Of a stretch of 64,000 nt of DNA, positions 1 through 64,000 are shown one piece after another (positions within the stretch are counted from its first letter, which is position 1; every line of letters begins with the position of its first letter). The notes beneath the pieces were generated by a model that ran no database searches, was not told the origin of the DNA, and saw only the letters and a program-made list of their open reading frames with translations. Source of the DNA: Flavobacterium sp. WC2421 (GTDB lineage: Bacteria; Bacteroidota; Bacteroidia; Flavobacteriales; Flavobacteriaceae). Where the stretch lies: assembly GCF_040822115.1 (NCBI RefSeq), contig NZ_CP162004.1, positions 3,643,001-3,707,000 on the forward strand, given 5' to 3'. The position numbers and the translations under genes are program-made.

Positions 1-889
1 CATAACTAACATTAAATAATCTATAAAAAGATTTACTGTTATCTTTTATTTTCAAGAAAACTTCACTGTATTTACCTGATAAAAAAGCAGCGACAATAGC
101 TAATAATAAAACAGCATGATTTGAAAACCATCCTCCATTTGGGGTGATGTATTTAAAGAAAAAACCATCTAAAGAAAACTGCAATAAACCAACAAAAACT
201 ACATATAAACTATAATATAAAAAAGTTTTTTCACCCAATGCAAAAAAGAAGAAAAAGTAAATTATTGCTGCAATTGTTAATATTCCATAGAATATACCAA
301 ATAGAAACTGCTCATTTGAAATCATGTCTATAAAACTCCTAGAAGTATATAACATCAAAGGCATTTTTAATACCTCACCATCACTTTTAAGATGCAAAAA
401 CATTTTTATTTTCGCTTTTGGTTTGATTATAATATTAAAAATCGACTTCCGATTGTCAAAAGAACGCATTGAGAAAGGAATATTATCTCCACTTTGTTGC
501 TTTAAAATCTCTCCCGTTGACTCGTCTATAAGGAACAATTCAACCACATCAGTTATCGGGCGAGCCGTTTCGAGGTAATAATTCAAAACAGAATCACTAT
601 CGTTTTGAAGCTGCAGTTTCCCCCAGTAATTATCATTTGTAAAACCTAAATCCTCATTTTTAGTCTTTAATGCTTGAGGATGTAAAGAATCATAGTTTGA
701 AATTATATATTCTATGTCAAGAGTCTTATCGCCTACATTTATTATCGATGCCTGTTTATGCAACGAAATGACATTAGGTAAATCATTAGAATGAAATACG
801 TATTGAGAATAAGAATTTGTTAAAAAAAAGAAGAATAAAAAGAAGAATATTTTGGATTTACTTTTTGTGGTATTATTATACAATCTCAT
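1..889 (-). CDS. 7TMR-DISM family sensor protein, C-terminus outside window
   Basis: A membrane sensor of the 7TMR-DISM (diverse intracellular signalling) group, cut by the left edge. Translation from the ATG at 889 gives 296 residues. They begin with a Phe-rich signal peptide (about 1-29, ending TNSYSQ). A periplasmic beta-rich domain like 7TMR-DISMED2 follows (about 35-190, containing NYWGKLQLQN and ETARPITDVVELFLID). The first hydrophobic helices of the 7TM block start near residue 205. In this family a cytoplasmic output module (histidine kinase, GGDEF or HTH) follows the 7TM part; here it lies outside the window, so the output is unknown. No partner gene is visible on this side. Family assignment is by pattern recognition only. 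Confidence 0.75.
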   Translation of the reverse strand, partial: MRLYNNTTKSKSKIFFFLFFFFLTNSYSQYVFHSNDLPNVISLHKQASIINVGDKTLDIEYIISNYDSLHPQALKTKNEDLGFTNDNYWGKLQLQNDSDSVLNYYLETARPITDVVELFLIDESTGEILKQQSGDNIPFSMRSFDNRKSIFNIIIKPKAKIKMFLHLKSDGEVLKMPLMLYTSRSFIDMISNEQFLFGIFYGILTIAAIIYFFFFFALGEKTFLYYSLYVVFVGLLQFSLDGFFFKYITPNGGWFSNHAVLLLAIVAAFLSGKYSEVFLKIKDNSKSFYRLFNVSY

Positions 890-1054
890 ATCTTGACCTT
901 TACTATTTATTAATATACGTAATAAAATATAGTTTAGTTTTATTGCAAATATATTGAAAAATAAAAATAGATATTTTTTCAATAAAATCTTACATAAATC
1001 AATAAAGAAGCTATATTCTTCTTAATTTAGTGCTCCCACTAAAATCATCTTCAC

Positions 1055-2563
1055 ATGAGAAAAAAATTTTTTGTTTTTGTAACTATCGCTTTCTTACTAT
1101 CCATGCTATTCTATATCTATTTCAATACAAGTCTAGTAATATCAATCGTTTTATTATCACTCTTATTTATTGGGTTCCTTAATAGTTTACAACACAAGCA
1201 TGCTATTTTACGAAACTTCCCTGTACTGGGATATTTTAGATATCTATTTGAAATGATAGCTCCCGAAATTCAGCAATATTTTATTGAAAGAACAACAGAC
1301 GGCAAACCTTTTTCTAGAAATGAACGTTCCCTTGCCTATGAAAGAGCCAAAAATATTGATGCTACAACCCCTTTTGGGACGCAATTAGACATCAACCAAT
1401 CTAGTTATGAAGGGATCAAACATTCTATATTTCCAGCAAAAGTTAATCATGAACTCCCAAGAATAACGGTTGGTGGCCCAGATTGCAAACAACCTTATTC
1501 CGCTTCTTTATTAAATATTTCAGCCATGAGTTTTGGCTCATTAAGCGAAAATGCCATTGTTGCACTTAATAAAGGTGCCCAAAAAGGGGATTTTTATCAC
1601 AATACTGGTGAAGGTGGATTAACTGAATTCCATTTACAAGGTGGAGATGTTACTTGGCAAATAGGTACTGGATATTTTGGATGCAGAACTAATGAAGGAA
1701 ATTTTGATGCAGAAAAATTTACAGAAAAAGCCAATAATCCTTTTGTAAAAATGATTGAAATAAAACTATCTCAAGGAGCAAAACCTGGACATGGCGGAGT
1801 TTTACCTGCCGCCAAAAACACAGAACAAATAGCCAAAATAAGAGGCGTACAGCCACATACCACCATACTTTCACCGCCTAGTCACACTGCTTTTAACAAC
1901 CCTGAAGGCTTAATACAGTTTATAGCTCAATTACGTCAACTATCTAACGGAAAACCTATTGGTTTTAAACTATGCATTGGTCAAACTAGTGAGTTTGAAT
2001 TAATTTGTCAAGAAATGATTTTACAAAATTGCTTTCCCGATTTCATAACCGTTGACGGTGCCGAAGGAGGAACTGGAGCAGCACCACTAGAATTTTCTGA
2101 CGGTGTAGGAATGCCATTTGAACCCGCACTGATCTTTGTAAACAAAACATTAATCAGTTTAAACATCCGCGATAGAATACGGGTAATAGGAAGTGGCAAA
2201 ATTATTTCAGGATATTCTATCCTTAGGGCTATTGCAATGGGCGCTGATATGTGCAATAGTGCCCGTGGGTTTATGTTTTCATTAGGCTGCATACAGGCCT
2301 TGCGTTGCAACAACAATACTTGCCCTACAGGGGTAGCTACCCAAGATAAAATGCTAATGAAAGGATTAGTTGTAACTGACAAATCTGAAAGAGTGTACTA
2401 CTTCCATAAAAACACTTTACATGCGGCTAATGAACTTTTAGCGGCAGCTGGTAAATCCAGTTATAATGAAGTTGATAACTCAATTTTTATGCGTGGAGAT
2501 GAATTTACGAAACTATCTGATCTCTATTTTCCAGATAACTTAACGAATGTCTCTCGTTTTTAA
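1055..2563 (+). CDS. FMN-binding glutamate synthase family protein
   Basis: A 502-residue stand-alone version of the FMN-binding synthase domain of glutamate synthase (PF01645). It lacks the N-terminal glutaminase and C-terminal GXGXG domains of full GltB. The N-terminus has two hydrophobic segments (about 5-40), so it is probably membrane-anchored. Visible motifs are NISAMSFGSLS, GEGGLT, KPGHGGVLPA, VDGAEGGTGAAPLEF and, near residue 410, a Cys cluster spaced C-x5-C-x4-C followed by PTGVATQD, which fits the 3Fe-4S site of glutamate synthases. It therefore probably binds FMN and an iron-sulfur cluster. Without a glutaminase domain its substrate is uncertain; relatives are annotated simply as glutamate synthase-like. 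It is a single gene with no operon partner. Confidence 0.88.
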   Translation: MRKKFFVFVTIAFLLSMLFYIYFNTSLVISIVLLSLLFIGFLNSLQHKHAILRNFPVLGYFRYLFEMIAPEIQQYFIERTTDGKPFSRNERSLAYERAKNIDATTPFGTQLDINQSSYEGIKHSIFPAKVNHELPRITVGGPDCKQPYSASLLNISAMSFGSLSENAIVALNKGAQKGDFYHNTGEGGLTEFHLQGGDVTWQIGTGYFGCRTNEGNFDAEKFTEKANNPFVKMIEIKLSQGAKPGHGGVLPAAKNTEQIAKIRGVQPHTTILSPPSHTAFNNPEGLIQFIAQLRQLSNGKPIGFKLCIGQTSEFELICQEMILQNCFPDFITVDGAEGGTGAAPLEFSDGVGMPFEPALIFVNKTLISLNIRDRIRVIGSGKIISGYSILRAIAMGADMCNSARGFMFSLGCIQALRCNNNTCPTGVATQDKMLMKGLVVTDKSERVYYFHKNTLHAANELLAAAGKSSYNEVDNSIFMRGDEFTKLSDLYFPDNLTNVSRF

Positions 2564-2597
2564 TAAAAATAAAAGAGAATCATTTTATTTATACCCT

Positions 2598-2626
2598 AAA
2601 AAAAAGGAGGGCATCTATAGCCCTCC
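2598..2626 (-). terminator. Leftward intrinsic terminator
   Basis: A perfect 7-bp GGAGGGC/GCCCTCC stem (2606-2612 with 2620-2626, 7-base loop) is followed on the minus strand by eight T (2605-2598). The T-run is only on the minus-strand side, so it ends a leftward transcript, although no protein gene is present to the right on that strand. Confidence 0.75.
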
Positions 2627-2740
2627 AGTTGTCAGTTCTGATTTACCATTATCAACTCATACCTCTAACAGTATAGTTGACTATTGCGTTTTTTATCTTA
2701 TGTGAAGATTAAAAATACACAAGTAATTAATCAAAACCAC
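2598..2740 (-). ncRNA. Candidate structured small RNA
   Basis: The 400-bp gap between the glutamate synthase-like gene and rdgB contains a leftward terminator but no leftward ORF. Upstream of it on the minus strand is a strong stem-loop: a 10-bp stem with one bulge (2652-2662 with 2671-2680, 8-base loop). Further up is a TATCTTTA box (2752-2745), one base from the Bacteroidota -7 consensus TAnnTTTG. Together these predict an RNA of about 135-140 nt. The size is compatible with a 6S-like RNA, but I cannot confirm that family from sequence alone. Confidence 0.4.
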
Positions 2741-2931
2741 ATAGTAAAGATACATCAAAACACCTTTTAAACCCATGTAAAACAGTTATTTAACCTCATT
2801 TTAACTCATTCTGTTTTAAAATTACATAAATGACAGCCATTTAATACAAAAACACTAAAGTGTGCACCTAATTCATTTTCAAAAAAAGATAAACCACAGA
2901 TATGTAAAACCTACATACTTTTAAATAATAG

Positions 2932-2939
2932 TATCTTTG
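2932..2939 (+). promoter_or_regulatory. Bacteroidota -7 promoter element for rdgB
   Basis: TATCTTTG matches the Bacteroidota -7 consensus TAnnTTTG and lies 25 bases before the rdgB start codon. No clear TTTG -33 element is visible at the usual distance. Confidence 0.5.
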
Positions 2940-2964
2940 TTTAAAACAATTAAAAGATTAAAAT

Positions 2965-3543
2965 ATGCAACTTGTTTTCGCTTCCAATAACAAAAATAAA
3001 ATAAAGGAAATACAACAATTACTACCAGCTACAATACAATTGTTAAGTTTGGAAGACATTGGTTGCCATGAAGAAATTCCTGAGACTGCAGATACTATTG
3101 AGGGAAATGCAATTTTAAAAGCAAACTATGTCACTCAAAAATATGGTTATGATTGTTTTGCTGATGATACAGGACTTGAAGTAGAAGCCTTACATGGTGC
3201 TCCAGGAGTGTATTCAGCCAGATATGCAGGTGAACAAAAAGATTCAAACGACAATATGAATAAACTGTTGACTGATTTATCAGGGAAATCGAATAGAAAT
3301 GCACAATTCAAAACGGTGATTACTTTAAATAAAGATGGAAAACAACAACTATTTACAGGAATTGCTACAGGGAAAATTACTGAAGAAAAATGGGGTGACA
3401 AAGGATTTGGCTATGATCCCATTTTCAAACCAGAAGGGTATCAGGAAACTTTTGCTCAACTATCATCAGAAATAAAAAACAAAATCAGTCATAGAGGAAA
3501 AGCAACACAACAATTAATTGCCTTTTTAATAAACAAAGAATAA
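2965..3543 (+). CDS. rdgB: Non-canonical purine NTP pyrophosphatase (RdgB/HAM1)
   Basis: The product hydrolyses ITP, dITP and XTP to monophosphates and pyrophosphate, which keeps deaminated purines out of nucleic acids. It is a cytoplasmic enzyme. At 192 residues it has the normal length for the Ham1/RdgB family. Visible motifs are SNNKNK (residues 7-12, nucleotide-binding loop), [12 protein letters not shown] (65-76, with the catalytic Asp pair), GFGYDPIF near 147 and SHRGKA near 175. It is a single gene preceded by a clear TATCTTTG promoter element. No oddities. Confidence 0.97.
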
Positions 3544-3718
3544 TTGTTTGAAATACAACATTTTTTATTCAAAATTTTAAATTTCGAGCAGAAAAATAGC
3601 TCTTATAATTATAAATCATAACCCCAAAACTCGAAAGCAAAATATAACTTTCTGATAATCAAATAATAATAAAACATTAAAACTTAAAATAGCATTAGTT
3701 TATCTGAATTATAAACAG

Positions 3719-3726
3719 TAATTTTG
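3719..3726 (+). promoter_or_regulatory. Bacteroidota -7 promoter element for the DEAD-box gene
   Basis: TAATTTTG matches TAnnTTTG. Transcription should begin around 3731-3735. This rules out the upstream in-frame ATG at 3724 and supports the start codon at 3748. Confidence 0.5.
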
Positions 3727-3747
3727 CACCCTATTTTAAAAATACAT

Positions 3748-5679
3748 ATGAATAAATTTGAACAATTAGGATTGAGTGAATCGTTACTGAAGGCGATTTT
3801 AGATCTAGGATTTGAGAATCCGACCGAAGTACAGGAGAAAGCGATTCCCCTATTATTGGAAAAAGACACAGATATGGTTGCGTTGGCTCAGACAGGGACA
3901 GGGAAAACGGCAGCATTTGGATTTCCAGTTATTCAGAAAATTGATGCCAACAATAGAAATACACAAGCATTGATTTTATCTCCAACACGCGAATTGTGTT
4001 TGCAGATTACCAACGAAATTAAAAACTACTCTAAATACGAAAAAGGTATTAATGTGGTAGCAGTTTACGGTGGAGCTAGCATTACGGAACAAGCGAGAGA
4101 CATTAAGAGAGGAGCACAAATTATTGTAGCTACTCCAGGAAGAATGCAAGATATGATTAATAGAGGTTTGGTAAACATTTCTCAAATTAATTTTTGTATT
4201 CTAGACGAAGCGGATGAAATGTTGAACATGGGATTCTACGAAGACATCGTAAACATCTTATCAACTACTCCAGACGAAAAAAACACATGGTTGTTCTCTG
4301 CAACAATGCCTGCTGAAGTAGCACGTATTGGAAAACAATTCATGAAAGACCCTATCGAAATTACTGTAGGAGCTAAAAATTCAGGTTCTGCAACAGTTTC
4401 TCATGAGTTTTACCTTGTAAATGCTCGTGACCGTTACGAAGCTTTGAAACGTTTAGCCGATGCTAATCCAGACATTTTCTCAGTAGTTTTCTGTCGTACT
4501 AAACGTGACACACAAGCTGTAGCTGAAAAATTAGTTGAAGATGGATACAGCGCTGCTGCATTGCACGGAGATTTATCTCAAGCGCAACGTGATGGTGTTA
4601 TGAAATCTTTTAGAGGAAGACAAATCCAAATGCTTGTAGCTACTGATGTTGCAGCACGTGGAATTGACGTTGATAACATTACTCACGTAGTGAACTACCA
4701 ACTTCCTGACGAAATAGAAACTTATAATCACCGTTCAGGTCGTACTGGTCGTGCTGGTAAACTAGGTACTTCTATTGTTATTGTAACTAAAAGTGAATTG
4801 CGTAAGATTTCTTCTATCGAAAGAATCATCAAGCAAAAATTCGAAGAAAAAACAATCCCATCTGGAATTGAAATCTGTGAAATCCAATTATTACACTTAG
4901 CGAATAAAATTAAAGATGTAGAAGTTGATCACGAAATTGACAACTACCTTCCTGCAATAAACAATGTTCTTGAAGACTTAACGAAAGAAGAGTTAATCAA
5001 GAAAATGGTTTCTGTTGAGTTCAATCGTTTTATCAACTATTACAAGAAAACTAGAGATATTTCTAATCAAGCTTCAGGTTCTGAAAGACGTGATCGTGAT
5101 GATAGAGATGGTGCTCCAAGAGAAAATAATAATGGTGGTGCAACAAGATATTTTGTGAACATCGGTTCTAGAGATAACTTTGATTGGATGTCATTAAAAG
5201 ACTACTTGAAAGAAACTCTTGACTTAGGTCGTGATGATGTTTTCAAAGTAGATGTAAAAGAAGGATTCTCTTTCTTTAACACGGATCCAGAACATACTGA
5301 TAAAGTAATGGAAGTATTGAACAACGTACAATTAGAAGGACGTCGTATCAATGTTGAAATTTCTAAAAATGACGGTGGCGGAAGACGTGACCATAATGGA
5401 AGAAGTTCAGGTGGAAGTTTTGGTGGAGGAAGAAGTTCTGCTCCAAGAAGAGAAGGTAATTTTGCTCCAAGACGTGAAGGTTCAGGAGGTTTTAGAAGCG
5501 ATAGAAATTCAGCTCCAAGAGAAGGTGGTTTCAGAAGCGACAGAAACTCTGCTCCAAGAGAAGGTGGATTTGGTGGAAGAAGTTCAGCTCCAAGAGGAGA
5601 AGGATCTTCTGACAGAGCACCTAGACGTTCTGAAAGTTTCGGTGATTCACCTAGACCAAGAAGACCAAGAAGAGACTAA
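3748..5679 (+). CDS. DEAD-box ATP-dependent RNA helicase with DbpA-like RNA-binding domain and RGG tail
   Basis: An RNA helicase of the DbpA/CsdA type, likely used in ribosome assembly or RNA remodelling, especially in the cold. The helicase core holds the Q motif (F4, Q29), AQTGTGKT (47-54), PTRELC, TPGR, DEAD (153-156), SAT (184-186) and HRSGRTGRAG. Residues about 465-545 form a DbpA-type RNA-binding domain (RYFVNIGSRDNFDWMSLKDY). The last 90 residues are low-complexity and rich in Arg, Gly and Ser, with repeats such as SAPRREG and FRSDRNSAPREGG. I chose the ATG at 3748 (643 residues) over 3724 because the -7 promoter box spans 3719-3726. The Arg-rich tail creates long overlapping ORFs in other frames that are not genes. 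Confidence 0.95.
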   Translation: MNKFEQLGLSESLLKAILDLGFENPTEVQEKAIPLLLEKDTDMVALAQTGTGKTAAFGFPVIQKIDANNRNTQALILSPTRELCLQITNEIKNYSKYEKGINVVAVYGGASITEQARDIKRGAQIIVATPGRMQDMINRGLVNISQINFCILDEADEMLNMGFYEDIVNILSTTPDEKNTWLFSATMPAEVARIGKQFMKDPIEITVGAKNSGSATVSHEFYLVNARDRYEALKRLADANPDIFSVVFCRTKRDTQAVAEKLVEDGYSAAALHGDLSQAQRDGVMKSFRGRQIQMLVATDVAARGIDVDNITHVVNYQLPDEIETYNHRSGRTGRAGKLGTSIVIVTKSELRKISSIERIIKQKFEEKTIPSGIEICEIQLLHLANKIKDVEVDHEIDNYLPAINNVLEDLTKEELIKKMVSVEFNRFINYYKKTRDISNQASGSERRDRDDRDGAPRENNNGGATRYFVNIGSRDNFDWMSLKDYLKETLDLGRDDVFKVDVKEGFSFFNTDPEHTDKVMEVLNNVQLEGRRINVEISKNDGGGRRDHNGRSSGGSFGGGRSSAPRREGNFAPRREGSGGFRSDRNSAPREGGFRSDRNSAPREGGFGGRSSAPRGEGSSDRAPRRSESFGDSPRPRRPRRD

Positions 5680-5767
5680 CATTTATTGTTAATTTTCTGA
5701 TAATTATATCTGAGAACTACAAAATATTTAATCCTGTTTTACTACTTTTAAAGTTTTAAATCAGTTT

Positions 5768-6535
5768 ATGAAATATTTTGTAGTTTTCTTTTTTATATTA
5801 CTTTCCATAACTAGCTCAGCTCAAGTTATCACTCCATCTCAAAAAGTATCTGGTTATATCTATAATGATAATACCAAAAGTCCATTGATTAATGTCAACA
5901 TAATCAATATCAACAAAGTAAGAGGAGCTCGTACTGATTCTCAAGGATATTTTGAAATTGATGTGCAACCAAGCGACACTCTACATCTTTCTCTTTTAGG
6001 ATTTCAATCATTGAGAGTTAAAGTAACCAATGACTGGATCAAAAACAAAGTAGCAAAAATCTACCTTACTGAAAAAGCAATTGCACTTGAAGAAGTAGTT
6101 ATCCGACCATTTAACTTAACTGGTTATCTTGAAGTCGACTCAAAAACAATCCCAACAAACGAAAACTTCCGTTATAGCATTTCTGGATTAACTCATGGTT
6201 ATGAAGCAGGGGAATATTCACCAAATGCTTTTGGAAGAGTTCTTGGCTCCATTTTCAATCCAGCTGACATGCTTTATAATTTCTTTGGAAACAACCCCAA
6301 AGAACTTAAAAAACTTAAGGAAATGAAAAAAGATGATACCGTACGTAATTTATTGGAATCTAAATTTGACAGAGAAACTATTGCTGTACTCCTTGGTGTT
6401 GAAAAAAAAGAAATAGCCGAAATTTTGCAACGTTGCAACTATTCCGAAGCCTTTATACAAACAGCAAATGACTTACAAATCATGGACGCTATAAGTGGTT
6501 GCTATGAAGAGTATAAAATATTAAAGAAGAAATAA
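5768..6535 (+). CDS. Secreted carboxypeptidase-regulatory-like (CarboxypepD_reg) domain protein
   Basis: A 255-residue exported protein. It has a signal peptide (about 1-19, ending ITSSAQ), then a CarboxypepD_reg-like beta-sandwich (about 27-110). That domain includes VSGYIYNDNTKSPLINVNII, TDSQGYFEI and a LSLLGFQSL stretch, and ends in the LEEVVI motif seen at the N-terminus of SusC-like proteins. The remaining 140 residues are mostly helical with no recognised domain. In Bacteroidota, stand-alone proteins of this kind are common and mostly uncharacterised. It is a single gene followed by a terminator at 6559-6592. Confidence 0.8.
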   Translation: MKYFVVFFFILLSITSSAQVITPSQKVSGYIYNDNTKSPLINVNIININKVRGARTDSQGYFEIDVQPSDTLHLSLLGFQSLRVKVTNDWIKNKVAKIYLTEKAIALEEVVIRPFNLTGYLEVDSKTIPTNENFRYSISGLTHGYEAGEYSPNAFGRVLGSIFNPADMLYNFFGNNPKELKKLKEMKKDDTVRNLLESKFDRETIAVLLGVEKKEIAEILQRCNYSEAFIQTANDLQIMDAISGCYEEYKILKKK

Positions 6536-6558
6536 TAACACATTTACTTAAAAATAAC

Positions 6559-6592
6559 AATCCCTAATTACTTGTAGTTGGGGATTTTTTTT
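6559..6592 (+). terminator. Rightward intrinsic terminator
   Basis: AATCCC (6559-6564) pairs with GGGATT (6581-6586), followed by an eight-T run. It ends the CarboxypepD_reg gene. Confidence 0.7.
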
Positions 6593-6612
6593 AACCTAAT
6601 ATACCTATCAAC

Positions 6613-6951
6613 ATGTCAAATATACCTTTTCAAACTATTAATTGGGATACCATAGAGAAAACAGAACACAAAGGAGAAAACGGAACTTCGTTTTGGCAAA
6701 CTTTACAATTAGGAGGGTTACGAATTCGAAAAGTGAGCTATTCTAAAGGGTATCTAGCAGATCATTGGTGTCAAAAAGGGCATATTGTACATTGCTTAAA
6801 AGGAAGCTTTATAAGCGAACTGGAATCTGGAAATCAAGTTTCATTATCCGAAGGTGGAACTTATGTTGTCTCAGATGATTTAAGTTCTCATCGTTCTACT
6901 TCAATTTATGGAGTTGAATTATTAATCATTGACGGCGATTTTCTAAAATAA
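6613..6951 (+). CDS. DHCW-motif-like cupin fold protein
   Basis: A 112-residue single-domain cupin. The pattern DHWCQKGHIVHCLKG (near 54-68) resembles the DHCW-motif cupin family, and a second half carries LSEGGTYVVSDDLSSHRS. These supply His and Asp or Glu side chains that could bind a metal. Members are small cytoplasmic proteins of unknown substrate. It stands alone between two hairpin terminators. Length and composition are normal. No function beyond the cupin fold can be claimed. Confidence 0.8.
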   Translation: MSNIPFQTINWDTIEKTEHKGENGTSFWQTLQLGGLRIRKVSYSKGYLADHWCQKGHIVHCLKGSFISELESGNQVSLSEGGTYVVSDDLSSHRSTSIYGVELLIIDGDFLK

Positions 6952-7028
6952 AATTCAAACACAATCAATAAATTATATACATTTACTTCAATCAAATAAA
7001 TTAATAACCGAAAATCTAAATACATATC

Positions 7029-7139
7029 ATGGCAAAAAGTCAAGACGCTAAGAAAACAGCAAAGAAAGAACCGTTAAAAACGGCTAAAGAAAAGAAAGAC
7101 GAAAAAAGAGAAAAGAAAAACAGTCCAAAAAGAGACTAA
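7029..7139 (+). CDS. Small lysine-rich basic protein (36 aa)
   Basis: A 36-codon ORF starting MAKSQDAKKTAKKEPLKT and ending KNSPKRD. It is composed almost wholly of Lys, Glu, Ala, Asp and Arg, so the product would be a disordered, strongly basic peptide. It is supported by an ATG, a clean stop and a perfect 16-bp terminator stem starting 13 bases after the stop. Similar tiny Lys-rich proteins occur in Flavobacteriia; nucleic-acid binding is a guess from charge only. Confidence 0.6.
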   Translation: MAKSQDAKKTAKKEPLKTAKEKKDEKREKKNSPKRD

Positions 7140-7151
7140 TTCTTATTAAAT

Positions 7152-7190
7152 AACAAACCCTCGTTTATTACTAAACGAGGGTTTGTTTTA
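7152..7190. terminator. Bidirectional hairpin terminator
   Basis: A perfect 16-bp stem (7152-7167 with 7172-7187) has a 4-base loop and a T-rich 3' side. It lies between the convergent small basic protein gene and pepD. Confidence 0.8.
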
Positions 7191-7207
7191 AAATTTATAA
7201 CTGAAAT

Positions 7208-8671
7208 TTATTTCAACGGAATATTAGCCAAAATGGCTACTAAAAATTTCCAGAATTTCTGAGATGAAGAAATACTTGCTCTTTCATCAGGTGAATGCGC
7301 ACCATGAATCGTTGGTCCAAAAGAAATCATATCCATTTCTGGATAATTAGTTCCCAGAATTCCACATTCTAAACCTGCATGACACGCTACAACACTAGGT
7401 TTTGCTCCATTTTGTTTTTCATAAATAGGAACTAGAACATCTAATATTTCTGATTCAGCATTAGGAGTCCAACCCGGATAAGATCCTGAAAATTCCACTT
7501 CACAACCCATTAATTCAAAAGCAGAACGTAAACCGTTTGCTAAATCAAACTTAGCCGTTTCCACTGAAGAACGTGTTAAACATTTAACCGTAAGGTTCCC
7601 ATCTCCTACTACTACTTTTGCAATATTATTAGATGTTTCCACAAGATCAGCAAAATCAGCACTCATAGCATAAACCCCATTATGAGCTGCATACATTGCT
7701 CTAACAAAATAAAATTGAGCAATTGAAGGCATTACTTTAGCAGGAGCTGCTTTTAATTTTTCGAAAACAACCTCAAGATTTGGCTCAGTCGTTTTTAATT
7801 CTGTTTTGATATCATTTACAATCTGTTGCATATCAAAAACAAATGCTTCATCATACACTTCAGCAATTACTACTGTTGCAACACTTTCTCTAGGAATAGC
7901 GTTACGTAAACTTCCTCCTTGTATTTCAGAAATTTGCAAACCAAAATTATCAAAACCATCAAATAACAAACGGTTCATAATTTTATTAGCATTCCCTAAT
8001 CCTTTGTGGATATCCATTCCAGAATGCCCACCTTTTAAACCTTTTATCGTAATTTTATATCCAACAGAAGCTTCTGGTGTTTCCTCTTCATCATATTCAG
8101 CAGTAGCTGTCACATCAATACCTCCAGCACAACCGATATCAATTTCGTCATCTTCTTCAGTATCTAAATTCAATAGAATTTGACCTTGAAGAATCCCTCC
8201 TTTAAGATTTAACGCACCCGTCATTCCTGTTTCTTCGTCTATCGTAAACAATGCTTCGATAGCTGGATGTGGAATATCAGTACTTTCAAGAATCGCCATT
8301 ATAGCCGCAACTCCAAGTCCATTATCGGCCCCTAATGTAGTCCCTCTAGCACGTACCCAGTCTCCATCAACATACATATCAATCCCTTGAGTATCGAAAT
8401 CAAAAATGGTATCTCCATTTTTTTGATGAACCATATCCAAATGTCCTTGCATTACTATTGCTTTACGATTTTCCATTCCTGGAGTCGCTGGCTTACGAAT
8501 AATTACATTACGGATCTCATCTTCAAAAGTTTCTAATCCAAGATTTTTTCCAAAGTCTTTCATAAATTCGATTACTCTTTCTTCTTTTTTTGAAGGGCGA
8601 GGAACTGCATTCAAATCGGCAAACTTATTCCAAAGTACTTTGGGCTCTAAATTTCTTATTTCTTGACTCAT
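7208..8671 (-). CDS. pepD: Aminoacyl-histidine dipeptidase (PepD, M20 family)
   Basis: A cytosolic zinc dipeptidase that cleaves Xaa-His (carnosine-like) and other dipeptides. It is 487 residues, matching the PepD family. M20 signatures are visible: MQGHLDMVH (about 76-84, zinc His and Asp), TLGADNGLGVAA, TIDEETGMTGA (catalytic Glu and zinc Glu), a GGHSGMDIHKG dimerisation-domain motif and HGAHSPDE near the C-terminus. It is a single gene, convergent with the small basic protein gene and sharing its terminator. A CAAAGTTA (minus-strand TAACTTTG) promoter box lies at 8706-8713. Confidence 0.95.
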   Translation of the reverse strand: MSQEIRNLEPKVLWNKFADLNAVPRPSKKEERVIEFMKDFGKNLGLETFEDEIRNVIIRKPATPGMENRKAIVMQGHLDMVHQKNGDTIFDFDTQGIDMYVDGDWVRARGTTLGADNGLGVAAIMAILESTDIPHPAIEALFTIDEETGMTGALNLKGGILQGQILLNLDTEEDDEIDIGCAGGIDVTATAEYDEEETPEASVGYKITIKGLKGGHSGMDIHKGLGNANKIMNRLLFDGFDNFGLQISEIQGGSLRNAIPRESVATVVIAEVYDEAFVFDMQQIVNDIKTELKTTEPNLEVVFEKLKAAPAKVMPSIAQFYFVRAMYAAHNGVYAMSADFADLVETSNNIAKVVVGDGNLTVKCLTRSSVETAKFDLANGLRSAFELMGCEVEFSGSYPGWTPNAESEILDVLVPIYEKQNGAKPSVVACHAGLECGILGTNYPEMDMISFGPTIHGAHSPDERASISSSQKFWKFLVAILANIPLK

Positions 8672-8705
8672 TTATTATTGTTTGAAGTTTAACATTTTTA
8701 AAGTC

Positions 8706-8713
8706 CAAAGTTA
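8706..8713 (-). promoter_or_regulatory. -7 promoter element for pepD
   Basis: Minus-strand TAACTTTG matches TAnnTTTG and lies 35 bases upstream of the pepD ATG. Confidence 0.4.
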
Positions 8714-8772
8714 CAAAGTTTAAATTCTTTTTCGGTACTAATTGATATTGTAATTATATTTACATTCTATAA

Positions 8773-9843
8773 ATGAATCCTGTGAAACCGAAATACATTT
8801 TACCTTTTTTTCTAATTGTTCAAATCATTTTTTTACAAATCATTCCTTTTTACCCAGAATGGATAGAGCAAAACTATAGTAACGGGCTGTACCCTAGTAT
8901 CGCAGCATTTTTAAGGACTTTTTTAGGAGCGATTCCATTTTCTATTGGAGATTGCATTTATTTTATTCTTATTTTTTTGATTATAAAATGGTTTTGGAAT
9001 AAAAGAAAATCTTGGAAATTGCAGTGGAAAAATAACATTTTGACTATTCTAAGTTTCTTTTCCGTTTTTTATTTTTTGTTTCACAGCCTTTGGGCGTTTA
9101 ACTATTATCGTCAACCTCTTTTTGAAAAAATGGCTATTCAAAGAGAATATACCGATGCTGATTTACTTGATTTCACCAAAGCTTTAATAATTAGAACAAA
9201 TAGTATACAGAGACAGTTAGCCCAAAATGACAGTTTGAAAGTAAAATTTCCCTACACCCAAAATCAGGCATTCCAAAAGAATTTAAATGGGTATAAAAAC
9301 CTATCCAAGGAGTATCACTATTTTACTTTTAACCAAATAAGTACCAAGAAATCACTACTTAGTTTGCCATTATCTTATATGGGTTTTAGTGGTTATTTGA
9401 ATCCTTTTACAAATGAAGCACAAGTCAATGATTTAGTTCCTATGTATAATTTTCCTACTACTACCTGTCATGAAATGGCACACCAAATGGGCTATGCCAG
9501 TGAAAGCGAATGCAATTTTATAGGATTTATGGCTTCTATAAAAAATGAAGATTTGTATTTTCAATACTCAGGGTACAGCTTTGCTCTGCGATACTGCTTA
9601 GGTAATTGGGAAATACGAGATAAGAAAATTTTTAAACAATTACTAAAAACAGTTCACCCTGGAATTTTAAAAAATTACCAAGAAAGTAGCAATTTTAGAA
9701 AACAATACCAAAGCCCAATTGAAAGTGCATTCCATATTTTTTATGATAATTTCTTGAAATTAAATCAACAAAAAGATGGGATGGAGAGCTACAGTAAATT
9801 CATCAATTTAATGGTAAACTATTACAAAGAAAAAAAACTTTAG
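8773..9843 (+). CDS. DUF3810 domain-containing membrane protein with HExxH motif
   Basis: A 356-residue protein of the DUF3810 family, common in Bacteroidota. The first 120 residues carry three hydrophobic segments (about 8-28, 50-72, 90-112). A soluble domain follows with the zinc-peptidase-like motif TCHEMAHQMG (near 232-241) and SESECNFIGF, where the downstream Glu could be a third zinc ligand. This suggests a membrane-bound metallopeptidase, but no activity is known to me. It is divergent from pepD. Confidence 0.85.
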   Translation: MNPVKPKYILPFFLIVQIIFLQIIPFYPEWIEQNYSNGLYPSIAAFLRTFLGAIPFSIGDCIYFILIFLIIKWFWNKRKSWKLQWKNNILTILSFFSVFYFLFHSLWAFNYYRQPLFEKMAIQREYTDADLLDFTKALIIRTNSIQRQLAQNDSLKVKFPYTQNQAFQKNLNGYKNLSKEYHYFTFNQISTKKSLLSLPLSYMGFSGYLNPFTNEAQVNDLVPMYNFPTTTCHEMAHQMGYASESECNFIGFMASIKNEDLYFQYSGYSFALRYCLGNWEIRDKKIFKQLLKTVHPGILKNYQESSNFRKQYQSPIESAFHIFYDNFLKLNQQKDGMESYSKFINLMVNYYKEKKL

Positions 9844-9886
9844 TCAGAAAACAAAAAAATAAACTTTCCTTTCTCACTTCAAATCT

Positions 9887-9934
9887 TTGAATCCTTGAAT
9901 CCTTGAATCCTTGAATCCTTGAATCCTTGAACCT
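9887..9934. repeat. Octanucleotide tandem repeat (TTGAATCC)n
   Basis: Five perfect head-to-tail copies of TTGAATCC (9887-9926) plus one degenerate copy lie in the 99-bp gap between the convergent DUF3810 and NDH-2 genes. It is a short simple-sequence repeat, not inside any ORF. Confidence 0.9.
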
Positions 9935-9942
9935 TAAAAAAA

Positions 9943-11247
9943 CTAAACCTCGTCACTAGTAAAAGAAGTAAAGCTTTTCTTTTTATAAGGACGAATAATT
10001 AATCGACCTTCCCGGTCAAAACGAATGTAATTGTACACCCAATTCAAGAAAACTACGGCTTTATTTTTGAATCCAATAAGGGAAAACAAGTGTACAAACA
10101 TCCATACAAACCAAGCAAATACTCCGCTGAAATGATAATTAGGCAAATCAACAACGGCCTTATTTCGACCTATAGTAGCCATAGAACCTTTGTCATTGTA
10201 TTCAAAAGGCTGCATCTCTTTATGCTGAATTAACTTTATTATATTCTCTCCTAATAATTTTCCTTGCTGCATGGCAGGCTGTGCCATCATGGGATGTCCT
10301 TCTGGGTATTCCTTCGTTTCCATAGAAGCAATATCTCCTACGGCAAATATATTGTCATAACCCTTTACTTGATTGAATTCATTCACCCGAATACGTTCTA
10401 CTCGCTCAACAAGAGATTGTGCATCTAGACCCGCTACAAGCGCTCCTTGAACACCTGCCGTCCAGATTACAGTAGCCGTTTCAAAAGTTAAATCGGAATT
10501 AGTGGTAATGGTGCGTCCATCATAATTAGTTACTCGAACATTTTTCCAAATTGTAACGCCCAAACTTTCTAGAAATTTTTCGGCTGCCAATGATGATTTC
10601 TCACTCATTGTATTTAAGATTCGGTCTCCGCTTTGTATGAGGTTAATTTCCATTTTTGCAATATCAAGATCGGGATAATCTTTTTGAAGAATTGCTTTTT
10701 TCATTTCGGCCAATGCGCCTGCCAGCTCCACTCCTGTTGGTCCACCTCCTACGAGTACAAAGTTGATTAAGCTATTCTTTTCGGCAACATCTGTAGTCAA
10801 AACAGCTTGTTCAAAATTTTCCAGAATAAGAGAACGAATATTGAGTGATTGCGGTATGGTTTTCATAGCCATACTATTGCGTTTTATTTCTTTATTTCCA
10901 AAATAATTCGTTTTGGAACCGGTAGCAATAACAAGGTAATCGTAACTCAACTCCCCTATTTCGGCAATTACTTTTTTGTTTTTAGTGTATATTTCTTGAA
11001 CAGATGTCAATCTAAAATAAAAATTATCATATTCTTGAATTACTTTACGAATTGGATACGCTATAGATCCGGCTTCAAGACCACCTGTTGCTACTTGATA
11101 CAATAAGGGTTGAAATGTATGGTAATTGTGCTTGTCCAATAAAACTACTTGTACCTTTTTATTTTTTAATTGTTTGGCTAACGCTATTCCTGCAAAACCG
11201 CCACCGATAATAACAATTCTAGGTAAAGTTGAATTTGGGATATTCAT
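9943..11247 (-). CDS. NAD(P)/FAD-dependent oxidoreductase, type II NADH dehydrogenase (NDH-2)
   Basis: A 434-residue single-subunit NADH:quinone oxidoreductase that passes electrons from NADH to menaquinone without pumping protons. An FAD-binding Rossmann motif VIIGGGFAGIALA lies at the N-terminus, a second NADH-binding motif VGGGPTGVELAGALAE near 165-180, and the FAD-contact motif NIFAVGDIA near 300. The C-terminal 60 residues include a hydrophobic, Trp-rich helix (FSGVFAWFVWMFVH) for membrane association. I placed the start at the ATG at 11247, because the 63 residues that could be added upstream have no family similarity and run through the leader and a minus-strand TATATTTG promoter box. 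Confidence 0.92.
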   Translation of the reverse strand: MNIPNSTLPRIVIIGGGFAGIALAKQLKNKKVQVVLLDKHNYHTFQPLLYQVATGGLEAGSIAYPIRKVIQEYDNFYFRLTSVQEIYTKNKKVIAEIGELSYDYLVIATGSKTNYFGNKEIKRNSMAMKTIPQSLNIRSLILENFEQAVLTTDVAEKNSLINFVLVGGGPTGVELAGALAEMKKAILQKDYPDLDIAKMEINLIQSGDRILNTMSEKSSLAAEKFLESLGVTIWKNVRVTNYDGRTITTNSDLTFETATVIWTAGVQGALVAGLDAQSLVERVERIRVNEFNQVKGYDNIFAVGDIASMETKEYPEGHPMMAQPAMQQGKLLGENIIKLIQHKEMQPFEYNDKGSMATIGRNKAVVDLPNYHFSGVFAWFVWMFVHLFSLIGFKNKAVVFLNWVYNYIRFDREGRLIIRPYKKKSFTSFTSDEV

Positions 11248-11277
11248 AATTAAATGCTGTTTCAAATTTGTAAAACT

Positions 11278-11285
11278 CAAATATA
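11278..11285 (-). promoter_or_regulatory. -7 promoter element for NDH-2
   Basis: Minus-strand TATATTTG, an exact TAnnTTTG match 31 bases upstream of the chosen ATG. It supports the shorter start. Confidence 0.5.
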
Positions 11286-11356
11286 CAAAGTTTAGTGTTT
11301 GTTGTTCTAAATTACTGCAACTGAAAATGCAATTATGAAAAATAGACGGTATAGAT

Positions 11357-11416
11357 AGCCCCGATAGCAATGGAAATCCCACGCTTTTTTGCGTGGATTG
11401 CAATGGATAGCGGGAC
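11357..11416 (+). repeat. Dispersed hairpin repeat, copy 1
   Basis: Starts AGCCCCGATAGCAATGG and ends GCAATGGATAGCGGGAC, with an inner stem (CACGC, TTTTTT loop, GCGTG). The same outer blocks recur at 48289-48383, and a related form occurs at 36600-36710. It lies between divergent NDH-2 and sigma-factor genes, so it cannot be a simple terminator of either. Confidence 0.75.
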
Positions 11417-11505
11417 AAGACTTTATTGTAATTCAAATCATGGTGCTACAAAATAAAAAAGCGGTACTTTGTAACAAAATCTAAATTTAGATTACTAACG
11501 TATAT

Positions 11506-12000
11506 ATGAGTGAAAATCTAGAACATTCTTTTGTAAAGCAACTGAAGGACAATCAGAATATAATCCACAAGATATGTAGGTTGTATACTGACAACGAAGA
11601 TGCACATAAGGATTTATTTCAAGAAATCACCATTCAACTATGGAAGGCTTTTCCAAAATTTAGGGGCGATAGCAAATTTTCTACTTGGGCGTATCGTGTT
11701 GCCTTAAATACTGCCATTACTTTATACAGAAAAAACAAACGATCGATCGCTACAGTTGAATACGAGAGCCGGCAGCACTTTATCAAAGAAGTCGATTACA
11801 ACTATGAAGAAGAAGAACAGATTAAGCTCATGTACAAAGCGGTTTATCAGCTCAGTGATATTGAAAAGGCGTTGGTCTTTATGTATCTAGAAGACAAAGA
11901 TTACCGAGAAATTGCAGAGACATTAGGGATTAGTGAAGTCAATGCGAGAGTTAAAATGAACAGAATAAAAGGGAAATTAAAAAAGATATTAAATCCTTAA
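11506..12000 (+). CDS. ECF-type RNA polymerase sigma factor (sigma-70 family)
   Basis: A 164-residue extracytoplasmic-function sigma factor. The sigma-2 region runs over about 20-90 and includes DAHKDLFQEITIQLWKAFP and FSTWAYRVALNTA. The sigma-4 region (about 105-160) has LSDIEKALVFMYLEDKDYRE and the helix-turn-helix segment IAETLGISEVNARVKMNRIK. It is followed after 5 bases by a membrane-protein gene, an arrangement that usually marks a sigma/anti-sigma or sensor pair. Its regulon cannot be read from the sequence. Confidence 0.95.
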   Translation: MSENLEHSFVKQLKDNQNIIHKICRLYTDNEDAHKDLFQEITIQLWKAFPKFRGDSKFSTWAYRVALNTAITLYRKNKRSIATVEYESRQHFIKEVDYNYEEEEQIKLMYKAVYQLSDIEKALVFMYLEDKDYREIAETLGISEVNARVKMNRIKGKLKKILNP

Positions 12001-12005
12001 GGAAT

Positions 12006-12638
12006 ATGAAAGAGCTGGATTTATTAAAAAAAGACTGGAAAAAGAACGAGAATTCTTTTGTTCAGATAAGTGAAATAGAGATTTATAAAATGATTCATAA
12101 AAGATCCTCGTCTATAGTAAAGTGGATTTTGATTATTAGCATTTTAGAAGTACTTCTATGGACATCCATTAGTATTCTTTTTAATACTGATGACTATTTT
12201 AAAAAAATGGATCATGTTGAATTGATTCCGTTTATGAAGGGAATTACTTATTTAAACTATGGTGTAATATTGGTTTTTATCTATTTATTTTATAAAAATT
12301 ACATTCAAATTTCAACTACCGAATCTACTAAACAATTAATGAAAACCATTTTAAGAACAAGAAAAACGGTTCAATGTTATGTATGGTATAATCTAGGAAT
12401 GGCATTGATTAGTTTGATTATCGGGTATATAATTGCTTTGCTATACAATCCCGAGACAAGTGCTTTAATGAGTCAAATTACAAATAGCGGAAAAGTTATG
12501 GCTATAACTATTGGCGTTTTAGTTTTAACAACTGTTGCCTTTTTTGGTGTTTTTTGGTTATTTTACAGATTACTTTACGGCATCCTGCTACGCAGATTGT
12601 ATGCTAATTATAAAGAATTAAAAAAAATAGATTTATAA
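12006..12638 (+). CDS. Membrane protein co-transcribed with ECF sigma factor
   Basis: A 210-residue protein with a charged N-terminal stretch (1-35, MKELDLLKKDWKKNENSF) and four hydrophobic segments (about 38-58, 77-97, 120-142, 163-188). It starts 5 bases after the sigma-factor stop and ends in a strong terminator. By position it may be the cognate anti-sigma factor, with the N-terminal cytoplasmic segment binding sigma, but no zinc-type anti-sigma motif (HxxxCxxC) is present. The role is inferred from context only. Confidence 0.7.
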   Translation: MKELDLLKKDWKKNENSFVQISEIEIYKMIHKRSSSIVKWILIISILEVLLWTSISILFNTDDYFKKMDHVELIPFMKGITYLNYGVILVFIYLFYKNYIQISTTESTKQLMKTILRTRKTVQCYVWYNLGMALISLIIGYIIALLYNPETSALMSQITNSGKVMAITIGVLVLTTVAFFGVFWLFYRLLYGILLRRLYANYKELKKIDL

Positions 12639-12641
12639 AAA

Positions 12642-12667
12642 AAAGAGTTAGCCATGGCTAACTCTTT
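12642..12667. terminator. Bidirectional terminator
   Basis: A perfect 26-bp palindrome centred on CCATGG, with A/T-runs on both sides. It serves the convergent sigma-operon and acyltransferase genes. Confidence 0.85.
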
Positions 12668-12676
12668 TTTTTATAA

Positions 12677-13486
12677 TTAATATTCCCACCTACGGAGCTT
12701 ATTTAATTTTTCCTGCTCTTCTATTTCCTCACACGGAATTACCTTTAGGAAAGACGGATGTTGTTCAATAGCATACTCCACTTTTTCAACAATTTCATCA
12801 ATTGTATCATTATCATAGTCAATTTCTAAAGGTTCTTTAATTATAAAAGACTGAAGAATTCCTTTCTTTTTCATACGTAGTCCCTTTTTGTCAAATGAAC
12901 GTCTAAAGCCATCAATTACAATAGGTACCACTATAGGACGGTGTTCTTTTATAATGTGAGCCGTTCCTTTTCGAACTGGCTTAAAAGATTTAGTCGTTCC
13001 TTGAGGAAAAGTAATTACCCATCCATCATTTAGCGCCATTTTTATGTTCTCCGTATCGTTAGGGTTTACATCTTTTTTCTCTGTTACATCAACCCCTTTT
13101 GCTCGCCAAGTACGCTCTACGGATATCGCTCCAGCATATGCCATAATACGTGGCAACAAACCAGATTTCATTGTTTCTTTGGCAGCTACATAATAGATAT
13201 TCATCTTCGGTTGCCATAAGTAACATACATTTTTTATGGTATCCTCACGACCACTTAGGCTAGCATTAAAAACATGAAACATAGCTACTACATCAGCAAA
13301 GTATGTTTGATGATTGGATATAAAAAGCACATTTGTATCTGGTAGATTCCTGATAATCTCCGAACCTTCAATTTTTAATTCATTAAATCCTCTATAGCGC
13401 CTGTGTGTTGCTGCACCAAAAAATCGAATTAACCATTTTTTCAAAAATAGTATATGACCAAAAGGATTTCTCTTAAATAACCCCAT
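12677..13486 (-). CDS. 1-acyl-sn-glycerol-3-phosphate acyltransferase family protein (PlsC-like)
   Basis: A 269-residue glycerolipid acyltransferase; the family transfers acyl groups to lysophosphatidate at the inner membrane. The catalytic motif appears as SNHQTYFAD (around 57-65), spacing His and Asp by five residues rather than the usual four. The second block FPQGTTKS replaces the classical FPEGTRS, and VPIVIDGFRRSF is the fourth conserved block. These variants suggest a divergent subgroup whose exact substrate may differ from lysophosphatidate. It is a single gene with a TAAGTTTG promoter box at 13521-13528. Confidence 0.88.
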   Translation of the reverse strand: MGLFKRNPFGHILFLKKWLIRFFGAATHRRYRGFNELKIEGSEIIRNLPDTNVLFISNHQTYFADVVAMFHVFNASLSGREDTIKNVCYLWQPKMNIYYVAAKETMKSGLLPRIMAYAGAISVERTWRAKGVDVTEKKDVNPNDTENIKMALNDGWVITFPQGTTKSFKPVRKGTAHIIKEHRPIVVPIVIDGFRRSFDKKGLRMKKKGILQSFIIKEPLEIDYDNDTIDEIVEKVEYAIEQHPSFLKVIPCEEIEEQEKLNKLRRWEY

Positions 13487-13520
13487 AAAAGTGTTTGTTT
13501 ATTTTTTTGATTTCGGATTA

Positions 13521-13528
13521 CAAACTTA
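13521..13528 (-). promoter_or_regulatory. -7 promoter element for the acyltransferase gene
   Basis: Minus-strand TAAGTTTG matches TAnnTTTG, 35 bases upstream of the ATG. Confidence 0.4.
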
Positions 13529-13607
13529 CAAAAATTATTTTTGTCGTTTTTTCGAATTGACCCATCTATTGTCAGAAATTATCTCAATTCATTTCTAAGT
13601 TAATAAA

Positions 13608-14255
13608 CTAAATTCCATATGCTAAGACTGAATTCAAAACATCTTTCAATTCACTCAGCATCATTGCCGTAGCCCCCCAAACCACTTGTCCTTCTATTTC
13701 AAAAGCAGGAACATTAATATCATTTGCATACGAAGTTGAAAGTCTAGCATTAATAATTATTTCATCATTTAGAAAAACGGATAATGGCAGCTCAATTATT
13801 CTGGCCACTTCACTAGCATCAGGAACAAAGCAAATTTCCTCACTGCAAATTCCGAAAAAAGGATATACCATAAAATTACTTGGCGGAATATACATAGGTG
13901 TAAAAGGCTTTATTATTTTCATTTTTTCAGGAAGGACACCAATTTCTTCATGTGTTTCACGCAAAGCTGTTGTCGAAAAATTTAAATCCTCTTTTTCATA
14001 TTTACCTCCTGGAAATGCAATTTGTCCAGAATGTACCCCTTCATACGAATTACGAACAATAAGAACCAAATGTGTTATTCCATTTTTAGGATAAAGCAAC
14101 ATCATTACTGCAGCTTTTTTAGCGTTTTTATTCTCCACAGTACTATTTAAGCTTTCAATCCTTTCCATAGGAGCCATTTTCACATGGGAAGCCATAGCGG
14201 GAAGTTTCGCTTCTGCTAAATAAGGAACAAATTCTAAAAATGATTGAAAATCCAT
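13608..14255 (-). CDS. Nudix hydrolase, CoA pyrophosphatase-like (NudL type)
   Basis: A 215-residue Nudix enzyme. The Nudix box is visible as GGKYEKEDLNF leading to TALRETHEEIGV, with two extra residues typical of the CoA pyrophosphatase (UPF0035/NudL) group, and IAFPGGK sits just before it. The group hydrolyses CoA or acyl-CoA to 4'-phosphopantetheine derivatives and 3',5'-ADP. The start is taken at the ATG at 14255 because the codon two positions upstream is only TTG. It is a single gene. Confidence 0.87.
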   Translation of the reverse strand: MDFQSFLEFVPYLAEAKLPAMASHVKMAPMERIESLNSTVENKNAKKAAVMMLLYPKNGITHLVLIVRNSYEGVHSGQIAFPGGKYEKEDLNFSTTALRETHEEIGVLPEKMKIIKPFTPMYIPPSNFMVYPFFGICSEEICFVPDASEVARIIELPLSVFLNDEIIINARLSTSYANDINVPAFEIEGQVVWGATAMMLSELKDVLNSVLAYGI

Positions 14256-14350
14256 TATCAAAGTCTATTTTTGCATTCAAATTATTATATAAATATAGTC
14301 TAGAAAATAAGATTTCGCAAATTTTCTAAAATCAAATTCAGAGAAACAAA

Positions 14351-14785
14351 ATGTACAGCAAAGAAGAAACTCAAAAATTAAAAAGAGAATTCTGGATCAC
14401 ATTCGCAGAGAAATACCCAAGAAAATGGGTCCTATACGATACCAAAATAAAAGACTTCTCCTTTAAATTTTATGTTGACAATAAAAAAGCACAAGTCTTA
14501 ATTGACATTGAACCTCGCAATGACGAAAAGCGTACTGCTTATTTTGAAAAAATGGTAGCTTTAAAAAATATTTTAGAAGAGGAATTTATTAAAGATTTGG
14601 TTTTTGAAAAAGACTATGTTTTAGAAAGCGGAAAAACCATTAGCAGAATTTGGGTAGAAAAACTAGGTGTAGGTGTAAGTAATAGAAACAATTGGGATGT
14701 AATATTTGATTTCTACAACGATAAAATGAGCGCCTTGGAACTTTTCTATTTAGAATATGATGAGTTTATTAAAGATGTAGAATAA
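14351..14785 (+). CDS. DUF4268 domain-containing protein
   Basis: A 144-residue cytoplasmic protein matching the DUF4268 family. It begins MYSKEETQKLKREFWITFAE and has a conserved aromatic/acidic core (KDFSFKFYVDNKKAQVLIDI, EYDEFIKDVE at the end). Related domains occur at the C-terminus of restriction-related proteins, but this stand-alone form is common in Flavobacteriia and has no assigned function. It is a single gene with its own terminator, convergent with a small secreted protein. Confidence 0.8.
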   Translation: MYSKEETQKLKREFWITFAEKYPRKWVLYDTKIKDFSFKFYVDNKKAQVLIDIEPRNDEKRTAYFEKMVALKNILEEEFIKDLVFEKDYVLESGKTISRIWVEKLGVGVSNRNNWDVIFDFYNDKMSALELFYLEYDEFIKDVE

Positions 14786-14820
14786 TTATCTTTATAAAGA
14801 CCACGGTAAAAATTGTTTTT

Positions 14821-14862
14821 AAATCATAAAAAAGTCGCTATTCGCGACTTTTTTTATGATTT
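14821..14862. terminator. Bidirectional terminator
   Basis: A long stem (14821-14838 with 14844-14862) has a GTCGC/GCGAC core and A- and T-runs on both sides, between convergent genes. Confidence 0.85.
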
Positions 14863-14865
14863 AAA

Positions 14866-15276
14866 TTACATATTGAAAATATTATATACAATAATTCTGT
14901 TATCATAATTGATATACAATTGTTTTCTATTGTCCTGATTTTTTCTTGTAATAATTGATAAGGTACAATCCTCTCCATTATTATCTTTACAAGTAAAAGA
15001 ATACACAATATCAGTATCATTTTCGGCTATTGGTTGATACACGATAATCTCAAATAACTGAATCACTTCTGAATAAATTACAAATCTGCTTTTATTAGTG
15101 TCCAATGAAACTAAAATGTTGACCAAATTCAAGTCGGACCATTTCCCCCATTTTCCTCTTTCGTTTTTTTCCAAAACACTAAACCCAGAAGTTTTAAACT
15201 TATAATTTTGACTGTATCCCTGCTGCAGACCAAGTCCTAAAAAAAGCAATATGATATATAATTTTATTTTAGTCAT
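14866..15276 (-). CDS. Hypothetical secreted protein
   Basis: A 136-residue protein with a signal peptide (MTKIKLYIILLFLGLGLQ, cleavage near 22) and a small beta-rich remainder containing GFSVLEKNERGKWGKWSDLN and a possible Cys pair (CKDNNGEDC). I recognise no family. It starts 10 bases downstream of the nitronate monooxygenase gene, so the two probably share a transcript. Its function is unknown. Confidence 0.7.
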   Translation of the reverse strand: MTKIKLYIILLFLGLGLQQGYSQNYKFKTSGFSVLEKNERGKWGKWSDLNLVNILVSLDTNKSRFVIYSEVIQLFEIIVYQPIAENDTDIVYSFTCKDNNGEDCTLSIITRKNQDNRKQLYINYDNRIIVYNIFNM

Positions 15277-15285
15277 TTCTTTATA

Positions 15286-16230
15286 TTAAAAATCAAATAC
15301 TTCAACTTCTTTTCTAGCTGTGTCAAAATCAGCAATCATTTCAATTATAATTCCTTCAGCAGATTTAATTTCATTGATCACTCCTGCTATTTGCCCTATT
15401 TCTAGTTCTCCTTCAATTAAATCCCCTTCAAACATACCCCGTTTTGCTCGCGCTCTACCTAATAAATCAATTAATTCTTCTTTGGTTGGGCATTTTTCAT
15501 AAAGCGCTTGAACATCATTATAGAATTTATTTTTCACTAAACGCACTGGAGCTAATTCTTTCAATGTCAATTGCGTTCCACCTTCTTTGACATCTAAGAT
15601 TGTCTTTTTGAAATTTTCATGTGCTGATGATTCAATTGAGGCCGCAAACCTACTTCCTACTTGTACCCCATCAGCACCAAGAACCATAACAGCTAGCATT
15701 CCTCTCCCAGTTCCAATTCCTCCAGCTGCAATAATAGGAATTTTAATTTGTTCTTTAACTATTGGGATTAATGTTAATGTGGTTGTTTCATCCCTTCCAT
15801 TATGACCACCAGCTTCAAAACCTTCAACAACAACAGCATCAACGCCTGCCTCTTGTGCTTTTAAAGCAAATACTAAACTACTCACAACATGAACAACAGT
15901 TATTCCTTTTTCTTTTAAAAATGATGTCCAGGTTTTGGGATTTCCTGCCGAAGTAAAAACGATTTTCACCTCTTCTTCGACAATTATTTTCATAATCTCT
16001 TCCAAGTTAGGATATAACATGGGAACGTTCACTCCAAATGGTTTTGACGTTTCTTTTTTACATTTTTGAATGTGCTCCCGTAAAACTTCCGGATACATTG
16101 ATCCAGCACCTATCAACCCTAGTCCTCCAGCATTACTGACAGCGCTGGCCAATTTATGTCCACTAACCCAGATCATTCCTCCTTGGATTATTGGGTATTT
16201 AACATTGAAAAGTGTTGTTATTTTATTCAT
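15286..16230 (-). CDS. NAD(P)H-dependent flavin oxidoreductase (nitronate monooxygenase family)
   Basis: A 314-residue TIM-barrel FMN enzyme of the 2-nitropropane dioxygenase/FabK-like group (PF03060). Motifs are IIQGGMIWVSGHKLASAVSN (N-terminal FMN loop), VVVEGFEAGGHNGR (with the catalytic His of the nitronate monooxygenase family), IPIIAAGGIGTGRGM and GADGVQVGSRF (phosphate-binding loops). Members oxidise alkyl nitronates or act as enoyl-ACP reductases; sequence alone does not separate the two. It lies 15 bases downstream of the subtilase gene on the same strand, so it is probably co-transcribed. Confidence 0.92.
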   Translation of the reverse strand: MNKITTLFNVKYPIIQGGMIWVSGHKLASAVSNAGGLGLIGAGSMYPEVLREHIQKCKKETSKPFGVNVPMLYPNLEEIMKIIVEEEVKIVFTSAGNPKTWTSFLKEKGITVVHVVSSLVFALKAQEAGVDAVVVEGFEAGGHNGRDETTTLTLIPIVKEQIKIPIIAAGGIGTGRGMLAVMVLGADGVQVGSRFAASIESSAHENFKKTILDVKEGGTQLTLKELAPVRLVKNKFYNDVQALYEKCPTKEELIDLLGRARAKRGMFEGDLIEGELEIGQIAGVINEIKSAEGIIIEMIADFDTARKEVEVFDF

Positions 16231-16245
16231 TTAGTAGATTAAATG

Positions 16246-17880
16246 TTACTGCTTTATAATTTTACCCATCTTTGAAAAACCATCCGATTCTATTTTATAA
16301 ATGTAAACTCCATTACTTAAAGAATGTAATGAAATGGAATCTGAATTTGCACTCAGGTCTCTTTCTAGAATCTTTTGACCGGAAAAAGTATAAATAATTA
16401 CTTTTCCTTTATTAAAACTTTCAGGAAATGAAACCGTAACAAAATCAGTTGTTGGATTGGGATACAGTACAAAACTAGTAGTAGAAAATTGATTTACATT
16501 TAGCGTTCCTTTATTCAAAGCTAAACTAAAATCAGGTATTCCATAACCATATTGATTTGTTGGATTGGTAAATCGATCTGCAGATTCAAGAATTAATTGT
16601 CGAATTTCTTTATTGGTTTTATTAGGAAATGCTTGCCAAAAACTCGCTATTATTCCTGCCATTATAGGACTGGAAAAAGAGGTGCCATTTGAAGTAATTA
16701 TATTACCAAATTCATCTGATAAAACTGTCGAAACACCTTGTGCCATAACATCTGGTTTTATTCGCCCATCAAAAGAGGGGCCAATAGAACTAAAAGAAGC
16801 CCTAACCTCCGTTGCATTTACAGCACCAACAGCAAGCACTGAAACAGCATCAGCCGGGACTGCAATATAGGGATTTCTAGTTCCTCCTTCATTGCCTGCA
16901 GCTGTAACAACTATCATACCTCTACTAAAGGCTATTTCGGCTCCACGAGACATGAAAGCAGTCGTGCCATTCATTTCACTATAAGTATGGTTATAGGTTG
17001 AATTATCAAATTCAAAATAACCCAATGAAGTATTAATTACATCAACTCCCAAACTATCCGCTTTTTCTGCCGCTTCAACCCAAAGAGATTCCTCTATAGG
17101 ATTTTCTGAAGTGGTATCTTCTGTAATAAATAAATAATAGGATGCATCAGGGGCACTACCAACTAAAGCATTTTCTTTATATCCTCCCATTGTGGAGAGC
17201 ACCGAGGTTCCGTGTGAATTTCCTGTATAAAAATTTTCGCTCCTTGATACAAAATTATACCCTCCTAGTATTTGATTGTTATCTTTTAATCTTTGAAAAG
17301 GCAAGGCTGAATCCACTCCTGGATAACCAGCATCCATAATGGCAATTATTTTACCTGAACCAGTAAAATTTTGCTGATGTAAAAGCTGTCCATTCACCAT
17401 TTGTATTTGATTTGCCGATGTTCCGTAAGTATAATCAGCTTTAATTCTCTTCGTTTTACTTTGCTCTTTAACGCTAGTTACCTTTGCTAGCTTTTCAGCT
17501 TTAACAGTCTTAGCACCTAGATTTAATGTTTTGTTTGCAAAATCAACTTTGTCTACAAAAGCAAAATCTTTTATTGAGTTTATTGCTGTTTGAGTTCCAC
17601 GAACATGAATCGCATTTAACCATTTAGATTTAGCCATTACAGTAATTCCGGAAACCAATTTAACTTGGCTTACAAAGTCTTTATTCATTGGAATATCCAT
17701 GAAGTCCAACGCAATACTTTGATTTGTCCTCCTATCCAAAGCTCTTTGAGTGAGCATCAGCAAAGGAGATTCATAATACGACTGCGAATTTGCTTTGGCA
17801 TTAAAGTACACCCAAGCATCCTCTTGAGAAAAAGCGAATGTAGTCAGAAATAAAAAGAAGAATAAACAAAGCTTTTTCAT
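16246..17880 (-). CDS. Secreted S8 family serine peptidase with T9SS type A sorting domain
   Basis: A subtilisin-like protease of 544 residues, exported by Sec and then by the type IX system. There is a signal peptide (1-19, ending TFAFSQ), a propeptide region (about 20-150) and then the S8 catalytic domain. Its triad is visible as D183 (IIAIMDAGYPG), H223 (GNSHGTSV) and S401 (NGTSFSSP), with the oxyanion Asn in TAAGNEGG. The last 75 residues form a type A C-terminal domain (FVLYPNPTTDFVTVSF ... GVYIYKIESDG), the signal for T9SS and surface attachment or release. The start is the ATG at 17880; three extra codons upstream are possible. Confidence 0.95.
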   Translation of the reverse strand: MKKLCLFFFLFLTTFAFSQEDAWVYFNAKANSQSYYESPLLMLTQRALDRRTNQSIALDFMDIPMNKDFVSQVKLVSGITVMAKSKWLNAIHVRGTQTAINSIKDFAFVDKVDFANKTLNLGAKTVKAEKLAKVTSVKEQSKTKRIKADYTYGTSANQIQMVNGQLLHQQNFTGSGKIIAIMDAGYPGVDSALPFQRLKDNNQILGGYNFVSRSENFYTGNSHGTSVLSTMGGYKENALVGSAPDASYYLFITEDTTSENPIEESLWVEAAEKADSLGVDVINTSLGYFEFDNSTYNHTYSEMNGTTAFMSRGAEIAFSRGMIVVTAAGNEGGTRNPYIAVPADAVSVLAVGAVNATEVRASFSSIGPSFDGRIKPDVMAQGVSTVLSDEFGNIITSNGTSFSSPIMAGIIASFWQAFPNKTNKEIRQLILESADRFTNPTNQYGYGIPDFSLALNKGTLNVNQFSTTSFVLYPNPTTDFVTVSFPESFNKGKVIIYTFSGQKILERDLSANSDSISLHSLSNGVYIYKIESDGFSKMGKIIKQ

Positions 17881-17969
17881 AGTTAACAATTAGAATCAAG
17901 AAAACGTATTGAAATAAATATCTTCTGGTAATAGTTTTTTTTTAACAATCTCAAAAATAAAACAGCAAG

Positions 17970-19157
17970 CTAAGAAATAACTCCCGAACCAACTAATTCA
18001 TCTCCAATATACCAAGCTGCAAATTGACCTTCCGTTATTGCGGATTGTGGATCTTCAAAAGACACATACATCCCATTTTCAAATTGATGCAATACTGCTT
18101 TTTGTAATGGTTGTCTGTACCGTATTCTTGCCATCACTTCCATCGATTCTCCATTGGCCAATGCCAAATCATTACGAATCCAATGTACTTCTTCTTTTTC
18201 GATAAACAGTCCTTTCCTAAACAAACCAGGATGCTGGCTGCTTAAACCCGTATAAATTGTATTGGTCTCTACATTTGTTGCAATTATAAATAAGGGATCA
18301 GTTGTTCCTCCTACATTTAATCCTTTGCGTTGCCCAATGGTAAAATAATGTGCGCCTTGATGTTTTCCAACTATTTTACCCATTTCTGGAGTGTAATGAA
18401 TTTTATTAGAAGCTATTATTAATTTTTCTTCAAGGGATAGTTCTTCTTGTTCATTAAAATTATAAATAGAATCATTTTTATCAATCTGAATTATTGTTCC
18501 CTCTTTTGGCTGCAATTTTTGTTGCAAAAATTCAGGCAAACGTACTTTCCCAATGAAACATAACCCTTGAGAATCTTTCTTTTCAGCCGTAACTAGTTCC
18601 ATTTCGGCCGCAATTTCTCGTACTTCAGGCTTCGTTAGCTCCCCAATAGGAAATAACGATTTGGCTAATTGCTCTTGTGATAATTGACAAAGAAAATAAG
18701 ATTGATCTTTATTATTATCAGCCCCAGCAATCAATTGATAAACGGTTTCTCCATTGACTTCTATTTCACTCTTTTTACAATAATGTCCTGTCGCTACATA
18801 ATCAGCACCAAGACTTAAAGCAATTTTCATAAAAACATCAAATTTAATTTCGCGATTACAAAGCACATCTGGATTTGGAGTACGTCCTTTTTCATATTCG
18901 CTAAACATATAGTCAACGATCTTTTCTTGGTATTCTTCACTTAAATCTACAGTTTGAAAAGGGATTCCTAGTTTTTCAGCCACTAGTAATGCATCGTTAC
19001 TGTCTTCAAGCCATGGGCACTCATTAGAAATAGTAACGGAGTCATCATGCCAATTCTTCATAAAAAGACCAATCACTTCATATCCTTGTTTTTGCAGCAA
19101 ATAAGCTGCAACACTTGAATCCACACCTCCAGAAAGTCCTACTACAACACGTTTCAT
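17970..19157 (-). CDS. mnmA: tRNA-specific 2-thiouridylase MnmA
   Basis: The product thiolates U34 of Lys, Glu and Gln tRNAs to s2U using ATP and a persulfide relay. It is 395 residues from the ATG at 19157. The PP-loop [18 protein letters not shown] is at the N-terminus. [13 protein letters not shown] carries the first catalytic Cys, [10 protein letters not shown] the second, and [13 protein letters not shown] lies in the central domain. The longer reading frame (11 more residues) is disfavoured because the TAACTTTG promoter box lies only 31-38 bases upstream of 19157. The following YwqK-like gene lies upstream on the same strand and may be separately transcribed. Confidence 0.97.
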
Positions 19158-19187
19158 TTCAAAATCTTTATTAATTTTATAAGACTG

Positions 19188-19195
19188 CAAAGTTA
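19188..19195 (-). promoter_or_regulatory. -7 promoter element for mnmA
   Basis: Minus-strand TAACTTTG matches TAnnTTTG upstream of the MnmA ATG. Confidence 0.45.
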
Positions 19196-19230
19196 CAAAG
19201 TTTTATTACAGTATTAGTTCCAACTTAAAG

Positions 19231-19938
19231 TTAATTGCGCTTGGCTTTTGGAGCACTTTGAGTAGCACTCATATTTACTTCTTTGACTCCTTTTCCTTTT
19301 TCAAAAAACTGCCAAACACCTGTTTTTTTTCCATTGATAAATTGTCCTTTTGAAACTACAGATCCATCAGGGTCTTTAAAAATAGCCAAGCCATTATATT
19401 CATTATTCTTATAAACGGATTCTTCAAGAACAATTCCGTTTTCAGAATATTTCTTATAATTTCCATCTTTAAAATTGGCAACATAAAAAGCTTCTTCAGC
19501 GATTTTACCACTGAGATAATATACACTTCTCACTCCTTCCAATTTCCCTTTTTTATAATTTTCGGTTGTCATAATCTTATCTGATGCTTGATGGTAATAT
19601 TTCCATGGGCCTTCATATAATTTATTGATGACATTACCTTCACTTACTTTGTTGTTTTTTTGATCATAAAAAATAGTATAGGCTCCATTGCCATTCAAGT
19701 TGAATTCTCTCGTAGCGATTACAGAACCTAGCTTAGTGTCATCAAAAAACTTAAAAAGCCCTACTTCTTTTCCATGTAAAAAACTTCCTTCATATCTTAG
19801 TCTTTTAGACTCTTCATAAATGCCTTTCCAGATTCCATGCTTTTTCCCATTTGCATCTAATACATTGGATTGTGCTTGAAGTAAAAAAACATTTGATAAA
19901 AGCAAGACCAATAATGCTACCTTACAAAATACTTTCAT
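19231..19938 (-). CDS. MORN/YwqK-repeat secreted protein (toxin-antitoxin YwqK-like)
   Basis: A 235-residue exported protein with a signal peptide (1-22, ending NVFLLQAQ) and seven or so MORN-like repeats of about 22 residues. Examples are GKKHGIWKGIYEESKRLRYE, LYEGPWKYYHQ, KLEGVRSVYYLSGK and KTGVWQFFEKG. Such repeats are often labelled YwqK family antitoxin, but there is no toxin gene here and the export signal argues against that role. The last 15 residues are basic. It is a likely periplasmic or surface scaffold of unknown role. Confidence 0.8.
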   Translation of the reverse strand: MKVFCKVALLVLLLSNVFLLQAQSNVLDANGKKHGIWKGIYEESKRLRYEGSFLHGKEVGLFKFFDDTKLGSVIATREFNLNGNGAYTIFYDQKNNKVSEGNVINKLYEGPWKYYHQASDKIMTTENYKKGKLEGVRSVYYLSGKIAEEAFYVANFKDGNYKKYSENGIVLEESVYKNNEYNGLAIFKDPDGSVVSKGQFINGKKTGVWQFFEKGKGVKEVNMSATQSAPKAKRN

Positions 19939-19990
19939 AAATACTTTTTTAATACTAACGTTTCCGTGAAATTAAAATTACATTTAAAAT

Positions 19991-20022
19991 AAAAAAATCC
20001 CGAATTAACGAGATTTTTTTTA
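19991..20022 (-). terminator. Terminator of yidC
   Basis: On the minus strand, AAATCTCG pairs with CGGGATTT (one G-U) and is followed by a T-run, just past the yidC stop. Confidence 0.6.
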
Positions 20023-20030
20023 AACTTAAA

Positions 20031-21929
20031 TTATTTCTTTTTTTGTTCTGCTTTAATAGCTTCTTGTTGTGCCATAACTTCTTGCAGTTTTCTTTGAAAC
20101 TTACCTTGTTTTTTGGGCTCTTTCAATTTGTTTTCTTGAATTTGAGCGTGAATTTTATCACTATCAATGATATAATTCTTAATTACAAGCATAATTCCAA
20201 TTGTAATAGAGTTAGATATAAAATAGTACAAACTCAGTCCAGCTGCATAATTATTGAAGAAAAGCAACATCATTAATGGTGAAATATAAATCATCACTTT
20301 CATCATTTTAGCCATATCTGGCATCCCTTCTTGTTGAGGAGCTGCCATTTGTTGATCTCCAGTTGTCATTTTCATATAAAAGAAAATAGCAATAGAAGCT
20401 AATATTGGAAACAAACTAATATGATTCCCATAAGCTGGAATATGAAACGGTAATTCATAAACAGAGTCATAAGACGATAAATCATCTGCCCAAAGGAACC
20501 CTTTTTGTCTTAAACTGATTGCCGAAGGGAAAAACTGAAACAATGCATAGAATACTGGCATTTGCAATAAACCTGGTACACAACCGGCCATTGGGTTTAC
20601 GCCTGCTTTATTATACAACTTCATTGTTTCTTGCTGTTTTTTCATTGGGTCTTTTTTAAATTTCTCCCCCAATTCAGCAATTTCCGGTCTCAATACTTTC
20701 ATTTTTGCTTGTGACAAAAATGATTTATAGGTTATAGGAGACATTACCAGTTTGACTAATATTGTAAACAATACAATCGCCCAACCTTGTTGTAAGAACA
20801 AAGTCAAGAAACCAAACATTGGAATAAAAGCATGACGGTTAATCCAACCGAAAATTCCCCATCCTAATGCAACAATATCTTCTAAATTACGATCGTACGA
20901 TTTCAACAATTTATAATCTGTTGGACCATAGTACCAATTCATTTTCTGGTCAATTTCTCCATTTTTAAAAGCCAATGGAACAGTTGCTTTAAATTGTTTG
21001 GTGTAAGTTGTATCAACATTATCACCACCAACCAAATTATTAGAATACAATTCCGCTTTTTCAAAAGGAGTGCTAGTCAATAAAATAGAAGAAAAGAAAT
21101 GTTGTTTGTAGGCGATATAAGAAACACCTTCAACAGTTTCTGTTTTATCTTTACCAGAACCCATATAATTACTCTTACCATCTTCATGCTCATAGTACAT
21201 CTCAGAATAACGGTTTTCAGTAGTTATACTTTTTTCATTAGTATACCCTTTTAAATCCCACTCTAAATTTAATGGTTTTGATGTATTCAATACTTTACTC
21301 AATCCTTGAGATTGAATATCAAAATCCAACATGTAATTATCGGCTTTCAAAACATATTTATATTCTAAATATTGGTCGTCAGCTGATTTCAAACGCATTG
21401 TCAAAATTTGGTCTTCCCCATTTTTTGTCAAAGTGGGTTCAAAATATAAATCCTTAGTATTTAAAGTATGATTATCACTTGTAAACAACTGAATATTTAA
21501 ATTGGCATTATTGTCTTTAATCAACTTCACCAATTCTCCAGAACCTTTTTTAAATTTTTCAAAATTCTTTAAGGTTGCTTCAACAATATATCCACCCTTA
21601 TTAGCAATTTTTAGTATTACTAATTTATTTTCGATAGTTGTATAAGCTTCTTTAGCTGAAGGAAGTGCTGCAGAATAAGCAAAATTCCCTAATGACTTTT
21701 GCAATTGAGCCATTTGTAGTGTATCTCCAACCGCCACAGTTGCTGGAACTGTAATCGTTTTTGAAGCATCTTCTTTGGATTTAGCTTCTTTTACAACCAA
21801 CTCTTTTTTGGCTTTTTCTGCCGCAATATCTTTTTCAGATGGCTGATTGTTATACATTATCCATATTAATATCCCAAATATCAATATAAAACCAATTATC
21901 GAATTAGGATCAAATTTTTTTTCTTCCAT
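20031..21929 (-). CDS. yidC: Membrane protein insertase YidC
   Basis: The product inserts and folds inner-membrane proteins with or without SecYEG. At 632 residues it matches the Bacteroidota YidC with a large periplasmic P1 domain. An N-terminal anchor (NSIIGFILIFGILIWIMYNN) precedes the beta-rich domain (about 70-350). The core 60KD_IMP domain (about 365-600) then has five hydrophobic segments and contains GVNPMAGCVPGLLQMPVFYA. The tail (about 605-632) is Lys/Gln-rich and basic, as expected for ribosome contact. It lies downstream of pyrG on the same strand, with a 113-bp gap. Confidence 0.97.
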   Translation of the reverse strand: MEEKKFDPNSIIGFILIFGILIWIMYNNQPSEKDIAAEKAKKELVVKEAKSKEDASKTITVPATVAVGDTLQMAQLQKSLGNFAYSAALPSAKEAYTTIENKLVILKIANKGGYIVEATLKNFEKFKKGSGELVKLIKDNNANLNIQLFTSDNHTLNTKDLYFEPTLTKNGEDQILTMRLKSADDQYLEYKYVLKADNYMLDFDIQSQGLSKVLNTSKPLNLEWDLKGYTNEKSITTENRYSEMYYEHEDGKSNYMGSGKDKTETVEGVSYIAYKQHFFSSILLTSTPFEKAELYSNNLVGGDNVDTTYTKQFKATVPLAFKNGEIDQKMNWYYGPTDYKLLKSYDRNLEDIVALGWGIFGWINRHAFIPMFGFLTLFLQQGWAIVLFTILVKLVMSPITYKSFLSQAKMKVLRPEIAELGEKFKKDPMKKQQETMKLYNKAGVNPMAGCVPGLLQMPVFYALFQFFPSAISLRQKGFLWADDLSSYDSVYELPFHIPAYGNHISLFPILASIAIFFYMKMTTGDQQMAAPQQEGMPDMAKMMKVMIYISPLMMLLFFNNYAAGLSLYYFISNSITIGIMLVIKNYIIDSDKIHAQIQENKLKEPKKQGKFQRKLQEVMAQQEAIKAEQKKK

Positions 21930-22042
21930 TATAATTTTTGTTCAAAGTTTAATGTTTTGAGTGCTTATAGCAACTCGCAACAATTAGAATTAGTATTCTT
22001 GTGTTTAATTATTGATACAACAATCAAACTGGTTGTTGAATA

Positions 22043-23764
<1,722 letters not shown>

Positions 23765-23786
23765 TTAACGTCGTTATTTAAAAATA

Positions 23787-23822
23787 AAAACAGCATTAAT
23801 TTAAGAAATTAACGCTGTTTTG
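23787..23822 (-). terminator. Terminator overlapping the DUF3820 stop codon
   Basis: AAAACAGC-TTAATTT pairs with AAATTAA-GCTGTTTT across a 3-base loop, with one mismatch. The hairpin includes the last codons and stop (23809-23811) of the DUF3820 gene, so coding and termination signals overlap. Confidence 0.7.
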
Positions 23823-24042
23823 GATATCTTTTTTTAATATTTAGTATCAATTCTTCTAACCCATTCAATTTTATCTCGTAAATTAGTTTTAATTGCTCTC
23901 CTAATTCTCCTTTTGGAAATCCTTTATTATGATACCAAACCACATAATATTCTGGTAAATTTATCAGATATCTTCCTACATATTTACCAAAAGGCATTTT
24001 AGTATGAGCGAGCTTAATCAGTTGTTCTTGATTTTTATCCAT
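23809..24042 (-). CDS. DUF3820 family protein
   Basis: A 77-residue cytoplasmic protein of the DUF3820 family, recognised by TKMPFGKYVGRYLINLPEYY and WYHNKGFPKGELGEQL. Members are small predicted nucleic-acid-associated proteins of unknown function (related to the C-terminal part of some exonuclease-like proteins). It is a single gene downstream of an OsmC gene on the same strand, and its 3' end is built into the terminator hairpin. Confidence 0.85.
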   Translation of the reverse strand: MDKNQEQLIKLAHTKMPFGKYVGRYLINLPEYYVVWYHNKGFPKGELGEQLKLIYEIKLNGLEELILNIKKRYPKQR

Positions 24043-24127
24043 TTTTCAAACTTAGAAAAAAAAGCAAAAGTTAAGATGCCAAAAGTTCTAAACCTCGTGC
24101 ATCTTAACTCCCACTTTACATTTCTTT

Positions 24128-24529
24128 TTATTTCCAGTTAAAAGTAATTCGCTTCTCTATTTCAACATTCAAACTTAGAAAAACAGGACATGTCATCGCC
24201 GTTCTTTCTAAAATAGTTTTGTTTTTTTGATCCGCATCGACATTCATATGAAAAATTATTTCGATTGCTCCAATTCTTCTTGGTTCGGCATTCATAATTT
24301 TAGTTACTTCTGCAGTAGATCCTGTCAAATCGACATTCAAATCACGCGCTTTTATACCCATCACAGTCATCATGCAACTTGCCAACGCATTAGCTACTGT
24401 GTCTGTTGGCGAAAAAGCTTCTCCTTTTCCATTATTATCTATAGGTGCGTCCGAAACAATTTCACTTCCAGATTGCAAATGAATTGATACTGTCCTTAAA
24501 TCACCCAAATAGGTTACTTTTGATGTCAT
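24128..24529 (-). CDS. OsmC family protein
   Basis: A 133-residue OsmC/Ohr-fold protein. The family reduces organic hydroperoxides using two cysteines. The first catalytic Cys region is visible as ALASCMMTVMGIKARDL and the second as TAMTCPVFLSLN. Its ATG overlaps the last base of the upstream LysM gene's stop codon (TAATG arrangement at 24529), so translation is probably coupled and the two share an mRNA. The pairing of an envelope LysM protein with OsmC is likely incidental to operon layout. Confidence 0.92.
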   Translation of the reverse strand: MTSKVTYLGDLRTVSIHLQSGSEIVSDAPIDNNGKGEAFSPTDTVANALASCMMTVMGIKARDLNVDLTGSTAEVTKIMNAEPRRIGAIEIIFHMNVDADQKNKTILERTAMTCPVFLSLNVEIEKRITFNWK

Positions 24530-26520
24530 TAGTTTGCTTCTTTTATTGTTAAATCGGAATCGTAGTACATTATGAAAACACCTTTGTTGGTATAACCACC
24601 ATCCTCTTTTTTATAATACTCAAACTTATTCTCAATTTGTTTAGTTGCTGCTGAATTTACCGTTTCCTCAAAAGTTTTATTTTGAACCAATCGCATCATC
24701 GTATCAAAAGTCACATCAAATCCACGAGTAGCATAATCACTAGGATAAATGGAATTTATTTTTTTAAATTCTTTTTCAAAAACAATACCACCTGGAGTCT
24801 CATCATCTCGAGTCACTGATGGATACATTAGTTTCAACTTAATCAAATTGGCAAACTTAATTTCATCTGTATCCAACGTTTCATTAGGCTCTAATATCAC
24901 CAATTGAACCTGATAATCAGACATAGAACCTACCATTGCTGCGATAGTCGTTTTTATCATCCATGTATTTCCAGTTTCCATAACTACATAATTCATCTTT
25001 CCTTTCTGTAGCATGCTTTTCAAACTTTCTGCAGACACGCTTCCATTTTCTTTGAAAGCTACAAATGGAACGTCTTTTTGGTATTCTTTGATATATTGAA
25101 CTATGGATTCCTTTTTCTTATCTACAACCGCCATAATATTTCCATTATGCGCTCTCATATAATCAAACATGGTGTTTTTTATCACTTCACTAGTTGGAAT
25201 TGTTTGATATAAATTAGTATACGGGTTTCCAACATCTTTTGAAAGTGGAGAAATCACTGGAATGTTATTTACACTCAATAACTGAGCAGCAATTTCAGCA
25301 TTACTTTGATAAAAAGGACCAATAATTGCATTGGCCGTTTCAAGATTGTTCTTTTTGATAATTGAAGCTACATTTGAGCTATTTTTAGTTTCCTGCGAAT
25401 CGTATATCTCGATATCTAAAGGAAGTCCTAATGTTTTAGCAGAATCAATTGCCATCAATGCGCCTGCATAAAAGTCCAAAGTCATATTCAAAAACTTATC
25501 CTTCTTCAAACGAGATGCATTAGAATTGATCGTATCACTTTCAATTAAAGGAATATTAAATGGTAATAATAAAACCATTCTTTTACGGTAACCTAAATTA
25601 TTATTTTTGGTTAACGCTGCGTATTCTTTTCTTTCTTCATTTACAAGAGAAGTTTTAACTGGAACTTTTAAAATCATCCCAATTTCAACTCCATTTTTCA
25701 GTTCCGGATTAAGAGCAACAAACTCTTCCTGACTCATCCCATAAGTTTTAGATAAGCTATAAAGTGTTTCTTTAGGCTGTACTTCATAAGTGGAGTACTT
25801 AACCTCCGTCGAAGTTGCTATTGGAATTTGCTTTACAATTTCTTTTTTAACTTCCTTTGTTTCCTTTTTTAAATCCGCTTGCTCCATTACTTTTGGAGCA
25901 GTCCCTTTAATTATTAATCGATACCCAATTGGCAAATTAGATACTACTTCGGGATTGCGTTTTTCTAATTCTGCAATTGAAATTCCATATTGTTTAGCAA
26001 TGGAGTATTTAGTTTCTTTTGCGAGTACATCATGATACACGTACTTCTCTTGAGTTACTGTTGCCACTTTATTGACAACCGAATTTTTTACACTATTTTT
26101 CGAAGGAATCGTTAATACTTGTCCTATTTGCAAACCCTCTTTCTCAATAAAAGGATTGGCCTTTTTTAAATCTTCGTCAGAGACACCATATTTTTTTTCA
26201 ATTCCATATAAAGTTTCTTTAGGAGTCACTTCATGCGTTACACCTGTTGGTCCTTTTACATTAGAATTAATAGGATTACTTTTAATCTCAACTATTTTAG
26301 CTCCAGATTTTTTTGGAATTAGCAAAACACTGTTTGGCTTTAATCCGCTTTGTGCATCTGGATTTAGTTGATAGATATCAAATGGAGTCACTTGATATTT
26401 TTGTGCAATTTGGCTTATCGTCTCTCCTTTTTCTACTTTATGTGTAATTGCTTTTTCTTGGGAAGAAATAGAATTAACAGACATTAAAATAGTAATACAA
26501 ATCGCTAAAAAATATTTCAT
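24529..26520 (-). CDS. LysM-repeat protein with periplasmic-binding-protein-like C-terminal domain
   Basis: A 663-residue envelope protein with a signal peptide (1-20, ending SVNSISSQ) and four LysM domains. The domains start near residues 25 (THKVEKGETISQIAQKY), 95 (THEVTPKETLYGIEKKYG), 160 and 245, and would bind peptidoglycan. Residues about 310-655 resemble a type I periplasmic-binding fold (LPFNIPLIE ... AIIGPFYQSNAEIAAQLL ... VISPLSKD), as in LpoA-like and ABC-transporter substrate proteins. It may therefore link the cell wall to an envelope process. A TATCTTTG promoter box lies at 26547-26554. Confidence 0.9.
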   Translation of the reverse strand: MKYFLAICITILMSVNSISSQEKAITHKVEKGETISQIAQKYQVTPFDIYQLNPDAQSGLKPNSVLLIPKKSGAKIVEIKSNPINSNVKGPTGVTHEVTPKETLYGIEKKYGVSDEDLKKANPFIEKEGLQIGQVLTIPSKNSVKNSVVNKVATVTQEKYVYHDVLAKETKYSIAKQYGISIAELEKRNPEVVSNLPIGYRLIIKGTAPKVMEQADLKKETKEVKKEIVKQIPIATSTEVKYSTYEVQPKETLYSLSKTYGMSQEEFVALNPELKNGVEIGMILKVPVKTSLVNEERKEYAALTKNNNLGYRKRMVLLLPFNIPLIESDTINSNASRLKKDKFLNMTLDFYAGALMAIDSAKTLGLPLDIEIYDSQETKNSSNVASIIKKNNLETANAIIGPFYQSNAEIAAQLLSVNNIPVISPLSKDVGNPYTNLYQTIPTSEVIKNTMFDYMRAHNGNIMAVVDKKKESIVQYIKEYQKDVPFVAFKENGSVSAESLKSMLQKGKMNYVVMETGNTWMIKTTIAAMVGSMSDYQVQLVILEPNETLDTDEIKFANLIKLKLMYPSVTRDDETPGGIVFEKEFKKINSIYPSDYATRGFDVTFDTMMRLVQNKTFEETVNSAATKQIENKFEYYKKEDGGYTNKGVFIMYYDSDLTIKEAN

Positions 26521-26546
26521 TATTCTTATTTATAAAATTATTGTTT

Positions 26547-26554
26547 CAAAGATA
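26547..26554 (-). promoter_or_regulatory. -7 promoter element for the LysM-OsmC unit
   Basis: Minus-strand TATCTTTG, an exact TAnnTTTG match, 27 bases upstream of the LysM protein ATG. Confidence 0.5.
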
Positions 26555-26646
26555 AGAAAACGGTATCAAATTTTATTCCAAAATCTGATACCGTCTTTAT
26601 AATAATAGTAAAATTAATGATTCTTACAAACCAAAAACGCTACATT

Positions 26647-28176
26647 TTATTCCCATTCTATAGTTGCTGGTGGCTTTGAGCTAATATCATATACCACTCT
26701 ATTTACCCCTTTTACTTTATTAATAATATCATTTGACACTTTCATTAAGAAATCATAAGGCAAGTGTACCCAGTCAGCAGTCATACCATCTGTAGACTCT
26801 ACTGCGCGAAGCGCTACTACTTTTTCATAAGTACGCTCATCACCCATTACACCTACACTATTCACAGGAAGCAAAATAGCTCCTGCTTGCCAAACTTTAT
26901 CGTATAATCCCCAAGATTTTAGTCCGTCAATGAAGACTTTATCAACATCTTGTAAAATTTGTACTTTTTCAGGAGTGATATCTCCTAAAATACGAATGGA
27001 CAATCCTGGTCCTGGAAAAGGATGTCTTCCTAATAATTCAGGATCAATTCCTAATGATGCACCTACTCTACGCACTTCATCTTTAAAAAGCATACGAAGC
27101 GGTTCTACAATTTTCAATTTCATATAGTCAGGTAATCCACCTACATTATGATGCGATTTAATGGTAGCTGAAGGTCCTTTTACCGAAACTGATTCAATTA
27201 CATCCGGATAAATTGTTCCTTGTGCTAACCATTTTACGTCTTCAATAAGATGTGACTCATCATCAAAAACTTCGATAAAAACCCTTCCGATAATTTTACG
27301 TTTGGTTTCTGGATCACTAACTCCTGCCAATTCTGACAAGAAACGATCACCCGAATCAACTCCTTTCACATTCAATCCCATTCCTTTGTATTGATCTAAT
27401 ACGCTTTGGAATTCGTTTTTACGAAGCAATCCGTTATTTACAAAAATACAGTATAGGTTTTTACCAATAGCTTGATGTAATAAAACAGCTGCTACAGTTG
27501 AATCTACTCCTCCAGAAAGTCCAAGGACTACTTTGTCATCTTGTAATTTCTCTTTCAATTCTGCAACCATTTCCTCTACAAAAGCATTTGGTGTGAAATT
27601 TTGAGGAACATCAGCTATTTTAACCAAGAAATTCTCTAACATTTTTGATCCATCAGTAGAATGAAAAACCTCAGGGTGATACTGTATTGCGTAAGTAGTT
27701 TCACCTTCAATCTTGTACGCTGCAAATTCCACATCATGTGTACTAGCAAGCTTCACTCCATTAGTAGGTAATCCTTTAATACTGTCGCTATGACTCATCC
27801 AAACCTGACTGTTAAGGTCAACTCCTTCAAAGAAAATTTCTTCTTCTTTTATATAAGATAAATTAGCTCTACCATATTCTCTTGTATTTGATGCTGCTAC
27901 TTCGCCACCACTAAAGTGAGCTAAATATTGGGCACCGTAACAAACGGCTAACATGGGTAATTTCCCTCTGATTTGAGATAAATCAGGATGTGGAGCGTCT
28001 TCTGAACGAACAGAAAAGGGGCTTCCACCTAGAATTACGGCTTTATAACTTGATAAATCACTCGGAAAATGATTGTATGGGAAAATTTCGCAGAATATAT
28101 TTAATTCGCGAACTCTACGCGCAATAAGTTGAGTATATTGCGATCCGAAATCTAAAATAAGTACGTTGTGTTGCAT
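26647..28176 (-). CDS. guaA: GMP synthase (glutamine-hydrolysing) GuaA
   Basis: The product converts XMP to GMP using ATP and glutamine. It is 509 residues from the ATG at 28176. An N-terminal class I amidotransferase begins [20 protein letters not shown], with the nucleophile in [10 protein letters not shown] and the His-Glu pair in [10 protein letters not shown]. The ATP-pyrophosphatase P-loop [19 protein letters not shown] follows, and the C-terminal dimerisation domain ends [17 protein letters not shown] two-codon longer start is possible. It is a single gene. Confidence 0.98.
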
Positions 28177-28374
28177 GCGCAAAAATACTTTTTATATTCG
28201 GAATTGAAAAATTGAAATTTGAAAAATATTTATTTTTTTTTACAACAAACTTTATTGCACTATTTACAAGCCGAAATAGTAATTTTAGAACTACTAATGA
28301 AAAGCACGATCAAAAAGTATTTAAACACAAAAAACGCTCCTGCTTCATTAAAGAACTTTCTGTATTTAATATAG

Positions 28375-28382
28375 TATATTTG
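28375..28382 (+). promoter_or_regulatory. -7 promoter element for the 28450 lipoprotein gene
   Basis: TATATTTG, an exact TAnnTTTG match, 67 bases before the ATG at 28450. Confidence 0.4.
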
Positions 28383-28449
28383 CCAATCATACATTCAACC
28401 TATTTATTCAAAATACACTTTGAGTATGTGACCCAAATTTAAAAAGAAG

Positions 28450-28977
28450 ATGAAAATAAAATCATATACCGTTATCGCTCTATTGTCCTTAGTTGTTTTT
28501 TCATGCAGTGTAATTGACAACCTACTCACTTTTACCGTTTCAAACCAAACTGAGTTTAAAATCGCTAGTAATTTCCCACTTAATGTGGCAAGCGGCATCG
28601 TTACACCAGATGTTCCGACCAACTCAAGTGCCCAATTTGATAATAATAACACGAAAGCTAACTTAGTAAAAGACGTTAAGTTAAAAGAATTGAAACTAAG
28701 TATAACAGATCCAACCAATAAAACATTTAGCTTTTTAAAATCAATACACATCTATATTTCAACAGATGCAAATGATGAAGTAGAATTAGCTTATTTAGAT
28801 AATGTCAACGCTACCACAAACACAATAATGCTAACACCAACTTCTGAAAAATTAGATAAATATATCAAGGCATCCAGCTATAAATTAAGAACTGAAGCTG
28901 TCATTAAAGAATCTTTAACTACAGATATAACAGTTAAAGCAGATATGAAATTCCAAGTAACAGCTGATCCTTTTTAA
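28450..28977 (+). CDS. Hypothetical lipoprotein
   Basis: A 175-residue predicted lipoprotein. Its hydrophobic leader (ALLSLVVFSC) ends in a lipobox Cys at about residue 19. The mature part is beta-rich with many Thr, Asn and Lys residues (FKIASNFPLNVASG, KLKELKLSITDPTNKTFSF). I recognise no family. It converges with the next leftward gene with only 24 bases between stops, and no hairpin is seen there. Confidence 0.75.
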   Translation: MKIKSYTVIALLSLVVFSCSVIDNLLTFTVSNQTEFKIASNFPLNVASGIVTPDVPTNSSAQFDNNNTKANLVKDVKLKELKLSITDPTNKTFSFLKSIHIYISTDANDEVELAYLDNVNATTNTIMLTPTSEKLDKYIKASSYKLRTEAVIKESLTTDITVKADMKFQVTADPF

Positions 28978-29001
28978 TTTAAAAAGGACAAAGACCGACT
29001 C

Positions 29002-29703
29002 TTATTCTTTTATAAATGTAAATTTAGACTTGACTCCTGTATCAAAATTATTCCACAAGTCAGACAATAACAAGTTTCCGTCGTTGTCATAAATATAAAA
29101 AGCGCCCGTATTCCCACCTAAAGCTCCACGATTCAGGGCTTCCAACTCTAGATAATTCAATCCCTCTTGAAGTTCGATTTTAATATCTTTTAAATTGCCT
29201 TCTAAGTATAAATTATTGGCTAGAACCGTACTCTTATAATTTTGTATAATAGTGGCTTTTATTAAATCGCCATCAATAGCGCCATAATCTCTTACTCGAA
29301 TCACTAAGTTTTTAGACTTCGTACGAATAATTCCAAAACTTAAGTCCTTTTCATTTAAATAAGAAGTATCTTCTTTTAATCCATTATTGACTAATGATTT
29401 ATCAATACTTTTATTCAATTTATCTCTTACTTCATCACCTGGATTTACAAAATCATTAGTTCTAGTCATCGAAATGGGATCAGGATCACCAATTTTAAAA
29501 TTGGTACTAGGCAGTTTGGATTCTGGTTTTTTAAATAGATTAGGTGCTAAAATATCTGGAGGAGCCACTGTTACTGGTGCAGCTTTTTTAGCTTTAATAC
29601 CTGTATCCAAAGGTGGTATTGCCTTAAACTTAGAACTAAACTCCATTTGAGAATAGCCGTTTATTGCAAAACACATCATAATTGCCAGTAATACCTGCTT
29701 CAT
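29002..29703 (-). CDS. Hypothetical secreted protein, paralogue of the next gene
   Basis: A 233-residue exported protein with a signal peptide (1-18, ending AINGYSQ). The mature N-terminus MEFSSKFKAIPP is followed by a Pro/Lys-rich linker. The C-terminal beta-rich domain (about 125-233) has RVRDYGAIDGDLIK, ELQEGLNYLELEALNRG and FYIYDNDGNLLLS. The same start and C-terminal pattern occur in the gene at 29863-30459, which marks the two as tandem paralogues. The function is unknown; the beta domain suggests a periplasmic or surface binding protein. Confidence 0.75.
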   Translation of the reverse strand: MKQVLLAIMMCFAINGYSQMEFSSKFKAIPPLDTGIKAKKAAPVTVAPPDILAPNLFKKPESKLPSTNFKIGDPDPISMTRTNDFVNPGDEVRDKLNKSIDKSLVNNGLKEDTSYLNEKDLSFGIIRTKSKNLVIRVRDYGAIDGDLIKATIIQNYKSTVLANNLYLEGNLKDIKIELQEGLNYLELEALNRGALGGNTGAFYIYDNDGNLLLSDLWNNFDTGVKSKFTFIKE

Positions 29704-29862
29704 ATTATACCACTTTGTTTTAATTACTCTAAATATTGAGATGCCACAAATATACCAAGCTTTCTATTTAGAAAACAAAACCTCGAGCGAACATTAAAAA
29801 AAATTTAACCTAATCAATCTTAAATATTACTTTAAAACCTATCTTTTATATAAAAAATGTAC

Positions 29863-30459
29863 TTATTCTTTGTTTATGATTATAGTAGCCATATATCCAA
29901 TACCTATGTTCCATTGGCTAGACGAAATTAACTTCCCTTTATCGTCATACACTTGAAATTCGGCTGTATTAGGTGGTGCAAAACCTTCATTTAATGCCTC
30001 AAAATCGATTCTATTAGTTCCTTTTTCAAGTTTTACATCAAATACTTTAAAGTTACCATCCAAAAGGACATCATAATCTATAACCTTATAATTTACATAA
30101 ATCCTAATTCTATCCCCATCGACATAAGCTCCATCACGATATTGTACTCTTGCCGTTTTAGAACTCGTTTTATAAACGCCTAAATCTTGATTTCTTCTGT
30201 ACGCTTCAGAAGCTACAATAACGTTACTTTTAGGTACTTTAAAATTATTTTCTGGTATTGCAGTAGCAAAATAAGGCAATACTTTAGGTGGTCCCGGAAT
30301 TGATGGGACTAATGATTTAGCCTTCGGTTCTTTAGCCTTAGGTGGAATCGCTTTAAACTTTGTGCTAAATTCTTCCTGTGAATATCCATTAAAAACCATC
30401 CCTAAAAGGAAAAGAAAGAGAAAAATTCGATTCAAAAAAATTTTATTATTATTCATCAT
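29863..30459 (-). CDS. Hypothetical secreted protein, paralogue of the previous gene
   Basis: A 198-residue exported protein with a signal peptide ending VFNGYSQ. Its mature start EFSTKFKAIPPKAKEPKAK mirrors the neighbouring paralogue. The C-terminal domain carries VQYRDGAYVDGDRIRIYVN, KLEKGTNRIDFEALNEG and EFQVYDDKGKLISSSQW, aligning with the equivalent positions of the 29002-29703 product. It is shorter because the central linker is reduced. The function is unknown. Confidence 0.75.
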   Translation of the reverse strand: MMNNNKIFLNRIFLFLFLLGMVFNGYSQEEFSTKFKAIPPKAKEPKAKSLVPSIPGPPKVLPYFATAIPENNFKVPKSNVIVASEAYRRNQDLGVYKTSSKTARVQYRDGAYVDGDRIRIYVNYKVIDYDVLLDGNFKVFDVKLEKGTNRIDFEALNEGFAPPNTAEFQVYDDKGKLISSSQWNIGIGYMATIIINKE

Positions 30460-30687
30460 TTCTTTTTAAATTAAAACCACTTTATAAAATCGGCAACCTC
30501 TAATTATAAACTCCTATTTATAACTATAAATTTCAATAAATATTACTTTTTCAAGCAAAAAAACATTTTATTAAAAACGAACATTTTATATAAAATCAGT
30601 GTTTTTTACTTTACTATATTTTTATAAATTGCAAAAAATATACCAAAATTTAAATTGAGTAGAAATCAACAATAAAAAACGAATAAA

Positions 30688-31071
30688 ATGAAAAGAGAAA
30701 ACATATTAACAGGCTCTCCTTGGGAAGATAAAATGGGTTACTGTCGTGCGGTACGCATTGGAAACATTATTGAAGTTTCAGGTACAGTAGCTATTGTAGA
30801 TGGTGAAAAAGTAACCGCAACGGATGCTTACGCACAAACATTCAATATTCTTGAAAGAGTAGAAAAAGTTTTAGAAGACCTAAATGCAAGTATGAAAGAT
30901 GTGATTCGTACTCGAATATTTACCACTGACATCACAACATTTGAAGCGGTTGCTACGGCGCATGCAGCCTTTTTTAAAGATGTAAAACCAACTACAGGTT
31001 TTTACGAAATAAGCAAATTAGTGGCTCCAGAATACCTTGTTGAAATAGAGTTTACTGCTGTACTTGCTTAA
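30688..31071 (+). CDS. RidA family protein
   Basis: A 127-residue YjgF/YER057c/UK114-family enzyme. RidA proteins deaminate reactive enamine/imine intermediates released by PLP enzymes. The conserved VIRTRIFTTDI holds the Arg that binds the substrate carboxylate, and the C-terminal block PEYLVEIEFTAV holds the catalytic Glu region. It begins MKRENILTGSPWEDKMGYCR, typical of the subgroup often labelled endoribonuclease or RidA-like. A hairpin terminator at 31091-31130 separates it from the ClC gene. Confidence 0.93.
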   Translation: MKRENILTGSPWEDKMGYCRAVRIGNIIEVSGTVAIVDGEKVTATDAYAQTFNILERVEKVLEDLNASMKDVIRTRIFTTDITTFEAVATAHAAFFKDVKPTTGFYEISKLVAPEYLVEIEFTAVLA

Positions 31072-31090
31072 AAACAGCATAATTTAAAAG

Positions 31091-31130
31091 GATTGTAATA
31101 CTTTAGCAAAATAAAGCATTACAATCTTTC
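31091..31130 (+). terminator. Rightward terminator after the RidA gene
   Basis: GATTGTAAT-CTTT pairs with AAAG-ATTACAATC (one mismatch, 8-base loop), followed by TTTC. Confidence 0.65.
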
Positions 31131-31141
31131 TATTTAAACGC

Positions 31142-32398
31142 ATGAATTTAGAAAAAATTAAAAAAATAATTGTGCTCGGTCTCAAATGGATTCTCATTTG
31201 TATCCTGCTAGGCTTTTTCTCTGGTTCAGCCTCAGCTCTACTATTAGTTTCTTTAGAATGGGCAGCACAATATAGAGAACAAAATAGCTGGATTATTTGG
31301 CTTTTACCAATCGGCGGTTTACTTATTGGTCTTTTGTATCATTATTATGGAGCATCAGTGGTGCGAGGCAATAATTTATTGCTAGAAGAATACGAGACAC
31401 CTAAAAAGACCATTCCATTAAAAATGGCGCCTTTTGTACTTTTTGGAACTATTGTAACCCATCTTTTTGGTGGTTCAGCAGGACGTGAAGGAACGGCGGT
31501 TCAAATGGGAGGTTCTATTGCCGACCAATTTACCAAAATCTTTAACTTAGACCCAGCCGAAAGAAAAACATTAATTATATTAGGAATTAGCGCGGGTTTT
31601 GCCTCCGTTTTTGGAACGCCATTAGCAGGTGCAATATTTGCTTTAGAAGTATTATATTTTAGTAAAATTACATCCAAAAGTATTGTTTTGTCTTTCCTAG
31701 TGGCTTTCCTTGCTTACTTTACAGTAGAATTATGGGACGTAAAACATACGCATTATTCTATTCCTATCACTCCCGACTTTGGGTTTGAAAAACTGCTTTG
31801 GATCATTCCAATAAGTATTTTGTTTGGACTTGCAGCCATGCTTTTTTCCAGAAGCACGCATTTTTGGGGAAATTTATTTTCGAAAACAATACCATACCCA
31901 CCACTACGTCCTTTTGTAGGCGGACTACTTTTTGCGGTGGCTATGTATTTCATCAGTACAACAAAATACTTGGGTTTAGGAGTTCCTATTATTGTTGAGT
32001 CCTTTTCAAAACCAAGTGAATATTATGACTTTTTACTGAAAATTTTATTCACAGGATTTACTCTAGGGGCAGGATTCAAAGGCGGTGAAGTTACCCCACT
32101 TTTCTTTATAGGTGCCACATTAGGGAGCACTTTATCCCTTTTTGTACCACTACCCATAGCACTTTTGGCTGGAATGGGATTTGTAGCTGTTTTCTCGGGA
32201 GCAACACATACTCCAATAGCTTGTACCGTTATGGGTATGGAACTTTTTGGAGTAGAAAGCGGCATTTATATTGGACTTGCTTGCTTTATAGCCTATTTCG
32301 CATCAGGTCCTATAGGCATCTATCATTCTCAAATAGTCAAAGGACCCAAATATCATTTGTACGAAAAATTTAAAAGAAGAAATTTAGATAATTTCTAA
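31142..32398 (+). CDS. ClC family chloride/anion channel or antiporter
   Basis: A 418-residue integral membrane protein of the ClC family with about ten to twelve hydrophobic helices. The anion-pathway motif GGSAGREGTAVQMGG contains the gating glutamate E116, which in this family couples anion and proton movement, so antiport is likely. GGEVTPLFFIGATLG is the second selectivity segment. No C-terminal CBS domains are present. GREGT rather than GREGP places it in the SycA-like bacterial subgroup. No fluoride riboswitch is seen upstream, so fluoride specificity is not supported. Confidence 0.92.
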   Translation: MNLEKIKKIIVLGLKWILICILLGFFSGSASALLLVSLEWAAQYREQNSWIIWLLPIGGLLIGLLYHYYGASVVRGNNLLLEEYETPKKTIPLKMAPFVLFGTIVTHLFGGSAGREGTAVQMGGSIADQFTKIFNLDPAERKTLIILGISAGFASVFGTPLAGAIFALEVLYFSKITSKSIVLSFLVAFLAYFTVELWDVKHTHYSIPITPDFGFEKLLWIIPISILFGLAAMLFSRSTHFWGNLFSKTIPYPPLRPFVGGLLFAVAMYFISTTKYLGLGVPIIVESFSKPSEYYDFLLKILFTGFTLGAGFKGGEVTPLFFIGATLGSTLSLFVPLPIALLAGMGFVAVFSGATHTPIACTVMGMELFGVESGIYIGLACFIAYFASGPIGIYHSQIVKGPKYHLYEKFKRRNLDNF

Positions 32399-32467
32399 TA
32401 TCTAAAAAGCATGTTAAATTGCAAATGATTAAAAACTTTACATTAAAAAAATGTAATTTCGCAAACT

Positions 32468-33475
32468 ATGAAAACACAAGACATTCAAGCAGTACAAATA
32501 CTATTAGCAACACCAAAAAAGATAGCAATCATCCCACACAGAGGTCCTGACGGAGATGCTATGGGTTCAACTTTAGGTTTGTATCATTTTTTATTAAAAA
32601 ATAATCACCAACCAGTAGTAATTGCACCAAATGAATTTCCCGATTTTCTAGCTTGGCTTCCTGGGTCTGAAACCGTTAAAATATTTGAAAAAGACAAAGA
32701 AAACTGCACTAAAATACTTGAAGAAGCCGATTTGATATTCACATTGGACTTCAACGCATTACACCGTGTAGGATCAGAAATGGAAAAAGTACTAGCAGAG
32801 ATGAAAGCACCATTCATCATGATTGACCATCATCAAAAACCAGATGATTATGCTACAGTCACTTATTCTGATACTTCATTTGGATCTACTTGTGAAATGT
32901 TATACAACTTCATTGGGTTTTTAGCCAAAAAAGAAGCTATTGATAAAACAATTGGAACTTGTATTTATACTGGAATTCTAACCGACTCTGGTTCATTTAG
33001 ATTTCCTGGAACTACCGGAAATACCCACCGAATTGTAGCTGATCTAATCGATTTAGGCGTTGAAAACACCAAAATACCAAATTTACTTTTTGAAAACAGC
33101 TCGTACAGTCGTTTACAATTATTAGGAAGAGCACTTCAAAACATGAAAGTATTGACAGAACACCATACTACCTACACGACGCTTACTCAGGAAGAATTAA
33201 ATACTTTTGAACATGTAAAAGGGGATACAGAAGGAATTGTAAACTACGGATTAAGTATAAAAGGAGTTGTATTTACGGCTATTTTTATTGAAAATAAAGA
33301 AGAAAAAATCATCAAAATATCTTTCCGTTCCCAAGGGGATTTTGATGTGAATGAATTCGCCAGAGAACACTTTAATGGAGGTGGTCATCGTAATGCTGCA
33401 GGAGGAAAATCAGACGTTTCAATGAGTGAAACAGTCCGTAAATTTGAAGATTTAGTAACAAAATTAACGATATAG
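32468..33475 (+). CDS. DHH/DHHA1 phosphoesterase (NrnA-like nanoRNase / pAp phosphatase)
   Basis: A 335-residue DHH-family phosphoesterase that degrades 2-5 nt RNAs and/or 3'-phosphoadenosine 5'-phosphate. Metal ligands appear in PHRGPDGDAMGS (about 23-34) and in MIDHHQKP (DHH at 120-122). The C-terminal DHHA1 domain has FNGGGHRNAAGGK (about 304-316). The gene is followed after 6 bases by gldI, so it probably heads the nrnA-like/gldI/isomerase unit. Confidence 0.93.
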   Translation: MKTQDIQAVQILLATPKKIAIIPHRGPDGDAMGSTLGLYHFLLKNNHQPVVIAPNEFPDFLAWLPGSETVKIFEKDKENCTKILEEADLIFTLDFNALHRVGSEMEKVLAEMKAPFIMIDHHQKPDDYATVTYSDTSFGSTCEMLYNFIGFLAKKEAIDKTIGTCIYTGILTDSGSFRFPGTTGNTHRIVADLIDLGVENTKIPNLLFENSSYSRLQLLGRALQNMKVLTEHHTTYTTLTQEELNTFEHVKGDTEGIVNYGLSIKGVVFTAIFIENKEEKIIKISFRSQGDFDVNEFAREHFNGGGHRNAAGGKSDVSMSETVRKFEDLVTKLTI

Positions 33476-33481
33476 TCCAAT

Positions 33482-34165
33482 ATGAAATATACCTATTTAA
33501 TTGTAATTACACTCTTTTTATCTGGACTAATTTCCAGCTGTAAACAGCATCAAGAAGCCAGAAGACCTATTTCACATACGTCTGGGACTTTCATGAAAAA
33601 ATCAGTGGCTAGAAATAAAAAACTAGTAGCGACTGAAGAAGATCAAATCAAGACACTAATGAAAAGCAAACCAACTGTTGAATATTTTTCTTCATCAAAA
33701 GGGTATTGGTATTCTTATGAAATAAAAAATGACATTGATACAATCAGTCCAAAAAAAGGAGATATTGCTTACTTTGATTATGAAGTAAAAGACCTTGACG
33801 GCACTATTATTTACTCTCAACTAGAATTAAGACCTCAGGTTTATCATATCGACAAAGAAGATATCATGATGGGATTAAGAGATGGGATTAAACTAATGCA
33901 TAGAAATGAAAAAGTAAACTTTCTTTTCCCTTCTCATATGGGTTTTGGGTATCATGGAGACAATAAAAAAATTGGGGTCAATCAGCCTTTACTTTGCACT
34001 GTAACCCTACGTGATTTTAGACCTGAATCAACTTATAAAAAACAAGCAGAATTAGAGACATTATCTACTGACAATACTTTAAAAAAGGTAAATAAAGACA
34101 CCACTCCAAGGTCTCAATCCGCCGTAAAAAAGACGATAACTCAAATAAAAGATACCTTAAAATAA
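33482..34165 (+). CDS. gldI: Gliding motility lipoprotein GldI (FKBP-type peptidyl-prolyl isomerase)
   Basis: A 227-residue lipoprotein of the GldI family, which is required for gliding and T9SS function in Flavobacterium. The leader ends with a lipobox Cys (SGLISSCKQ, Cys at about 20). The FKBP domain (about 85-185) includes KKGDIAYFDYEVKDLDGTII, LRDGIKLMHRNEKVNFLFPS and GFGYHGDNKKIG. The tail is basic and Thr/Lys-rich. It sits directly downstream of the nrnA-like gene and 20 bases upstream of another isomerase, forming a cluster of envelope protein-folding catalysts. Confidence 0.93.
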   Translation: MKYTYLIVITLFLSGLISSCKQHQEARRPISHTSGTFMKKSVARNKKLVATEEDQIKTLMKSKPTVEYFSSSKGYWYSYEIKNDIDTISPKKGDIAYFDYEVKDLDGTIIYSQLELRPQVYHIDKEDIMMGLRDGIKLMHRNEKVNFLFPSHMGFGYHGDNKKIGVNQPLLCTVTLRDFRPESTYKKQAELETLSTDNTLKKVNKDTTPRSQSAVKKTITQIKDTLK

Positions 34166-34184
34166 TTCGTTAATTAATATCAAT

Positions 34185-35309
34185 ATGAAAAAAAGCATCC
34201 TATTTGTATTACTTGTACTTGCTACCTTGACATCCTGTAAAGATGAAAACAGTAATCTTCCTGATGGCTTATATGCCAAAATAGAAACAAGTAAAGGAAC
34301 AATCATTCTAGCCTTAGATTACAAGCAAGCGCCTATTACAGTGGCTAACTTTGTGACTTTGGCCGAAGGAAAAAATGACTTTGTTACCAATGATAATCTT
34401 AAAGGAAAACCTTTTTTTAATGGTTTAAAATTCCACAGAGTGATTAAAGATTTTATGATCCAAACTGGAGATCCACTAGGAACAGGATCTGGAGACGGTG
34501 GTTATAAATTCAAAGACGAATTTAACGATTTGCGTTTTGACAAAGGAGGTATTATGGCCATGGCTAATAATGGTCCAGCAACAAATAGCAGTCAGTTTTT
34601 CATCACTCATGTTGCCACTCCATGGTTAGACGGGAAACACACCATTTTTGGTCATGTAGTCGAAAACGGAATGGAAGTGGTTAATAAAATTGAGCAAAAT
34701 GATTTTATAAAAAGTGTAACCATCATTAGAAATGGTGAAGCAGCAAAAAAGTTTAATGCTGTAAAAACATTTTTCAACTATTTTTCTGTTGAGTCAGAAA
34801 ACCAAAAGAAAAAAATGGAAATCGATGCTCAAAACAAAAAAGCATACGATGAAAAATACAAAGATGTTCGAGAAGATAAAGTAAAATATTTCAATGCTTT
34901 AAAGAGTAAAGCGACTAAAACTTCAAGTGGTCTTAAATATGTAATCACTAAGAAAGCCGGTGGTAAAAAACCAGAAAAAGGGTCAACGTTATACATTCAT
35001 TATGCAGGTTTCCTAGAAGATGGCCAACTTTTTGATAGTAGTATTGAAAATGTAGCACAAACTTTTGGAAAATACGATCAAAACAGGGCCAATCAAGGCG
35101 GATATCAACCTATTCCATTTCAAGCGGGAAAAAAAGATGGCATGATTCCGGGCTTTATTGAAGGATTAGAAAAATTATCTTTGGGTGATAAAGCAATTTT
35201 ATTCATACCCTCGCATTTAGCTTATGGCGCAGGTGGTGCAGGAGATGTTATTCCTCCCAATGCAAATATTGTTTTTGAAATAGAGTTATTAGATCCTAGT
35301 GCAAAATAA
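34185..35309 (+). CDS. Cyclophilin-FKBP fusion peptidyl-prolyl isomerase, lipoprotein
   Basis: A 374-residue protein with two prolyl-isomerase folds. A lipoprotein leader (LVLATLTSCKDE) is followed by a cyclophilin domain (about 28-190). Its motifs are FHRVIKDFMIQTGDP, with the catalytic Arg, and NNGPATNSSQFFITH. A Lys-rich helical linker (about 195-245) leads to an FKBP domain (about 250-374) with LYIHYAGFLEDGQLFDSS, GMIPGFIEGLEKL and HLAYGAGGAGDVIPPN. It is likely periplasmic, attached to a membrane. The next gene is its paralogue, so the fusion has been duplicated in place. Confidence 0.93.
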   Translation: MKKSILFVLLVLATLTSCKDENSNLPDGLYAKIETSKGTIILALDYKQAPITVANFVTLAEGKNDFVTNDNLKGKPFFNGLKFHRVIKDFMIQTGDPLGTGSGDGGYKFKDEFNDLRFDKGGIMAMANNGPATNSSQFFITHVATPWLDGKHTIFGHVVENGMEVVNKIEQNDFIKSVTIIRNGEAAKKFNAVKTFFNYFSVESENQKKKMEIDAQNKKAYDEKYKDVREDKVKYFNALKSKATKTSSGLKYVITKKAGGKKPEKGSTLYIHYAGFLEDGQLFDSSIENVAQTFGKYDQNRANQGGYQPIPFQAGKKDGMIPGFIEGLEKLSLGDKAILFIPSHLAYGAGGAGDVIPPNANIVFEIELLDPSAK

Positions 35310-35350
35310 TAAATAAGACCAAAAAAAGGCAGACCTTAATTTAAAACAAG

Positions 35351-36532
35351 ATGAAATTTAAACTTTTAATTTTAGTGTTTTTTGGAGTATTAAATACCCA
35401 AGCTCAAAACACAAAAAAAGCCGTTACTACAAAAAAAACAGCTGTATCTACAACAAAAGCAGTTGTTAAAGCACCCGTTGCTATTGAAGGAATTTTTGCA
35501 ACGATTGCAACAAATAAGGGAGATATTACCCTGCAACTAGAATACCAAAAAGCGCCCATTACAGTGGCTAATTTCATTTCACTTGCGGAAGGAAAAAATG
35601 CTTTTGTAACTGATGAAAAATTAAAGGGAAAACCATTTTTTGACGGTTTAAAATTCCATAGAGTAATTAGTAATTTCATGATTCAAACTGGAGACCCAAC
35701 TGGAAGTGGTGCCGGTGGAACTGGATATGCGTTCAAAGATGAATTTACCGATTTAAAGTTTGACAAAGGCGGTGTTTTAGCCATGGCTAATTCTGGTCCA
35801 GCAACAAATTCGAGTCAATTTTTCATAACGCACAAAGACACACCCTGGTTAAATGGCAAGCACACCATTTTTGGTCATGTAACTCAAGGAATGGATATTG
35901 TTAATAGTATTGCTCAAGAGGATGTAATTACTAAAGTGACTATTACACGAAAAGGAGCTGCTGCTAAATATTTTGATACATCAAAAGTATTTGCTAACTA
36001 CTATGAAAACAAAGCAGAGGATGCAAAAAAACAAGCTTTAATTGAAGCCGAAAAAGTAAAAGCTACTAATGAAAAGTATGCAGGCGTAATTGCGGCTAAA
36101 GTAGCCTACCTTGCTGCTGCCAAAGCAACTGCTACCACTACTCCATCTGGTTTGACTTATAAAATCATACAAAAAGGGACAGGAGTAAAACCAGTTGATG
36201 GCAGTACATTCTACTTCCATTATGCCGGTTATTTTGAAGATGGAACTTTATTTGACAGCAGTTATGAAGAAGTAGCCAAAGCATACGGAAAATATGATGC
36301 CAATAGAGCCGCACAAAACGGATACGCCGCCTTTCCTTTCCAAGCAGGGAAAAAAGACGGAATGATCCCAGGTTTCTTAGAGGGATTAAGCGTAATGTCT
36401 TATGGTGACAAAGCAATACTTTTCATCCCTTCTAACTTAGCTTATGGAGAAAGCGGTGCTGGTGGCGTTATACCTCCCAATGCCACTTTAATTTTCGAAT
36501 TAGAAATGTTTGAAAAACAACCTACAAAATAA
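35351..36532 (+). CDS. Cyclophilin-FKBP fusion peptidyl-prolyl isomerase, secreted paralogue
   Basis: A 393-residue paralogue of the preceding gene with the same domain order. It has a cleavable signal peptide (1-18, ending LNTQAQ) rather than a lipobox, then a Lys/Thr/Val-rich linker. The cyclophilin domain (about 47-210) has FHRVISNFMIQTGDP, and the FKBP domain (about 275-393) has FYFHYAGYFEDGTLFDSS and LAYGESGAGGVIPPN. It is therefore probably a soluble periplasmic isomerase working beside the lipid-anchored copy. A strong terminator follows. Confidence 0.93.
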   Translation: MKFKLLILVFFGVLNTQAQNTKKAVTTKKTAVSTTKAVVKAPVAIEGIFATIATNKGDITLQLEYQKAPITVANFISLAEGKNAFVTDEKLKGKPFFDGLKFHRVISNFMIQTGDPTGSGAGGTGYAFKDEFTDLKFDKGGVLAMANSGPATNSSQFFITHKDTPWLNGKHTIFGHVTQGMDIVNSIAQEDVITKVTITRKGAAAKYFDTSKVFANYYENKAEDAKKQALIEAEKVKATNEKYAGVIAAKVAYLAAAKATATTTPSGLTYKIIQKGTGVKPVDGSTFYFHYAGYFEDGTLFDSSYEEVAKAYGKYDANRAAQNGYAAFPFQAGKKDGMIPGFLEGLSVMSYGDKAILFIPSNLAYGESGAGGVIPPNATLIFELEMFEKQPTK

Positions 36533-36556
36533 AAAGAGTCCTCTTTATTCATCACA

Positions 36557-36588
36557 ACCGATTTGCACCTGCAAGTCGGTTTTTTTTT
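36557..36588 (+). terminator. Terminator of the nrnA-gldI-isomerase unit
   Basis: ACCGA-TTGC pairs with GCAA-TCGGT (one mismatch, 4-base loop), followed by a nine-T run. Confidence 0.85.
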
Positions 36589-36599
36589 ATGCTTATTTT

Positions 36600-36710
36600 G
36601 GGCATGCCCCAGCTTCCACTCCTTTCCAGCAGGGTCGGGCTGTACGTTATAATCTTTTATTACACTACGTTCCATAAAAGGATTTCCACTTCCATCCCTC
36701 ATGCAACCCC
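36600..36710 (-). repeat. Dispersed hairpin repeat, copy 3 (related form)
   Basis: Read on the minus strand it contains GGGATGGAAGTGGAAATCC, an inner stem-loop (TTTTAT with ATAAAA) and then GTACAGCCCGACC, ending near GGGGCATGCCC. The GGAAATCC block and the spacing match copy 1 at 11357-11416, and the overall plan matches copy 2. It separates the isomerase operon from the cassette island. A minus-strand reading frame here (36442-36702) runs across the terminator and is not a gene. Confidence 0.6.
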
Positions 36711-36878
36711 ACGATAAAGAAATACACTAGAAAATCAACACCCCTATTCACCTCTCTTTTAATAAGAGCCATTTAAATAATAATCAGTCACTTCAATCGT
36801 TTAGTTAGTAAGAAAAAACTGCGTTTACCTTAAAAAATCCTTAAAAGATGTATATATTTGATGTTGCTGTGAATATTC
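36711..36878. other. Gap before the cassette island; one promoter element
   Basis: AT-rich and without a reading frame. The only signal is TATATTTG at 36853-36860, an exact -7 match pointing right toward the repeated small ORF and the first cassette. No integrase gene or attI-like site is recognisable. Confidence 0.5.
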
Positions 36879-37079
36879 TTGCCGAATTTTGCGCTGAAAA
36901 ATCAGAATAAAATCGTGAAACAGAAAATATTTTGGTTGAATTTAAGTGATGCAGTTTGCGTCCAAATGGATTGTAGCGAAATCGTTAAACAGAAAGGAAT
37001 TCGCTTCAATAATACTGATGCAGTTTGCGGCGAAATGTATTGCGGTGAAAAAAAGAAATGCGAAAAGAATGATTATTAA
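36879..37079 (+). CDS. Possible small repeat protein built from two 69-bp units
   Basis: A 66-codon frame with no in-frame ATG near its beginning; only TTG at 36879 is available. It contains two imperfect direct repeats of exactly 69 bp (36911-36979 and 36980-37048), each encoding 23 residues: IVKQK, about seven variable residues, then a Cys-containing block such as DAVCVQMDCSE or DAVCGEMYCGE. The 69-bp period keeps the frame, and the Cys positions repeat. This may be a short Cys-rich protein, a degraded gene, or noncoding repeat DNA. Low confidence that it is translated. Confidence 0.3.
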   Translation: MPNFALKNQNKIVKQKIFWLNLSDAVCVQMDCSEIVKQKGIRFNNTDAVCGEMYCGEKKKCEKNDY

Positions 37080-37090
37080 TGAAACACACA

Positions 37091-37206
37091 CAGCAACAAT
37101 CATTTTGAGCTAGCTGGAGTTTAGTGCAATTACCGATTCGCATTATATTTTTTGCAAAGCCGAAAATTAAAAGATTACGAATCTCAAAGCAGCGAAACTT
37201 TGGCAG
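37091..37206 (+). other. attC-like recombination site A (degenerate)
   Basis: The left arm (CAACAATCATTTTGAGCTAG) is nearly the same as that of site B, and CTCAAA near 37185 is the remnant of the right arm. The expected crossover falls at about 37199, followed by TTTGGCAGTAATATTACC, which resembles the cassette starts at 39682 and 40337 (TTGTGAGTAATGCAACC, TTGGGCGTAATGCTACC). It is the weakest of the sites. Confidence 0.45.
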
Positions 37207-37239
37207 TAATATTACCTATCAAAAAACAGGAAATTCCGT

Positions 37240-37791
37240 ATGAAAAGACAATTATTTATTATGTTCATTTTGACACTTTTAATATCTTGTGCAAAAAAAG
37301 AAAAAGATTTTGACTCTTTCGAGTATTCGTTTGGTGGAACTTTCTCAACTCTATTTTCAATAAAATTCACAGAAAACGACACGATTTATTTAAGAGAACA
37401 TTGGAATGTCTCAGAAAGATATGGGAAAAAATTTCCAAAAGCTAAAACAAATTATTATGCAATACTTACAAAAGAACAAAGAAATCAATTACGTGAATTA
37501 TTAAAAAAAATAGATTTTAAAAAAATAAAATCAGAATATAATCAAGATTATGTTGACGGAAGTGCATATCAAATAATTATAAAAAAAGATACTTTTAAAA
37601 AAAGTGTTTTTGTTCACAGTCATAAAGTTCCCAAAGAATTAGATTCTCTTTCAAGGTGGATTTATAGGACAAAAGAAAATTTAAAACTAATTGAGACGAG
37701 TAAAAATTTTGATTTTGCAAGTATTAATGGAATTTTACCGCCGCCTCCACCGCTGCCTCCAATAAAGAAAATAATATTAAATGAAAAATAA
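37240..37791 (+). CDS. Hypothetical lipoprotein in cassette
   Basis: A 183-residue lipoprotein with leader MFILTLLISCAKK (lipobox Cys about residue 17). The mature part is rich in Lys, Phe and Asp and has an LTKEQRNQLRELLKKIDFKK helix. It ends in a Pro-rich tail (ILPPPPPLPPIKK). I recognise no family. It lies alone between attC-like sites A and B, on the same strand as all other cassette genes, which is the usual layout of an integron gene cassette. The function is unknown. Confidence 0.7.
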   Translation: MKRQLFIMFILTLLISCAKKEKDFDSFEYSFGGTFSTLFSIKFTENDTIYLREHWNVSERYGKKFPKAKTNYYAILTKEQRNQLRELLKKIDFKKIKSEYNQDYVDGSAYQIIIKKDTFKKSVFVHSHKVPKELDSLSRWIYRTKENLKLIETSKNFDFASINGILPPPPPLPPIKKIILNEK

Positions 37792-37794
37792 ATA

Positions 37795-37922
37795 CTCACA
37801 GCAACAACCATTTTGAGCTAGCTGGAATTTAGTGGAATTATCGTTTCGCATCAAGTTTTCGTTAAGCAGAAAATTGAGCGGTTACGAACTTCCAGCCATC
37901 TCAAAGTGGCAAAACGTTATGC
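37795..37922 (+). other. attC-like recombination site B
   Basis: An imperfect palindrome with arms CCATTTTGAGCTAGCTGGAA (left, 37808-37827) and TTCCAGCCATCTCAAAGTGG (right, 37890-37909). The interior is a smaller stem-loop (AGTTTTC with GAAAATT). The right end reads AAAACGTTATGC, with the putative G/TT crossover at 37916. Confidence 0.65.
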
Positions 37923-37945
37923 ATCATTTAAAAAGACGACAGTAA

Positions 37946-38848
37946 TTGAAAAGACGACCTCTATATATTGAAACCAAAATAAAATGTGACTTTGACACTT
38001 TGTGGACGAATACGCAAGAACCTTCTATTCATCAACAATGGGACTTACGGTTTACAGAGATTGAATACTTACCAAAAAATGACCCGACAGACCCGCAAAA
38101 ATTTCTATACTCAACAAAAGTTGGCTTGGGAATTAAGGTAGACGGAATCGGAGAAAGCGTTGCGACTAAAACCAAAGACAACGGGGAAAGCACATCAGTT
38201 TTAAAATTTTCATCAGACAGTAAAATTTCATTAATCAAACAAGGTTCAGGCTATTGGAAATATGTTCCTGAAGCAGACGGAATAAAATTTTTTACAGGTT
38301 ATGACTATGAAACACGTTGGGGACTTTTCGGAAAAATCATTGACAAATTTGTTTTCAGACCATTAATGATTTGGGCAACTGCTTGGAGTTTTGATTGCCT
38401 GAAAAATTGGATTGAAAAAGGACTTCACCCAAAGCAAGCTTTAAATGCTCAAATTTCTGTTTTGCTTGTGAATTTAACTTTAGGAATTATTTGGATTTAT
38501 CAGGGACTAATTCCAAAAATACTTTTTACTGACACAGGTGAAATTGAAATATTAAGACAATCAGGGTTATTTAATGGAAACGAAGACAATATTTTGACCA
38601 TCATAGGAATTGCGGAAATTGCTTTTGGAGTTGCATTGATTTTTATTCATAGAAAAGTTCTTCAGTATTTAAATATATTAGGACTGTGTCTTCTCTCAGT
38701 TGGAGCAATTTTTAGCGACTTGATGATTTTTACACTTCCATTTAACCCATTTTCGCTAAACATATCAATGATAGCTCTTTCGATAATAGCAATTTTGAAT
38801 TTCAGCAATTTACCAAAGGCTTCAAATTGTATCACAAAACAGAAATAA
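37946..38848 (+). CDS. SRPBCC-domain protein fused to DoxX-like membrane domain
   Basis: A 300-residue protein with two parts. Residues about 5-155 form an SRPBCC (START/Bet v1-like) ligand-binding domain (PLYIETKIKCDFDTLWTNTQ, IHQQWDLRFTEIEYLP, GSGYWKYVPEADGIKF). Residues about 165-295 contain four hydrophobic helices resembling DoxX-like proteins. The start is TTG at 37946, as no upstream ATG exists. The stop overlaps the ATG of the next gene (TAATG at 38846-38850), so the two genes are coupled and travel in one cassette. The product is probably an inner-membrane protein with a cytosolic lipid- or ligand-binding part; function unknown. Confidence 0.8.
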   Translation: MKRRPLYIETKIKCDFDTLWTNTQEPSIHQQWDLRFTEIEYLPKNDPTDPQKFLYSTKVGLGIKVDGIGESVATKTKDNGESTSVLKFSSDSKISLIKQGSGYWKYVPEADGIKFFTGYDYETRWGLFGKIIDKFVFRPLMIWATAWSFDCLKNWIEKGLHPKQALNAQISVLLVNLTLGIIWIYQGLIPKILFTDTGEIEILRQSGLFNGNEDNILTIIGIAEIAFGVALIFIHRKVLQYLNILGLCLLSVGAIFSDLMIFTLPFNPFSLNISMIALSIIAILNFSNLPKASNCITKQK

Positions 38849-39531
38849 TGAAATCAATATACCAACAAGTTTTAGGTTCGGACTTTGACAAACTTCATCC
38901 ACAGATTCAAAAGCGTTTTGGCTTCAACAGCAATGACAAAATTGCCTCGATTGGAAAAGGAGTTATGCAAAGTGTTTGGTATGGAAAACCATATACACTT
39001 CCGTTTCTATACATTGGGACATGGAGAAACATTATGTTTCCGCAGAAAGGAAAAGATATTCCTTTCACAATTGAAAACTACGCATATAAAGACAAATTTG
39101 GAAGAGAAACCGTTACTTGGGTTCGTAAATATCAATTCCCAAAGCGAGTAAGAAGATTTGACGCAACAATGATTTACAGCGAACAGAGAAATAGAATTGT
39201 TGATTACTTGGGCACACATCAACATCTTGCAGTTGACATTGAAATGACTGTGGCGGAAAACGGTGGTATAAAATTACGGTCAGGTGAACAAAGATTTTAT
39301 GAAGGTTTTTTAGACTTTAAATTTCCAATGCTATTTTCAGGTGAAGCGAACGTTTGTGAATGGTATGACGATAAAGAGCAAAAATTTAAAATCTCTGTAG
39401 TGGTAAGAAACAAAACTTGGGGAAAATTATTCGGCTATGAAGGAACTTTTGAGACTGAATACATAACCGTGAATTCAAAAGCGGACATACCAAAAGACGT
39501 TTTGCCAGTAAGAGAAGAAATAAGAGAATAG
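38848..39531 (+). CDS. DUF4166 domain-containing protein
   Basis: A 227-residue protein of the DUF4166 family. It begins MKSIYQQVLGSDFDKLHPQI, and its C-terminal half has SGEANVCEWYDDKEQKFKIS and VVRNKTWGKLFGYEGTF. I use the ATG at 38848, which overlaps the upstream stop, instead of an earlier one inside that gene. DUF4166 is often encoded next to, or fused with, DoxX-like or SDR proteins, which fits the coupled gene upstream. The two genes form one cassette bounded by sites B and C. Confidence 0.85.
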   Translation: MKSIYQQVLGSDFDKLHPQIQKRFGFNSNDKIASIGKGVMQSVWYGKPYTLPFLYIGTWRNIMFPQKGKDIPFTIENYAYKDKFGRETVTWVRKYQFPKRVRRFDATMIYSEQRNRIVDYLGTHQHLAVDIEMTVAENGGIKLRSGEQRFYEGFLDFKFPMLFSGEANVCEWYDDKEQKFKISVVVRNKTWGKLFGYEGTFETEYITVNSKADIPKDVLPVREEIRE

Positions 39532-39554
39532 AATGAAAATAGAAAGAAAAACGC

Positions 39555-39687
39555 CCTATAACAGCACCTACCCAAAAGTGGCGGTTCAGTGGTTAAATCA
39601 AGCTTTGTGCTTCTATCAAAGTTTCTGCTTGGTTGACAGTGAAGTGCTTCGAAATCGCCACCTTCGGGTAGCTGCAAACCGTTGTGA
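39555..39687 (+). other. attC-like recombination site C
   Basis: The left arm AGCACCTACCCAAAAGTGGC (from 39563) pairs with the right arm GCCACCTTCGGGTAGCTGC (ending 39675), with a few mismatches and the bulges expected of attC. The outer ends read CTATAAC (39556-39562) and G/TTGTGAG (39681). The interior is unstructured, about 80 bases. Confidence 0.75.
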
Positions 39688-39722
39688 GTAATGCAACCGT
39701 TAAAAAGAAACTTCTGTCTTTA

Positions 39723-40199
39723 ATGAAAAAATTAAACTTGAAACTTATACTAATTCAATTGTTAGGGATTTTCTTTTTTATTGAAGGAATTCAGAAAATT
39801 TATATCGCATCTGACGCTGAAAGATTTATGTGTTTACTGAAGTATGACGTAAACTCAGAATGCTGGAAAAATTTAAATTCAACTTTCACAACTCTTGGAG
39901 ATTTTTTAGCTAAAAGAGCATATTGGAGTTTTGGTGCATTCGTAATTGGAATATTAATTATTTCATTGATTAACTTGAAAAATAAAAAACCTTTTCTGAA
40001 TACATTATTTGTATTCTTACTTGCATTTTTAATTTTCCCAACTGGTATTTTTTTTCGTGGAAAAATAAGTGACTATTTCAACTATTTCGGCGCTTTATTC
40101 ACTAAAGATTATCAATACTCATTTATTATCAGTGGAATTATTTTTACTCTAATTGGAAGTCTACTAATGTGGAAAAGTTACCGAATTGAAACCGTATAA
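39723..40199 (+). CDS. Hypothetical membrane protein in cassette
   Basis: A 158-residue protein with four hydrophobic segments (about 7-25, 68-87, 96-114, 131-150). A loop with two Cys (FMCLLKYDVNSECWKN) lies between the first two. The ATG at 39723 is chosen. An alternative GTG at 39684 lies inside the crossover sequence of site C and would add 13 residues. The topology resembles DoxX-like proteins but I cannot assign a family. It is the only gene of its cassette. Confidence 0.7.
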   Translation: MKKLNLKLILIQLLGIFFFIEGIQKIYIASDAERFMCLLKYDVNSECWKNLNSTFTTLGDFLAKRAYWSFGAFVIGILIISLINLKNKKPFLNTLFVFLLAFLIFPTGIFFRGKISDYFNYFGALFTKDYQYSFIISGIIFTLIGSLLMWKSYRIETV

Positions 40200-40208
40200 T
40201 ATGCACTA

Positions 40209-40342
40209 CTCACAACAGCCACTACAACGGATTTGGGCATTTGACTTAATGGAAAAATGGTCTTGTATTTGGGATGATTTGGCAAATCCGAAAATAGGGC
40301 TTAATTTAGTCCCAAACCCGCTGTAGTGCCAAGACGTTGGGC
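40209..40342 (+). other. attC-like recombination site D
   Basis: The left arm CCACTACAACGGATTTGGG (from 40219) pairs with CCCAAACCCGCTGTAGTGCC (ending 40330) over about 18 bp. The outer ends are CTCACAAC (40209-40216) and G/TTGGGCG (40336). CTCACAAC is the exact reverse complement of GTTGTGAG at the start of the same cassette (39681). Confidence 0.8.
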
Positions 40343-40387
40343 GTAATGCTACCAGCAAGTGTGCAAACATTAATAGTCAGACAAAAA

Positions 40388-41077
40388 ATGAACGAAAACG
40401 ACACAAAACGACTTTCACGACTGACTGCAATTTTGACCCAACTGCAAACAAGACGACTTACCACTTCAACAAGTCTTGCTGACAGATTCAATGTTAGCGT
40501 AAGGACAATTTACCGAGACATTAGAGCATTAGAACAGGCAGGAGTTCCAATCATAACAGAAGAAGGAAAAGGATATTCTTTAATGGAAGGCTACAAAATT
40601 CCACCAGTTATGTTTACAGAAAGCCAAGCCAATGCTTTAATTCTTGCCGAAAAATTGGTTCTAAAAAGTAAAGACTCTTCTTTTATAAAAGATTATACCG
40701 AAGCAATTGAAAAAATAAAATCTGTCTTGAATTATACTGTAAAAGACAGAGTAAATCTGCTTTCCGACAGAACCATATCAGGCGAAAATCTTGAAAAACT
40801 AATAAACAGCAACAATTTATCTCATTTGCAACTTGCTATAACCAACCTTGATTTAACGGAAATTGATTATACAAATGAAAGTGGCAAATCAACAAAAAGA
40901 ATCATTGAGCCATTTGCACTGATAAGAACAGAAAATTGGTTGCTAATTGCTTGGTGTCGTTTACGGCAAGAATTCAGATTTTTCCGTTTGGATAGAATTA
41001 CAAAAACGCAAGTCCTTTCAGAGAAATTTGAACAACATAAAATGACTTTACAAGAATATTTTGATAAATTTCACTAA
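40388..41077 (+). CDS. YafY-type HTH-WYL transcriptional regulator
   Basis: A 229-residue DNA-binding regulator. An N-terminal HTH_11 domain (SLADRFNVSVRTIYRDIRAL, about 29-48) is followed by a WYL ligand-binding domain (about 130-225, IEPFALIRTENWLLIAWCRL). WYL proteins respond to small ligands or nucleic acids. The start is the ATG at 40388, because the upstream extension runs into the attC-like site. The next gene, 83 bases downstream in the same cassette, encodes a VOC protein and is the likely target of this regulator. Confidence 0.9.
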   Translation: MNENDTKRLSRLTAILTQLQTRRLTTSTSLADRFNVSVRTIYRDIRALEQAGVPIITEEGKGYSLMEGYKIPPVMFTESQANALILAEKLVLKSKDSSFIKDYTEAIEKIKSVLNYTVKDRVNLLSDRTISGENLEKLINSNNLSHLQLAITNLDLTEIDYTNESGKSTKRIIEPFALIRTENWLLIAWCRLRQEFRFFRLDRITKTQVLSEKFEQHKMTLQEYFDKFH

Positions 41078-41160
41078 CATATTTTGACCCCTGACATAAG
41101 GCTGTCACTTAACCATTTTACATTTGCATCATAAACTTTTTAAAAAAATAAAAATAAACT

Positions 41161-41580
41161 ATGAGCGTTCAAACAACACCACATTTCAACTTTCGCGGCG
41201 AAGCTCGCACAGCACTAGAATTTTATCACTCAATTTTTGGCGGAAAGATTAGTATTGCTACGTATGCCGATATTAATGCAGTTGAGGATCCTTCACAAAC
41301 AAATTTAGTTGCTTTTGGCGATGTCAAAGCTCCAAATGGTTTTCACATTATGGGTTACGATGTACAACCTTCCAAAGCTTTCGACAAAGGTATAAATCCT
41401 TTCTATGTAACCCTTCACAGTACTGAACCGGAAGAAATTAAAAAAGGTTGGGAAGCTCTTGCTAAAAATGCGAAGGCTATTCTAATTCCTTTCGGTCCTG
41501 CGCCTTTTGCACCACTATACGGAATGCTGACTGACCAGTTCGGAGTTACTTGGATTGTCGGTTTAGTCCCCGAAGATTAA
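41161..41580 (+). CDS. VOC family protein (PhnB/glyoxalase-like)
   Basis: A 139-residue vicinal-oxygen-chelate fold protein of the PhnB/3-demethylubiquinone methyltransferase-like group. Paired beta-alpha-beta modules begin TPHFNFRGEARTALEFYHSI and end FGPAPFAPLYGMLTDQFGVT. Such proteins are isomerases, dioxygenases or antibiotic-binding proteins; the substrate here is unknown. It is the last gene of the cassette island and follows a WYL regulator that may control it. Confidence 0.9.
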   Translation: MSVQTTPHFNFRGEARTALEFYHSIFGGKISIATYADINAVEDPSQTNLVAFGDVKAPNGFHIMGYDVQPSKAFDKGINPFYVTLHSTEPEEIKKGWEALAKNAKAILIPFGPAPFAPLYGMLTDQFGVTWIVGLVPED

Positions 41581-41868
41581 AATAATAACGTTATTTAGTC
41601 ATTATTTAATAATGTTAATAGTATATAAATTTATTGAAAGCATAAATTGACAAAAAGAAAGCACTACGCCCAACAGCCGTTTCTCGCAATTGCGAATTTT
41701 GTGGAAAGTTCACGTTCACGTTTCGTAGAAATATTATCTTAGGGAAAATTAGTTATTTATTTTATAATGCAAACTAAAGGCGAAATGTCCATCAAATTGT
41801 AAAATACTTGCAGACTTACATATTTAAAAACTGATTTTTCTCCAGTTAACAGAACATTCTTTAAATGT
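41581..41868 (+). other. Terminal half attC-like site E and gap to the next terminator
   Basis: GCACTACGCCCAAC at 41661-41674 is the reverse complement, 13 of 14, of the cassette start at 40336-40349. It is followed by a left arm (AACAGCCGTTTCTCGCAATT), but no matching right arm or G/TT end follows. The array therefore ends with a broken site. The rest of the gap shows no gene. Confidence 0.65.
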
Positions 41869-41900
41869 AAAACCCGATACAGCTAGCTGTATCGGGTTTT
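41869..41900. terminator. Strong palindromic terminator
   Basis: A perfect 32-bp palindrome, AAAACCCGATACAGCT and its complement, just beyond the stop of the leftward gene at 41924. Confidence 0.8.
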
Positions 41901-41923
41901 GTATTTAATGGATCGAGTAGGAT

Positions 41924-42364
41924 TTATTTTTTACCAAATTTCCAGTCAAATTCATCCTTTTGATTGATGATGGCACCAATTTCAAACTTTACAACCTCAT
42001 CATATTCCGTTTGAAAAATAATCCAATTCTCTTCGTTAAAATAGTTTTCAAAAGTATCAAATTCTTCCTGAGTAAATTTAGTAATCCCTTTTTGAGCAAG
42101 TTCTTTCTTTACATCACTTATTTTTCTACCAATCACCTTATTCCCGAATAATTCCAAATCAGGACTTGAAGCAACCATATAACCCAATTTAAATTCTTCT
42201 TCTTGATAAAAAGTCAAACGTATTTTGTGAGTATTATAAGCAAAAATAACATTGTCATCTTCGTCTTTGTAGTTTCTATCTGGTTTACCGTAAAGAGCGG
42301 TAACGTCTTTTTGTTTCATCCCGAAAATGAGCTTATCAATTCCGTTTTTTAAGTTTATTTTCAT
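41924..42364 (-). CDS. Hypothetical cytoplasmic protein
   Basis: A 146-residue protein starting MKINLKNGIDKLIFGMKQKD. It has the pattern DVTALYGKPDRNYKDEDDNV, then FAYNTHKIRLTFYQEEEFKL, and an acidic second half. The start is placed at the ATG at 42364, because 27 upstream codons (rich in Phe and Ala) do not look conserved. No signal peptide and no recognised family. It borders the cassette island but has its own terminator and lies on the other strand. Confidence 0.65.
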   Translation of the reverse strand: MKINLKNGIDKLIFGMKQKDVTALYGKPDRNYKDEDDNVIFAYNTHKIRLTFYQEEEFKLGYMVASSPDLELFGNKVIGRKISDVKKELAQKGITKFTQEEFDTFENYFNEENWIIFQTEYDEVVKFEIGAIINQKDEFDWKFGKK

Positions 42365-42681
42365 ATCAAAGTATTTGATTGCAAAGTTCGCAAAGTTTTC
42401 AGCAAAACCAACTACCTTTTTGAGTAAAAATACAAAGGCATGCAATGTATTCGACCGAATTTGTAATCTACAAACGCTTTTTCATACTGTCAAACTAAAA
42501 TTTTAAGTTAAATTGCAAGAGGTATAAATAATAAGAAATAGATTATTTTTATATTTAACTATTATTATAATTTTAGTTCAAAAATTTCAAATAAAAAGGT
42601 TTCTCTTCCTTAATAACTCACTTTTTCATTAACGTTATTTCCATATTGGAACGTTGTAAAAAAAATAAAAAAAGTATTTTT

Positions 42682-44577
42682 ATGAAACTCCCCATCAAAG
42701 ACAAAAAATTTATATTCCTTCTTTTTGCTATTACAATTGTCATTATTTTGGAAATCCTATCCATCATTGGCATACATATTCCTATGCCTTATGGACCATT
42801 TATTTTTGCTTTTTTCATTATCGGCATTGGGTACGAGGTGTTAATCAATGGGTTCAAAGCGCTATTTAAACTTAAATTCAGTAGCATTAATCTACTAATG
42901 ACTATTGCTGTTATTGCCGCCTTTTATTTGGGCGAATATCCTGAAGCAGCTGTAGTAATCGTTCTTTATGTTTTAGGCGAAAGACTGGAAGATATAGGAC
43001 TCGAAAACTCTAAATCAGCTCTGGATGAATTAACTCGTAAAGCTCCTAAAACCGCCTTTGTAAAATTAGAGAACCAAAATATTCCTATTAGTAAAATTGC
43101 TGTAGGAACAATTATACAAGTTAAACCAGGTGAAATGATTCCCCTTGACGGAAAAATAATTTCAGGAGAAACCATGATTGATGAAACAGCAATCACTGGA
43201 GAACCTTTACCTAAGGACAAACATCCTGGCGATATTATATTTGCTGGGACATTAAACAAAAATAGTTTTATAGAAGTTGAAACGACCAAATTATCCATAG
43301 ACACTACTTTTTCTAAAATTATCCGACTGACTTTCGAAGCAGCGGCTTCCAAAAGTGACACTCAAAAATTCATTCAGAAATTCTCGCAATTTTACACGCC
43401 TACCATTATAGCGTTGGCTGTTTTAGTTTTAGTCATCCCCGTTTTTATACTTCACTTGGATTTTGATCTTTGGCTAAAACAAGCCATCACTCTGCTAGTC
43501 ATTGCCTGTCCTTGCGCTTTGGTGATCTCTACGCCTGTTGCCATATATGCCGCTATAGGGAATGCTTCCGCAAAAGGGGCACTGGTAAAAGGAGGGAAAT
43601 ACATAGAAGGAATGGCCCGAATAAAAGCAATCGCATTAGATAAAACCAGAACAATCACTTACGGGAATCCTATAGTGACTGATGTATTTCCTTTGAATGG
43701 AACCAGTAGAGAAGAATTGCTGGCTTGCACCGCTGGAACGGAGCTATTCTCTGAACATCCATTGGCACAAGCGATTGTTACTGCCAGTAAAAAAGAAGGT
43801 TTTGAGCCACACAAAGCGGAAGGGTTTAAAAGTATTATGGGCAAAGGAGCTATTGCCAAATGTTTGGTTTGTGAAGATGAAACCGTATATGTAGGAAAAA
43901 TGGAATTCATTAAAGAATACCATGAGGTCACTGACGATGCCGAAAAAATTGTGGAACAACTGGCTTCCGAAGGAAAAACTAGTGTCGTGATTAGTTTTGG
44001 TAAAGGAGTAGCTGGAATCATTGGTTTGACTGACGAAATAAAACCAGACAGTATCAAGGCCATAAAACAATTGCAGGCCATGAATATAGAACTTATAATG
44101 CTTACTGGAGACAGTAAAAAAGCAGCACATTATGTCGCAAAACAAGTAGGAATCGAGAAGATATTTGGTGGCTTACTTCCTGAAGAAAAATCCAGCAAAA
44201 TAAAAGACCTAATCCATCAATTTGGTGATGTAGCCATGGTTGGTGACGGAATAAATGATGCCCCTGCTCTGGCGCAAAGTACTATAGGAATTGCAATGGG
44301 AGCCGCAGGAAGTGATACCGCAATTGAAACAGCAAATATTGCTTTATTGAATGATAATCTTTCTCTAATTCCGTTTTTAATCCAACTTAGCAAAAAAACA
44401 CTTATTAGAATCAAAAGCAATACAATTGGAGCTATTGCGGTGAAAGTTATTTTCATAACATTAGCTTTTCTAGGATATAGTAATTTGGTTTTCGCGATTG
44501 CCGCTGATGTAGGAGTTACTTTAATTGTAATCTTATTGAGCTTAAATTTGATGAAATTTAAAAACAGTGCTACCTAA
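42682..44577 (+). CDS. Heavy-metal P1B-type ATPase (Zn/Cd/Pb-like) with DKTRTIT phosphorylation motif
   Basis: A 631-residue cation-exporting ATPase without an N-terminal metal-binding domain. There is an actuator loop (DETAITGEPLPKD), TM6 metal site CPC in VIACPCALVIS, HP motif SEHPLAQAI, and hinge MVGDGINDAPALAQS. The last TM region DVGVTLIVILLSLNLMKF carries Asp and Gly, typical of Zn2+/Cd2+ exporters. The phosphorylation site reads D320-K-T-R-T-I-T instead of DKTGTLT: Arg323 (codon at 43648-43650) replaces an almost invariant Gly. It is a single gene; the start is taken at 42682, since 12 upstream codons begin with a non-ATG codon. Confidence 0.93.
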   Translation: MKLPIKDKKFIFLLFAITIVIILEILSIIGIHIPMPYGPFIFAFFIIGIGYEVLINGFKALFKLKFSSINLLMTIAVIAAFYLGEYPEAAVVIVLYVLGERLEDIGLENSKSALDELTRKAPKTAFVKLENQNIPISKIAVGTIIQVKPGEMIPLDGKIISGETMIDETAITGEPLPKDKHPGDIIFAGTLNKNSFIEVETTKLSIDTTFSKIIRLTFEAAASKSDTQKFIQKFSQFYTPTIIALAVLVLVIPVFILHLDFDLWLKQAITLLVIACPCALVISTPVAIYAAIGNASAKGALVKGGKYIEGMARIKAIALDKTRTITYGNPIVTDVFPLNGTSREELLACTAGTELFSEHPLAQAIVTASKKEGFEPHKAEGFKSIMGKGAIAKCLVCEDETVYVGKMEFIKEYHEVTDDAEKIVEQLASEGKTSVVISFGKGVAGIIGLTDEIKPDSIKAIKQLQAMNIELIMLTGDSKKAAHYVAKQVGIEKIFGGLLPEEKSSKIKDLIHQFGDVAMVGDGINDAPALAQSTIGIAMGAAGSDTAIETANIALLNDNLSLIPFLIQLSKKTLIRIKSNTIGAIAVKVIFITLAFLGYSNLVFAIAADVGVTLIVILLSLNLMKFKNSAT

Positions 44578-44779
44578 ACATCTCTTCTTATAAACTGTTA
44601 CTTTCATTTTTATACTATTTAAAAGGTAATAGTCAAATAACTTTCATCAAAACGATGCAGCATTTCACGATTAAAAAATTAAAACCCGAATGAATAAATT
44701 CAATATAATTCACTAACTTTCATAGATATAACATTCCCTTTTTGGGTTTTATTTAAATTAAATATAAAATCACTAGTCT

Positions 44780-47281
44780 ATGAAAATTTCTTTTGAAAAA
44801 AAAATATTCTTAGGGTTTGTCATCAATGTATTAGTAGTAATTGCATCAGGGTTAATTTTCATAAATCGACTTGATACAGGGCGAGATATCACTAGGGACC
44901 CAGTTTTTGACTGGGTTGAACTTTCATTATTTATACTATCTATCGTACTCCTTATTGTGGTCTATATTATTATTAGAACCCAATTGAAAGCAAAAACAGA
45001 GTCACAAAACTTACTCAATCAAAACCGACTCTTACTGCAATCGATAATTGACAATACATCAAACCCCATTTTTATAAAAAAAATTAATGGAGAATATTTG
45101 TTAGTCAACAAACAATTTGACTCTTTATTTAAAAACCCCACTGAAACAATTATTGGCAAAACAGATCACGACCTTCTACCCGAAACCATAGCTGAAGACT
45201 ACCGGAACTCTGACCTTGAAGTAGTAAAACAATTAAAAGAGTTAAAAACAGAAGAAGTTATTACGCAAGAAGATGGCAAACACACTTATATTGCTGTGAA
45301 ATTTCCATTGTACGATGCCAATAATAGGATATATGCTATAGGGGGAATATTAACTGATATTACAGCACGAAAAAAACTAGAAGATTCATTACTAGTTTCT
45401 GACAAGTTTTTCAATATGTCTGCGGAAATGATGGTTATCGCCTCGTTTGATAAATTTATCAAAGTAAACCCTGCAACAATTGAAATACTAGGATATTCAG
45501 AAGACGAACTACTAAGTCAGCCCTTCTTAAATTTTGTACACCCAGAAGATAAAGTTAATACCGCATCTGAAGTGGTCAAACTAAAATCTGGAATGAATTC
45601 TATGCAATTTAAAAACAGATACATCTGTAAAGATGGTGCTATAAAATGGTTACAATGGTCTACTTATTCCGAAATAACTTCTGGCTTATTGTATGCGGTG
45701 GCCAGTGACATAACTCCCTTAATTGAAAAAGAAATTGAATTAAAAGCAGTAGATAAATTCTTCAATATGTCTTTGGATTTCATGGTGATAGCACAGAAAG
45801 ATAAATTTATAAAAGTGAATCCCGCTACTAGTACCATATTGGGTTATACAGAAGAAGAGTTAACAACTGTTTCTTTCCTAAAATATATTCACCCTGACGA
45901 CATTGAAATTACAAACGAAGAAATAAATAAGCTTGAAAATGGTGCTACAATAATAAAATTTGAAAATCGATGGATTGCAAAAGAAGGATCGATCAAATGG
46001 TTAGTGTGGAATGCTGCAGCAGATATTGAAACGGGTTATTTATATGCCGTTGCCAGAGATATGACTTCACAAATAGAAACACAAAAATCTTTATTAATAG
46101 CTGAGAAATTTTTTAATATGTCTTATGACATGCTTGCCGTAGGAAGTGGAGACTATTTTATAAAAATTAATCCTGCTTTTACGAGAACACTAGGGTATGA
46201 ACAAAGTGACATGGACCATAAAACTTTTTTATCTTTTACGCATCCTGAAGACATAAAAGCTGCTACTGAAGCTATCAAATCTTTACAAAAAGGAAAATCA
46301 TTAATCAATCTTAGAGCTCGTGCTCGTTGTAAAGACGGAACTTATAAATGGTTGGATTGGACAAGTACAATTGACATTGAGACGGGAAAAATGTTTGCAG
46401 TTGCAAGAGATGTAACTGAAATGGTTAAATACGAGGAATCCTTAAAAGTAGCCGATAATTTCTTCGATATGGCTTTTGATATCTTATCCATTTCTAAAGA
46501 AGACCAATTTATTAAAATAAATCCTTCTTTTACAAAAACATTGGGCTATGAACAAAAAGATCTCAACAACATAAAATTCACTGATTTAATACATGCTGAT
46601 GACAAAGTTTTGGTAGAAGAAGAATTTAATAAACTCTTGAAAGGAACCCTCATGATTAATTATAAAAACAGGACTCTTTGCAAAGACGGAACCTACAAAT
46701 GGTTAGATTGGCATTGTAATTATGATGCCAAAAAAGGGTTGATTTATTCCGTTGCAAGAGATATTTCGGAAGAGATTCGATTAGAAAATGAGGAAAAAGT
46801 AATTATAAATGATTTGTATGAAAATGAAGAAAAATTACGCTTAATCCTAGAAAACATAGGGGAAGGTGTTATCGTTGCTAATGCAAATAAAGAAATCGTA
46901 ATGGCCAATTATATGGCCAATGAAATTTTTGGAATTGAAGAAGACGAGAATATCCCTTTGAATATTACCGATCATTTTGATTTGTTCTTTCCTGATGGCA
47001 GAACTATATTTCCATCCCAGAATCTTCCCATGGAAAAGGCCTTAAATGGAGAAGTAACTAATGATATTGATGTCATCCTTTCGGACTCAGAAACGCATGA
47101 AAGAAGACGCGTTTTGATTAGTGGAAGACCCTTGATAGATCAAGAGAATAATGTAGTTGCTGCAGTTGTAACCATAAAAGATATTAGTAAATACAAACAT
47201 CTAGAGGAAGAGTTACAAGAAGCCGAAACTAAATATCGAAAGTTAATTGGGTTTAAAAAAGACGAAGAAAAAAAAGAATAG
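44780..47281 (+). CDS. Membrane-anchored protein with about six PAS domains and no recognised output domain
   Basis: An 833-residue sensory protein. Two transmembrane helices lie near residues 10-30 and 47-67, followed by PAS domain 1 (about 85-205). Four very similar tandem PAS domains follow (about 206-690). They share KFFNMS near the start, then DKFIKVNPA, LGYxExEL, HPED and CKDGTYKWLDW; the last has FFDMAFD. A final PAS domain spans about 700-815, and a short charged coiled tail ends the protein. There is no histidine kinase, GGDEF, EAL or HTH domain, and no such gene follows. It may act through protein-protein contacts, or be the sensor half of a split kinase. Confidence 0.88.
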   Translation: MKISFEKKIFLGFVINVLVVIASGLIFINRLDTGRDITRDPVFDWVELSLFILSIVLLIVVYIIIRTQLKAKTESQNLLNQNRLLLQSIIDNTSNPIFIKKINGEYLLVNKQFDSLFKNPTETIIGKTDHDLLPETIAEDYRNSDLEVVKQLKELKTEEVITQEDGKHTYIAVKFPLYDANNRIYAIGGILTDITARKKLEDSLLVSDKFFNMSAEMMVIASFDKFIKVNPATIEILGYSEDELLSQPFLNFVHPEDKVNTASEVVKLKSGMNSMQFKNRYICKDGAIKWLQWSTYSEITSGLLYAVASDITPLIEKEIELKAVDKFFNMSLDFMVIAQKDKFIKVNPATSTILGYTEEELTTVSFLKYIHPDDIEITNEEINKLENGATIIKFENRWIAKEGSIKWLVWNAAADIETGYLYAVARDMTSQIETQKSLLIAEKFFNMSYDMLAVGSGDYFIKINPAFTRTLGYEQSDMDHKTFLSFTHPEDIKAATEAIKSLQKGKSLINLRARARCKDGTYKWLDWTSTIDIETGKMFAVARDVTEMVKYEESLKVADNFFDMAFDILSISKEDQFIKINPSFTKTLGYEQKDLNNIKFTDLIHADDKVLVEEEFNKLLKGTLMINYKNRTLCKDGTYKWLDWHCNYDAKKGLIYSVARDISEEIRLENEEKVIINDLYENEEKLRLILENIGEGVIVANANKEIVMANYMANEIFGIEEDENIPLNITDHFDLFFPDGRTIFPSQNLPMEKALNGEVTNDIDVILSDSETHERRRVLISGRPLIDQENNVVAAVVTIKDISKYKHLEEELQEAETKYRKLIGFKKDEEKKE

Positions 47282-47282
47282 A

Positions 47283-47888
47283 TTAATTCTCAATCTTTTT
47301 TAATAAATTTGGTTTGACCTCTTCAAACCATTCGTTTCGTAGAATACTCAAAATAATGGAATCTCGTCTCTTTTCACTACCCACATTTATAGGCATGTGG
47401 TTTCTAAGGATTCCTTCTTCCTTACATCCTATACTTTTCATGGCAGCAATACTTCTCTTATTGTTATTGTCGGCACGAAACTCAACACGCTCCATGCCTA
47501 GGGTTTCAAAAGCAAATTGTAACAGCAAAAATTTACATTGTTTGTTAAGTCCAGTGCCACGAAATTGTTCTCCATACCAAGTATAACCCAGTTGTAGCGT
47601 TTTGAAATCTAAGTTTATGTCGTAGAAGCGAGTGCTTCCTGCGTATTTTCCTGATTTTTTATCAAAAACGATAAAAGGAAATTGGTTTTTATTCTCTCTT
47701 CCTTTTACTGCCGATTGAATATAATTCAACATATTTTCTTTTCCGTCAGCACGGATTAGAGAATATTCCCAAGTAGTAGGTTCATTGATGGCAAACTCTA
47801 GTAAATTTTCTAAATCACTTTCTTGAAGGGAACGTAGTAAGACATGATTATTTTCAAGAATTACCTGCTGAGAAAAGTTTAAACTCAT
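47283..47888 (-). CDS. GNAT family N-acetyltransferase (RimJ/RimL-like)
   Basis: A 201-residue acetyltransferase of the RimJ/RimL group (Acetyltransf_3). It transfers acetyl from acetyl-CoA, usually to protein N-termini or small amines. Visible are VLLRSLQESDLENLLEFAIN at the N-terminus, the CoA-loop region GYTWYGEQFRGTGLNKQCKF and the conserved VEFRADNNNKRSIAAMKSIG. The start is the ATG at 47888; an upstream TTG is less likely. It converges with the PAS gene with one base between stops. Confidence 0.92.
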   Translation of the reverse strand: MSLNFSQQVILENNHVLLRSLQESDLENLLEFAINEPTTWEYSLIRADGKENMLNYIQSAVKGRENKNQFPFIVFDKKSGKYAGSTRFYDINLDFKTLQLGYTWYGEQFRGTGLNKQCKFLLLQFAFETLGMERVEFRADNNNKRSIAAMKSIGCKEEGILRNHMPINVGSEKRRDSIILSILRNEWFEEVKPNLLKKIEN

Positions 47889-47914
47889 AGTCAATTATTT
47901 AAAATACGGATAAA

Positions 47915-48274
47915 CTATTCACTCATTTCATCGTAACGCTCTGGAACTTGTGGGTCATATAGCGGACATTTAAATTCCTCCATTAGATTTACCAATTTAT
48001 CCATTGTACTTCCTTGGGTACCGTAGCAATCAATTTTTATACTTTGAGGTGTTGTTCTAACGTGAAAAGCTCCTACTCCGTCGTTGTTTTTCCAACTTTT
48101 ATCATCTACTTTTTCCCATTTTGAAAATACCGATGCGATGCGATTCAAGATCACTTGAACTGGAAGTTCTTCTAGTCCTTCAATTGCTGCTTGTTCTTCG
48201 GAAATGGATTCATAAACCAAGTGATGGTTTAAATATACTTCCTCTAGGTATTTCCAAAATACTAATTCGTACAT
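47915..48274 (-). CDS. Hypothetical cytoplasmic protein
   Basis: A 119-residue protein starting MYELVFWKYLEEVYLNHHLV, with LPVQVILNRIASVFSKWEKV in the middle and an acidic C-terminus (YDPQVPERYDEMSE). No export signal and no family I recognise. It lies 26 bases upstream of the acetyltransferase gene on the same strand, so the two likely share a transcript. The dispersed hairpin at 48289-48383 stands between it and purM. Confidence 0.65.
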   Translation of the reverse strand: MYELVFWKYLEEVYLNHHLVYESISEEQAAIEGLEELPVQVILNRIASVFSKWEKVDDKSWKNNDGVGAFHVRTTPQSIKIDCYGTQGSTMDKLVNLMEEFKCPLYDPQVPERYDEMSE

Positions 48275-48288
48275 GATATTTATTTTTT

Positions 48289-48383
48289 AGCCCCGATAGT
48301 AGCGGCATCTCCCGATTTAGAAAAACAAGGCTTTTTAGCCTTAGTTTTTATTATCGGGAATACAGCGGATAGCGGGATTAGCT
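48289..48383 (+). repeat. Dispersed hairpin repeat, copy 2
   Basis: Outer blocks AGCCCCGATAGTAGCGGCAT and CAGCGGATAGCGGGATTAGC match copy 1. The interior is a long stem: TCCCGAT with ATCGGGA, then AAGGCT-TTTT-AGCCTT. It sits between two leftward genes (purM upstream, hypothetical downstream), so it could terminate or process their mRNA. Confidence 0.75.
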
Positions 48384-48399
48384 TCTTATTTAAAAACTA

Positions 48400-49578
48400 T
48401 TAGTATTCAAAAGTTCCGTATACACTACTGATAGTTAATTTCTTACTATCGGCAGCTTCTACTCTTCCTACGATTTGAGCATCCACATTAAATGATTTTG
48501 AAATTGCAATAATATCCTGTGCAATTGCCTCAGGAACATATACTTCCATACGGTGACCGCAGTTAAAAACTTGGTACATTTCTTTCCAATCTGTTTTGGA
48601 TTGTTCTTGTATCAGTTGAAAAAGGGGTGGAACTGGAAATAAATTATCTTTTATAATATGCAAGTTTTGTACAAAATGTAAAATCTTAGTTTGCGCTCCT
48701 CCACTACAATGCACCATTCCGTGAATGTCAGCAGATGAGTATTTATCTAACATTTTCTTGATAATAGGTGCATACGTTCTTGTTGGCGAAAGTACTAATT
48801 GCCCTGCATCGATAGGTGAATTTTCAACTGCATCAGTCAGCTTCACTTGACCAGAATAGATTAATTCCTCAGGAACTGCTGCATCAAAACTTTCTGGGTA
48901 TTTGGTTGCTAGATATTTTTCGAAAACATCATGACGTGCCGATGTTAAACCGTTACTTCCCATTCCGCCATTATAGCTTTTCTCGTAGGTTGCTTGACCA
49001 AAAGAAGCCATTCCTACTATGACATCACCTGCTTTAATGTTAGCATTATCAATCACCTTAGAACGTTTCATACGAGCCGTCACCGTAGAATCTACAATAA
49101 TGGTACGTACCACATCTCCTACATCGGCAGTTTCTCCACCTGTAGAATGAATGCTTACACCAAAAGATTTTAACTCCTTGATTAACTCTTCGGTTCCATT
49201 TATAATTGCTGATAAAACTTCACCTGGAATTAAATTTTTATTTCTTCCAATGGTGGAAGAAAGTAAAATATTATCGGTTGCTCCTACACACAATAAATCG
49301 TCGATATTCATGATCAAAGCATCTTGAGCAATTCCTTTCCAAACAGAGATATCTCCAGTTTCTTTCCAATACATATAAGCTAGAGACGATTTGGTCCCCG
49401 CTCCATCCGCATGCATAATCAAGCAATAGTCTTCATCTTGGGTTAAATAATCAGGAACGATTTTGCAAAATGCCTGAGGAAATAATCCCTTGTCAATATT
49501 TTTTATAGCATTATGCACATCTTCTTTGGATGCTGAAACACCGCGTTGTGCATATCTTTTTGAAGTATCTGAACTCAT
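48400..49578 (-). CDS. purM: Phosphoribosylformylglycinamidine cyclo-ligase (AIR synthase, PurM)
   Basis: The product catalyses the fifth step of purine synthesis, forming AIR from FGAM with ATP. It is 392 residues, longer than the 345-residue E. coli type but normal for Bacteroidota. Motifs of the AIRS fold are visible: RYAQRGVSASKEDV at the N-terminus, LIMHADGAGTKSSLAYMYWK (ATP/substrate loop), STGGETADVGD and GMVHCSGGAQTKILHF. It is preceded by a TATCTTTG box at 49624-49631. Confidence 0.95.
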   Translation of the reverse strand: MSSDTSKRYAQRGVSASKEDVHNAIKNIDKGLFPQAFCKIVPDYLTQDEDYCLIMHADGAGTKSSLAYMYWKETGDISVWKGIAQDALIMNIDDLLCVGATDNILLSSTIGRNKNLIPGEVLSAIINGTEELIKELKSFGVSIHSTGGETADVGDVVRTIIVDSTVTARMKRSKVIDNANIKAGDVIVGMASFGQATYEKSYNGGMGSNGLTSARHDVFEKYLATKYPESFDAAVPEELIYSGQVKLTDAVENSPIDAGQLVLSPTRTYAPIIKKMLDKYSSADIHGMVHCSGGAQTKILHFVQNLHIIKDNLFPVPPLFQLIQEQSKTDWKEMYQVFNCGHRMEVYVPEAIAQDIIAISKSFNVDAQIVGRVEAADSKKLTISSVYGTFEY

Positions 49579-49623
49579 GTAGTCTAGTTGTGTAAGCTGT
49601 TTTTAAGCAACTGGGTTGTGCGG

Positions 49624-49631
49624 CAAAGATA
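49624..49631 (-). promoter_or_regulatory. -7 promoter element for purM
   Basis: Minus-strand TATCTTTG, an exact TAnnTTTG match, 46 bases upstream of the PurM ATG. Confidence 0.5.
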
Positions 49632-49714
49632 ATTATTTTTTTGGGTTTTGCCTATTGGGATATAGGAAGTGTTTCAGGAAATAATAGGTCCTTAACTAAA
49701 AAATAAAGTGCAAA

Positions 49715-49745
49715 AAAAATGCCTATCTAAAACCGATAGGCATTT
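49715..49745 (-). terminator. Terminator of the curli locus
   Basis: AAATGCCTATC pairs with GATAGGCATTT across a 7-base loop, with a T-run on the minus strand. It is the only strong terminator between csgG and purM, so it probably ends the curli transcript. Confidence 0.8.
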
Positions 49746-49765
49746 ATAGAACACTGTATTTTATT

Positions 49766-51259
49766 TTATTCCCAATCCGGCATACTCGCGTTGGAAAAAA
49801 GTATTGTTCTTGCCGCAACAGTACTATTACTAGAAGGAACTTGTTTTACTATGTTTTTTGTTGATAAGCCATCATTGGATGTATTTACAAAAATGTATTC
49901 CGACTCGCTTGGAGAATATCGCACGTCCAAATCTAAAGTACCTGTAGGTTTATCTAATCCAATATCAGTAGTTATCCCAGTACTAAAGACATACTCATAA
50001 ATCCTAGTGTCTAGCTGTCGATAATTGGCATTTTCATAACCTGAAATATCTCTCGTGAAAATTAATTTTTGCCCAGTTACTGAAAAATTCAGTCCTCCTA
50101 AAGCGCCATCAATTCCAGATAAAACTTGATTTATTACCGTTCCGGAAGTATTAATAACCCGTATTTCTGCATTATAACCACTCGCATTATTAATTTTCAA
50201 AGCAATTTTTGCACCATCAGTACTCCAGTCACATTCCGAAATAAATCTTCCGTCAGGAGTTTGATACATTTTAGTTAAGCCACTTCCATCTTTATTTATC
50301 CGATATAATTTATCAAAATAAGGATAGATAATTTGACTTCCTGATGCATTCCAAGAGAAATTTATAAACTCCGAATTAAATCCTGCAATGGGAACGGCAT
50401 TCGTCACTTTAAAAACTCCAGATCCATCCGGATTCATAGTGTAAATATGATTTTGTGACCCACTTGATCTAATAAAAGCAATTTTTTTAGATTGTGTATT
50501 TTTTCTAGGCCTCCAACTATTGGTAGCAGAATTGGTAATTTGTAATTGATCGCCTGAATCATTACCTGAATAAATTACGTTATTGTCATTTATATTTTTT
50601 ACAAATAAAAATCGAGCATTAGGTAAAGCCAATGTAGTAAATGTATGTACCGCACTCAATACTACTGGGTTTATTCCGTCTGAAGCTGATACTTGCCAAT
50701 AATATTTGGTATTGTAGGTTAGATTTTTTAAGTTGTAACTGGGTTGAGCAACATTAGAGTAAACAACAACATCAGTATTCGCATCATTTCTTAATGTAAT
50801 TTCATAGGTTAATGCGTCATTTTCAGGATCAGTGTCAGTCCAACTTAAATTCAATTCTAAATTTTGATTTACAGCATTGTCCGCTGGAGTGACTAGTGCA
50901 GGAGTTGTTGGAGGTTTGTTATTGGTGGTTGCTAATTTGAGTTCGAATACTAGATCTGTTGTGCTATTAATATTTACTGTTCCTGATTCAAATTTAGCTA
51001 GATAATTGTCTTTTTGAGCTTCAAAGGAGTATTGCCCTACTTTAATTTTAGGAATAGAAAAACGACCATCACTATCTGTAAAAACAATACTTGAACTTGG
51101 ATTTGAAAAAACCTTTACATTCTCTAAAGGTTCAAATGTCACTGCGCTCACTACTCTTCCATTAACTGTCCCAAAATCTTCTCCTGAAATTTTTTCCTCA
51201 CTACAAGAAAAGAAAAGAATTAAAAGAGACAGGCTTAGTTTTATATATATATTTTTCAT
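49766..51259 (-). CDS. Curli-locus lipoprotein with CarboxypepD_reg, fibronectin-like and beta-propeller parts
   Basis: A 497-residue surface or periplasmic lipoprotein (leader LLILFFSCSEEK). Domains in order: carboxypeptidase-regulatory-like (about 30-115, NGRVVSAVTFEPLENVKVFS), a fibronectin type III-like module (about 120-210, PALVTPADNAVNQ ... YYWQVSASDG), then a TolB/PD40-type propeller (about 215-497, IYTMNPDGSGVFKVTN, LYRINKDGSGLTKMY, SEYIFVNTSNDG). It starts 57 bases downstream of csgG on the same strand, with no terminator between, so it belongs to the curli transcript. It may anchor or modulate fibres; this is inference. Confidence 0.8.
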   Translation of the reverse strand: MKNIYIKLSLSLLILFFSCSEEKISGEDFGTVNGRVVSAVTFEPLENVKVFSNPSSSIVFTDSDGRFSIPKIKVGQYSFEAQKDNYLAKFESGTVNINSTTDLVFELKLATTNNKPPTTPALVTPADNAVNQNLELNLSWTDTDPENDALTYEITLRNDANTDVVVYSNVAQPSYNLKNLTYNTKYYWQVSASDGINPVVLSAVHTFTTLALPNARFLFVKNINDNNVIYSGNDSGDQLQITNSATNSWRPRKNTQSKKIAFIRSSGSQNHIYTMNPDGSGVFKVTNAVPIAGFNSEFINFSWNASGSQIIYPYFDKLYRINKDGSGLTKMYQTPDGRFISECDWSTDGAKIALKINNASGYNAEIRVINTSGTVINQVLSGIDGALGGLNFSVTGQKLIFTRDISGYENANYRQLDTRIYEYVFSTGITTDIGLDKPTGTLDLDVRYSPSESEYIFVNTSNDGLSTKNIVKQVPSSNSTVAARTILFSNASMPDWE

Positions 51260-51316
51260 TTTTTTAATATTAGATTTTAGGTAATAGAAAATTATTTAAG
51301 ATCAGAAGATCTACAA

Positions 51317-52693
51317 TTATTTAATTTGAATTTTATCTTTTTTCTTGGCAAAGTAATAGGTCAGCCCTACCCCAAAACGGTAATAATAATCATCCCGTAC
51401 TCCTCTTTTTATATAATCGATATTATCACTAAAATTCAAGTTATGTTCCCCATACATTTTTATACCAATTCTATCTGAAACTAGATATTCAAGCCCTAGC
51501 CCATATTGCACTTTTGTATGGAAATTTTCAAAATCCTTATTCATACCAAAACCACCTCCGGCAAATACATAAGGAGAAAATTTATCTTTAGGTAGTAAAA
51601 TAAATTCGGCATTAAGATCAAATGTTGCATACCATTTATCGAAACGGTCTTTATTAACGAGATTTATAGCATTTGTAGAAGCACTCAAATTAAAACTTGG
51701 TGTTAAAAAATATTTTAAAGCCCCACGCCCCATTGGGCGCAATAATGGATTTGCATAATCTCCATCCATTAAGGTAACACCACTTCCAAACTCGATTGCA
51801 AATTTTGACCTTCTATCCGTTAATTTTCTACCATATATCGCCGTTGCATCAGCATCTTCATTTTCTTTTTGATATTTTAACATTACAGAGTCAATCTCTT
51901 CTTTAGGCACATCAGCTTCCCAAATACCATCTTTAATTCCTTCCATAACAAGTGAGGCTACTGCTTTTTCTATAGCTTCAGTAACTGCCATTTGAATGGG
52001 TTCATTTGTAGTATAGCCCGTTTCTACTTCCAATAGTCTTTTAAAATTTACATATTTAAATAAACTTTGATCAATAGCTTGCGATAAAATCGTTTTAGAA
52101 ATATAAACGGATTTAAGTATCTTCCCATTTGCAGTAGAAACCATACGTAGATATATCGTAACTCTATCTTGTCGATATTTTACAGAACCTCCTGTACCAA
52201 AATATCGGGCACCAAAACCACCTGTAATAATATTAGAATCATACGAAATAATTCCTCCTTCAAGTAATACCCCCGCATATAATAAAGGGGATATTTGAGG
52301 TGCTTTAGGGTCTACATTTGCTGTATATTCTTGTCTAGTGGAACGGATAAGATTTCTCTCTTGAAGTAAGTTTCCTATATTTTCACGCTCTATAGGAACA
52401 AACCATTTTGAGTCTTCTAAAGCTTTAATTAAAATTGATGTCGCTCCTTGAGTTACGGCTGTACTAAAAGTACTTCCATTTTCGGAAGCTTTATATTGTC
52501 CCGTTTGGTCTCTAAATTTATAAATCCCTACTACTATAGGCTCTTTAGCTTTAGGAAGTCCTTTTAAAAGGGATGTTGCAGGAGTACTTTCGCCAATAAC
52601 TGCTTTCTCAATACCTGTGGGTTGGTTATAAAAAGCACCGCAACCGATAAATAAAAAAATAATAGGAAAAATTAAATAGGATTTGAATTGCAT
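51317..52693 (-). CDS. csgG: Curli secretion channel CsgG with C-terminal beta-barrel-like extension
   Basis: An outer-membrane secretion pore for curli subunits. The lipobox leader is IIFLFIGCGAF (Cys about 18). The CsgG core (about 35-275) has PIVVGIYKFRDQTGQYK, LIKALEDSKWFVPIERENIG, LLEGGIISYDSN and LEVETGYTTNEPIQMAV. E. coli CsgG is 277 residues; this one is 458. The extra 180 residues (about 285-458) have alternating polar/hydrophobic strands (FAIEFGSGVTLMDGDY, GALKYFLTPSFNLSAS, RFGVGLTYYF) like a small outer-membrane beta-barrel. The start is the ATG at 52693, a few bases after the csgF stop. Confidence 0.93.
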   Translation of the reverse strand: MQFKSYLIFPIIFLFIGCGAFYNQPTGIEKAVIGESTPATSLLKGLPKAKEPIVVGIYKFRDQTGQYKASENGSTFSTAVTQGATSILIKALEDSKWFVPIERENIGNLLQERNLIRSTRQEYTANVDPKAPQISPLLYAGVLLEGGIISYDSNIITGGFGARYFGTGGSVKYRQDRVTIYLRMVSTANGKILKSVYISKTILSQAIDQSLFKYVNFKRLLEVETGYTTNEPIQMAVTEAIEKAVASLVMEGIKDGIWEADVPKEEIDSVMLKYQKENEDADATAIYGRKLTDRRSKFAIEFGSGVTLMDGDYANPLLRPMGRGALKYFLTPSFNLSASTNAINLVNKDRFDKWYATFDLNAEFILLPKDKFSPYVFAGGGFGMNKDFENFHTKVQYGLGLEYLVSDRIGIKMYGEHNLNFSDNIDYIKRGVRDDYYYRFGVGLTYYFAKKKDKIQIK

Positions 52694-52697
52694 AATA

Positions 52698-53105
52698 TTA
52701 ATTTGGGATAATAACTTGAGTTTGTTCACCTGTCGTGGTATCTAAAATATCAACAGTCAATCCTCCAGAGGAAGGATAAATCTCAACTGATAAACTACCA
52801 AAAGTGTAGCTTCCTGCCGAAAGACCTTGTGAACCAAACTGCTGGGTATATAACGATCTTGAGATTTGGTTTAATAGTTGCGAATTCAACTGATCAGCAA
52901 ACTTTTCTAAATCCGTTTTAGCAGTTGTTGCTGATGATGTTTCTTTAAATTTATTTTGCGATTCAGCTGAACTAGCCAACCATTGATAATTAAATGTATC
53001 ACCTCCAAAAGCTGGATTTCTTGGTTTATAAACTAAATCCTGCGCATTCACCGACATAGTCAATAAAACTATTATTAAGGAAAATAAGAACTTCATTTTT
53101 TTCAT
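52698..53105 (-). CDS. csgF: Curli assembly protein CsgF
   Basis: A 135-residue exported protein. CsgF caps the CsgG channel and helps attach the nucleator to the surface. A signal peptide (to about 22, ending MSVNAQ) precedes the CsgF-typical mature start DLVYKPRNPAFGGDTFNYQW. This resembles the N-terminal CsgF peptide that inserts into the CsgG pore, with its N-P-x-F-G-G core. The C-terminal part is YPSSGGLTVDILDTTTGE. It begins 5 bases after the csgE stop and ends 5 bases before the csgG start, so translation is tightly linked. Confidence 0.95.
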   Translation of the reverse strand: MKKMKFLFSLIIVLLTMSVNAQDLVYKPRNPAFGGDTFNYQWLASSAESQNKFKETSSATTAKTDLEKFADQLNSQLLNQISRSLYTQQFGSQGLSAGSYTFGSLSVEIYPSSGGLTVDILDTTTGEQTQVIIPN

Positions 53106-53109
53106 AAAC

Positions 53110-53448
53110 TTAATATTGCGTAAAATATTTATTTTCTTTTTCTAAATTTTTTAAATAGGAATATGTAGCATAAATTGATTTTTGCACCATATTGTTTAAG
53201 TACTCTTCATCCGGTTTTGCCATAAATTCATAAATGGTTTCATTATTCATACTGATAACCAATTTAGTATTTCTTGCAAAACTTAATTCTTCACTTATTG
53301 AAACTATATTGGGTGCATTTATTTTATACTCATTGTATTTATAGTAATATAAATCGTAAAAATCTTTTCCTACTTTAGTTTTAGTTTCATCTATTACAAT
53401 TCCTTTTAATTCAAAACCGTCAATTGGTAACGATTCTACTTTTTTTTT
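53110..53448 (-). CDS. csgE: CsgE domain without its own start codon (joined to csgH in the -1 frame)
   Basis: Minus-strand reading from 53448 gives KKK and then a clear CsgE: LPIDGFELKGIVIDETKTKV, GKDFYDLYYYKYNEY, KLVISMNNETIYEFMAKP, ending KENKYFTQY before a TAA at 53112-53110. CsgE is a periplasmic partner of CsgG and needs export. This frame has an in-frame TGA just upstream (53451-53449). It has no start codon before the conserved region and no signal peptide. It lies in the -1 frame relative to csgH and overlaps it at a run of ten A (53449-53440). An eleven-A run would fuse CsgH and CsgE into one exported protein of about 240 residues. Confidence 0.85.
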   Translation of the reverse strand, partial: KKKVESLPIDGFELKGIVIDETKTKVGKDFYDLYYYKYNEYKINAPNIVSISEELSFARNTKLVISMNNETIYEFMAKPDEEYLNNMVQKSIYATYSYLKNLEKENKYFTQY

Positions 53449-53834
53449 TCAGTACCAAGTACAATTCTATCCTTTCCAATTAGCTGCTTATTTTCATCGT
53501 AAAACAATAACAAAACAATAACCTCATCATCTTTACCTACATTTACTTGTGTCACTGATAATTTTTTATTTTCACTTGGTTCCAATGAAAACAACCCTTC
53601 TTGAGCATTATTAGATTGATTATTATTGATGTTGTTTTTTTTAATTACAGATAATTTATAGGACAAACTTTGAACTATTTCTGATAAATTTTCAGCTGTT
53701 CCAGTTATTTTAATACTTCCTTCAATTTCTTCCGTTTCAATTTTGGCTTTTACTACCGTATTTGAAATTTGAGAATAAGAAAGGGAAGAGACCAGTAAGA
53801 CTATTACTCCTAAAAATTTCATACCTTTTTTCAT
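53436..53834 (-). CDS. CsgH-like curli chaperone, ending at a homopolymer
   Basis: A 132-residue exported protein with a signal peptide (to about 22, ending SLSYSQ). The Ig-like domain resembles CsgH/CsgC chaperones, which hold back CsgA polymerisation in the periplasm. Features are SIKITGTAENLSEIVQSLSY, a short Asn-rich insert, GLFSLEPSENKKLSV and LLLFYDENKQLIGKDRIVLG. It stops at TAG directly after a ten-A run (GTEKKK*), where the csgE frame opens. The natural product may therefore be a CsgH-CsgE fusion, and this form may be a truncation. Confidence 0.75.
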   Translation of the reverse strand: MKKGMKFLGVIVLLVSSLSYSQISNTVVKAKIETEEIEGSIKITGTAENLSEIVQSLSYKLSVIKKNNINNNQSNNAQEGLFSLEPSENKKLSVTQVNVGKDDEVIVLLLFYDENKQLIGKDRIVLGTEKKK

Positions 53835-53836
53835 AA

Positions 53837-54376
53837 TTATTTATTATTTATAATAATTACAGCAGCACCGTTTCCAGATTGAATAACCTTCATATTCTCA
53901 GAAATTGAATTTGTACCATAATTCTGGATATTTTGATTACTACCTTGTTGAATGAGCTCCATATTTACATTATTATTTGCGTACATCGAAAGGTCTTTAA
54001 TTGAATTATTTTGACCATCTTGAACTACCTTTTGCTTGATTGAGTTTACTTCTTTATCTAATTCTAATTGATTATTATCTCCATTTTGGACAATATCAAC
54101 CTTAATAATCGCTCCTTTTAAGTTAAGATTAAGATTATTATAGTCCCCTATTTGCTTGATATTTAACCCCCCAGATTGAATTAAATTTTCAAAAGGTGTT
54201 TCTTTTTTTGAAGTAAGATAATTTTCAGAAACAAATTGAAACGTTTTTTCTTTAGAGTCAAAAGCAGAAAACCCAGATTCATCGTGTCCTAAACTTCCCT
54301 TGTTTTCTTGACAGAATACTAAAGAGGAAGATATAATAACAAAAAACAACAACATTCTTTTAATTGAAAGTATCAT
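53837..54376 (-). CDS. CsgB-like curli nucleator/minor subunit
   Basis: A 179-residue exported protein with a signal peptide (to about 22, ending SSLVFCQ). A low-similarity head (25-70) is followed by five or so curlin repeats with the Q-x-G-x-x-N pattern (IKQIGDYNNL, IVQNGDNNQL, VVQDGQNNSI, LIQQGSNQNI, VIQSGNGAAV). Being shorter and with fewer repeats than its neighbours, it is the best candidate for the CsgB-type nucleator that seeds CsgA fibres on the cell surface. Only one base separates its stop from the csgH start. Confidence 0.8.
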   Translation of the reverse strand: MILSIKRMLLFFVIISSSLVFCQENKGSLGHDESGFSAFDSKEKTFQFVSENYLTSKKETPFENLIQSGGLNIKQIGDYNNLNLNLKGAIIKVDIVQNGDNNQLELDKEVNSIKQKVVQDGQNNSIKDLSMYANNNVNMELIQQGSNQNIQNYGTNSISENMKVIQSGNGAAVIIINNK

Positions 54377-54394
54377 AAATATTCTTTTTAATTA

Positions 54395-54437
54395 ATACTG
54401 ATGAAATTGTTCTATCTAAAAACAATTCCATCAGTAT
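54395..54437 (-). terminator. Hairpin after csgA copy 4
   Basis: ATACTGATG-AATTGTT pairs with AACAATT-CATCAGTAT (one mismatch, 8-base loop). It separates the csgA-like genes from the assembly genes. Its downstream side is T-rich but not a pure T-run, so it may reduce rather than stop read-through. Confidence 0.6.
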
Positions 54438-54465
54438 ACTATTAGTATCTAATTCAAAACGCTCC

Positions 54466-55491
54466 TTAATTTGATTGTACTACATTAGAAATATTACTAC
54501 CCCCATTTTGATTAACATAACTTGTATGTAAATCTCCAGTTTGAATAGTTGCAGCAAAATTTAAATCTCCATTAAACTGGTAAATCTCTGATCTATTTGA
54601 GTCTCCATTTTGCATTGAACTTGCTTCATTTTCATCACCATAATATTGTTGAATAAACGAATAGTTAACCGCTCCATTTTGATTAATTGCAGCTTCATTA
54701 GAATCACCATATTGATCGGTATAACTTGAATTATTATCTCCAACAACGTTAATTGAAGCATTATTAAAACCCCCATGTTGATAACTCCATGAAGTGTTAC
54801 TGTTCCCGTTTTGACTTAAATCTGCATTATTTGCATCGCCATATTGAGATGTAATAGAGTAATTAAAATCTCCAATTTGATCATGCTTTGCAAAATTCGA
54901 ATCCACATATTGATACGAATAGGACCTATTACTATTTCCTACTTGATTTTGTGAAGTAGAATTATTTGAACCTCCTACATCCCATGCGCCTTGCGAAGCT
55001 TCGGCAGTATTTGAGTCCCCTATTTGAGTTTGTTTAGCGCTATTATTACCGCCTACAGTTGCATATTTATGCGTACTCCCATCCAACCAATCTATATAGA
55101 AATACTTATTTTGATGCACTGATGCCCTATTGCTATTTCCTTCTTGAACTTGAGAGGAAGAATTGACTGCACTTCCTTGCTCAGCATACGAATTATTAAA
55201 ACTACCAGTTTGATCTTGAACGGCTAAATGCCCAGTTCCTATTTGGTCAATTTTAGCACTATTTGAATCTCCTTTTTGATCTTGATCTGCATTGTTTAAA
55301 GTGCCTAACTGAAATACATCTCCAGCATTAGCGCTACCATTTTGCAACACATCCGAAGTATTAGACAATCCTGTTTGAAGTACTACACCATTATTTGCAA
55401 CTCCTATTTGATCCACTTTGCTTTCATTTCCTTGAGCAGTTACTATAGTTCCAATTAACAGTAAAGAGATACTTACAATTATTTTTTTCAT
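54466..55491 (-). CDS. CsgA-like curlin subunit, copy 4
   Basis: A 341-residue exported amyloid subunit. A signal peptide (MKKIIVSISLLLIGTIVTAQ) is followed by about fifteen curlin repeats of roughly 22 residues. These carry the N-x-x-x-x-Q-x-G signature (DVLQNGSANAGDVFQLGTLN, AKHDQIGDFNYSITSQYGDA, ATIQTGDLHTSYVNQNGGSN). They stack as beta-arches, and the protein ends with the conserved block SNISNVVQSN. Of the four copies its leader and first repeat are the most diverged. Confidence 0.9.
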   Translation of the reverse strand: MKKIIVSISLLLIGTIVTAQGNESKVDQIGVANNGVVLQTGLSNTSDVLQNGSANAGDVFQLGTLNNADQDQKGDSNSAKIDQIGTGHLAVQDQTGSFNNSYAEQGSAVNSSSQVQEGNSNRASVHQNKYFYIDWLDGSTHKYATVGGNNSAKQTQIGDSNTAEASQGAWDVGGSNNSTSQNQVGNSNRSYSYQYVDSNFAKHDQIGDFNYSITSQYGDANNADLSQNGNSNTSWSYQHGGFNNASINVVGDNNSSYTDQYGDSNEAAINQNGAVNYSFIQQYYGDENEASSMQNGDSNRSEIYQFNGDLNFAATIQTGDLHTSYVNQNGGSNISNVVQSN

Positions 55492-55508
55492 AATTAATTC
55501 ATTTTATA

Positions 55509-55534
55509 AAGGGATAGCAAAAAAGCTACCCCTT
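55509..55534 (-). terminator. Intercistronic hairpin after csgA copy 3
   Basis: AAGGG-TAGC pairs with GCTA-CCCTT across a 6-base loop. It is one of three related AAGGGATA hairpins placed after csgA copies. Confidence 0.55.
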
Positions 55535-55547
55535 AATCTATTATAAA

Positions 55548-56768
55548 TTAATTTGATTGTGTTACATTAGAGATATTACTATTCCCAATTTGACTAACTG
55601 TACTCATATGAGACATCCCTGATTGACTAGTTGTTGCTATATTTAAATCCCCTAATTGCAAAATACTTGACACATTAGAATTTCCATTTTGCATTGAAGT
55701 AGCCCTATTATTATCACCAGTTTGATCCGATATTGATTCATTCGAATTTCCTACTTGACTTTCATAAGATGTATTTCTATCACCATGTTGTATAGCGATT
55801 GCAAAATTAGAATCACCCAGTTGAACTTGTGTAGCATCACCATTAGAAGCATCACCAAAAATTCCTTGACCTATACCAGCAATATTACCATTACCAGTTT
55901 GAGTTTGTCTTGCTTCATTAGATCCACCAATTGATGAATCGTTTTGATAAACAACTGCCAAGTTAGAATTACCCAATTGATATTGATCAGACCAGTTCCC
56001 ATTATCCCCTTGCGTAGCAAAAGCGATATTACTTACCCCATTCTGTGTTTGAATTGCAGAATGATCAGCTCCAACTTGATAAATTACAGCTCCATTTAAT
56101 GAACCTGTTTGTTTTTGTTTTGCCGTGTTATCTTCTCCATATTGATTAATTAAAGCATTATTCAAGCTTCCATTTTGATCTTGTTTTCCATAGTTATCAT
56201 CTCCTGCTTGGGTAATAAAAGCTATATTCCCTGCTGAGTGATTTGGACCAGAACTTTGATCTTGATACGCTTTGTTTTTATCCCCTACTTGCACAACAGT
56301 AGCAAGATTATTATCATACAATTGTTTTTGCTCAGAAATATTTTTGTTACCAGTTTGTGTCGCTGTAGCAACATTATTTTCGGCATTTCCAGCACCTTGG
56401 CTAATAATTGCTTTGTTTTTATCACCCAATTGTGTCACTGTACCTTTATTTAAATCTCCATCTTGTTTTACGTTTGATGTGTTTTTATTTCCAGTCTGTT
56501 TAACAGTAGCATCATTGCTCACACCACTAATTGGAGAAACTGACCCAAGTTGTTTTACTATTGAACTATTTTCTTGCCCAAGTTGGTTAACATCCGAAGT
56601 ATTCGTTGTTCCTTTTTGCGAAACATCAGAGATATTCGACAATCCAGCTTGAACCACTAAGGCATCATTTGCTGTTCCCGTTTGATTTACTGTACTTCCA
56701 TTACTCTGTGCAACAGCGACAGAACCTACTAACAGTATCGCGGAGATGCTTAAAATTACTTTTTTCAT
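55548..56768 (-). CDS. CsgA-like curlin subunit, copy 3
   Basis: The longest of the four subunits at 406 residues. The signal peptide MKKVILSISAILLVGSVAVA is nearly the same as in copies 1 and 2. About eighteen repeats follow, with Lys in many core positions (ATVKQTGNKNTSNVKQDGDL, AIISQGAGNAENN, TVVQVGDKNKAYQDQ). The Lys-rich composition sets it apart from the Tyr/Ser-rich copies 1 and 2. It ends SNISNVTQSN. It may be a longer structural subunit or a more soluble one; function by family only. Confidence 0.92.
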   Translation of the reverse strand: MKKVILSISAILLVGSVAVAQSNGSTVNQTGTANDALVVQAGLSNISDVSQKGTTNTSDVNQLGQENSSIVKQLGSVSPISGVSNDATVKQTGNKNTSNVKQDGDLNKGTVTQLGDKNKAIISQGAGNAENNVATATQTGNKNISEQKQLYDNNLATVVQVGDKNKAYQDQSSGPNHSAGNIAFITQAGDDNYGKQDQNGSLNNALINQYGEDNTAKQKQTGSLNGAVIYQVGADHSAIQTQNGVSNIAFATQGDNGNWSDQYQLGNSNLAVVYQNDSSIGGSNEARQTQTGNGNIAGIGQGIFGDASNGDATQVQLGDSNFAIAIQHGDRNTSYESQVGNSNESISDQTGDNNRATSMQNGNSNVSSILQLGDLNIATTSQSGMSHMSTVSQIGNSNISNVTQSN

Positions 56769-56785
56769 GATTTTTATTTTTTATA

Positions 56786-56813
56786 AAGGGATAACATTTT
56801 AATATTATCCCCT
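56786..56813 (-). terminator. Intercistronic hairpin after csgA copy 2
   Basis: GGGATAA (56788-56794) pairs with TTATCCC (56805-56811), with a short T-run beyond. It is related in sequence to the hairpins at 55509 and 57892. Confidence 0.55.
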
Positions 56814-56821
56814 ATTAAGTT

Positions 56822-57616
56822 TTAATTTGATTGTGTTACGTTAGAAATATTACTAGCTCCGTTTTGGTTAACATTGCTAGAATGCATATCTCCTGTTTGG
56901 GTAGTTGCAGCAAAGTTAAAATCACCTCCATATTGTCCAATATAAGATTGATTTGAATCTCCATCTTGAATTGAAAAAGCTTCATTAGAATCACTACTTT
57001 GATAAACTGTAGAGTTGTTGAAGTTTCCTGTTTGTGTAGTTTCGGCTAAATTAAAATCAGCACTAAAATATTGATCAACGTGCGAATAGTTTGAATCTCC
57101 TGTTTGAATTTGCGCAATCTCATTAGAATTCCCTGGACTTGAAGTACCACTACCAGAATAACTGTTTTGATGTGCATAGGCAGTATTACCATTTCCTACT
57201 TGTGCAGTATTAATGATATTATCATTCCCATTTTGCCAAGAATCAGAGTAGTTACTATTCCCTTCTTGAGTTGTACGAGAAAAGTTAGTATCCCCATTAA
57301 CACCTACAACAGCATTGTTTAAGTTACCTATTTGATTTGTTCCACTGTCATTTGAAGAACCCACTTGACTAATCCACGCACTGTTAGAGTCTCCTAATTG
57401 ATCCATATCGGCAATGTTAGTAGCGCCTAACTGAATAACATCTCCGTTATTAGAGTTACCATTTTGCATTACATCAGATGCATTAGACATACCAGTTTGA
57501 CTAACCATTGCGTCATTAGCCGTTCCTGTTTGATTCACAGTACTCCCATTACTTTGTGCAACTGCAGCTGCACTTACTAGTAGCATCGCTGAGATGCTTA
57601 AAATTACTTTTTTCAT
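56822..57616 (-). CDS. CsgA-like curlin subunit, copy 2
   Basis: A 264-residue exported curlin with about eleven repeats. The signal peptide is MKKVILSISAMLLVSAAAVA. The repeat region is rich in Asn, Ser, Gln, Tyr and Gly (DVMQNGNSNNGDVIQLGATN, WISQVGSSNDSGTNQIGNLN, SYIGQYGGDFNFAATTQTGD) and ends SNISNVTQSN. The ATG at 57616 matches the paralogues; 13 upstream codons fall in a promoter region shared with copy 1. The C-terminal 80 residues are very close to copy 1, so the two arose by recent duplication. Confidence 0.93.
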   Translation of the reverse strand: MKKVILSISAMLLVSAAAVAQSNGSTVNQTGTANDAMVSQTGMSNASDVMQNGNSNNGDVIQLGATNIADMDQLGDSNSAWISQVGSSNDSGTNQIGNLNNAVVGVNGDTNFSRTTQEGNSNYSDSWQNGNDNIINTAQVGNGNTAYAHQNSYSGSGTSSPGNSNEIAQIQTGDSNYSHVDQYFSADFNLAETTQTGNFNNSTVYQSSDSNEAFSIQDGDSNQSYIGQYGGDFNFAATTQTGDMHSSNVNQNGASNISNVTQSN

Positions 57617-57696
57617 AATAAATATATTTAATTGGTTATTAATACAAGTTATCATGTAGGTTTTAAAAATGATTTGGGAAAAATTTTTAAAAAGAA
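57617..57696 (-). promoter_or_regulatory. Upstream region of csgA copy 2, duplicated from copy 1
   Basis: About 80 bp just before the start are almost the same as 59008-59084 before copy 1. They include TACAAGTTATCA, GATTTGGGAA and AATTTTTAAAAA. Copies 3 and 4 lack this block, so copies 1 and 2 each probably have their own promoter. Confidence 0.7.
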
Positions 57697-57891
57697 ATAC
57701 TATAGCATAGTGCTATTTATTTCTAAATAGTTGAGCATATTTTATTTAAAAAATCTGCGCTTTTTAATCAAAATATAAACTTTAAGGAAATTCAAATTAA
57801 TTATTTTAAAAGAATAAATCAGTATCTTTAAGTATTATAGTAATATCAATACAATAGCTACTATTAGAATTAAAAAATTGTTCTTAAAAAG

Positions 57892-57917
57892 AAGGGATAG
57901 TTATATAACTATCCCTT
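57892..57917 (-). terminator. Terminator after csgA copy 1
   Basis: The palindrome AAGGGATAGTTA/TAACTATCCCTT (two central bases, TA) is followed on the minus strand by CTTTTT. It is the strongest of the three AAGGGATA hairpins. Confidence 0.7.
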
Positions 57918-57930
57918 AATTAGATTTGCA

Positions 57931-59007
57931 TTAATTTGATTGTGTAACATTAGAAATATTACTCGCACCGTTTTGATTAACATAACTATTATGCATATCT
58001 CCTGTTTGAGAAGTTGCAGCATAATTCATATTACCACCATACTGCGATATACCTGATTGATTTGAATCTCCGTTTTGAATAGAAAAAGCTTCATTTGAAT
58101 CAGTTACTTGATAAACTGTAGAATTATTGTAATTTCCATCTTGTGTAGTTTCAGCTAAATTAAAGCTAGAAGTACCTCCATATTGGTCAACATGAATGTA
58201 ATTTGAATTCCCAGTTTGAATTTGAACAATCTCATTAGAATCACCAATTTGATGTGCATAAGCAACATTACTATCTCCATGTTGAGTAGTTAAAATGCTA
58301 TTATCATTCCCTATTTGCCATTCATCAGAAAAGTTACCGTTACCAAATTGTTCAGCCCATGAATAATTTCTATCACCAACTACACTAGTAGCATACGCTC
58401 CATTATTATCCCCTTGGTCTTGATTACTTCCATTACTATTCTCATTTCCTACTTGGCTAACACTAGAATAATTATTTCCACCATGTTGATACATACCAGA
58501 TTGATTATCATTACCTTGCTGAGACTGTATAGTAGTACTAGTACTTGCTCCATTAGAATACCCTTGCAAACTACTTGCATTATTACGATCCCCTATTTGA
58601 GTTTGAGTAGCAACATTATTACCTCCAGCACCATATAAATCAGCAAGATATACATTTTGATGTGCTCTAGCATAATTAGAGTTCCCATCTTGCACTTGAG
58701 TTATTGAATTGCTTTCATTCGCTTGCTCTGCAAATGCATCATTAGAAACCCCAGTTTGATCGATCGACGCCATATGACTTGTTCCCAATTGATCAATTTT
58801 AGCAATGTTAGTAGCTCCTAGTTGCGCAACATTAGCATCATTACTTGCACCATTTTGTAGTACATTAGACCCATTTGACAAACCTGTTTGAGCTACTAAG
58901 GCGTCATTTGACGTTCCCGTTTGATTCACTGTACTTCCGTTACTTTGCGCAACTGCGGCTGCACCTACTAGCAGCATCGCGGAGATGCTTAAAATTACTT
59001 TTTTCAT
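57931..59007 (-). CDS. CsgA-like curlin subunit, copy 1
   Basis: A 358-residue exported curlin and the first gene of the leftward locus. The signal peptide is MKKVILSISAMLLVGAAAVA. About fifteen repeats follow (NVLQNGASNDANVAQLGATN, WAEQFGNGNFSDEWQIGNDN, STVYQVTDSNEAFSIQNGDS), ending SNISNVTQSN. An internal stretch (about 135-200) is richer in Ser and less regular. Being first, with its own duplicated promoter and terminator, it is likely the most highly expressed, major fibre subunit. Confidence 0.93.
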   Translation of the reverse strand: MKKVILSISAMLLVGAAAVAQSNGSTVNQTGTSNDALVAQTGLSNGSNVLQNGASNDANVAQLGATNIAKIDQLGTSHMASIDQTGVSNDAFAEQANESNSITQVQDGNSNYARAHQNVYLADLYGAGGNNVATQTQIGDRNNASSLQGYSNGASTSTTIQSQQGNDNQSGMYQHGGNNYSSVSQVGNENSNGSNQDQGDNNGAYATSVVGDRNYSWAEQFGNGNFSDEWQIGNDNSILTTQHGDSNVAYAHQIGDSNEIVQIQTGNSNYIHVDQYGGTSSFNLAETTQDGNYNNSTVYQVTDSNEAFSIQNGDSNQSGISQYGGNMNYAATSQTGDMHNSYVNQNGASNISNVTQSN

Positions 59008-59084
59008 AAAAATATATTTAATTGGTTATTATACAAGTTATCAAGTAGGATTTAAAAATGATTTGGGAATAATTTTTAAAAATG
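59008..59084 (-). promoter_or_regulatory. Upstream region of csgA copy 1, shared with copy 2
   Basis: The same roughly 80-bp block as 57617-57696. TAACTTG within it resembles a -7 element with one T missing. The conservation stops near 59085. Confidence 0.6.
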
Positions 59085-59890
59085 AAATAGAGCTAAATTG
59101 TTAAATTTAATTTACACAAATCTAGGTCTTGAATGCTTATTAAAAAACAGGTATAAATACCCGATTCGTAAAATATTAACGTTTTACACGTTAAAGAGTT
59201 GATTTATTCGATGAACTACACTTCATAATGAATAATTTACAATAAAACCCTAATAAGTTAATATGCAAACCTATTATAATACTTACAAACTATTATTTCA
59301 CATCATTTATTCGCTAAATGTCTACTACTAATTACTATTTAATAATGAAACACATTGATGATGAAAAATTGTAAAAACAACATCCTAAATTATTGTTGCC
59401 AAATTATCTTTCTTACATTCCTTTATGCAACAGCTGAGCCGTCTATTAACAACATCTCAGAGCAACTTAAAACTAATTTTATTCAAAATACGTTCAAGTT
59501 ATTATTACTTCAAGTTATTGATTAGATTTACAAAAGGATTTACGAATCATTTTTACAAAAAGGAACACAAGATTAGTGCGCCATTTCCTCTTAGAATTTG
59601 TAAGGTATTCTTTAACAAACCGGAATCAATACTTTTTTCGTCAAAATGTAAACATACCCGACTAAATACATATTTAAATTACTATATGATAAAAAATTAG
59701 ATAAAAAACACTCTAATTATTAAAAAATATCATAATAACGAACCTCAATTTCAACATTATTTTATTCCTTAAAAATTTTATCTCATCTTTTATCCTTTTT
59801 ATAAAATCCAAAAAAAACAATAACACATCATAACTTCATCTAATCAAGATTAAAACACCTTTAACCGATAATGGAATACCCCAACGCAAA
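59085..59890. other. Long intergenic region upstream of the curli locus
   Basis: About 800 bp with no convincing gene. Two short palindromes lie 140-190 bases upstream of csgA copy 1: GGTATAAATACC (59150-59161) and TTAACGT-5-ACGTTAA (59176-59194). Both are possible operator sites. A 91-codon rightward frame at 59425-59700 has no export signal or known similarity and atypical composition, and I do not call it. Confidence 0.5.
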
Positions 59891-59920
59891 AAAAAAGCCT
59901 ATCCAAAAGGATAGGCTTTT
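59891..59920 (-). terminator. Terminator of the type III glutamine synthetase gene
   Basis: AAAAGCCTATCC pairs with GGATAGGCTTTT across a 4-base loop, with a long T-run on the minus strand. Confidence 0.85.
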
Positions 59921-59943
59921 ACTTGAAATAATAGAATTACTTA

Positions 59944-62133
59944 TTATTTTGTAAATAACAATTCTCTGTATTTAGTTAAAGTCCAAAGTTCATTATCAAC
60001 TAAAAGTTCTAGTTTATCACAATGCTCACGGATTATTTCAAAGTAAGGTTTTACTTTGTCACAATACGCTTCAGCCATTTCTTGAGCATCAGTCAATACG
60101 TTTGCTTTTTTTCTTTCGTTTGTCATAGCAAGTACTTTTGAATTGATTCCTTCAATATGTTTTGAAATTTCTTTGATAATGATAATTTGCTCTTTAGCAA
60201 TTGTTTCAAAATCAGATCCAAAAATATCTTTCAATCCTTTTACATTTTCGATTAACGTATTTTGGTAACGAATTGCAGTTGGAATTACATGATTTGTTGA
60301 AATATCACCTAAAACTCTACCTTCAATTTGAATTTTCTTAGTGTACTCTTCTAATTCAATTTCGTAACGTGCTTCTACTTCGACATGGTTCATAATACCC
60401 ATTTCCGAAAATAAATCTAAAGCTTGTTTTGATGCTCTAGCTTTTAATGCTTGTGGTGTTGTTTTAAAATTACTCAACCCTCTTTTTGCAGCTTCTTTTT
60501 CCCAAGCTTCACTATACCCATCCCCTTCAAAAAGGATTTTTTTAGAATGCTTGATATATTCTCTTAACACATTGAAGATAGCATCATCTTTCTTCATGTC
60601 TTTTGTTTCAATTAATAAATCAACTTCCTTTTTAAAGTCTTTTAATTGTTTTGCAACAATCGTATTTAAAGTGGTCATTGCATTTGAACAGTTTGCTGTA
60701 GAACCTACTGCTCTGAACTCAAATTTATTTCCTGTAAAAGCAAAAGGCGATGTTCTATTTCTATCGGTATTATCAAGAATTACTTCTGGAATTTTCCCCA
60801 CAACATTTAATTTTAAATCTGTTTTTTCTTCAGGAGATAATTTTCCTGTAGTCACCCCTTCTAATTCAGCTAATACTTTAGTCAACTGTGCTCCAATGAA
60901 AACAGAAATAATTGCTGGTGGTGCTTCATTAGCTCCTAACCTATGGTCATTACTTGCCGTAGCAATTGCAGCTCTTAACAAAGCTTCGTGATCATTAACC
61001 GCTTTAATCGTATTTATAAAGAAAGCTAAAAACTGTAAGTTAGTCATAGGGGTTTTACTAGGGCTCAATAAATTAACTCCAGTATCAGTTGCTAAAGACC
61101 AGTTATTATGTTTTCCAGAACCATTAACTCCTTTAAACGGTTTTTCATGTAGCAATACTTTTAAATCATGACGTTCAGCCACTTTTTGCATTACATCCAT
61201 CAATAAACAGTTGTGATCTACTGCAAGATTAGTTTCTTCAAAAATTGGAGCAAACTCAAATTGGTTTGGCGCTACCTCATTATGACGTGTTTTTACTGGT
61301 ATACCCAATAACATACATTCTTGTTCTAAATCTCTCATGTACGTTAATGCACGAGTAGGAATAGAACCAAAATAATGATCATCTAGTTGTTGCCCTTTTG
61401 CCGAAGTATGTCCTAGCAAAGTTCTTCCTGTCATCATAAGATCTGGACGAGATTTCGCCAATGATCTATCAATTAAGAAATATTCCTGCTCCCATCCAAG
61501 TGTAGCAGTAACCTTCTTAACATTTTTATCAAAATATTTACATACATCAGTAGCCGCTTCATCAATTGCAGACAATGCTCTTAATAAAGGAATTTTATTA
61601 TCTAATGCTTCTCCAGTGTAAGAAATAAATACAGTAGGAATGCACAAAGTAGTACCGTATATAAATGCAGGTGATGTAGGATCCCAAGCAGTATATCCTC
61701 TTGCCTCAAATGTATTTCTAATTCCCCCATTTGGAAAACTAGAAGCATCTGGTTCTTGTTGTACTAATTGAGCTCCACCAAATTTCTCTACTGGATCACT
61801 ACCATCGTATGATGTTTCAAAAAAGGCATCATGCTTTTCAGCAGTTGCGCCTGTAAGTGGCTGAAACCAGTGTGTATAATGAGTCACTCCTTTTGCCAGA
61901 GCCCACTCTTTCATACCCATTGCTATGTAATCTGCTAATTTTCTATCTATCTTAGTTCCATGCTGAACAGCACCTTGGACACCTTTAAATGCATCCGAAG
62001 TCAAATACTGCTTCATTGCCTTATCATTAAACACATTTGAACCGAAAATAGCAGATTTTCTTCCTGATTCTTCAAATTGAACTGGTTTTCTTGTAGAAGC
62101 TTCTCTCAAAGCTTGGAAACGAATTGTTGACAT
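59944..62133 (-). CDS. Glutamine synthetase type III (GSIII)
   Basis: A 729-residue ammonia-assimilating enzyme that forms glutamine from glutamate, ammonia and ATP. GSIII enzymes are large hexamer-pair forms typical of Bacteroidota. The family N-terminus, GWEQEYFLIDRSLAKSRPDL (glutamate-binding Glu), FKGVNGSGKHNNWSLATDTG, NEAPPAIISVFIGAQ and NRTSPFAFTGNKFEFRAVGS are all visible. It is divergent from the type II gene, with 233 bases between starts. A TATCTTTG promoter box lies only 13-20 bases from the ATG, so the leader is very short. Confidence 0.97.
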   Translation of the reverse strand: MSTIRFQALREASTRKPVQFEESGRKSAIFGSNVFNDKAMKQYLTSDAFKGVQGAVQHGTKIDRKLADYIAMGMKEWALAKGVTHYTHWFQPLTGATAEKHDAFFETSYDGSDPVEKFGGAQLVQQEPDASSFPNGGIRNTFEARGYTAWDPTSPAFIYGTTLCIPTVFISYTGEALDNKIPLLRALSAIDEAATDVCKYFDKNVKKVTATLGWEQEYFLIDRSLAKSRPDLMMTGRTLLGHTSAKGQQLDDHYFGSIPTRALTYMRDLEQECMLLGIPVKTRHNEVAPNQFEFAPIFEETNLAVDHNCLLMDVMQKVAERHDLKVLLHEKPFKGVNGSGKHNNWSLATDTGVNLLSPSKTPMTNLQFLAFFINTIKAVNDHEALLRAAIATASNDHRLGANEAPPAIISVFIGAQLTKVLAELEGVTTGKLSPEEKTDLKLNVVGKIPEVILDNTDRNRTSPFAFTGNKFEFRAVGSTANCSNAMTTLNTIVAKQLKDFKKEVDLLIETKDMKKDDAIFNVLREYIKHSKKILFEGDGYSEAWEKEAAKRGLSNFKTTPQALKARASKQALDLFSEMGIMNHVEVEARYEIELEEYTKKIQIEGRVLGDISTNHVIPTAIRYQNTLIENVKGLKDIFGSDFETIAKEQIIIIKEISKHIEGINSKVLAMTNERKKANVLTDAQEMAEAYCDKVKPYFEIIREHCDKLELLVDNELWTLTKYRELLFTK

Positions 62134-62145
62134 AATTTTTTTTTA

Positions 62146-62153
62146 CAAAGATA
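62146..62153 (-). promoter_or_regulatory. -7 promoter element for GSIII
   Basis: Minus-strand TATCTTTG, an exact TAnnTTTG match next to the GSIII ATG. Confidence 0.5.
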
Positions 62154-62320
62154 ACAAATACTAAGGAAAAAACCCAGATATCAGGATGAATAAAGCTCAA
62201 AAATAACCTCTTAAATTGATAATTTAAAAATTCAACCCTATAAAAAATAGGGTTTTCGTAAAAATAATAGGAATGAATACAAAAGCCCCCCCATATTTTT
62301 AACCGAATTAAAAACATCTT

Positions 62321-62328
62321 TATATTTG
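62321..62328 (+). promoter_or_regulatory. -7 promoter element for GSII
   Basis: TATATTTG, an exact TAnnTTTG match 38 bases before the GSII ATG. A TTTT at 62297-62300 sits near the -33 position. Confidence 0.5.
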
Positions 62329-62366
62329 CATGAAAATTAAAACAACCAACAAAAAATTATATTATT

Positions 62367-63380
62367 ATGGCTAAAATAAAATTAGAATATATCTGGTTAG
62401 ACGGATATGAACCTACACAAAATCTTAGAAGTAAAACTAAAGTTGAAATACATGAAGATTTTCAAGGTACATTAGAAGAGATAGGAAACTGGTCTTTTGA
62501 TGGTTCATCTACAAGACAAGCTGAAGGAGGATCTTCTGACTGTTTATTAGTACCTGTTGCCATTTACCCTGATCCTACTCGCATAAATGGATATTTAGTA
62601 ATGACTGAAGTTATGAATCCTGATGGTACAGCACACCCTTCAAATGGTAGAGCTACTATTGATGATGATGGTGATTTCTGGTTTGGATTTGAACAAGAGT
62701 ATTTCATCATGGATACTAAAACTTTATTACCACTTGGATTCCCAATTGGTGGATATCCTGCTCCACAAGGAATGTACTACTGTTCAGTAGGTGGAAAAAA
62801 CACTCATGGTAGAGATTTAGTTGAAGAGCATGCTGATTTATGTATTGCTGCAGGACTTAATTTTGAAGGTATCAACCAAGAAGTTGCTTGTGGACAATGG
62901 GAGTTTCAATTGTTTGCTAAAGGTGCAAAAATAGCTGGTGATGAAATCTGGATTGCTAGATACTTACTTGATCGTTTAACTGAAAAATATGGTTACTATA
63001 TTGAATACCACCCAAAACCACTTGGTGACACAGACTGGAATGGTTCTGGAATGCATGCCAACTTCTCTAATGAAGTATTGAGAACTTGTGGTTCTCGTGA
63101 AACTTACGAAAAAATATGTGAAGCTTTCAGACCTGTAACTGCTGAACACATTGCAGTTTACGGAGCATATAATGACCAACGTTTAACTGGTAAGCATGAA
63201 ACTGCTTCTATCCATGATTTCTCTTTCGGAATTTCAGATAGAGGAGCTTCAATCAGAATCCCATTAATCACTGTTCAAAAAGGATGGAAAGGTTGGTTAG
63301 AAGACAGAAGACCAGCTTCAAACGGAGACCCATACAAAATTGCTGCTAGAATTATTAAAACAGTTAAATCTGTTTTGTAA
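62367..63380 (+). CDS. Glutamine synthetase type II (GSII, beta-grasp domain)
   Basis: A 337-residue eukaryotic-type glutamine synthetase. Visible are WLDGYEPTQNLRSKTKV at the N-terminus, WSFDGSSTRQAEGGSSD, FGFEQEYFIMD, INQEVACGQWEFQ, WNGSGMHANFSNE and RRPASNGDPYKIAARI, all GSII signatures. It lacks the Tyr adenylylation loop of GSI, so control is probably transcriptional. It is paired divergently with GSIII, giving the cell two non-homologous-length glutamine synthetases from one intergenic region. A strong terminator follows. Confidence 0.97.
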   Translation: MAKIKLEYIWLDGYEPTQNLRSKTKVEIHEDFQGTLEEIGNWSFDGSSTRQAEGGSSDCLLVPVAIYPDPTRINGYLVMTEVMNPDGTAHPSNGRATIDDDGDFWFGFEQEYFIMDTKTLLPLGFPIGGYPAPQGMYYCSVGGKNTHGRDLVEEHADLCIAAGLNFEGINQEVACGQWEFQLFAKGAKIAGDEIWIARYLLDRLTEKYGYYIEYHPKPLGDTDWNGSGMHANFSNEVLRTCGSRETYEKICEAFRPVTAEHIAVYGAYNDQRLTGKHETASIHDFSFGISDRGASIRIPLITVQKGWKGWLEDRRPASNGDPYKIAARIIKTVKSVL

Positions 63381-63398
63381 TTTAAGTTTATAAATATA

Positions 63399-63428
63399 AA
63401 AGTGCCATTGCTAACAATGGCACTTTTT
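63399..63428 (+). terminator. Terminator of the GSII gene
   Basis: AAAGTGCCATTG pairs with CAATGGCACTTT across a 4-base loop, then a T-run. Confidence 0.9.
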
Positions 63429-63482
63429 TTATACCCGTCAATTAATATCCTCTTACCTCAAATATTTATTGAAGTTAAAAAG

Positions 63483-63490
63483 TATCTTTG
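63483..63490 (+). promoter_or_regulatory. -7 promoter element for the TerC-family gene
   Basis: TATCTTTG, an exact TAnnTTTG match 22 bases before the ATG at 63513. Confidence 0.45.
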
Positions 63491-63512
63491 TAAATCTAAA
63501 TGAAAACTATTT

Positions 63513-64000
63513 ATGATTGTCTGGATTTCTTTCTTTATAATAGTGCTAATAATTCTTATTTTAGACTTAGGTGTTTTTAATAAAACGCCACATATTATCA
63601 GTACGAAAGAAGCTACTAAGTGGACATCAATTTGGGTAACTATTTCCTTTTTATTTTCAGGTGTTATCTATTGGATCTATAATAACAATTACATTTCAAA
63701 CCCCGATGAACTAAAGCCAATAGGAGCAGCCATAAAATTCATAACAGGCTACTTAATTGAATTATCTTTAAGTGTAGACAACATATTTGTAATTGCCATT
63801 ATCTTCTCCGCTTTCAAAATACCAAAAAAATACCAACACAGAGTTTTATTTTGGGGGATTTTGGGAGCAATTGTATTTAGAGGAATAATGATTTATTTTG
63901 GAGTTTTACTCATCAATAAATTCTCATGGACCACTTATGTTTTTGGAGCTTTCCTTTTTTACACAGCGGTCAAAATGCTTTTCACTAGTGACGAGGAACA
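63513..64000 (+). CDS. TerC family membrane protein, C-terminus outside window
   Basis: The first 162 residues of a TerC/Alx-type integral membrane protein, probably an exporter of Mn2+ or another metal. Five hydrophobic segments are visible (about 1-20, 40-58, 76-100, 108-132, 140-155). The family motif ELSLSVDNIFVIAIIFSAF carries the conserved Asp and Asn in the membrane. The rest is cut by the right edge of the window. A -7 promoter element lies just upstream. Confidence 0.9.
   Translation, partial: MIVWISFFIIVLIILILDLGVFNKTPHIISTKEATKWTSIWVTISFLFSGVIYWIYNNNYISNPDELKPIGAAIKFITGYLIELSLSVDNIFVIAIIFSAFKIPKKYQHRVLFWGILGAIVFRGIMIYFGVLLINKFSWTTYVFGAFLFYTAVKMLFTSDEE

Follow-up and report, generated by a model that had tools for sequence, protein, structure and literature searches.

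Integrons and the Bacteroidota

The closest described systems are the chromosomal and mobile integrons with IntI, and the elements considered here are like them in having an attI site by a tyrosine recombinase gene, cassettes in tandem, imperfect palindromes, R' and R'' boxes borne by the cassettes and, as far as sequence can tell, a probable exchange point at G/TT. In passages of two papers (PMC8138268, PMC9668308) the additional domain of IntI is called essential or defining. The former (Smyshlyaev et al.) also distinguishes an "Integron-like" subgroup of tyrosine recombinases, and its available text describes no attC arrays beside members that lack the domain. According to passages in PMC9024848, a survey of 22,301 chromosomes with IntegronFinder 2.0 gave one complete integron in the Bacteroidetes proper, in Salinibacter, and the paper finds it intriguing that integrons are missing from some large clades. 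Bacteroidota are named among the phyla with integrons in parts of three further sources (PMC8618304, PMC9668308, PMC2426708); the accessible portion of PMC9892861 has no passage on Bacteroidetes. No description of an integron of this kind in Flavobacterium was found among the titles and abstract beginnings of the open PMC literature, and the system presented below is best read as an integron variant without an earlier description found there.

A probable orphan cassette array

The window, a stretch of 64,000 nucleotides from Flavobacterium sp. WC2421, very probably contains an orphan, CALIN-type array of an integron system that is found in Flavobacterium and some relatives and that comprises a recombinase, an attI site and same-strand cassettes. 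As with a CALIN (the IntegronFinder term, its definition taken from the available text of PMC9668308), at least two attC-like sites lie less than 4 kb apart with no integrase alongside; the array differs in having a truncated attI at its left and in having been detected by a model made for this analysis instead of by IntegronFinder's own. The model used, R1, is a covariance model made from 47 attC-like sites of other genomes, the window and its own genome being excluded. Applied to the window, it recovers five sites (E 4e-19 to 6e-4), which are precisely the five palindromes, A to E, that the first-pass annotation had picked out from the letters alone. (Up to E 10 there are 8 matches, the three besides A–E at E 1.2 to 9.1.) Sites B (37797..37923, + strand, 87.3 bits, E 1.1e-17), C (39554..39688, +, 93.5 bits, E 4.4e-19) and D (40208..40343, +, 68.7 bits, E 1.7e-13) are complete, and with the model built here they supply the three or more significant matches that had been proposed as a check. 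The attC layout then described is whole in these three and not in the outer two: site A (37089..37206, +, 33.1 bits, E 2.1e-5) is degenerate, with T at the crossover G (37199), and site E (41666..41791, +, 26.8 bits, E 5.5e-4) consists of the R' box and L' arm, the L'' arm and R'' not being seen in the sequence read there. Its L' arm is that of complete sites in two other loci (L099/G142 and L100/G135), and site E looks like the left half of an attC that these loci have in full.

The four cassettes carry genes on the + strand, assigned from the open reading frames and Pfam. Cassette 1 encodes a lipoprotein with DUF6438 (37240..37791), cassette 2 a DoxX_3 protein (37946..38848) and a DUF4166 protein (38851..39531), cassette 3 a 171-residue protein that is membrane-like by eye and has no Pfam match (39684..40199), and cassette 4 an HTH_11/WYL regulator (open frame 40337..41077, ATG at 40390) and a VOC/3-dmu-9_3-mt protein (41161..41580). 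The lipoprotein, DoxX, DUF4166, WYL and VOC genes and their orientation are as first annotated; a proposed SRPBCC part has no Pfam match. Comparison of the cassette proteins with the other loci examined gave two matches, both weak, and in neither is it clear that the cassette is the same.

The genes flanking the array are 5.4 kb apart, against about 80–145 bp in the six relatives measured. Relative to these, the array is an inserted island, and its absence from the locus in relatives is the strain variation that a mobile array had been expected to show. To the left of the array is the truncated attI (36844..36865, +), 22 nt identical to the attI that follows the long integrase of the same genome, with the final part, ATATACAAG^TT, missing. 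The 22-mer has two exact copies in the 3.83 Mb genome, in the window and at 2617839-2617860 (− strand), and the reversed pattern has zero matches there, even with 3 mismatches allowed. (The idea that the attI remnant is no more than a promoter-like TATATTTG match was considered and rejected; another match of this sort, at locus L159, is without an attI end and has no R1 match nearby.) Two tandem 69-nt copies, 75% alike, lie between the remnant and site A (36910..37047, +) and are perhaps decayed sequence. Further to the left is a Flavo-1 RNA (Rfam RF01705; 36629..36706, − strand, 57.5 bits), the sole Rfam match over 36.5–42 kb up to E 1. Further copies of this RNA are found upstream of the long integrase, upstream of two orphan attI sites in the same genome and elsewhere, and its placement beside this system may be due to chance. 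None of the 10 PF00589 matches in the genome falls inside the window. With no integrase near it, and with a truncated attI on one side and half an attC on the other, the array is a displaced or decayed segment.

The attC-like sites and the ends of the cassettes

The sites form a family with a shared stem. In the 47 training sites 95.5% of the stem cells are paired, compared with 62.3% after shuffling and no more than 43.4% after sliding, and the covariation score of the stem is 0.752 vs 0.154. An A·C mismatch is conserved in 46 of these sites and a T·G in 41. R'' has the form GTTR, with A or G at the next position in 23 of the 47. It had been suggested that the bottom strand would fold into hairpins with extrahelical bases, and this is weakly borne out: of 131 sites, 78 fold more stably as the bottom strand (p 0.002), while the arms alone do not differ (p 0.14).

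What marks these sites as the ends of inserted units? In related arrays, the start of a cassette is the exact reverse complement, over 8 nt, of the cassette's own R' in 103 of 124 cassettes, the pattern that insertion at G^TT leaves. Of 6 variable positions, 5.60 on average agree with the own R'; under shuffled pairing the figure is 2.37 (200 shuffles, maximum 2.69), and for the boxes within one site it is 2.45. Among 49 neighbour pairs of R1 sites, from a set in which array L020 partly overlaps the 124 cassettes, the mean is 5.14 of 6 vs 2.48, and 39 pairs are perfect. Viral neighbour pairs are mixed, with 2, 4, 6 and 2 of 6 in two divergent arrays and 6 and 6 in L221. Within the window the rule is kept by cassettes 3 and 4 only. 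Cassette 3 (39682-40336) starts with TTGTGAGT, the exact reverse complement of its own R' (8/8), and the start of cassette 4 at 40337, TTGGGCGT, is complementary to its own R', ACGCCCAA, at 8/8 positions as read from the sequence. For cassette 2, 2 of 6 variable positions agree, and for cassette 1 there is no agreement.

A complete integron and its recombinase

One Mb from the window, the genome has an open frame for a 584-residue tyrosine recombinase; behind it come an attI that is intact and at least 11 sites on the same strand. The advice to look for an IntI elsewhere in the genome thus led to a tyrosine recombinase with an attI and an array, although not one of the IntI type. (The annotation could not have seen this complete integron, with its non-IntI-type recombinase, or known the truncated attI beside the window array for one of the same kind.) In loci with this long type, the attI follows the stop codon in 19 of the 20 read; in these loci and G000 together, conservation is 0.9 or above at 27 of the 33 positions that lead up to TT, and past the boundary it falls to 0.85, 0.6, 0.5 and 0.35. 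A shorter type of recombinase, of 347 residues, has an attI of about 100 nt that folds. It was cut out from 18 of 20 loci, and all 18 end in AG^TT (one cut was misplaced, its true end being seen otherwise). The motif TAnnTTTG, which we take to be the Bacteroidetes -7 box, is present in 20/20 long-type and 16/18 short-type attI sites; judged by this promoter-like motif, attI could drive the first cassettes.

How do these recombinases differ from IntI? Between two catalytic motifs there are 65–66 residues in all 23 long and short proteins, vs 107–116 in all 15 IntI. The 584- and 347-residue recombinases lack the IntI additional domain of about 41 residues; none of the 37 proteins examined from three groups (9 of the long type, 14 of the short and 14 viral) has it, nor do XerC and XerD. 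Unlike IntI, the recombinases have an N-terminal extension, with three repeats modelled in the long type and one such stretch, by sequence, in the short type. Pfam gives no family for the repeats at E 0.01 (DUF5710 is a weak match, E 0.17, in the short type), and fold searches with the N-terminal part gave no significant match; a resemblance of the modelled repeats to the HARP/XPB-DRD fold is offered as a lead. Against TIGR02249 (integron integrase, cut-off 265 bits) the 584-residue type scores 216.2 and further recombinases 203.8 and 209.7–211.6, all below the cut-off, compared with 447.9 for the IntI3 control. By NCBIfam NF040815 (XerA-type "site-specific tyrosine recombinase/integron integrase", cut-off 220), the 347-residue type, at 211.5–228.2, scores around the cut-off and in this resembles the family, and the 584-residue type, at 188.1, does not. 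The form of R'' and the folded attI of the 347-residue type also set the system apart from IntI integrons, as does the single strand shared by integrase and array in the Flavobacterium arrays read. In Treponema integrons, too, integrase and cassettes share one strand, a likeness of orientation drawn from general knowledge and not by sequence.

On this reading, the platform is a tyrosine recombinase gene with attI right after its stop codon and same-strand cassettes, each ending in an attC palindrome of about 110–140 nt. The recombinase would bind the folded attC and exchange strands at G^TT, and cassettes would be freed as circles and inserted at attI, where the promoter-like motif could drive the first of them. 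The recombinase 1 Mb away may still act on sites B–D in trans. Recombination itself is something we infer from sequence.

Distribution

R1 sites occur in 254 of 299 Flavobacterium genomes, and either recombinase type, at the thresholds used, in 167 of the 299. Sites are present in 158 of the 167 genomes with an integrase vs 96 of the 132 without (Fisher p 1.6e-7). The 584-residue type is found in 28/299 genomes of the genus; among 120 genomes spread over the family, it is full-length in the genome of strain WC2421 only. In 4 of the 8 genomes examined for arrays, there was no relative of the two integrases in the stretch read. The proposal that attC-like sites are tied only to the new integrases holds within limits: IntI scores above the cut-off in 84 of 296 genomes of the phylum. 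Within the class to which Flavobacterium belongs, it does so in 1 of 73, a genome that has no R1 match.

Alternative explanations

The palindromes might be an ordinary family of intergenic REP or terminator-like repeats that take no part in recombination. Some sites are indeed single, as in L160, and neither Rfam nor the weak strand bias gives a positive sign of function. A repeat of this kind does not, however, predict that a cassette start should fit the site at the cassette's own far end, exactly in 103 of 124, and not the other box of the adjoining site; moreover, the arrays follow a recombinase and an attI, and the boundary at G^TT is sharp. The cassette-end rule leads us to reject this explanation, which we regard as extremely improbable. 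The integron origin first proposed, with a cluster of attC-like sites and no neighbouring integrase, is upheld by the three strong matches, the island and the same rule; of the outcomes that had been named as speaking against it (no match to an attC model, gene order and spacers conserved in all related genomes, an ordinary REP family), none was found, and some sites do occur singly in the genome. Given such an origin, is the array still in use? That it is dead, its sites B–D no longer usable by any recombinase in the cell, is a real possibility, though we would not quite bet on it: the attI is truncated, A lacks the crossover G, E is halved and the ends of cassettes 1 and 2 are mismatched. 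With two of four cassettes breaking the end rule and both outer sites damaged, this copy may be inert; yet the scores of C and D are good, the ends of the cassette between them agree at 8/8, and the genome has its open 584-residue frame. It seems unlikely that the array was left by a lost integron of the 347-residue type at this locus, rather than displaced from a platform of the 584-residue type. Genome G126 does have an integron of the 347-residue type near the genes that flank the window array, at a distance of about 440 bp beyond them. Two of its sites match site B at 97% and 91% identity, a third matches D at 92%, and others reach 80% and 76%. The truncated attI of the window, however, belongs to the 584-residue type, its 22 nt identical to the genome's copy.

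The origin of the recombinases can likewise be read in two ways, neither of which we hold with confidence. They may simply be IntI that secondarily lost the additional domain, with nothing older or separate about them, a reading we consider somewhat doubtful. The best solved relative by sequence is IntI4, and the C-terminal SPLD/SPFD motif is IntI-like. A first tree of 33 rows placed IntI beside the long type, with long branches flagged; a second, of 56 rows, began from 14 of 22 IntI-like and 15 of 22 viral recombinase loci, left out the first tree's four phage-type rows, an IntI-like row translated in the wrong frame and a short viral row, and grouped long type and IntI at 90/83, its rooting unsure. 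Holding long and short types together was not rejected (p-AU 0.198), and the branching order is unsettled. Against secondary loss stands the lack of the domain throughout the three groups, and in XerC and XerD, so that a loss must precede all three groups or be repeated. Equally tentative is the idea that the Bacteroidia have an old integron class of their own, with recombinases that never had the IntI domain and whose HARP/XPB-type N-terminal repeats would sense the folded attC; IntI integrons would then be a derived branch of a wider family that includes phage-borne forms.

Implications

With sites in 254 and recombinases in 167 of the 299 Flavobacterium genomes, part of the apparent scarcity of integrons in Bacteroidetes may be a gap in detection. 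If the recombinases work, the IntI additional domain would be unneeded for attC recombination, and the recognition of a folded site would become testable by comparison. Environmental bacteria, and perhaps phages too, would then harbour a large reservoir of mobile genes that has so far gone unseen.

Sites and their stems

The window island consists of six + strand genes and five palindromes, bounded by a peptidyl-prolyl isomerase gene (35351-36532) on the left and a reverse-strand gene (41.9-42.4 kb) on the right. The five palindromes, which the first-pass annotation had likened to attC sites, were all recovered by R1, an attC-like covariance model trained on 47 sites from other genomes, with the window and its own genome excluded. 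In the 64-kb window, site C scored 93.5 bits, B 87.3, D 68.7, A 33.1 and E 26.8, and the next-best match had an E-value of 1.2. Over 18 sources (272 kb), R1 gave 29 matches at E up to 1: 13 in L020, the main array of the same genome, nine in L157, five in the window and two in L022, with none in L021, L023 or the 12 synteny loci L145-L156. The 13 in the main array comprise 11 strong sites, one truncated by the end of the stretch and one that is the opposite strand of a site. A further own-genome site (103 bits) lies at G000:C1:3480747-3480873 (+).

Judged from sequence, the attC-like sites form stems. Of the cells in a 16-pair stem, 95.5% are paired across the 47 training sites, versus 62.3% when shuffled and 27.5-43.4% when slid; both partners have changed in 15 of the 16 pairs, and the sites reach a covariation score of 0.752 versus 0.154 when shuffled. 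(The AAC and GTT or GTC ends are there by construction, since the script that initially chose the sites required them.) A stands opposite C at one position in 46/47 sites and T opposite G at another in 41/47, and this fixed asymmetry may stand in for the extrahelical bases that known attC sites carry. As to the bottom-strand folding raised in the first-pass annotation, computed folds gave that strand a slight preference in whole sites (78/131, p 0.002) and none in the arms alone.

Cassette ends

In an integron, the incoming cassette is a circle that is opened between G and TT, and its first bases should therefore be complementary to the R' outer box at its own far end. Among 124 cassettes sampled from the own-genome arrays (including the window), 16 further genomes and seven GTDB loci, 103 start with 8 nt that exactly reverse-complement their own R'. 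Mean agreement at the six variable positions was 5.60, versus 2.37 when the pairs were shuffled (maximum over 200 shuffles, 2.69) and 2.45 between the two boxes of one same site. A second set of 49 R1-located neighbour pairs, partly from L020 again but also drawn from outside the genus and from viral contigs, gave 5.14 versus 2.48, with perfect agreement in 39; two divergent viral arrays were mixed (2, 4, 6 and 2 of 6). Window cassettes 3 (39682-40336) and 4 (from 40337) keep the rule at 8/8 each; cassettes 1 and 2 do not, cassette 2 agreeing at 2/6.

Two rule-breaking pairs, both in the L158 array, start with TCAG, which resembles, without being identical to, the left end of an insertion element encoding a 512-aa transposase. 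This element sits at the attC crossover point (AACG/TCAGG...TGACG/TT); L020 (- strand) contains three of its left ends and three of its right ends, and two other genomes (L087, L097/L037) each have a single left end. It may target attC.

Insertion of the island and the recombinase platforms

Comparison with relatives, as proposed in the first-pass annotation, identifies the island as inserted: the flanking genes lie 79-145 bp apart (between match ends) in six measured relatives versus 5.4 kb in the window. They are also close together in L151, L153, L154, L156 and L157; in L155 the second flanking gene was not found. In another genome (G136; L152, 1864-10862), the same gap is filled by a different 9.7-kb insertion, three genes of which are efflux-operon-like by eye.

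Where, then, is the recombinase? The first-pass annotation proposed looking for an IntI recombinase elsewhere in the genome (one contig, 3.83 Mb); a 584-aa tyrosine recombinase is encoded at 2617878-2619629 (-), and it lacks the IntI domain. Shortly 3' of its stop lies an attI, AAAGATGTATATATTTGATGTTATATACAAG^TT, followed by a same-strand cassette array with 11 strong R1 sites within the 20 kb read. Among 21 related GTDB loci, 20 were read (all except L038), and 19 have an attI of the same kind after the stop codon; it is absent at L054. Over these 19 loci and the own genome, 27 of the 33 positions leading up to TT reach a conservation of at least 0.9, and beyond TT it falls to 0.85, 0.6, 0.5 and 0.35. 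The window itself holds a 22-nt attI remnant (36844-36865), which has a single other exact copy in the genome. At two more attI copies no integrase lies within the sequence read: L158 has nine strong R1 sites plus a weak one, and L160 has one site. L022 has a C-terminal remnant of a 347-aa-type integrase with one strong and one weak site. Flavo-1 RNAs lie upstream of attI sites or integrase at L158 4798-4897, L160 4185-4290, L009 3055-3128 and window 36629-36706; since they are found elsewhere too (window 11353-11421 and 48285-48383; L160 2395-2537), this link may be due to chance.

Genome G126 has a 347-aa relative of the 584-aa recombinase (46% identity over 261 residues), located about 440 bp past the same flanking genes as the window; behind it come an attI of its own and an array that includes sites resembling B and D. 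The attI of the 347-aa type could be extracted from the sequence at 18 of 20 loci (one of the 18 misplaced by the script); it is about 100 nt long, with an AG^TT end and a strong computed fold (mean z -5.7). Its inverted arms vary between species with folding retained (L162-L180). Classical attI sites are not known to be palindromic. Several 347-aa-type integrase matches have stop codons or are shortened (L164, L166, L177 and others), damage that could deprive arrays of a functional integrase.

Relationship to IntI

The additional domain of IntI is missing from both recombinase types, as read from their sequences: the stretch that separates the catalytic lysine loop from the HxLRH motif is 107-116 residues long in IntI (15/15 used), 66 in the 584-aa type (9/9), 65-66 in the 347-aa type (14/14), 59-60 in viral relatives (14/14 used), 71 in XerC and 73 in XerD. 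IntegronFinder recognises IntI by this domain (PMC9668308), and Smyshlyaev et al. describe it as essential, yet not fully conserved in an integron-like subgroup (PMC8138268). Both types score 204-216 for integron integrase against a cut-off of 265, yet IntI4 is the best solved relative by sequence. A tree grouped both types, the viral relatives and IntI apart from two Xer rows (100/99), with the internal order unsettled.

The 584-aa type carries about 290 extra N-terminal residues. AlphaFold2 models, with mean pLDDT of 76.5 and 74.8 and pTM of 0.34 and 0.45, fold them into three beta-beta-alpha-beta-beta-alpha repeats. Fold matches to the SMARCAL1 HARP domain and to the damage-recognition domain of XPB were consistent, at levels below significance. 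Our guess is that the repeats might sense the folded attC site.

Distribution

Among 299 genus genomes, 28 encode the 584-aa type (E up to 1e-100), 140 encode the 347-aa type (E up to 1e-70) and 254 have R1 sites (E up to 1e-6), the last count being based on at most 11 candidates per genome and rough E-values, with at least ten genomes having supplied training sites. R1 sites occur in 158/167 genomes with either integrase type versus 96/132 without (p 1.6e-7). Among eight more genomes with R1 sites, four have an integrase relative within the stretch read, located upstream of the array and in the same orientation (G314 in the genus, G609 in the class, G487 and G481 in other families of the phylum); none was found in the stretches read from the other four.

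Across the phylum, R1 sites occur in 135/296 genomes and IntI above cut-off in 84/296, but in only 1/73 of the own genome's class, by inference Bacteroidia. That one member lacks R1 sites, and IntI above cut-off was found in 0/55 class members carrying them. R1 matches (E up to 0.01) are present in 11/22 viral contigs with a related recombinase, two of which (L207 and L208) appear to be near-copies. As in classical integrons, ten of the 11 (L203, L204, L205, L207, L208, L212-L215, L218) have other-strand sites upstream of the integrase; their recombinase relatives are about 265 aa where read, and many viral matches are shorter, about 97 nt.

From this anatomy and known integron biology, we infer that cassettes would be excised and inserted, hairpins and a promoter used, and the window sites acted on in trans. 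Integrons are already on record from Bacteroidota (PMC9668308, PMC8618304, PMC2426708, PMC9024848), and the arrays described here would thus represent a variant rather than the phylum's first integron.
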